Virus record (IMG/VR): IMGVR_UViG_3300042874_000190
Coordinates: 1-24,628 of that record
Source of the DNA: a virus
Direction: 5' to 3' (one strand)
Length of the DNA stretch: 24,628 nt
The notes beneath the pieces are model-generated. The model was not told where the DNA came from. It ran no database searches and saw only the letters and a list, made by a program, of their open reading frames with translations. Positions within the stretch are counted from its first letter, which is position 1. Every line of letters begins with the position of its first letter. Position numbers and translations under genes: made by a program. Shown here piece by piece: positions 1-24,628 of the stretch.

Positions 1-75
1 CAGAACTTGCTGTGCTGTTTCAGAAATGAGATCGACAAACTCAGCAAAGTTTATGGCTACAAAGTACGCGCATGA
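1..75 (+). CDS. C-terminal fragment of an upstream gene
   Basis: The first 24 codons of the window read open in frame 1 and stop at TGA 73-75, ending ...LSKVYGYKVRA. The 5' part lies outside the window, so no function can be given. It is called a gene end because the frame runs up to a promoter and a leader, and because the composition (charged, Lys-rich end) suits a coding tail. It could be a chance open stretch, as only 25 codons are visible. Confidence 0.45.
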   Translation, partial: QNLLCCFRNEIDKLSKVYGYKVRA

Positions 76-85
76 GCACGGGGAT

Positions 86-113
86 TTGACAAAATAAATC
101 CTTATGGTATTAT
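86..113 (+). promoter_or_regulatory. Sigma70-type promoter of the early operon
   Basis: TTGACA at 86-91 is a perfect -35 box. A 16-nt spacer leads to TATTAT at 108-113; TATGAT at 111-116 with a 19-nt spacer is the alternative -10. Transcription would start near 119-121, just at the start of the structured leader. The upstream gene has just ended, so this is the likely promoter of the whole plus-strand operon. Confidence 0.7.
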
Positions 114-119
114 GATAAA

Positions 120-194
120 CATGACGGCTTATCAGGGAGTCATGAACCTGAGACAGCCGAAACCCATTCACGGTTGCCGTCTGTCTTTTTTTTT
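120..194 (+). ncRNA. Structured leader or small RNA with alternative hairpins and a T-run
   Basis: Two sets of pairings exclude each other. Set 1: CATGAC 120-125 with GTCATG 139-144, and AGACAG 151-156 with CTGTCT 181-186, the latter followed by nine T (186-194) as in an intrinsic terminator. Set 2: GACGGC 123-128 with GCCGTC 176-181, enclosing TCAGG 132-136/CCTGA 147-151 and CCG 157-159/CGG 171-173. This fits either a transcription attenuator or riboswitch-like leader of the early operon, or a free small RNA of about 75 nt ending at the T-run. It matches no RNA class I recognise. The terminator stem has a 7-nt bulge on its 3' side, so termination strength is uncertain. Confidence 0.55.
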
Positions 195-210
195 CGATTG
201 GGGCTGAATG

Positions 211-230
211 GGGCGGGAGCATACTCGCCC
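211..230 (+). promoter_or_regulatory. Hairpin just upstream of the first early gene
   Basis: GGGCG 211-215 pairs with CGCCC 226-230, and GAG/CTC can pair inside it, giving a compact GC-rich hairpin 22 nt before the ATG at 253. The start codon is preceded only by a weak purine stretch (AAAGAGAG) rather than GGAG, so the hairpin could affect translation initiation or 5' mRNA stability. Role inferred. Confidence 0.35.
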
Positions 231-252
231 GTAACAAAAGAAAGAGAGTTAT

Positions 253-1125
253 ATGAGTTTCAAGGCAATGGCGTGGGCCGCGTCTGTAAGGACTGGCTCT
301 TCCACAAAAAAAATAATCCTTCTACTGCTGGCCGACAGAGCAAATGATAAGGGCGAGTGTTACCCTTCGATAAAAACAATATCTGAAGATGCTGAACTTT
401 CAGACAGATGTGTTACAAAAAACATCGGAGAGCTCGAGTCATCCGGTTTTGTTCGAGTAGAAAACAGGGTAAATACTTCAAATTTATACCGACTGAACAT
501 TGGTTTTGGTGGTGAACGTGGTTCAGGGGGGGTGGTGAACGACGTTCCTACTAACCTATCATCTGAACCTATCAATGAACCAACCCCTACCCCTTCGGGG
601 TGTTCGACTGATAAATCAGTTGGAGAGGGAGATGGAACCCCCCCAGTTGCGCCGCCCCCCCCTGAAGGGTTCGATGAGTTCTGGCGGGTGTATCCACGCA
701 AAGACAACAAAGCCAAGGCTGTAAAGGCATGGCGTAAGCTGATGAAGGAACCGAACCACCCAGCCGTTGCAGACATCACCGCGCACATAGAAAAGCGTAT
801 CAAGCTTGGAGCGTGGTCTGCCAAAAAGAAAAACTTCATTCCAAATCCGGAAGCGTTCATTAACGGTCGCCGGTGGGAAGACGAGATCATCACGCAGTAT
901 TCAGATAATCCAAAGGATGCGCCAAGGATTGTTTGTACCGAGAAGCTTTCTGACGGGACAGTAGGGCGAGGTATCGTTTATATGACATGGATGCCAACCC
1001 CGAACGGATTGCATAGCAACAGGACTGTAACAAACGAAGAGTTCAGGGAAAAGATTCAGTCCGGCGAATGGATCAATGGCGGGCCGTATCGCGAGTGGCT
1101 TGCGAGCAGAAGGAAAGTTGCTTAG
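253..1125 (+). CDS. Winged-helix phage replication protein
   Basis: A 290-residue protein with two recognisable parts. Residues about 5-75 form a winged helix of the HTH_36 type: LLLADRANDKGECYPS, then a recognition helix in ELSDRCVTKNIGELESSGF. A Pro-rich, low-complexity linker (about 105-137) leads to a C-terminal segment (about 140-215) with FWRVYPRK, KAVKAWRKL and FIPNPEAFINGRRWEDE. That segment is common in phage replication initiator or replisome-organiser proteins. It probably binds the phage origin and recruits the helicase encoded two genes downstream. It is the first gene after the promoter and leader, and its stop codon directly abuts the next ATG (1126). The family is well supported; the biochemical role is inferred. 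Confidence 0.75.
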   Translation: MSFKAMAWAASVRTGSSTKKIILLLLADRANDKGECYPSIKTISEDAELSDRCVTKNIGELESSGFVRVENRVNTSNLYRLNIGFGGERGSGGVVNDVPTNLSSEPINEPTPTPSGCSTDKSVGEGDGTPPVAPPPPEGFDEFWRVYPRKDNKAKAVKAWRKLMKEPNHPAVADITAHIEKRIKLGAWSAKKKNFIPNPEAFINGRRWEDEIITQYSDNPKDAPRIVCTEKLSDGTVGRGIVYMTWMPTPNGLHSNRTVTNEEFREKIQSGEWINGGPYREWLASRRKVA

Positions 1126-1968
1126 ATGCCTAAAACATGCGACGTTCCCGTAGAGCTCAGAGATTTCAACAAAATCTTTGAGAGGATTTCATACAGGCAC
1201 GATTCGGGAACCGCGTTCGATGACTTCCTAACAATCATGATGAATTTTTTCAACATGAATTGTCAGCCCTTAGAGCTGAAGAGATACGAACGAAGAGACA
1301 TTGACGCATTTAACGAGCTACTTCATGAATTCTTACATGTAAGAAAAGTAGCATCTGAAACAAGAGATTGGAGTGATGAGCTCGGAACATTCTATGAAGT
1401 TTTGGCTGGAGGATGTAAGCGATCTTCATTCGGACAGTTCTTCACTCCTGTGCATTTATGCACGTTGTCTGCAAAGATGACTGCCAACAGTTCTTGTTCC
1501 GGAAACTTTGTAAACGATCCGGCTTGCGGGTCGGGTAGAATGCTCGTTGCGTTTCACATTCAAAGCAAAGGAAATTATCTTTTCGGAGAAGACCTTGATC
1601 CAATGTGCTGTAAAATGGCCGCACTCAATCTCATGTTTCACGGATGCGTTGGCGAGGTCATAAACATAAACTCTATATCAAGGGACTCTTACAGAGGAGG
1701 GTGGAGAATCAATCCGATACTGTACTCTTCTGGGATACCGTGCATTCAAACGATAACCGCAAATGAAAGCTTTTCATGGTGCGGATTTGTGTCACACCAA
1801 TTCAAAAGAAGGAACACCAGTGAACAAGGAAGAAGCGAAACAGGGAATACGGATAGATCGTCTGGCGATGGAAGCGGGATATACGCTTACAAAGGGCGGG
1901 CCGAACGAGATGAAATTACTGTGTCCAAATCCGGAGCACAACGACACCAATGCCTCATGCAATATTAA
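1126..1968 (+). CDS. N-6 adenine methylase-like protein lacking motif IV
   Basis: A 280-residue protein resembling the core of HsdM-type N6-adenine methyltransferases. GQFFTP lies at 103-108, the AdoMet-binding motif I DPACGSG at 131-137, and the acidic loop EDLDP at 155-159, followed by NLMFHG. The catalytic motif IV (N/D-P-P-Y/F) expected after this is not present; instead the chain reads GEVININSIS...GWRINP. It may bind AdoMet or DNA without methylating, or belong to a divergent clade. The start abuts the upstream stop. The last ~50 residues, after HQFKRR, are Ser/Gly/Arg-rich and overlap the start of the primase gene in another frame. They look like out-of-frame reading, so the original C-terminus may lie near residue 225 and its stop may have been lost by an indel. 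Confidence 0.6.
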   Translation: MPKTCDVPVELRDFNKIFERISYRHDSGTAFDDFLTIMMNFFNMNCQPLELKRYERRDIDAFNELLHEFLHVRKVASETRDWSDELGTFYEVLAGGCKRSSFGQFFTPVHLCTLSAKMTANSSCSGNFVNDPACGSGRMLVAFHIQSKGNYLFGEDLDPMCCKMAALNLMFHGCVGEVININSISRDSYRGGWRINPILYSSGIPCIQTITANESFSWCGFVSHQFKRRNTSEQGRSETGNTDRSSGDGSGIYAYKGRAERDEITVSKSGAQRHQCLMQY

Positions 1969-3670
1969 CACAGCAAAGAATCTTTTCCGGTGCTTAGGGT
2001 GCGGCAAGCAGGGTGATGTTTTCAGCTGGGTTATGATGATCGAGAAGTGCGATTTCAAAACCGCCTGCGTCAAGCTTGGCGTTGAGAACGATGAACAAAC
2101 CCACTGCGAACATTCATCAAAGCCGCGTCAACCCCGTCAACCAGACCGTCAACATAAACCCGCATACAAGCCGCCTCCGGCAAAAGATATTCCTGAAGCA
2201 AAGTCTAAGCCAAAGTACAGGCCGTCTCCCGAATATCTTACTAAGGCTCAAGCCTACAAGGATCATAAAGGAAAGGTTGTTTACAAATCGATACGATATG
2301 ATTATCCGGACGGAACAAAGGAGTTCCAGCTGTGCCATGTAAACGAACTTGGTGCGGACGTATTTACAATGAAGGGTGTCCAGAGAATCCCGTACAATTA
2401 CGACATCTTCACGAAAGTTAATACGATCTACTTTGTTGAGGGAGAGAAGTGCGCTGATGCAATGATGGAAATCCTTCGTATGCCAGCAACGACAACGGTT
2501 GGCGGATCGAAGGCTTGGCAAAAAGAGTACGCTGAATACTTCTCCGGAAAGCATCTGATATTGATACCTGATAATGACGATGCTGGACGAGCATACATGA
2601 AGCAGGTTGCTGATGACTGCATGGAGAACGCCGCTTCGATAAAAATTCTCGATCTGTTTTCAGACAAAAAATATGAAAAGAAGTGGGATATTGCGGACGA
2701 AATTCAGGAGAAGGATCATCCGGACTTCTATGCGAATGAAATTGCAGAGCAGGCTTTACTTGCGCCATCGTGGATTGGCGGAGTTCGAGTTGATGGAGCG
2801 ACAGCTGAACAGCTTACGGCAAAGCTGAGAAAGAGGTATCGCGATTGGCAGGGCGGAGGTCTCGACCTGAAGGAAATATTTCCTGCTTTTTCAAGCAGGG
2901 CATTGAGGCCGCTTGTTGGTGGAGACGTTCTTGTTTTGAACGCACAAACCGGAGCCGGTAAAACTGCGCTCGCACAGAACATAGCTGTTCACTATAACGA
3001 GGTTCCGATTCCTTGGTTTTCGATAGAGCTAGAGGAAACGAGGATGCACGAGAGAAATCTCATCCTTACAAATGAGATGACTGGAGACGAGGTTGAGTCT
3101 GCGATTCTTGCCGAACAGCATCTCGATACAAGCAGGTTTGACCATATCCACATCTACGATAATGCGATGTGTGATCTGGATTATATTGATAAACAGCTAA
3201 CCCTTATGCCACTGAAGACAGGAAGTAGCCCGAGGCTTGCGGTCGTCGATTACATCCAGCTGATGAGATCACCAAACGGGGCGAAGAATCTTTCTCCGTT
3301 CGAGAGAATATCTGAGAACGCTGTTGGAATAAAGATGCTTGCAAAAAAGCACAACATTGTTATCTGCTTAATCTCTCAGATCGGAAGAAAGGATGAGGCA
3401 AACCTTGGTGCGGCAAAGGGCTCCGGAGCAATTGAGGAATCCGCCACTGTTCTTATCGGTCTGAATTATGCGGACGGTATAGCTGACGCTCGAGAAGTCG
3501 GCGTGTTCAAAAACTCAAACGGAGACTCTGACTTCAGAGAAATAGTTTCCTACATTGGGAAGTACTTCAAGTTCATGGAGGCAAGGCCAATGCCCAGAAG
3601 CGTAACTCAACTACCAGCAAGGAATCCAGATGGATCAACAAACGAACGAAGTGAAGACCAGCCTTTCTGA
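1820..3670 (+). CDS. Bifunctional DNA primase-helicase (T7 gp4-like)
   Basis: Synthesises primers and unwinds DNA at the phage fork. With the GTG at 1820 it has 616 residues. The order is: zinc finger (C35, H40, C58, C61), TOPRIM domain (VEGEK with E208; IPDNDDAG with D251 and D253), and a RecA-fold DnaB-type helicase (Walker A AQTGAGKT 375-382; Walker B VVDYIQL 475-481; LISQIGR 517-523; GSGAIEESA near 535). The GTG is chosen because AGAAGGA lies 7 nt before it. An upstream ATG at 1763 would add 19 unconvincing residues and has no SD. The gene overlaps the methylase-like frame by 149 nt, which is unusual. A linker rich in Pro, Gln and Lys (about 100-135) joins the zinc finger to TOPRIM. Confidence 0.9.
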   Translation: MNKEEAKQGIRIDRLAMEAGYTLTKGGPNEMKLLCPNPEHNDTNASCNINTAKNLFRCLGCGKQGDVFSWVMMIEKCDFKTACVKLGVENDEQTHCEHSSKPRQPRQPDRQHKPAYKPPPAKDIPEAKSKPKYRPSPEYLTKAQAYKDHKGKVVYKSIRYDYPDGTKEFQLCHVNELGADVFTMKGVQRIPYNYDIFTKVNTIYFVEGEKCADAMMEILRMPATTTVGGSKAWQKEYAEYFSGKHLILIPDNDDAGRAYMKQVADDCMENAASIKILDLFSDKKYEKKWDIADEIQEKDHPDFYANEIAEQALLAPSWIGGVRVDGATAEQLTAKLRKRYRDWQGGGLDLKEIFPAFSSRALRPLVGGDVLVLNAQTGAGKTALAQNIAVHYNEVPIPWFSIELEETRMHERNLILTNEMTGDEVESAILAEQHLDTSRFDHIHIYDNAMCDLDYIDKQLTLMPLKTGSSPRLAVVDYIQLMRSPNGAKNLSPFERISENAVGIKMLAKKHNIVICLISQIGRKDEANLGAAKGSGAIEESATVLIGLNYADGIADAREVGVFKNSNGDSDFREIVSYIGKYFKFMEARPMPRSVTQLPARNPDGSTNERSEDQPF

Positions 3671-3950
3671 AATACTCGAAGAGGAACTTTTGTACTGGAT
3701 TGCTCTCGAGGATGGTGAGCCGGATCAGAGAAAAAAATATATTATACATGGCGGAAAATGTGAGGTTCTTTTTTTGAGGGATTTATCCTCTCAAATAAAT
3801 AGAGAGTTTCTTCTCGCTAGACACAAGGAGGTTCGTGACAGAAAGGTAAATACAAAGCTCTACGAATTGATGGTTGCATCAAAGGAGCGCGACGAAAAAA
3901 GAATGGAGGCGATTGTTCGCATCGGAACAAAGCTGAAGTCTGTGGTTTGA
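3630..3950 (+). CDS. Small hypothetical early protein
   Basis: A 106-residue acidic N-terminal/basic C-terminal protein that I do not recognise. It has predicted mostly helical character with many Arg/Lys/Glu (EVRDRKVNTKLYELM, ERDEKRMEAIVR) and no Cys motif or membrane segment. The start ATG at 3630 lies inside the last 41 nt of the primase-helicase gene with AAGGAA 6 nt upstream, so the two are probably translationally coupled. Its place between the helicase and SSB genes suggests an accessory role in replication, but nothing in the sequence proves this. Its stop codon overlaps the -35 box of the next promoter. Confidence 0.7.
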   Translation: MDQQTNEVKTSLSEILEEELLYWIALEDGEPDQRKKYIIHGGKCEVLFLRDLSSQINREFLLARHKEVRDRKVNTKLYELMVASKERDEKRMEAIVRIGTKLKSVV

Positions 3951-3979
3951 CAAAAATCAAAATAGGTGTAGTATATAAA
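3947..3979 (+). promoter_or_regulatory. Second sigma70-type promoter, before the SSB gene
   Basis: TTGACA at 3947-3952 is followed by an A-rich spacer and by TATATA at 3972-3977 (19-nt spacer) or the overlapping GTATAT (18 nt). It shares TTGACAAAA and an AT-rich spacer with the promoter at 86. The AAGGAG ribosome site at 3987-3992 and ATG at 4000 follow directly, so it would boost SSB, tRNA and nuclease expression. The spacer is longer than optimal. Confidence 0.55.
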
Positions 3980-3999
3980 TCAAATAAAAGGAGTGGCTA

Positions 4000-4737
4000 A
4001 TGAGTAAGTTATATATCGCGAATGCTGGCGTTGCAGTTGATAAATCCTTCCCGAGTAAACAAGAGGCCGGAAAGATGGTCAACGCGTATGAGATACCATG
4101 CTCCGGTACGATTGATGGGGTACAATCCCCGTTCACAATCAAAATCTACGGAGTAGGATCGAATGAGAAAATCAAAAGTGGTATGACTGTCGTTGGTGTT
4201 CTGAACGCACAGTACGGAACATACGATGTTAAAAAGGGAGACAATCCAGACCTGTTCAAAAGTGCTGGTGGAGGGCCTTTCGGTGGAAGGAGCGGCGGAT
4301 TCGAGCAACGTAAGTTTATCAACTACGAACTCGAAGCCGTGAAGCTTGCGGTTGAGGTTGTGAAGGCGGCCTCCGTTCAGGTTGTAATCGCCGGTGAGGT
4401 TACTGCTGAAGACATCGCTGAGAAGGCGGTAGCAATCGCCCGCAATACGTTTGTTCCATACCTTCGCTCGGTATCTCAGAGACACGATGATGTTGCAAAG
4501 GCTGATAACACGAAGCATCTTCAGGGTCAGGCCATCAGGCAGATCATCCAGAACAACGGGCTTATCGATATGGTTCGTGGTGCCAAGCTGACAAACGGAC
4601 AGCTGGCGGCTGAGTATGAAGCGAGCGGAGGAGACGCGAATAAGTTCATCACGCAGATTCGCGCAAAGTTTGCATCGTTCGACTCGAAACCAGCTCCGGA
4701 CGCTCCGGCTGAATTCGATGACGATATTCCGTTCTAA
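4000..4737 (+). CDS. Single-stranded DNA-binding protein
   Basis: A 245-residue phage SSB-like protein. The hallmark is the acidic C-terminal tip EFDDDIPF, the protein-interaction tail of bacterial SSBs and of many phage SSBs, preceded by a flexible Pro/Ala linker. The N-terminal part (about 30-75) is beta-rich (PFTIKIYGVG, TVVGVLNAQYG), compatible with an OB fold. A Gly/Phe-rich patch (AGGGPFGGRSGG, about 90-101) is typical of SSB linkers. It would coat ssDNA exposed by the helicase and recruit partner enzymes. It has its own promoter and a strong AAGGAG site, as expected for a protein needed in bulk. It is not close to E. coli SSB in sequence, and the fold assignment rests mostly on the tail and the context. 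Confidence 0.7.
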   Translation: MSKLYIANAGVAVDKSFPSKQEAGKMVNAYEIPCSGTIDGVQSPFTIKIYGVGSNEKIKSGMTVVGVLNAQYGTYDVKKGDNPDLFKSAGGGPFGGRSGGFEQRKFINYELEAVKLAVEVVKAASVQVVIAGEVTAEDIAEKAVAIARNTFVPYLRSVSQRHDDVAKADNTKHLQGQAIRQIIQNNGLIDMVRGAKLTNGQLAAEYEASGGDANKFITQIRAKFASFDSKPAPDAPAEFDDDIPF

Positions 4738-4745
4738 CAATTAAC

Positions 4746-4817
4746 TGCGGGGTGGAGCAATGGTAGCTCGCTTGGCTCATAACCAAGAGGTTGCCGGTTC
4801 GAGTCCGGCCCCCGCAA
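4746..4817 (+). tRNA. tRNA-Met (CAT), initiator-like
   Basis: A complete 72-nt cloverleaf: acceptor TGCGGGG 4746-4752 with CCCCGCA 4810-4816 (7 pairs), D arm GAGC/GCTC, anticodon arm CTTGG/CCAAG with loop CTCATAA (anticodon CAT at 4778-4780), T arm GCCGG/CCGGC with TTCGAGT, and discriminator A 4817. CCA is not encoded. Much of the body matches bacterial tRNA-fMet (CGGGGTGGAGCA, GGTAGCTCG, CTCATAACC), including the A11:U24 pair of bacterial initiators. However, position 1 is T, forming a weak T1:A72 pair in place of the C1/A72 mismatch, and only two of the three anticodon-stem G:C pairs remain. It lies in the early operon between SSB and the nuclease. An Ile-CAT (lysidine) or elongator Met role is the alternative. 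Confidence 0.93.
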
Positions 4818-4821
4818 AAAT

Positions 4822-4852
4822 GTTCCACAGTGGAACTGTTCTACGTAGAACA
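4822..4852 (+). repeat. Two adjacent palindromes after the tRNA
   Basis: GTTCCACAGTGGAAC (4822-4836, 6-bp arms around CAG) is followed without gap by TGTTCTACGTAGAACA (4837-4852, a perfect 16-nt palindrome). Both share the half-site TGTTCYAC at 16-nt spacing. As RNA they form two small hairpins directly 3' of the tRNA, which could help 3' processing or stability. As DNA they look like tandem sites for a dimeric protein. No T-run follows, so they are not an intrinsic terminator. Confidence 0.7.
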
Positions 4853-4890
4853 ATTCAGGAAAAACAAATTAACCAGCAAGGAAACTAACC

Positions 4891-5898
4891 ATGAAAGTAT
4901 CATTCAATACAGCCGGAACAACGTTCGCCGTAAAAGCTGACGACCGTGTAAGAAAGCACATCCCCGAAGGACTGTGCGAGCTTAGACATGTTCCGTTTAT
5001 CCATGAAACAGACCCTTCAAGGAGCGACCAGAATGCTGTAGAGGTATGGAACAAAGGCGTTCGCATCGGATACATGCCCAAGGGATCGCCTGCGCGGGCC
5101 GCATTCTTCGAGATGCAGGCAGAGGGGGTTGACATCAACGCGACAGTCGTTCGGTTCCTGTACGCCATTTATGACGGGAATTTGAACATCATCGACGACA
5201 CATTCAATGACGTTCTCGACGGGTATCTCGCATCTGTTGAGATCGAGTTCGAGGCGGCTGTCACTTCTACGCACTACACAATCGGAGGAAAAGAATACAT
5301 TCGGGCAACATGCGTATCCGGAATCATTGATGAAGTTGGCTTTGAAATTCCGGAGCACCTGTACAAATGGATGACCGAAACTGACGGAAAAAAACTTTCG
5401 CATATCGAGTATCTTGAGAAACTCGAAAAGACGCGGATCGAAGGGATCAAACTCCATCACGCCTGTCACCAGTTTGTTCAGTTCGGCGTATCGAATCAGG
5501 ATACCCCCAAGGGGCTCGATGAGATCGTTGCAAAATTCGGAGTGGAATTTATCAGCGCGGAACAGGTTGTGTTCGATAACCAGTACAAAGTTGCTGGCCG
5601 GTACGATATGTTATGCAAGGCAATGGTCAAAGATGAAGGATGCAAAAAGAAGATCATCATGGACTGGAAGCGTGGATCGAAGATTCGCGTAGCCTACATG
5701 CTTCAGTCTGCATTCTATGCCAAAAAGACAGGTGCCGATGGATTCTGGATCGTTCTGTTCGGCGGAAAAAACAAGTGTGGATACTCGATCAAGATGTTTA
5801 ACAAGCAGGACATCGACACACTGTATGAAGTATTCATGTCGCTGGCTATGTGCATCAGCTGGCTTGGAGAATTCAAGGAATTCAAACTGAAAAAATAA
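4891..5898 (+). CDS. HIRAN domain - PD-(D/E)XK nuclease fusion
   Basis: A 335-residue protein. Residues about 28-75 read as a HIRAN domain (VPFIHETDPSRSDQNAVEVW, then RIGYMPKGSPARAAFF), a fold that binds DNA ends in HLTF/Rad5 helicases. The C-terminal half carries a RecB/lambda-exonuclease-like PD-(D/E)XK core: E224 (SAEQVV), D239 (AGRYD), D258-W-K260 (MDWKRG) and Q272 in MLQSAFYA, all in the right order and spacing. It is probably an exonuclease or end-processing nuclease acting in phage recombination with the SSB encoded upstream. The ATG has AAGGAA upstream. The fusion of these two domains is what stands out. Family placement of the nuclease is firm; the HIRAN call rests on the conserved D-NAV-V-N-G-IGY pattern. 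Confidence 0.78.
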   Translation: MKVSFNTAGTTFAVKADDRVRKHIPEGLCELRHVPFIHETDPSRSDQNAVEVWNKGVRIGYMPKGSPARAAFFEMQAEGVDINATVVRFLYAIYDGNLNIIDDTFNDVLDGYLASVEIEFEAAVTSTHYTIGGKEYIRATCVSGIIDEVGFEIPEHLYKWMTETDGKKLSHIEYLEKLEKTRIEGIKLHHACHQFVQFGVSNQDTPKGLDEIVAKFGVEFISAEQVVFDNQYKVAGRYDMLCKAMVKDEGCKKKIIMDWKRGSKIRVAYMLQSAFYAKKTGADGFWIVLFGGKNKCGYSIKMFNKQDIDTLYEVFMSLAMCISWLGEFKEFKLKK

Positions 5899-5906
5899 AT
5901 TTATTA

Positions 5907-5962
5907 GTGGCGGCTGACTTATGAAGTCGTAAGGGAAGCCGGACGCTCCGGCCATCCGCCAC
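5907..5962 (+). ncRNA. Compact three-helix RNA element before the MazG-like gene
   Basis: GTGGCGG 5907-5913 pairs with CCGCCAC 5956-5962, closing a junction with two perfect hairpins: GACTT(ATG)AAGTC 5916-5928 and GCCGG(ACGCT)CCGGC 5938-5952. Seventeen perfect pairs in 56 nt in an 84-nt intergenic gap are far above chance. There is no U-tract, so it is not an intrinsic terminator. It has no proper anticodon or T loop, so it is not a tRNA. It ends 10 nt before the GGAG of the next gene and could be a riboswitch-like leader, a processed small RNA or a protein-binding site. Class unknown. Confidence 0.6.
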
Positions 5963-5982
5963 CGATATGTTTTGGAGTAGAA

Positions 5983-6321
5983 ATGAAACACCACCTTATA
6001 ACAGCCCTCAAAGAGTTCCAGCAAGACATCCACAAAAATGCTATCGACAAGGGATGGTACGACGGATCGGACAGAAACGACGGCGAGATGATTGCTCTAA
6101 TGCACTCAGAACTTTCCGAAGCACTTGAGGCAATGCGGCACGGCAATCCGCAAGACGATAAGATTCCGGAATTCAGCGGCGTTGAGGCAGAGCTTGCCGA
6201 TACACTGATACGAATCCTTGACTTTGCAGAGTTTAGAAAACTCCGAGTCATTGAAGCCGCATTTGCGAAGCACGAAATGAATAAAGGCCGCGAGCACAAA
6301 CACGGCGGAAAGAAGTTCTAA
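5983..6321 (+). CDS. MazG-like nucleotide pyrophosphohydrolase
   Basis: A 112-residue all-alpha protein of the MazG/dUTPase-like NTP pyrophosphatase group. The metal-binding motifs are visible: SELSEALEAMR with E43 and E46, and VEAELADTLIRILDF with E70 and D73. Between them, HGNPQDDKIPEFSG matches the loop of phage MazG-like proteins. Such enzymes hydrolyse (d)NTPs or alarmone-type nucleotides to monophosphates, and in phages they are thought to shape the nucleotide pool during infection. GGAG lies 7 nt before the ATG. The stop overlaps the next ATG (TAATG). The C-terminus is His/Lys/Gly-rich. Confidence 0.8.
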   Translation: MKHHLITALKEFQQDIHKNAIDKGWYDGSDRNDGEMIALMHSELSEALEAMRHGNPQDDKIPEFSGVEAELADTLIRILDFAEFRKLRVIEAAFAKHEMNKGREHKHGGKKF

Positions 6322-6500
6322 TGAATATAGAAAAAATCAGAACTCAAACAGCGCAGTTAAACCTTGTTCTTCGAGGGTGCTCGTCCTCAACGTGTCCGTT
6401 TCGTGTTGGTGAAGGAATCGGAACTGCGAACATATGCCAATGCAAGGGAAATGCTGGAAAACTGATTCTCAGTATCGGAACAATGCTTGTGGAGAAATAA
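6321..6500 (+). CDS. 59-residue Cys-containing small protein
   Basis: A short gene beginning at ATG 6321, overlapping the MazG-like stop by one base (TAATG) and ending at 6500 directly before the next ATG. The tight packing and the GGAG inside its 3' end for the next gene support that it is real. The protein starts MNIEKIRTQT and contains C20, C25, C39 and C41 (GCSSSTCPF and NICQCKG), a possible four-Cys zinc site. It has no membrane segment. I do not recognise a family; a small zinc-binding or regulatory protein is the only hint. Confidence 0.7.
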   Translation: MNIEKIRTQTAQLNLVLRGCSSSTCPFRVGEGIGTANICQCKGNAGKLILSIGTMLVEK

Positions 6501-7028
6501 ATGAAAGACCACGGAACAATCATTGGTGACGTGTGCTACGAGTACTTTGATGAGGCAGGAAGAAAAAAGCATAGAAAAATAGGGAGCCTCTTCTACTATC
6601 GAAATCATTCAGGAGGAATTCCATCCGCTCAATTCAGATGGGATATGCTACCCGCGTCTGCTTGGGAAAAGAATGCTGACGTTTACTTCATCGCAAACTT
6701 CATGCCGTCAGAAAAAGTTCCAGAAGCCCCGTATATCTGCGGAAGCATTTATGTTCCGTCTGACGAACGCGGTGATCGTACACAAATAGGGCACGTAGGA
6801 ACGCGCCAGAGGCCGGATAACGACGACACCCAGTACTACATGCAACTTTTCGGAGTGCCGATCAGAGAGCTTTCTAAGGCGGCAACAAAGGGACTGCGGC
6901 GGACTGTCGGAGAAATGCTAGACCAGAACGGTTGTTACACAACAAACGAAATAAGAGTGATGATGAAGATTGCAGATGAGTCTGGTAAAAAACACTCTCT
7001 CTACTGCGGAATAGAACTGGAAGGATAA
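6501..7028 (+). CDS. Hypothetical early protein
   Basis: A 175-residue soluble protein I cannot place. The N-terminal half (IGDVCYEYFDEAGRKKHRKIG, then SAQFRWDMLPASAW, VYFIANFMP) looks like a small beta-sheet domain rich in aromatic residues. The C-terminal part (about 115-160, PIRELSKAATKGLRRTVGEML) is helical. It has no membrane segment or clear catalytic motif. The start is fixed by GGAG in the end of the preceding small gene and by the abutting stop. The operon position suggests an early function, otherwise unknown. Confidence 0.7.
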   Translation: MKDHGTIIGDVCYEYFDEAGRKKHRKIGSLFYYRNHSGGIPSAQFRWDMLPASAWEKNADVYFIANFMPSEKVPEAPYICGSIYVPSDERGDRTQIGHVGTRQRPDNDDTQYYMQLFGVPIRELSKAATKGLRRTVGEMLDQNGCYTTNEIRVMMKIADESGKKHSLYCGIELEG

Positions 7029-7033
7029 TCGTT

Positions 7034-7303
7034 ATGAAAAAGAAAGATGCAGAATTCAAAGTAGCAACAGCCGCCTTCGACCCGAAGCCGCGAACAAGAA
7101 AGTATCAGCACGTCCTCGACCTCGAAGTCAGGAACTCAAAAACAGGAGAGGGGCCGACTGTGATCTACGAAAACAGTCACGAGAATTATCTGCGACTTTG
7201 CTCCGGAGTGATCCCTCGGTTTAACAGAAACTTCAAGCCGAAGCGTTGGGAGTTCTCGATCAGCAAAGACAAATCAAAAATCATGATCCAAAGAACGGCA
7301 TAG
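7034..7303 (+). CDS. Small basic hypothetical protein
   Basis: An 89-residue Lys/Arg-rich protein (MKKKDAEFKVATAAF, RFNRNFKPKRWEFSI, SKIMIQRTA), pI clearly basic, without Cys, membrane segment or known motif. AAGGA about 8 nt before the ATG supports the start, and it sits 5 nt after the preceding gene. Basic charge in an early operon fits nucleic-acid binding, but this is only inference. Confidence 0.65.
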   Translation: MKKKDAEFKVATAAFDPKPRTRKYQHVLDLEVRNSKTGEGPTVIYENSHENYLRLCSGVIPRFNRNFKPKRWEFSISKDKSKIMIQRTA

Positions 7304-7310
7304 GTTAATT

Positions 7311-7754
7311 ATGGGAATCAAAGCAGGAACTCTGCCACAAAAGTTTGTGGAAAAAATGTCTGATGCTGATAGGAAATCTCTTGGTCTGAGAAGCAACGCA
7401 GAGAAGTCTGCGGCAATAGACGCGAAAAGCGAGGCTGAGATACAGCGGACTGTAGAGAATTATCTTAGACAGCTTGGGTACGAAAGCCGAACTCCTGATA
7501 ACATCATGAGAGGGAAGCCACGCTCCGGATGGTTTGTTCATATCCACGAGGCAAAGAAAAACCCGATACTTCTCGACCTTTTGATACTGTCCAACAACGG
7601 GAAGTTCATGGAGCTCGAGCTCAAGACATCAACTGGACGAATCAGGCCGGAACAGGAAAAGCTTCTGTCTCAGCATGGAGTTCTTGCGCGTAGTTCTATT
7701 CAGGCAATCGAACAAATCAAGGAGTGGCACGAATGGATACACAAAATGGCATGA
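7311..7754 (+). CDS. VRR-NUC domain nuclease
   Basis: A 147-residue protein of the VRR-NUC branch of the PD-(D/E)XK superfamily. The pattern is complete: SEAEIQRTVENYLRQLGY (helix with E41/E43), D89 in ILLDLLIL, E103-L-K105 in FMELELKTSTGRI, and Q115 in RPEQEKLL. The domain occurs in FAN1 and in many stand-alone phage proteins, where it may act as a structure-specific nuclease, for example on replication or recombination intermediates. The gene follows 7 nt after its neighbour with a weak ribosome site. The next gene starts inside its 3' end. Confidence 0.85.
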   Translation: MGIKAGTLPQKFVEKMSDADRKSLGLRSNAEKSAAIDAKSEAEIQRTVENYLRQLGYESRTPDNIMRGKPRSGWFVHIHEAKKNPILLDLLILSNNGKFMELELKTSTGRIRPEQEKLLSQHGVLARSSIQAIEQIKEWHEWIHKMA

Positions 7755-7975
7755 TACGATATAGCGAGTCCGAGCTCTTGATCCTATACAAAGGAGGCGT
7801 TCAGGCTCACAGGGACGGCCTCAGACGGCGAACGTGCCCTCTCACCAACCCAACGGCAAGGGCAGAGTGGGAACGCGGCTGGAAGAGCGAACAGCGCGAG
7901 AAGCGCAGGCAGTATATGTTCTGGTACAACAAACAGTATCGCGAAAAAATGAAGGAGAAGAAATGCTCGCAGTGA
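7733..7975 (+). CDS. Ribosome modulation factor (Rmf/CrpP)-like protein
   Basis: An 80-residue basic protein. Residues 18-52 match the Rmf pattern G-x-QA...G....CP.....R..W..GW: GGVQAHRDGL, then RRTCPLTNP, then RAEWERGWKSE. In E. coli Rmf binds 30S ribosomes and promotes 100S dimers in stationary phase; related small proteins occur in phages and plasmids, often with unproven roles. ATG 7733 is preferred because AAGGAG sits 8 nt before it. GTG 7724 lies within that SD, and ATG 7751 (overlapping the upstream stop as ATGA) is possible. A basic aromatic tail (RRQYMFWYNKQYREK) extends beyond the domain. It may alter host translation or bind nucleic acid. Confidence 0.72.
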   Translation: MDTQNGMIRYSESELLILYKGGVQAHRDGLRRRTCPLTNPTARAEWERGWKSEQREKRRQYMFWYNKQYREKMKEKKCSQ

Positions 7976-8181
7976 TCGAAGGTGTCGTTCGCAACGAAAC
8001 CCAAAACGCAATCCAGATAAACAGCATGGGGATCAGTGGAAAACGTGGAGACTTCTGGATTCCAAAGTCTCAGATCAGCTATTCGAGAAAAACGCCAAGC
8101 GTTATGGGTCAGACAATATCCGCAGAAATTCCGGTGTGGCTGGCAATTGATAAGGGCATCGATTACGGGGAGAAGGAGTGA
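7963..8181 (+). CDS. Small conserved phage protein
   Basis: A 72-residue protein starting at ATG 7963, chosen because GAAGGAG lies a few nt upstream; longer upstream reading would be the out-of-frame Rmf-like gene. It reads MLAVIEGVVRNETQNAIQIN, then DFWIPKSQISYS, then ISAEIPVWLAIDKGI. This WIPKSQI...IPVWLA layout is common among small uncharacterised phage and prophage proteins, and suggests a small beta barrel followed by a helix. It overlaps its upstream neighbour by 13 nt and the next gene's GTG by 4 nt. Function unknown. Confidence 0.75.
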   Translation: MLAVIEGVVRNETQNAIQINSMGISGKRGDFWIPKSQISYSRKTPSVMGQTISAEIPVWLAIDKGIDYGEKE

Positions 8182-8471
8182 AGCGTCACAAAAAAATATA
8201 CATGGAATTCTTCGGGCTGTCACCGGAAGAGCGTGTGCCGTGCGAAAGATGCTGGAAGGCGGTTGCTGTAGATGTCCACCATTGTGAGCGGCGCGGTATG
8301 GGCGGAGACCCTACGGGAAGCAAGGATCGAATAGAGAACCTTGGCGGGGTGTGCAGGGCATGTCACGAAATTCTTGACTCAAATCCAGACGAAAACGATA
8401 CGTTTAAAATCTGGTGCGCGAATCTTCACGACAGAAAAAAGAAAATGAAGAAAGTGATGTACGGAGGATAA
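8178..8471 (+). CDS. HNH-type nuclease-like protein with zinc knuckles
   Basis: A 97-residue protein with an HNH-like core: C22-x2-C25, VDVHH (H34/H35), N54 in ENLGGVC, and C59-x2-C62-H63. Two CxxC pairs would hold a structural zinc while the His/Asn/His set forms the beta-beta-alpha metal site. Such enzymes nick or cut DNA; small phage HNH proteins may act in recombination or packaging, or be mobile. The GTG start at 8178 overlaps the preceding stop as GTGA. ATG 8202 is an alternative but would drop eight basic residues. It is the last gene of the early operon. Confidence 0.75.
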   Translation: MKRHKKIYMEFFGLSPEERVPCERCWKAVAVDVHHCERRGMGGDPTGSKDRIENLGGVCRACHEILDSNPDENDTFKIWCANLHDRKKKMKKVMYGG

Positions 8472-8579
8472 GGCCGCCGAACAAGGTGCGTTTGATTCGG
8501 CGGGTACTTCAAGGAGGGCTACTGCCCGCCGCTTCCCAGCATCGCAACGCACTGAACTTTTCGCTGTTCCACGGCCCAC
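8472..8579. other. Convergent intergenic junction with competing GC-rich stems
   Basis: No credible gene lies between the two converging operons (8472-8597). CCGCCGAA 8474-8481 pairs perfectly with TTCGGCGG 8496-8503, while CGGCGGG 8498-8504 pairs with CCCGCCG 8525-8531. The two stems share an arm, so only one can form at a time. The second loop holds AAGGAGGG with no start codon after it. The stems work on either strand and may separate or stabilise the two mRNA ends. Confidence 0.5.
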
Positions 8580-8603
8580 CCAGTTGTGACTGGAATTTTA
8601 TTG
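8580..8603 (+). terminator. Weak intrinsic terminator of the early operon
   Basis: CCAGT 8580-8584, loop TGTG and ACTGG 8589-8593 form a 5-bp hairpin followed by AATTTTATTG. It lies in the correct place, after the HNH gene, and slightly overlaps the end of the minus-strand lipoprotein gene. The stem is short and the T-run is interrupted, so efficiency is doubtful. Confidence 0.35.
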
Positions 8604-8906
8604 TGAAGGAAAATCATCCTGACTGATGTTTACGAGTTTCGCGTCGTAGTAAACAGTCGTTCCGGCTGGCAATAAAATTGGGCCGGTCTTTTTCTTTGTT
8701 GCGGCATCGACAAGATTTTCGACCCACATTCCGCGAGCATCAACCTGATAGACAGCTTCAGGGTTAAATATCGAACGGCTATTCTTTCTCGCCACCTGAT
8801 CCGTCTTTCCGTAGGCTTTCGAGACGCTGTTGCACCCGCTCAGAAGCGAGATCATGCACAGCGCGATTGTCACTCGCAACATCGACATGGTTTGTTTCTT
8901 CATCAT
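8598..8906 (-). CDS. Lipoprotein, candidate outer-membrane lysis factor (Rz1/o-spanin-like)
   Basis: A 102-residue protein with a lipoprotein signal peptide: basic N-terminus, hydrophobic core, and lipobox L22-S23-G24-C25. The mature ~78-residue chain starts CNSVSK and has no inner-membrane retention Asp at +2, so outer-membrane sorting is plausible. It starts inside, and in a different frame from, a gene for a one-TM protein (128-nt overlap), an arrangement typical of Rz/Rz1 spanin pairs. It is longer than most Rz1 proteins and lacks the usual Pro-rich stretch, so spanin is a guess. A superinfection-exclusion or other surface lipoprotein is the alternative. It is the last gene of the late operon. 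Confidence 0.7.
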   Translation of the reverse strand: MMKKQTMSMLRVTIALCMISLLSGCNSVSKAYGKTDQVARKNSRSIFNPEAVYQVDARGMWVENLVDAATKKKTGPILLPAGTTVYYDAKLVNISQDDFPSQ

Positions 8907-8985
8907 GAAGTTTCTTCCATTTATAGAAAATGGGGATCGCCGCCCCGATGACGGTAACGATCCCCACTGCGATTGAAACCCACAT
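8779..8985 (-). CDS. Small one-TM protein, candidate holin or spanin subunit
   Basis: A 68-residue protein with an N-terminal membrane helix (residues 2-21, Gly/Ala-rich, ending AAIPIFYKWKK) and a charged helical tail (ASERVQQRLESLRKDG). The Lys cluster after the helix suggests N-out, C-in topology, which argues against a classical inner-membrane spanin and leaves a holin-type role open. The overlap with the lipoprotein gene in another reading frame points towards a lysis cassette. No endolysin was seen nearby. The ATG follows the upstream stop by 2 nt. Confidence 0.6.
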   Translation of the reverse strand: MWVSIAVGIVTVIGAAIPIFYKWKKLHDEETNHVDVASDNRAVHDLASERVQQRLESLRKDGSGGEKE

Positions 8986-8987
8986 GA

Positions 8988-9356
8988 TTATTCCGTTACT
9001 GCCGGAGCAACTTCGGGAGCGGATTTGTCATCGAACATCGAGACGATTCCTTCAAGCGTTTTCATAACGCCATTGAAGATTCCCTCGACCTTTTCCTCGC
9101 TCACATCATCGGCCACATCGTAGCCTTCGACGAATCCTGCGCGGATGTCTTCGAGTTCGTCCTGCTGTACGCCATCGCTGAACACGGTCTTCAGTTCTGA
9201 GCGGCGGGTAATTGCCACAAACCCGAGCGTGCCGAATTCTTTGGCGATGTCGATTCCTTCGACGAGGCTGATCTTTTTGTCGGCCAGTGCGTTCTGGATT
9301 GCGGCGGCGGCTTCACCGGCTTCGCGACCAACGGTCTTCATTACTGAGTTTTCCAT
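8988..9356 (-). CDS. Hypothetical soluble late protein
   Basis: A 122-residue, acidic, probably helical protein without signal peptide or membrane segment (VGREAGEAAAAIQNALADK near the start, FNGVMKTLEGIVSMFDDK near the end, then an Ala/Pro/Glu tail). The start MENSVMK is chosen over an ATG 30 nt upstream because AAGGAG lies 8 nt before it. I do not recognise a family. It sits between the membrane-anchored proteins of the putative lysis region and ends 2 nt before the one-TM gene, so co-expression with lysis functions is likely. Confidence 0.7.
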   Translation of the reverse strand: MENSVMKTVGREAGEAAAAIQNALADKKISLVEGIDIAKEFGTLGFVAITRRSELKTVFSDGVQQDELEDIRAGFVEGYDVADDVSEEKVEGIFNGVMKTLEGIVSMFDDKSAPEVAPAVTE

Positions 9357-9434
9357 GATGCCATCTCCTTTGTTCTGATTACACATTCAATGAATGAAAG
9401 CTACTGCTTATTCCATTGGCGAGCAACAGAAAAA

Positions 9435-9791
9435 TTACCTAACAAAAATCATATAAACTATTCCGGTTATTGTTCCGGATGCAGTGAGTGCGACAAATAT
9501 AATCGACCAAGTTTTTGCCGCATTCCACTCAACGCGCTTGTTCGGGCAGTTCGCTATGTGATATTTGAAAAGGGTGTCGAAGTCGTGATCGTCTTTTGAT
9601 TTTTTATGATCCTCAAACTCCTCCATGCTCAACAGACCGAATCTTCGCTCAGCCGCCCACATCCTCATGACAGTCCCAAGAGCTTCATCGCGATCCCTGT
9701 TTGTGGCAGTTCCACTCTCAAGGATGTCGGCAAGGTTTTCTAGGCGTTTGATCGACACATTCTCTACTTCGGTTGGTTTTCCCATTTTCAC
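9435..9791 (-). CDS. C-terminally anchored membrane protein
   Basis: A 118-residue protein with a soluble, charged N-terminal domain (1-90; helical, EFEDHKKSKDDHDFD) and one C-terminal membrane helix (95-116, TWSIIFVALTASGTITGIVYM). Basic residues before the helix (NKRVEWNAAK) predict the bulk to be cytoplasmic. The layout resembles XhlA-like/hemolysin-type phage lysis proteins or small holin partners, but sequence support is weak. The GTG start at 9791 or the ATG at 9785 are both possible; neither has a strong SD. It lies 22 nt after the rhomboid gene and could be a partner or substrate of it. Confidence 0.65.
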   Translation of the reverse strand: MKMGKPTEVENVSIKRLENLADILESGTATNRDRDEALGTVMRMWAAERRFGLLSMEEFEDHKKSKDDHDFDTLFKYHIANCPNKRVEWNAAKTWSIIFVALTASGTITGIVYMIFVR

Positions 9792-9813
9792 AAATCCATT
9801 CTACAAACGTAGT

Positions 9814-10431
9814 TCAACTGCACTCAACGAAATTATCGTTACAGTTGAGCTCTTTAAAATCAACACTGAATAATTTCTTTGCAAAGATAATTACAGATGC
9901 CGACAGAGCGAAAGATGCCGAGTGAATCTGCCAAGCGTGGTTAGTAAAAACAAAAATAGAAATCAGGCTGTCAAGAGATACAAGAATCGGGAATGCAACG
10001 AAGGCAGGAAACCTGCCGATCCCAGCAAAACACCAGATAGATTTCGGGTTTGAAGCGGCCCACCATCCGCAAAGAGCAAACAGAACCCCACTGCTACCAA
10101 CCAGTGTAGAATGAATCGGCATCGCATAATACGCGAACAATATCGTCGAAATCATAGCTGATAAAAATGAAACTAAAATCGGAACAAAAAGTTTTCTGAT
10201 TTTAATCCCGCGCATTATGCAAAAGAAACCGATTGCGTTTAATATCGCATGAGAACAGCTACCGTGAACAGTCATTGATGTTGCAGAGTGCAAGACTTTC
10301 ATTGCCAACGAATCTCCGGAAGATAGACGCATTGCTCCAAGGAGTCCACTCGTGTTTGACTGAATCGCGAACAGAGAAATGACGGTCAGGAAAAGAAAAA
10401 TTCCTGAGTCAAAATCTAAAAACTTTTTCAT
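9814..10431 (-). CDS. Rhomboid-family intramembrane serine protease
   Basis: A 205-residue polytopic membrane protein with about six predicted membrane helices. The rhomboid signature is complete: H61-x3-N65 (SHAILNAIGFF, as HxxxN in GlpG), the serine motif G112-S-S114-G115 (VGSSGVLFALCGW) and a His in a later helix (H170, AWQIHSASFAL). Ser114 and His170 would form the catalytic dyad within the membrane. The start is placed at ATG 10431, which overlaps the preceding stop as TAATG; a longer reading would be out-of-frame copy of that gene. It follows two Sec-signal proteins in the late operon. Rhomboids cleave single-pass or signal-anchored proteins, so its substrate may be a neighbour or a host surface protein. 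Confidence 0.82.
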   Translation of the reverse strand: MKKFLDFDSGIFLFLTVISLFAIQSNTSGLLGAMRLSSGDSLAMKVLHSATSMTVHGSCSHAILNAIGFFCIMRGIKIRKLFVPILVSFLSAMISTILFAYYAMPIHSTLVGSSGVLFALCGWWAASNPKSIWCFAGIGRFPAFVAFPILVSLDSLISIFVFTNHAWQIHSASFALSASVIIFAKKLFSVDFKELNCNDNFVECS

Positions 10432-11075
10432 TAACGGCTGGCCTTGTTTACTGTTCCGCCAAACCCCTCTATGCTTGCCTTCAAGTCGAAGTACTGAACG
10501 AGAAGTTGCGTTCCGTTTGTATCTAATGCGTGAGCACGTAGCCACATCATTATCATTGAGTCAGTTCCAGTTGGAAGGGTTTTTGCTTCAACGCCAACAA
10601 GACCGTTTTCTTCAAGCCACGAGAACAACTCAAGTTCGGTTGCCTTCAACTCTGGGCTTTTCAGATCGTTAATAAATTTTTCCTTCGTTCTGAAATCTGA
10701 AATCTCAGAAATGTTTGTATGAATTATAGTTCTCTCATACACATTGGTTTCAACACGAGTAACCTCGAACGGATTTCCGTCATCACCGACAGAAAGATTT
10801 CCGTTCTCATCAAGAACGTTTTCAATAACATCGTAAACATTGGTTTCAAAAACAGTATGAGACAGGTTTGTGCCGTACCCAACATCGATAACGTTCCAGT
10901 TCGGATTATCAATTATCGTTTTTCCACCGATATAACTGTCGTTCCATTTTATAAACTCGGAATCTTTCCGAATGATAGAGCCGTCGATTTTGTTGTAGAT
11001 AATCGCATCTCCAAAAATGCACAGAGAGCAGACTGCAAGAACGAATACAGATAGAATAATAATTTTGTTTTTCAT
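10431..11075 (-). CDS. Exported protein with Sec signal peptide
   Basis: A 214-residue protein. MKNKIIILSVFVLAVCSLC followed by IFG and Asp is a clear Sec signal peptide, closely similar to that of the gene upstream. The mature part has Asn/Thr-rich segments (VFETNVYDVIENV and VETNVYERTIIHTN) that repeat a TNVY motif, then a helical C-terminus (ELKATELELFSWLEENGL). No enzymatic motif is seen. The Cys at -6 to -3 does not make a good lipobox. AAGGGAG lies at the right distance. It sits between a fibre-like exported protein and the rhomboid gene, and may be a fibre partner, a surface protein or a rhomboid substrate. Confidence 0.7.
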   Translation of the reverse strand: MKNKIIILSVFVLAVCSLCIFGDAIIYNKIDGSIIRKDSEFIKWNDSYIGGKTIIDNPNWNVIDVGYGTNLSHTVFETNVYDVIENVLDENGNLSVGDDGNPFEVTRVETNVYERTIIHTNISEISDFRTKEKFINDLKSPELKATELELFSWLEENGLVGVEAKTLPTGTDSMIMMWLRAHALDTNGTQLLVQYFDLKASIEGFGGTVNKASR

Positions 11076-11090
11076 AACACTCCCTTTACT

Positions 11091-12179
11091 TTATTGAAAC
11101 AGTTCCCATCCTGTGGCAAGACTCCTGCATACGTACATATTACCGGAATCAGAAACATAAAACCCACCGACAACCAAAGAAGGAACAGTGCTTTGAGGAA
11201 TCATAACAAACATCGGCATCTGAACTTTTACAGAATCTATCCTTACAGTTAAATTTGACGATCCTTGCGGCCTGAAGTCGATGCGTGCAGTTCCTCCATC
11301 ATTCCAAAGCCTGAAGATTCTGAGAGTTTCATTTGCGACAACCTCTTCCGGAGTCGAATTTGTGTCACCATATGAATAAAGGCGAATGAAACTCTGATCC
11401 TCCTGCGGCTGTTTGATTGACATGATCGGAGCCTTGGCCTCAATCAGCTTTCCTCTGGCTGTTTCGGCAACAGCCCTGAAGAACGCAGAGCCAATTCCGG
11501 AAACATCAACGGTTGCCGTATAGATGTTGTCAACAGGGCCGGTAACTTCGGCATAAGCATTCGTCCACACTCCCTCAACTAAATTTGTCGTCATCTCGAT
11601 GAACGGAGTTGTTACTACGTTCTGACCATCAATCGTGATTGTTGCTGTGTTGTCCGAAACAACCAAAGAAAGAATCCTGAATGCCAGTCTTCCGTTTGAA
11701 AACTGCATCAGAGGAACTCCTCCGACCCCAATAGAGCCGTCCTGAAGCATATTCACTCCAAGGAATTCTCCGGTTCCGATAAACTCCATATCACCAACTC
11801 GTAGCGATCCGTTTACGTTAAGAGAACCTACAGTCCCCCCGCTTCTAGGTAGCTTCATTGCCGACTGGTAGAACAGCTCATCAAGTGCTTCTCCGGTGAA
11901 GTTCGTAATCGTACCGATCTGTACTGGATCGGAGGACGGGTCTGGAACATCTCCTGATTCATAAACCGGCTGTGTGTAATACGGTATCTGTACTGCCGTT
12001 ACACCGTGCGGGTTGTTTGTTTGGCCCTCATGAGTATCAATGTTTGCCTGAACTTGAGCAACGTCTTGGGTCTCAGGAACAGTGTCGGTCATCTTGAATG
12101 ATCCAAATATCTTCTCGCCAAAACACATAGCCGAAACAAAAAGTGATGCGGCGAAAAGTATCAGAATTTTATTTCTCAC
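11091..12179 (-). CDS. Fibre-like protein with Sec signal peptide
   Basis: A 362-residue protein beginning MRNKILILFAASLFVSAMC, a Sec signal peptide with likely cleavage after CFG. After it comes a phage-fibre segment (NNPHGVTAVQIPYYTQ, about 56-71), then beta-rich sequence with Gly/Val repeats (GGTVGSLNVNGSLRVGDMEF) and an Ig-like part (GSAFFRAVAE). A signal peptide on a tail-fibre-type protein is unusual, since virion fibres assemble in the cytoplasm. The GTG start overlaps the upstream stop (GTGA), with AAGGGAG before it. It could be an exported decoy, a host-surface modifier, or a fibre that acquired a host-type leader. Confidence 0.72.
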   Translation of the reverse strand: MRNKILILFAASLFVSAMCFGEKIFGSFKMTDTVPETQDVAQVQANIDTHEGQTNNPHGVTAVQIPYYTQPVYESGDVPDPSSDPVQIGTITNFTGEALDELFYQSAMKLPRSGGTVGSLNVNGSLRVGDMEFIGTGEFLGVNMLQDGSIGVGGVPLMQFSNGRLAFRILSLVVSDNTATITIDGQNVVTTPFIEMTTNLVEGVWTNAYAEVTGPVDNIYTATVDVSGIGSAFFRAVAETARGKLIEAKAPIMSIKQPQEDQSFIRLYSYGDTNSTPEEVVANETLRIFRLWNDGGTARIDFRPQGSSNLTVRIDSVKVQMPMFVMIPQSTVPSLVVGGFYVSDSGNMYVCRSLATGWELFQ

Positions 12180-12838
12180 TGGAAGTCTCCCTTTGATTTC
12201 ATATCGCTAATCAGCGTTGCCAGAACAGACGTAACCTTGCTCATCTGCTCTGCAAGAGTCAAGTCCGCCATGTCTGTAAAATCAATTTCACGCAGAGTCT
12301 CTGCACCTGAAACAGCATATACCTCTTCGCTCTTATCACACTTCAGGTCAAGAGCTTCCTGCTGTGGCGTGCTGACCGGCTTGTTTTCATCAGCCGTGTT
12401 GTCAACAAACCCGAGGCCGACCTGCGCGGCTGTGACGGCGTGAGGGTTATCTGTGTCTTCGGTGTGCTCCGAAAGCACAGAGACGGTGACAGCCGCCAGC
12501 TCCCAGTTTGTTCCGTCATCGAGAACTGGATCGTTTCCTGAATTGTCATCGGCCTTGGATCGATACAGCTCACCGTCGCTTCCTGTTGTGACGGCAAATT
12601 GTTTGTAGGAAATATTCGTATCCCAAGGAAGTGCTCCGCCGTACTGGTTTATGTCAACGCACAGGGCAAACAGTTTAGCGAACAGGTCGTTAAAAATCTT
12701 TCGACGCGGTTTCTTTCCCGATCCGGCTGTTGAGTAATCGGAGTCCCAACCTGCCTCGAAGTCAACAAACTCCTCGCGCTCTGACGGGTCTGCCGATCCT
12801 GCAAAAATCTTACTGAATAATCCAAGCGGGTTTCTCAT
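12176..12838 (-). CDS. Tail fibre protein, short paralogue
   Basis: A 220-residue fibre protein. Residues 1-113 are homologous to the N-terminus of the next upstream fibre gene (INQYGGALPW versus MNKFGAALPY; SYKQFAVTTGSDGELY versus SYGQYAVVTGSNGVVY). This shared part is probably the baseplate-attachment domain. It continues with the phage-fibre repeat DNPHAVTAAQVGLGFVDN, then a short helical C-terminus. No receptor-binding tip is obvious, so it may be a connector onto which other fibre proteins assemble. AAGGAG precedes the ATG. Confidence 0.75.
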   Translation of the reverse strand: MRNPLGLFSKIFAGSADPSEREEFVDFEAGWDSDYSTAGSGKKPRRKIFNDLFAKLFALCVDINQYGGALPWDTNISYKQFAVTTGSDGELYRSKADDNSGNDPVLDDGTNWELAAVTVSVLSEHTEDTDNPHAVTAAQVGLGFVDNTADENKPVSTPQQEALDLKCDKSEEVYAVSGAETLREIDFTDMADLTLAEQMSKVTSVLATLISDMKSKGDFQ

Positions 12839-12846
12839 GGCTCTCC

Positions 12847-13701
12847 TTACGGCTTAATAAAAAACGAATTCTGTTTCACAAGATCGCCGACAAAGTCGAA
12901 GTCCCAGTCTCCTCCACCTCTGTTGTTTTTAACAATCTGAACGAGATGGTTTCCTGCCGCTATTGAAAAAGATATATTTTTAGGAGATGTCTGGTTGTTG
13001 AAATTCTGGCTGTTTGCAACCAGTGCACCATCGACGTAAACGAACATGTAATCATCAACAGAAAACAGCTTGAACGAATATGATGTTGTTGAAAGAACGC
13101 GAAGGTTCATGCTGAACAAAACAGATTTCGCATATGCGTACACGTTATTGTGACCTGTTGTGATCTGGCCCATGCTCATAAGCGAAAACTCAGAATTAAA
13201 CCCAGCCGAAAACTCTGAAGGAAGAGTCAGGTTATTCGTCGGATGAGTCCGTACCGTATAGAATGGGTAAATCCTGTCCTCAACATAATCAAGAACGCCC
13301 TTTGGAGTAACCGCAACCGTGTCATTTGAATTCACGAACCCCTGAAGCGTCGTGAGAAATGCCTTCCAGTACAGGGGTCGATTTCCTGCAACGATTGGAT
13401 CGTGATTAAGATTGTCATCCTGCTGTGATACATAGACAACACCGTTCGATCCGGTTACGACAGCGTACTGACCGTATGAAAGCTCTTCGTCATACGGAAG
13501 CGCGGCACCGAACTTGTTCATGTCGTTACAGGCGGCAGTGACCTTGCAGAGAACGTCGTTGAGATGTCTCCTGTCTGGAAAAAGAGAAGACGTGTATTCG
13601 TCTGAGTACCCGTGGTCGAAATCTGGATTCGGAGTTCTGTCAGACAAAGATGACAGCCCAGCCCAAACTTTTTGAAACACACCTTTTTTATCGCGAGCCA
13701 T
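12847..13701 (-). CDS. Tail fibre / receptor-binding protein with PA14-like tip
   Basis: A 284-residue protein that shares its first ~113 residues with the adjacent shorter fibre gene, and then carries a different C-terminal domain (about 150-275). That domain has beta-strand patterns of a PA14/carbohydrate-binding fold: SYSFKLFSVDDYMFVYVDGALV, followed by ISFSIAAGNHLVQIVKNN. DD and DG turns of this kind bind sugars in PA14 domains. It is the best candidate for the host receptor-binding protein of the tail. AGGAG lies before the ATG, 9 nt after the baseplate gene. The domain name is a pattern judgement. Confidence 0.7.
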   Translation of the reverse strand: MARDKKGVFQKVWAGLSSLSDRTPNPDFDHGYSDEYTSSLFPDRRHLNDVLCKVTAACNDMNKFGAALPYDEELSYGQYAVVTGSNGVVYVSQQDDNLNHDPIVAGNRPLYWKAFLTTLQGFVNSNDTVAVTPKGVLDYVEDRIYPFYTVRTHPTNNLTLPSEFSAGFNSEFSLMSMGQITTGHNNVYAYAKSVLFSMNLRVLSTTSYSFKLFSVDDYMFVYVDGALVANSQNFNNQTSPKNISFSIAAGNHLVQIVKNNRGGGDWDFDFVGDLVKQNSFFIKP

Positions 13702-13710
13702 AGCTTTCTC

Positions 13711-14346
13711 CTAGTCTTGGAACGGGCCGTCGTCAAATGAGGAATCTTCTGAACTAAACCCAAAATACGTGAATCTTTCAACATCAAATCGAACGCCAGC
13801 AGGTTTTGGGAGAATGTTCAGATTCCCCATGATTATATTTCGGTCGTTCTCCGATCCGCTCAGTATGATGTAAAGAGACGCCGTCATGTCCTGATTGTCC
13901 ACAACAAACGATTCGGCGAAAACACCGTCGAGAATGTTTGATACAGAATCTTGGGTGCCGTCGTTTATCAGCGCAGATGCTACCATGCGAATCATTAAGG
14001 CAAACGAGGCGTCCGATGCGGGTCTGTGTCCAGCCGTTGCCGATCCGCCGTCAGGAACAAACGGGGCTACACCGAACGTTCCCTTTCCGTCAGTATCTGC
14101 GCCATCGGTAACGAGCCCGAAATATACGGGAGATTCACCGTCCGGAAGTAGCGGCCTGCTGATTGCAAATCGAGCGGCAAGCATATCGAGCCATATGCCC
14201 GTTGCCCTGATTGTCATCTGGTTTTTTAACTTTGGGAGCTGATCCCCTATGTTCTTCTGCAACAAATCCTCATAAGCATCCAGAACGCCACGAAGATTCT
14301 TCGAGTCATAATACTGAGATATGATGAATGTGCTTACCTTGTTCAT
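13711..14346 (-). CDS. Baseplate/tail protein, DUF2612-like
   Basis: A 211-residue protein matching DUF2612-type phage proteins, the functional counterpart of tail protein I (P2 gpI) that lies between baseplate J and the fibres. The landmark ATGIWLDMLAARFAISRPL (about 48-66), PVYFGLV and the region of FALMIRMVASALIND are characteristic. It probably links wedge subunits to the fibres. Start ATG overlaps the baseplate J stop by 4 nt. Confidence 0.78.
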   Translation of the reverse strand: MNKVSTFIISQYYDSKNLRGVLDAYEDLLQKNIGDQLPKLKNQMTIRATGIWLDMLAARFAISRPLLPDGESPVYFGLVTDGADTDGKGTFGVAPFVPDGGSATAGHRPASDASFALMIRMVASALINDGTQDSVSNILDGVFAESFVVDNQDMTASLYIILSGSENDRNIIMGNLNILPKPAGVRFDVERFTYFGFSSEDSSFDDGPFQD

Positions 14347-15809
14347 TCAAAAACAATGTCCGTTTCTGGATTGCTTATCACTGCCTGCTCATCAAGGAAA
14401 ATGTCGATGAAGTCCTGATCTTCGAGCTCTTTTCCATTCAGGTGAATGTAGTTCACGCGATGACCGATGACCATATTCACCGGCGTATAAAGCCGAGACT
14501 TGTAAACCATTTCCCCAACGCTGAGTCCGTCCAAATCAAAATATGTTGTAAACGGGTCGCTTCCGTTCATGTAGTTTACAATGTTCTGACGGATCAGCTC
14601 TTCTCCGTTAAGCGGGAATTTGCTGTTTTTCTCAAGGCTGATAGAGATTGTTATTGGAACAGGCTGAACGCGCTTGAAGTCGATTTTTATTCTCTGTCGA
14701 ACAAAAGAACCGCTCATCACATCTACGATTCGCGTAACAAATCTTTCTGAGTTCACGTTTGAAACGGTATCGAATCCGTCAATCTCATCCACGATTGTTG
14801 TCATCATGGCCTCATCGAACTCTATGTCGCCCTCCGTGTCGCACAGGAAATAACCAGTCCCGTTTCCAAGCCCATCAAGAGTTACCTGAGATTTCAGACT
14901 GAGGAAAATATCTATTCCAGCCGGATTGTCTTCTGCGAGAACCCTTGCTCTGGTTCCCTTCGGTATTACCGTTCCGGCTGTTCCCGTCATGTCGGCCTCT
15001 ACGTGTGTTCTTGAGCACGTCCCGAGCCCCTTGTGCTTACGAATCTTTGTTGCGATTTCTAGGCTGTCTCCACCCTTTACGGCGACAACAAACCCGTTTG
15101 GCGGGATTCGTATCCCGCTCTCTTCAACAACTTCGCTTGTATCATTTTCAAGACCCTCTACGGCCTCAACGTCGCTTGCAGACTGAACGCCAGATATGAT
15201 GCTCTGAATCTGAGAAACTGATGATACGGCAAGTTCGGTGAAGTATCTTCGCTTAAACTGATAGTCTGTCTCGACATCTCTTCCTATCGTTCCGGCGTTC
15301 ACGTTTGTTACCGTATCCCATCCGGATACCGTAACAGCAATCTGTGTAAGAGTTCCTGCTGAAATAGCTTTCGGGCCGTCGTCTTTTGCAACAAAGAATC
15401 CTTCCGCAGTTCCGTCTTCGCCAATCTGTACTGTGTACTGCAAAACAAAAATGTCACCAACTGTAGTTTTTGCCTGAGAGCCTGCCGGTATTACGGCGAG
15501 AGGAGTTCCGGAAATGGTCGCATTCACGCTACTCTTTGCCGCACCGCGCCGAAAGATAGATAGGATTGATGTCAGATCATCAAGCTGTTGACCCTGAGCC
15601 TGAGCGATGTCCAGAGAGCGCATGGCATCTGCAAATCCCTGATCGAATTTTGCGGCCATCAATCCAAGAAGACCGGCAAGCTGTCCTTGCGGAGTATTCG
15701 CTCCTTTGTTGATGGACTCCCCAAATACAGAGACAAAGAAGTCCTGACAGTCCTGAATGTATTCAGTGGCGGATTTCTGAATTACGCCATCTTTTGTTAC
15801 CTCAGCCAT
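14343..15809 (-). CDS. Baseplate J-like protein
   Basis: A 488-residue baseplate J family protein (P2 gpJ, T4 gp6 relatives), a main wedge component. Visible features: the N-terminal helices with NTPQGQLAGLLGLMAAK; the PAGSQAKTTVGDIFVLQ strand motif near 105; TVTNVNAGTIGRDVETDYQFKR about 165-186; and RIPPNGFVVAVKGGDS. The order of neighbours (gp25-like before it, DUF2612-like after it) is standard. Its ATG overlaps the gp25-like stop by 8 nt, with GGAG upstream. Confidence 0.9.
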   Translation of the reverse strand: MAEVTKDGVIQKSATEYIQDCQDFFVSVFGESINKGANTPQGQLAGLLGLMAAKFDQGFADAMRSLDIAQAQGQQLDDLTSILSIFRRGAAKSSVNATISGTPLAVIPAGSQAKTTVGDIFVLQYTVQIGEDGTAEGFFVAKDDGPKAISAGTLTQIAVTVSGWDTVTNVNAGTIGRDVETDYQFKRRYFTELAVSSVSQIQSIISGVQSASDVEAVEGLENDTSEVVEESGIRIPPNGFVVAVKGGDSLEIATKIRKHKGLGTCSRTHVEADMTGTAGTVIPKGTRARVLAEDNPAGIDIFLSLKSQVTLDGLGNGTGYFLCDTEGDIEFDEAMMTTIVDEIDGFDTVSNVNSERFVTRIVDVMSGSFVRQRIKIDFKRVQPVPITISISLEKNSKFPLNGEELIRQNIVNYMNGSDPFTTYFDLDGLSVGEMVYKSRLYTPVNMVIGHRVNYIHLNGKELEDQDFIDIFLDEQAVISNPETDIVFE

Positions 15810-16158
15810 TTGTAGTGATCTCCATTTTACCGTAGATTGTCTGGACGGTTGCGGCGTACGAAAACTTTCTCTGCGCCCTATCTGTAATAATCCCCGAACT
15901 CTGAAGTAGAGTCACAACTCCGTCAACGGAAAGAACCGCCTTGTCGTAGATATTTTTTACAGAAGATTCAGATGCGTTTATTATGAAAATTTCCTGCATG
16001 TATGGAATTCCCTGAGTAACGTCGAGAACCCACTCTCCCTTTATCATCTGAAGTAGAGTCACAACGCTCTGCCTGACGGCCTCTATTCCATCGACAACGG
16101 CTATGTTTCCATCCGCGTCTAGGTACAGGTCTCCATTTTTTAAAGCAATCGTCTTCAT
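15802..16158 (-). CDS. gp25/gp46-like baseplate wedge protein
   Basis: A 118-residue protein of the T4 gp25/DUF2634 lysozyme-like wedge group, which lacks lysozyme activity and initiates sheath polymerisation. It starts IALKNGDLYLDADGNIAVVDG and continues VRQSVVTLLQMIKGEWVLD, then QGIPYMQEIF; the last two segments are typical (the EPR-type core is replaced by GIPY). It lies between the spike and baseplate J genes, with 4-nt and 8-nt overlaps. Confidence 0.85.
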   Translation of the reverse strand: MKTIALKNGDLYLDADGNIAVVDGIEAVRQSVVTLLQMIKGEWVLDVTQGIPYMQEIFIINASESSVKNIYDKAVLSVDGVVTLLQSSGIITDRAQRKFSYAATVQTIYGKMEITTNG

Positions 16159-16802
16159 GATGGTATCACCGGCGATCCGGTATCTCCCGTTCCGTTATGG
16201 TGAAGATGCGTGTCGATATTAACTCCCGCCGCAGACACAAACTGACCGGCCGGATTTATGCTTGCCCCGTTTGCGAACACGACTGATCCGTCCTGATTAA
16301 ATGTTGCTCCGCCGAGTGCTCCTACCTTGACCTCAACCTTCGTGCTGGATACGTCAACTTTTACGCTACCGTCGTTTTTCTGCAAGGATATTCCTGATGG
16401 AGGGGATATTGATAACGCCCCAAAACCTGCTATTGCAACGGCAGAATCGATGTCCATCATTCCGCCAGAAGGATCACAGTTTCTAAATGTCTCCTTGAAA
16501 TTTTGTATTCCTCGTCTGCAAAAAACCAGAAGAACTGGGTCGTTTCTTTCAAGGTTTAGCGCGAGCGTCCACCCGCCTCCTGATTGAAATATGACAGGAA
16601 CGTTAAGACATTCGGGATGATCTTCTGTTCTTCCGTCGAGATATTTCGCACGAGGTATCGGCATTATGGATGCCCTTCTCGTTGATTGGTTGTACGAAAT
16701 CACGGAGCCAGCCGTTGCCGTCCACTTTCCTGACAGAATGTTGTTTACCGCCAGAAGCATTGCCTCCGGCATGGTCTTTGGCTGTTGTTTATTTGGCGGC
16801 AT
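16155..16802 (-). CDS. Baseplate spike protein (gp138/gpV-like)
   Basis: A 215-residue puncturing spike. Residues about 25-115 resemble the Gp138 N-terminal OB domain (VISYNQSTRRASIMPIP, WTLALNLERNDPVLLVFCRRG). Residues 125-200 are the beta-helix shaft (SISPPSGISLQKNDGSVKV, VVFANGASINPAG). The end, DTHLHHNGTGD, carries three His, like the metal-binding tip of P2 gpV-type spikes. It forms the trimeric tip that pierces the outer membrane, and fits a Gram-negative host. The start overlaps the hub gene by 14 nt. Confidence 0.85.
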   Translation of the reverse strand: MPPNKQQPKTMPEAMLLAVNNILSGKWTATAGSVISYNQSTRRASIMPIPRAKYLDGRTEDHPECLNVPVIFQSGGGWTLALNLERNDPVLLVFCRRGIQNFKETFRNCDPSGGMMDIDSAVAIAGFGALSISPPSGISLQKNDGSVKVDVSSTKVEVKVGALGGATFNQDGSVVFANGASINPAGQFVSAAGVNIDTHLHHNGTGDTGSPVIPS

Positions 16803-17781
16803 GTGCTGAACACTCCATTAAAAATGGGCCGTCCCAGTTCGATAGATCGTATTCTATCTCATCGATAACGTAGCGGCCATTGACCTTTTTGTCTTTTTCA
16901 GAGAATAAATCAACAAGAGAGTTTCTTGAAAGCTCTGGGTTTACAACACACTTGAACTCGAATTTTCTTCCCTGACAATCGTGAACCCATCTAGGCGTAT
17001 CGATGAGGCCGGTAGCACTGCTTATTTTATGTATCTTCTCGGTCTTGCTTCTGACGACAGAGTCTCCGTCTATGACGCGAGACGTTGATGTGCATACGAC
17101 AACTCCTTTATCGTAATAAATCTCAATACCAAACGCCTGAAGGCCGTAGTTTTCAACCATTGTTTTTATGAGGTCTGTTACTTTTCCAGACCAAACAAAA
17201 TTGTTTATTGTGTATGAAGCCTCAGACCAAGTTCTATCACCAAACGCAGTATCGAACCCGACGTGCGGAATACCGTTTGCATCGAGCGCGGTCTTTATAA
17301 TTATGTCAGCGGTGTTTCCGTTCGGAAAGCTACCTCTAAAAAATGCCGACTGATATTTATCAGTGTATGAACCGAGTGCGTACTTCAAGACAACGTCGGG
17401 CCCGTCAGTATCTACACTGATGATGCTGTTCCCGCCGATCTCTCCCCTGAAAATAAGTCCAGACCAATCCTCGTACCCTGCGTATATCTCAACAATTCCG
17501 CCCTCTCCGGACTTTATGAAATTGATCGTGTCTGAGCTCGGGTTCCAGATTTTTACATGCCCACTATCTGATCCTGTTTTTTTAGATAGCCCGATTTTAA
17601 CTTCGGTCTTTAGTTTTTGAGATACATCTCTTCGCTCATACGTCTTGATTTTGTCGATATACGAAAACCCTCTCTGCCCGAGAAGTGTCTCACCGTACAT
17701 CGCCTCATACGGATCAGCTGGCCCAGAAACCACACCGTCTCTTATGAGAACTACTTTTAAAAACCTGTTAAAGATTCTCAT
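16789..17781 (-). CDS. Baseplate hub protein (gp44/gpD-like)
   Basis: A 330-residue hub protein when started at ATG 17781; a longer reading of 39 codons would be out-of-frame sequence of the upstream gene. It begins MRIFNRFLKVVLIRDGVV, has the ring-domain signature VEIYAGYEDWSGLIFRGEIG, and has TDLIKTMVENYGLQA later, as in phage hub proteins with two tube-like beta barrels. It connects tube and spike. It overlaps the plug gene by 14 nt and the spike gene by 14 nt. Confidence 0.75.
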   Translation of the reverse strand: MRIFNRFLKVVLIRDGVVSGPADPYEAMYGETLLGQRGFSYIDKIKTYERRDVSQKLKTEVKIGLSKKTGSDSGHVKIWNPSSDTINFIKSGEGGIVEIYAGYEDWSGLIFRGEIGGNSIISVDTDGPDVVLKYALGSYTDKYQSAFFRGSFPNGNTADIIIKTALDANGIPHVGFDTAFGDRTWSEASYTINNFVWSGKVTDLIKTMVENYGLQAFGIEIYYDKGVVVCTSTSRVIDGDSVVRSKTEKIHKISSATGLIDTPRWVHDCQGRKFEFKCVVNPELSRNSLVDLFSEKDKKVNGRYVIDEIEYDLSNWDGPFLMECSAHAAK

Positions 17782-18085
17782 CGTAATACACCAGAGTGTG
17801 TGTTGACCCCCACGGATACAACCCGAGAAGCTGTTCATCTGAGGATATTGGGTTTGCAACAAAATTTCCGACAAATCCGCTTGCGTACACGTTTCCAAGG
17901 ATCGGGAAGCCTGACTCTATCCGCCTTCCGACCGACAGCGGTGTTCCATCTTTTTTATAGACGGAAAAAAACCACCCGCCGCCAAAGTGAGAATAGTTAA
18001 GCTGAATGTAAATATCCTGATTATTTACGTTCAGCTCTATTTTTTGTGCCGGATAATTATCGACTGGGATTTGAAGTATCATCAC
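17768..18085 (-). CDS. Baseplate plug-like protein (Pam3 gp18-type)
   Basis: A 105-residue protein matching the small baseplate plug family (cyanophage Pam3 gp18-like): MILQIPVDNYPAQKIELNVN, IYIQLNYSHFGGGWFFSVY, then RRIESGFPIL. It probably fills the centre of the hub. GGAGGG precedes two alternative ATG codons (18085, 18082). It overlaps the preceding gene and the hub gene. Confidence 0.65.
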   Translation of the reverse strand: MMILQIPVDNYPAQKIELNVNNQDIYIQLNYSHFGGGWFFSVYKKDGTPLSVGRRIESGFPILGNVYASGFVGNFVANPISSDEQLLGLYPWGSTHTLVYYDENL

Positions 18086-18849
18086 CGGCCCTCCATCATG
18101 GCTATGAACCCGTTTTCATCGAACAGGCTGTTACCGACTGGGCTTTTTGGCTTCCAAGCGAGAGGGCCGTTTGCGTCACGAAAAACAGCCTTCGGCTCTA
18201 CGGCATTTACCTTGAACGTCGGGCACGAGTTTATGTATGCGATACGCTCCTCCTCGTTCGTCCAAGCCGGTTTTACCTTTTTTGGCTGTTCCTTTATTGG
18301 TAGAACGGCGATCTTCTTTGAGTCGATAACAACCGTCTCTGTGCTGAAAGAAGACTCTGCGAAGACCATTTCCTTCATTCCTATGCGAACAAACAGGGCC
18401 GTGCCGGTGCTTGAGTTTTCGGTTGAAGAAATATCCTGAATGAGCATGTTTTGATACACCCCAAGCATGGACTGTATCGTGAACATCTGCTTATTTTTTT
18501 TGAACGTAAGAAGCTCGTTATAGACCGCCTCTGGCCTTCCGGCCTGAACAGCAACGCCAGAATCAAACTGAGACATCCTTTGTTCTGCCGTAAGTATTCC
18601 GTCAACAGAATCGAACATCGGCTCATAGATCGGGTCATGATAAATGTTCGAGACAATCGCGCTGATGCTCAGTGTTTCCGGCTGGTGAATAACGTGATCC
18701 GAAATAGACCCTCCGCTTTCTACCGGAACGTCCGTGATTTTACTGGAAGATGTGTGGCTGAATTCTGGAATTAGGTCGATCTTTCCGATCAACTCAATCA
18801 GAGTTCCATTATCTCCGGTGAGAAAAATCTTATACTGTTTTCCAGCCAT
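18082..18849 (-). CDS. Dit-like tail/baseplate protein
   Basis: A 255-residue protein like the Dit-type N-terminal domain found after tape-measure genes of myoviruses: residues 20-145 have KITDVPVESGGSISDHVI, then PETLSISAIVSNIYHDPI and VYNELLTFKKNKQMFTI. It would form the ring at the tail tip to which hub and wedges attach. The C-terminal ~90 residues (EQPKKVKPAWTNEEERIA onwards) look like a flexible tail. It lies 1 nt after the tape-measure gene. Confidence 0.7.
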   Translation of the reverse strand: MAGKQYKIFLTGDNGTLIELIGKIDLIPEFSHTSSSKITDVPVESGGSISDHVIHQPETLSISAIVSNIYHDPIYEPMFDSVDGILTAEQRMSQFDSGVAVQAGRPEAVYNELLTFKKNKQMFTIQSMLGVYQNMLIQDISSTENSSTGTALFVRIGMKEMVFAESSFSTETVVIDSKKIAVLPIKEQPKKVKPAWTNEEERIAYINSCPTFKVNAVEPKAVFRDANGPLAWKPKSPVGNSLFDENGFIAMMEGR

Positions 18850-18850
18850 A

Positions 18851-20683
18851 TCATACCGCTTCCTGAGTGCTGGTTTCGTTGTACATCATTCCGGCCTGCG
18901 TAATCGAGTACTCTTTCAATCCTTTCGATACGGCAAGACGAATTGCGTTCGGGTCTGATGCGCCCCTCAAATCCATATTCACGTTTGTTACGTTCCCACC
19001 CGAGCCTGCGCCATGAGCAAAGCTCGATCCTGAAACGGAAGATGCTACAGACGGTGCTCCTGACGGCATTAAATTTGCAATCATTGATGTGGCAAGCTTG
19101 CCGCCAGCCATTCCTTCAAATCCGGTTGTATCAAGCTCTGGGCTTATCGTCTCTTTTTTGCCAAAGAACTTTTTCCACAGTTTGTACAAACCGTACAGCG
19201 CGGCACCAAGAGCGATCACCGCAAGTATCGCGGCTGTTATGATGAACACGATTGGGTTCGCCATCATCACCGTGTTTATTGCGGCAAGAACTGGAACGAG
19301 ACCCATAGCTACAAGCTTCATCCGTATCCAGTTTGCAATTGCAAATTTGGTCGCATTGATATTCGCAACGATTGCCGCATTGTTTGCAACGAACGAGAAA
19401 AACAGGCCCCAGATTCCGGCCACCAGTTTATATATCGACCCGACCAGTGCTCCTTTTATAACCTTGTCCCACATCAGGAACATCAGAACTCCTGACAGTA
19501 ACCAGTTTGGGAGAACTTTGAAAATTTCAGACACAACCGACAGGACAACCCCTAGAAGAGAAAGTGATTTTTGCAATGCACCAGACAAAATAAGTTTTTT
19601 CTCCATTGTAATTAGAAGATTTATCAGTTCTGTGACGGATGTTTTTATTGTTTTATTATATGCAATCCTATCATTCGCCAGAGTGTTCAACGATTTTGAT
19701 GCCAACTCTGCGCTCGTCAACTCCTCTTTTAGAGGGCCTCCAAAAAAAACACCGGCCACACCACGAATTCCTCTTCTTCCAAAACCAAGCCTGCTGATCT
19801 CACCAAGGTTGTTTTTCATCTTCTCGATTGGTGCCATGTCTTCACCTAAAATCGACTGAGCCAAATCTTTCGCCCCTGTTTTTCCTTCGGAATACGCATC
19901 CGCTATTGCCGATATGATTGCGATCGGGCCTTCATTTCCGGAGAAATTTTTTCCTGTTAGAGCATTGATCTCTTTCATGTGCAAAGAGAAGTCAAGGTTC
20001 ATGTTCTCGAAAGCCGTACCGGTTCTTGATGATGTAACCGTTATAGCATTAATTAGCTGAGACAGAATACCAACCTCTTTTGTCGCTTCTCTTAAATCTG
20101 TTATCCCAGTTAATTTTACTGAAGAAAACATTCTTGGTAAAATATCTCCCATATTTTTCATTTCGAGAGTTCCGGCCTTTGCCATGTACGCGATCATATC
20201 GGCTGACTCTCTAATCTTTTCTGGGTCTAATTCGTTGAAGATCGTATAGAACGACGATATAAATTCGCCGGTCTCGAGCGGAGTCATTTTTCCTCCCCTG
20301 AGAAGGTCGGCTATAAGCTGTGCGTTTGACAGTGCAAATTTTACCTTACCAGTTTTTTCGATTACCTTATCGAAAGATTCAAGCATTAGATCGCCAGTTA
20401 CTCCTGACTGCTTGCCGATTGCTAGCAACACATCGAAGTGCTCCCACATATCATCTGTCGATATGCGAGCCTGACGTGCCGTTGCTATGATTTTGTCTTC
20501 GAGGGAGCCGACAGATTTCGCGGCGACAATAAACCCACCGGCCCACATTCCAGCCGTCATCATCATTCTTGAGGCGGCACGATCTATTGAGCGCGTAATA
20601 TCATCAACGGATTTTTGAATTGCACCGTCACCGACTTTTTCAAAGCGGAATACTGTAATGAACTGGTCTAGGATCGTTGTCAT
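18851..20683 (-). CDS. Tail tape measure protein
   Basis: A 610-residue tape measure protein. It has an N-terminal helical part (KSVDDITRSIDRAAS), a long middle with Gly/Ser helices, a hydrophobic stretch of several membrane-type helices (about 365-500, e.g. FVFIITAAILAVIALGAA-like sequence ending GLYKLWKKFFGKK) and a Gly/Ser-rich C-terminal end. It sets tail length and may insert into the inner membrane at infection. At about 1.5 A per residue, 610 residues would suggest a tail near 90 nm (inference). Its ATG overlaps the stop of the chaperone extension (TAATG). Confidence 0.85.
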   Translation of the reverse strand: MTTILDQFITVFRFEKVGDGAIQKSVDDITRSIDRAASRMMMTAGMWAGGFIVAAKSVGSLEDKIIATARQARISTDDMWEHFDVLLAIGKQSGVTGDLMLESFDKVIEKTGKVKFALSNAQLIADLLRGGKMTPLETGEFISSFYTIFNELDPEKIRESADMIAYMAKAGTLEMKNMGDILPRMFSSVKLTGITDLREATKEVGILSQLINAITVTSSRTGTAFENMNLDFSLHMKEINALTGKNFSGNEGPIAIISAIADAYSEGKTGAKDLAQSILGEDMAPIEKMKNNLGEISRLGFGRRGIRGVAGVFFGGPLKEELTSAELASKSLNTLANDRIAYNKTIKTSVTELINLLITMEKKLILSGALQKSLSLLGVVLSVVSEIFKVLPNWLLSGVLMFLMWDKVIKGALVGSIYKLVAGIWGLFFSFVANNAAIVANINATKFAIANWIRMKLVAMGLVPVLAAINTVMMANPIVFIITAAILAVIALGAALYGLYKLWKKFFGKKETISPELDTTGFEGMAGGKLATSMIANLMPSGAPSVASSVSGSSFAHGAGSGGNVTNVNMDLRGASDPNAIRLAVSKGLKEYSITQAGMMYNETSTQEAV

Positions 20684-21338
20684 TACGCCTGATTCCCCTT
20701 CGCTTTTTTACCTGCGGCTTCGTTAAGTCTGGACTCGTTTTCTCCCTGAACAAGAAGCATCTCGTTCATCCGTATGAAATCATACAGCTTCAGCGTTTTC
20801 AAGTCAGAGTATGAAGCCATTCCGCGCATTATCGGAACGGCAAGCACCATCGGTATTGACCAAGTTTTTACTAATCCTGCGGCAACGTTTGGGTCTGATC
20901 CTTCGCAAGATTTAACCCAAAGCGGCTCGCTAGGCCGCGCAAGGATTCGGTAAAATTTACCGCAATGGCCCTCACGATGATTTCGTAAATATCGATTCCC
21001 TTGATCTTCTTTTTAACGATCTCCCACACTTCGGGTAAAGGAACGGACTGGCCGGTTCCTTCGAGACGGACATCGACCAACTCGAACAAATCAATCCGGA
21101 TCGATTTCATCTTTGCGGGATCGATTGATAGGGCGGCTTTCAAGATTGCCGCGCCAGCACGAGTTTCGTCTTTCGCATCACCAACCGATTTGTGAATTCC
21201 GGCTGGGTCTGAAAGAGCGTTACGAATCTTTTCCAGAATATCAAACTGGCGTTCTGCATCAGCCTCTTTGATTCTGAAAAGAATGCCGGAGATTGTAAAC
21301 TCCGGCTTCAGAAGGTTTGTGAAAGTTGGTTCGTTCAT
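20683..21338 (-). CDS. Tail assembly chaperone, -1 frameshift product
   Basis: Long form made by -1 slippage on A AAT TTT (20958-20952) within the short chaperone gene. The 129 codons before the shift join 89 codons in the -1 frame, ending at TAA 20685-20683, for about 218 residues. The extension (YRILARPSEPLWVK, then MRGMASYSDLKTLKLYDF, then GKKAKGNQA) reads like real protein and has no ribosome site of its own. This matches the G/GT, E/E+E' logic of lambda- and P2-like phages, in which the long form binds the tape measure. Its stop overlaps the tape measure start. Confidence 0.72.
20871..21338 (-). CDS. Tail assembly chaperone, short form
   Basis: A 155-residue protein encoded between tube and tape measure. 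It starts MNEPTFTNLLKPEFTISG and contains FDILEKIRNALSDPAGIH and LFELVDVRLEGTGQSVPLPE. It corresponds to the short chaperone of phage tails (P2 gpE, lambda gpG position). The last residues after the slippery site (TESLRGLASRFGLNL) are only in this form. The ribosome site is weak; the ATG follows the tube stop by 3 nt, so coupling is likely. Confidence 0.75.
   Translation of the reverse strand: MNEPTFTNLLKPEFTISGILFRIKEADAERQFDILEKIRNALSDPAGIHKSVGDAKDETRAGAAILKAALSIDPAKMKSIRIDLFELVDVRLEGTGQSVPLPEVWEIVKKKIKGIDIYEIIVRAIAVNFTESLRGLASRFGLNLAKDQTQTLPQD
20952..20958 (-). promoter_or_regulatory. -1 programmed frameshift site A AAT TTT
   Basis: In the chaperone frame the codons are GTA AAT TTT, which gives the canonical X XXY YYZ heptamer A AAT TTT in the right phase. 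About 13 nt downstream a hairpin GCGGC (20938-20934) / GCCGC (20926-20922) could stimulate slippage; this spacer is a little long. The -1 frame is open from here to the tape measure start. Confidence 0.7.
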
Positions 21339-21341
21339 GGC

Positions 21342-21821
21342 TTACAGCAATCCGCCTGTTATTGTGGAAAGAAACTGTGCGCGTTTCGAGCGAACGACAG
21401 ACCATACGATTTCCTCAAAGAAGAATTCATATGTCATCTCGCTTACCTCTCCCTTGCCATACGAAGGGCCGCGTGGAGACTTGGTCATCGTTCCGTTGAG
21501 ACCCGCAATATCGTCACCAACAGAGTTGTTTTTCCAGTAGAACTGAACCGGAACCTGAATGCCACGGTCAACAAGAGCCAGATGAGCGGCAAACGCATCC
21601 ACGATTGGAGCGGTCGCAAGAACGCGGATCGATATGAGACCGCCCTTGTCGGCAGTTCTGGTTGCAATAGCCTTCCCGTCAGCACCAACCTTTACTTTTG
21701 TGAGCTCAGAATCAGAAGGAAATTTGAGACAGTCGCTCCCCTCACCCCATCCTGAAATTTCATGAGGAGTTCCGACAAGAACCATCAGTGCGGTACCCTG
21801 TGTAATATCCATTGCGAGCAT
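21342..21821 (-). CDS. Tail tube protein
   Basis: A 159-residue beta-rich tube protein (DUF3277-like layout). It has VGADGKAIATRTADKGGLIS (about 45-64), the strand-turn-strand of phage tubes, and TMTKSPRGPSYGKGEVSEMTY with FFFEEIVWSVV at the end. It would polymerise around the tape measure inside the sheath. GGGAG lies before the ATG at 21821. It follows the sheath gene by 17 nt, the usual sheath-tube order. Confidence 0.8.
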   Translation of the reverse strand: MLAMDITQGTALMVLVGTPHEISGWGEGSDCLKFPSDSELTKVKVGADGKAIATRTADKGGLISIRVLATAPIVDAFAAHLALVDRGIQVPVQFYWKNNSVGDDIAGLNGTMTKSPRGPSYGKGEVSEMTYEFFFEEIVWSVVRSKRAQFLSTITGGLL

Positions 21822-21838
21822 AATAATTCTCCCGTTGT

Positions 21839-23374
21839 TTACTGTTCAAAAACGATTGCGGCTTCTGCGTACTGAATAGCACCGGAACCTTTGAGCCACA
21901 CCTTAATTGGAGTTCCCTTGCGCTGTGAGCGGTCGGACTGATCCTGCTGTGCGACTGGTTCGTGAAATACCAGATAACCCTTGTCGAGCCATCCATTAAA
22001 CTCCGTGTTTCCGGTGGAGTCCTGAATGTCCTTTGTGAGTGCCGGAGAGAGCTGTCCTGCGGCGATGCCTCCATTGCGAACGCCTTGCTGACACACGGCT
22101 TCAATTGCCGCGTCAAGAACAGCCATACCGCCTTCAGTCTGCGGAAGTTTCTTTGACGTGTAGAGCGTGTTGAAAACGGACACGAGTGCCGCATTCTCAA
22201 ACCAGATCATCCAGTATTTTGTGTCGATCCAGTAGTTCGGGCTGAACGTTTTACCGTTTTCGTACATCGATACACCGGATCGACGACTGTAATAATTCAC
22301 TCCGTTTGACAGAAGCGTCTGGGCTTCAGTGTCGCTGAACGAATCTGGGGCGCACCCCTGAAGAATCTTGTACATCATCGTGATGAGGCTGTTTGACTGG
22401 CTGAAATTCACAGAAGACAAACGAGCGGCGGCGGAAACATTCTTGTAGTCCTTACCGTCAGTGTAGGTTCCGAACGTATTGGACGGCTCGATTTCTCTGA
22501 TTCCGGCAAAAATGCTTCCATCGATTCCGGCCTTTACTCGCGGGTCAAAGGATTCTGCCGACAGCATGTAAACTCGCTGTGCCTGACACCACGAGGAAAT
22601 TTCAGATACAGCATCAGTGTCGGAAAGGTCTTCGTCTTCACAGATGAACGTGAAGCTCGGGTCGATGTTCATTATTGCGGTTAGTGCGTCCTGAACGGTT
22701 TCCGCAACGGTGGAATACTCGAGCTGGCCTCCGCTTCCGATTCGCATGTTCAGTAGTTCTGAAATGTCGGTTCCTTCGGTTCCGGCCTCGAGAAATCCAA
22801 CGGCGAGAATCTTGGTCGTATCCTCGATTGTGAGAGTGATCTTTGTTCCGGACGAAGACAGCACTACGGTTGCGTTGTCGATAATGTCAACAAGAGCCGT
22901 CTTGATTTTGTCTTCGATGATTGCGTTGATGTCGGCGAATGACAGGGCATCTGTAAAGTCCATTCCTGAAATCAGGTACGAAGTGGACGGAATCTTTTCA
23001 TACGAATTGGATACATCGGCCTTCATGATGAACGATGCGTTCTCGATTTCAGTAAAATCTGCGAGCACGGCAGGCATTGCTCCGCCGAGAATTGATGCCA
23101 GAGGATTTGCCTCATCGCAGAATCGTCCTACCAGAAGATTCTTCGGGTACGGCTCCTGCTGAAAGTATGCGGTTGCGGCGCGGTATGGATGGGTTCCAAC
23201 TGCAAAATCTTCAGACGGGCCGGAGAAGTCTCCGTATGTCCTTACGCGCTGTTGCATCGGAATCGTTTTATCTTTGGTAAAGAAAAGCGTGCGACCGGTC
23301 TCGCGCTTTACCAAACCCTGCGGAGCAATGCTCGAAGTGATGCGAATAAGTCCACCTGCGTTTAATCCACTCAT
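21839..23374 (-). CDS. Contractile tail sheath protein (DUF3383-like)
   Basis: A 511-residue sheath protein, which makes this a myovirus-type tail. Visible landmarks: TLFFTKDKTIPMQQRVRTYGD with the DFAVGTHPYRAATAYF segment (about 55-72); RVYMLSAES and SSWCQAQ in the middle domain; and a C-terminal domain with KYWMIWFENAALVSVFNTLY, GGMAVLDAAIEAVCQQGVRNG and YLVFHEP, which fit the DUF3383 group. Its ATG overlaps the terminator stop by 4 nt (ATGA). Confidence 0.87.
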   Translation of the reverse strand: MSGLNAGGLIRITSSIAPQGLVKRETGRTLFFTKDKTIPMQQRVRTYGDFSGPSEDFAVGTHPYRAATAYFQQEPYPKNLLVGRFCDEANPLASILGGAMPAVLADFTEIENASFIMKADVSNSYEKIPSTSYLISGMDFTDALSFADINAIIEDKIKTALVDIIDNATVVLSSSGTKITLTIEDTTKILAVGFLEAGTEGTDISELLNMRIGSGGQLEYSTVAETVQDALTAIMNIDPSFTFICEDEDLSDTDAVSEISSWCQAQRVYMLSAESFDPRVKAGIDGSIFAGIREIEPSNTFGTYTDGKDYKNVSAAARLSSVNFSQSNSLITMMYKILQGCAPDSFSDTEAQTLLSNGVNYYSRRSGVSMYENGKTFSPNYWIDTKYWMIWFENAALVSVFNTLYTSKKLPQTEGGMAVLDAAIEAVCQQGVRNGGIAAGQLSPALTKDIQDSTGNTEFNGWLDKGYLVFHEPVAQQDQSDRSQRKGTPIKVWLKGSGAIQYAEAAIVFEQ

Positions 23375-23952
23375 TGTTTTATCTCCATCTCATTTTCGTT
23401 TGGTACTGCAAGAGCAACGGTTACGTCCACGGTCTCAATCACGCCGACAGTTTCAGCATATTCTGTAGAAGAGATCAAGGTTAAATCCATCTGTGATCTT
23501 GGTATCCACTCCGCCCCGTTGCTGTAATCGAGCGAACGATATGCTGAAGGAATTTTTATGGCAATATTCTTCTCTGACAAAATTGACTGCGCCGACTTTG
23601 TACCAGCGAAATTCATAACTCTTCTGGCGTACTCGTGGGCAGAACCCCTGTGGAACTGCAATGAAACACTCATCTCGTAGATCGAGCTCTCATGTATCTC
23701 AAAGTGCTCCGGTATTGTAGCCGGATCAACATCAGGCGGAACAGGATCAACAGTTTGCTCGGCTATAAGTTTCTGCTGGTAGCACCCAGCCCCAACGCTC
23801 GATGACATACGAATCTTTATCGTGGCATATTCGCCGATAATCTCGCTGTCGTTCTGATCCCCGACCATCACAGGAAACGTTGAGATTCCTATTGCCTTTT
23901 TGACAATGGCTATAATGGTTGTGTAAATATCCTGCGTTGTCGTGTCGGCCAT
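23371..23952 (-). CDS. Tail terminator / completion-like protein
   Basis: A 193-residue protein in the place of the tail terminator, which caps the tube and sheath below the neck. It has a first helix (IYTTIIAIVKKAIGI), beta strands with EYATIKIRMSSS, YEMSVSLQFHRGSAHEYARRVMN, and a late SQMDLTLISSTEYAE. Residues match the layout of small phage neck proteins. AGGGGT lies before the ATG. Confidence 0.65.
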   Translation of the reverse strand: MADTTTQDIYTTIIAIVKKAIGISTFPVMVGDQNDSEIIGEYATIKIRMSSSVGAGCYQQKLIAEQTVDPVPPDVDPATIPEHFEIHESSIYEMSVSLQFHRGSAHEYARRVMNFAGTKSAQSILSEKNIAIKIPSAYRSLDYSNGAEWIPRSQMDLTLISSTEYAETVGVIETVDVTVALAVPNENEMEIKQ

Positions 23953-23953
23953 A

Positions 23954-24346
23954 CTACCCCTGCTGATTATCGAGCCTTACCGCAATTGCCTCTACGTGCC
24001 CGTTTGATCCCCAGTCCTCTACCTCAACAACTCTCCAATCAATTCCCTTGTGGACAACTATTGATCCTGTTTTTCTGGTTTCTCCAAGCGATCCTGCAAC
24101 AAGAGGAGCTGATGTGTAAATTATAATTGCCTCACGAATAGACATTCCGCCGTTCATGAGTGTCATGAGCTGGTGAAGCTCTTCGCGATCAACAGGCTGT
24201 ATGCTTCCATACGCCTCAACTGGCTGTGAACTTATACTCTCCGAAAGACCGGTTGTGCCGTTCAGGACAGACGTTTTCGAGTAAAACGAAAACGGCATTT
24301 TGAAGCGAGGGCTCCTGAGAGCATTACTGGCGTTTACTAAGTTCAT
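23954..24346 (-). CDS. Head-tail connector / neck-like protein
   Basis: A 130-residue protein starting MNLVNASNALRS at ATG 24346, chosen because GGAGG lies 9 nt upstream; an earlier TTG would overlap the upstream gene further. It has IREAIIIYTSAPLVAGS and GIDWRVVEVEDWGSNGHVEA, the small beta-barrel pattern seen in phage head-closure and neck proteins. It overlaps the next upstream gene by 23 nt and precedes the terminator by 1 nt. Confidence 0.6.
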   Translation of the reverse strand: MNLVNASNALRSPRFKMPFSFYSKTSVLNGTTGLSESISSQPVEAYGSIQPVDREELHQLMTLMNGGMSIREAIIIYTSAPLVAGSLGETRKTGSIVVHKGIDWRVVEVEDWGSNGHVEAIAVRLDNQQG

Positions 24347-24628
24347 AGTCAACATCCTCCGCCATCTGTCCTGTTTCGACAAGAGGATTGTTTGCGCCCT
24401 TCCTTCTTATCGTTGACGGCTTATTCGGCGGCTCTGAGAATGAAAGTATGCTGTCCCTGACAAACTCGACGTGGCGACCCGCAACAAGCGTTACATCCTT
24501 CGCGCCAAACTGTTTTCCCATTCTGCTTATTAGCCTGACGTATGATCCGAAGAAATGACGGAACTGCTCGTTTGCGTTTCTGAAAAAAGCACGCTCTGGA
24601 ATTATTGCTCCACGGCCAACCTGAATTC
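24324..24628 (-). CDS. gp10/virion-morphogenesis-like protein, 5' cut by the window
   Basis: The frame is open to the right edge, so the N-terminus is outside. The visible ~100 residues read GRGAIIPERAFFRNANEQF, then MGKQFGAKDVTL, then PSTIRRKGANNPLVETG and YELSKRQ. The PERAFFR, PSTIRRKG and PLVETG blocks match the HK97 gp10/P2 gpS-type proteins that complete the head-tail joint. It starts the visible part of the late operon. Confidence 0.75.
   Translation of the reverse strand, partial: IQVGRGAIIPERAFFRNANEQFRHFFGSYVRLISRMGKQFGAKDVTLVAGRHVEFVRDSILSFSEPPNKPSTIRRKGANNPLVETGQMAEDVDYELSKRQ

Follow-up and report, generated by a model that had tools for sequence, protein, structure and literature searches.

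Two adjacent genes in the late region of an uncultured contractile-tailed phage, sp1 and sp2, encode putatively exported proteins whose Sec signals look real, and they are followed by a gene for a rhomboid intramembrane protease whose predicted active site is complete. Our leading, still tentative, interpretation is that the three genes form a late envelope cassette, in which exported fibre-like proteins would mask receptors, with the rhomboid as an accessory acting in the envelope. Sec-signal fibres recur in other phages, a pattern that is apparently undescribed in the open-access literature. It is conceivable, although we would not yet lean on it, that tailed phages of several lineages route tail-fibre proteins via Sec to the host envelope, in some cases along with an OmpH/Skp-type chaperone or membrane protease of their own; the purpose would be receptor masking or the completion of virions outside the cytoplasm. 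In the textbook view, tail fibres are made in the cytoplasm and pass directly onto virions. If true, fibre export in five unrelated lineages would point to fibre-based superinfection exclusion or to an extra-cytoplasmic step of virion maturation; one of these lineages infects a Bradyrhizobium strain that is in culture, which makes a direct test feasible. The rhomboid would be unusual as a phage-encoded intramembrane protease within a late operon, and its coupling to exported proteins is a single case, from one genome only.

The window, meaning the whole stretch of DNA analysed, comprises 24.6 kb from a virus record. Its plus strand carries the replication genes, among them a replication initiator and a primase/helicase. 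The tail genes lie on the minus strand and encode the terminator, sheath, tube, tape measure, hub, baseplate J (PF04865) and a DUF2612 protein. After DUF2612 the minus-strand order is fibA, fibB, sp1, sp2, rhomboid and a lysis-type module, the trio of sp1, sp2 and rhomboid being flanked by two adaptor-bearing fibre genes and by this module, which comprises small membrane proteins with a probable spanin lipoprotein last. The features of this region are as follows.

12847-13701, minus strand: fibA, adaptor-bearing tail fibre of 284 aa, coming after the DUF2612 tail gene; weak PA14-like tip (PA14 E 0.11 only)
12176-12838, minus strand: fibB, adaptor-bearing tail fibre of 220 aa with an NPHAVTAAQ motif and without a signal peptide; 31 PHROG matches, several of them to tail fibre families
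11091-12179, minus strand: sp1, predicted Sec-signal fibre-like protein of 362 aa without the adaptor domain, GTG start; assigned from its signal, fibre modules and PHROG matches
10431-11075, minus strand: sp2, second predicted Sec-signal protein, 214 aa, ATG start, no known family; signal at residues 1-22
9814-10431, minus strand: rho, rhomboid intramembrane serine protease of 205 aa with an S114/H170 dyad; PF01694 and GlpG alignment
9435-9791, minus strand: tail-anchored small membrane protein of 118 aa with a C-terminal helix, possibly holin-like or lysis-associated; hydropathy, no family match
8988-9386, minus strand: 132-aa protein of the lysis-proximal module; no convincing family match
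8779-8985, minus strand: 68-aa protein that has a helix at its N-terminus and may be an inner-membrane spanin or a holin; hydropathy, weak PHROG holin-type matches
8598-8906, minus strand: lipoprotein with an LLSGC lipobox, probably an outer-membrane spanin, its gene start lying within that of the 68-aa protein; matches to PHROG Rz-like spanin (E 0.0084) and, below cut-off, to NCBIfam spanin2 (E 0.0039)

The N-terminus of sp1 reads MRNKILILFAASLFVSAMCFG followed by E, and that of sp2 MKNKIIILSVFVLAVCSLCIFG followed by D. As the initial annotation had proposed, the signals of these adjacent minus-strand genes nearly match each other, with 48% identity over 25 residues. Both have a positive n-region, an uninterrupted core and possible cleavage sites. 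Judged by a simple hydropathy score, not by SignalP, the sp1/sp2 pair reaches 2.89 and 3.50, values attained by 5/5000 and 2/5000 shuffles (each protein shuffled whole), and none of 14 other window genes tested (12 virion genes plus the neighbouring fibA and fibB) gave a signal score. The c-regions, CFG/CIFG, are atypical, as they might be if the hydrophobic N-termini were membrane anchors or chance and not export signals. We regard this reading as very improbable, given the rarity of such scores among shuffles, the n-region, core and possible cleavage sites found in nine genes of five phage lineages, and the OmpH/Skp partner gene in two of the contigs described below. By inspection, the cysteine contexts SAMC, LAVC and CSLC in the pair do not fit a lipobox, Met, Val or Leu preceding the Cys; neither sp1 nor sp2 is a standard lipoprotein. 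Hydropathy revealed no C-terminal membrane helix in either protein.

The sp1 protein is fibre-like. It contains the motif NPHGVTAVQ at residues 56-64, which had been picked out from the beginning, together with SGGTVGSLNVNGSL and SGGTV, and it has weak matches to PHROG tail-fibre profiles, the best being PHROG 8147 at E 1.1e-4. The N-terminal virion-adaptor domain, which fibA and fibB have in common with 41% identity over their first 105 aa, is missing from sp1, and a motif of 16-19 aa is all that fibB shares with it. An AlphaFold model of sp1 built without relatives was unusable (pLDDT 39). For sp2, no match to known families was found in Pfam, NCBIfam and PHROG profile searches or among phage records. 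We also considered whether either protein might be an exported endolysin, and discarded the idea, since neither has a hydrolase match; no endolysin was recognised anywhere in the window. At window 8598-8985, the lipoprotein gene beginning within the 68-aa membrane protein gene makes up a probable nested spanin pair.

Ribosome sites precede both genes (GGGAG for sp1, AAGGGAG for sp2), and the start of sp1 overlaps the preceding fibB by 4 bp in the sequence GTGA. Such good ribosome sites and overlapping or close starts indicate that sp1 and sp2 belong to the fibre operon. This bears on a reading of the trio as a lysogenic-conversion (moron) cassette in the style of lambda lom/bor, in which exported proteins resembling adhesins, together with a membrane protease, would alter the host surface to the benefit of the host. 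Lambda lom lies between fibre and lysis genes, and so does the present cassette; lambda lom/bor morons likewise encode exported proteins. The GC contents of sp2 and rho (0.40 and 0.41) are the lowest among the late genes tested (others 0.44-0.53), an envelope-modifying acyltransferase adjoins the exported fibres of a Bradyrhizobium prophage, and the rhomboid of Stenotrophomonas phage DLP5 was named a moron by its authors. However, morons of the lom/bor type are not fibre-like and are separately expressed. The overlapping starts within the fibre operon, together with promoter-like sites that are no commoner in the region than in shuffles, argue against separate expression, and the codon usage of the cassette fits phage virion genes. 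We rate a moron cassette as rather unlikely.

The rhomboid gene starts from the ATG at 10431, giving 205 aa, and a longer 243-aa ORF from a GTG is unnecessary. Its start overlaps the end of sp2 in the sequence TAATG, in keeping with the earlier description of a rhomboid that follows without a gap. It matches Pfam PF01694 at 25 bits (cut-off 22.6, E 2.4e-5), and H56, H61xxxN65, G112-S-S114-G and H170 align with E. coli GlpG column by column, which bears out the HxxxN, GSSG and late-helix His assigned to it initially, and likewise Ser114 as its serine. The Ser-His dyad and the oxyanion His/Asn (S114, H170, H61 and N65) are thus in GlpG register, and H56, H61, N65, G112, S114 and H170 are invariant across this protein, E. 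coli GlpG and the DLP5 phage rhomboid. Hydropathy fits a six-helix fold; an AlphaFold single-sequence model was unusable (pLDDT 41). Compared with GlpG-type rhomboids (MEROPS S54), the window protein has in common the catalytic and oxyanion motifs, the canonical aromatic F118 and, as predicted by hydropathy, about six helices, but it is only 22% identical to GlpG, has SxxxS in place of the TM6 GxxxG and is encoded in a phage late operon.

Among NCBIfam models the best match is rhombosortase (TIGR03902), which belongs to the same rhomboid fold family, at 24.2 bits against a cut-off of 84. The residue four after the catalytic serine is Tyr or Phe in ordinary rhomboids and His in rhombosortases (PMC3237569); here it is Phe118. 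Rhombosortase substrates carry a GlyGly-CTERM signal, a tripartite C-terminal arrangement of Gly motif, helix and basic tail (PMC3237569), which is absent in sp1 and sp2. We thus rejected a rhombosortase. In V. cholerae, both an ordinary GlpG and a rhombosortase can process an exported protein and alter its final location (PMC11389362), so a processing role for the window rhomboid is conceivable. That it processes sp1 or sp2 is hypothetical: neither protein has the C-terminal membrane helix of typical rhomboid substrates, and a Sec signal can be cleaved without a rhomboid.

Searches for direct relatives of the trio returned little. None of sp1, sp2 or the rhomboid had a confirmed relative in viral contigs, the rhomboid had none in genome contigs, and neither the rhomboid nor sp2 had any in phage records; the sp1 search gave a single marginal match (E 0.3). 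An alignment scan with fibA and fibB found nothing, and a scan for an MKK...NPHGVT pattern at one narrow spacing gave three out-of-frame matches only. A PDB search returned no match. A defence system was considered, but a weak DrmE match covering helices was all that pointed to one. With no relatives through which conservation could support these three proteins, we inspected the same position in other phages with a shared baseplate, at 37 loci where baseplate J is followed by 5 kb or more of sequence.

This survey of exported fibres is small and was assembled by looking, so its counts give no frequency estimate. L159, a 54-kb phage contig with terminase-, portal- and capsid-like genes (by inspection), has at L159:2708-7360 an adaptor fibre followed directly by tandem Sec-signal genes of 805 aa and 461 aa. 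The 805-aa gene encodes collagen repeats and has PHROG tail-fibre matches down to 1e-16, and the two signals end ICFSG and VCFG, resembling the CFG/CIFG of sp1 and sp2. In two contigs related to each other (L142:9021-12916 and L130:7615-12755), an OmpH/Skp-family lipoprotein gene (PF03938; E 2.4e-13 and 3.5e-11, both over cut-off) overlaps a Sec-signal fibre/spike gene of 1067 or 1512 aa. This arrangement suggests that the lipoprotein is a dedicated periplasmic chaperone for the exported fibre. An OmpH/Skp-type chaperone fits an exported client only, which argues that the client in these phages enters the periplasm.

Similarity searches from the fibres of these three contigs reached two further viruses. 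Bradyrhizobium phage ppBdUSDA122-1 (OP596612.1, L185:3926-8007), a cultured prophage, has tandem Sec-signal fibre genes (WAX24264 and WAX24263), which adjoin the acyltransferase mentioned above and precede an amidase. One of the two is annotated 'tail fiber protein'; it matches 110 other phage records, many called tail fibres, mostly via its C-terminal part, and its N-terminal domain has weak similarity to that of ordinary fibres. Virus Rctr41k (L190:4496-6475) has a spike-like lipoprotein with the signal IFSAC after a tail-fibre-type gene. In total there are nine Sec-signal genes from five phage lineages. Homologous fibres of other phages have no signal, and none was seen in any of 12 fibre-type proteins taken for comparison from nine further phage records. 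The four lineages beyond the window resemble it in placing a Sec-signal fibre or spike beside adaptor or ordinary fibres and differ in having no rhomboid, their partners being a second exported protein, the OmpH/Skp lipoprotein or the acyltransferase. Two other phages encode, directly after the adaptor fibre, lipoproteins that are related to each other and about 210-250 aa long (L120:10333-11109 and L125:13868-14680).

The initial annotation had suggested, as one option, that exported proteins and rhomboid might work as one device. Its export part is strengthened, because the pattern recurs, in a matching genomic position, in four or more further lineages that are unrelated; a single conserved three-gene system did not emerge. 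A conserved link between signal-peptide fibres and rhomboids, whose absence had been named there as refuting the idea, was not seen: the window is the only one of 83 phage records scanned (50 + 34, one common to both) with a rhomboid, and these 83 include all the other exported-fibre phages. Phage rhomboids are rare but not unheard of, as Stenotrophomonas phages DLP5, DLP3 and Summit and the huge phage LR756502 carry them in other settings. Those of DLP5, DLP3 and Summit are likewise rhomboid genes of tailed phages, but they lie amid metabolic and moron genes, away from fibres, with family-level similarity at most. GlpG matches in two faecal phage records, MT835518.1 and MT835706.1, were discarded, since their surroundings resemble a bacterial chromosome. 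Open-access papers yielded nothing on the export of tail fibres, nor on late phage operons that include a rhomboid.

The rhomboid might accordingly be functionally apart from sp1 and sp2, acting on the 68-aa or 118-aa membrane proteins to time lysis or in membrane-protein quality control. Small single-helix membrane proteins are indeed encoded directly downstream, and the exported fibres of other phages manage without a rhomboid neighbour. The TAATG overlap, however, couples rhomboid translation to sp2, and we know of no phage lysis system that uses a rhomboid; a separate rhomboid seems to us improbable.

Alternatively, sp1 and its counterparts may be exported distal fibres of the virion. They would fold in the periplasm, helped by envelope chaperones, and become attached to adaptor fibres, fibB for instance, once the inner membrane opens at lysis. 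Several features would suit this scheme. FibB consists of an adaptor and a short stub, without a large tip; an adaptor fibre directly precedes the exported genes in the window and in L159, and lies closely upstream of them in L142 and L130; the Bradyrhizobium fibre retains the N-terminal domain of ordinary tail fibres along with a fibre-type C-terminal end; and OmpH/Skp is suitable for periplasmic trimer folding. Most fibres, on the other hand, are without a signal, and to our knowledge there is no precedent among tailed phages for fibres exported and then joined at lysis; the paper describing phage ppBdUSDA122-1 turned out to contain no virion proteomics. We consider distal fibres of this kind unlikely.

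We instead favour, with the caution stated at the outset, the late envelope cassette. In this model, sp1 would be a tail-fibre relative that lost its virion-adaptor domain and gained a Sec signal, and sp2 a second exported protein. The two would be made alongside the fibres, cross the inner membrane and work in the envelope, unlike ordinary fibres assembled in the cytoplasm. From the putative signals, fibre modules, rhomboid active site, translational overlaps and recurrence of exported fibres in other phages, all of them read from sequence, we infer this envelope location and, as the likeliest job, occupation or masking of the receptor that the phage itself uses, both on the infected cell and on the debris that lysis leaves behind. 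The benefit would be superinfection exclusion or progeny protection, with no reinfection of the dying cell and no adsorption of progeny to debris. Late export of fibre-like proteins, some without a virion-binding domain, fits receptor masking, which would need receptor-binding tips to be retained in the exported fibre. The rhomboid would sit in the same membrane and most likely trim a membrane-tethered protein; candidate substrates would be either an exported partner whose processing is incomplete or a protein of the host surface. T5 Llp illustrates that an exported phage protein can block a receptor from the periplasm in superinfection exclusion (PMC9586334). It thus acts on the envelope for the same purpose as proposed for sp1; but Llp is a small lipoprotein whose kind is made early in infection (PMC9586334), whereas sp1 is fibre-like, late and without a lipobox. 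Against the envelope cassette, it gives no account of outer-membrane crossing, and the rhomboid is without a link to exported fibres in other phages.

The sheath of the phage resembles those of named phages at 25-29%. The nearest contig by tail sheath (L007, 60% identical) also has terminase- and portal-like genes (by inspection) and stops short of the fibre region. Genome contigs searched for a sheath of this type contained none, and a baseplate-J scan gave distant phages only. An N6 DNA methylase ORF (PF02384) at 1126-1968 overlaps at its 3' end, by about 200 bases, the primase-helicase ORF at 1763-3670 and may be truncated or frameshifted. A tRNA-Met gene lies at window 4746-4817, amid the early genes.
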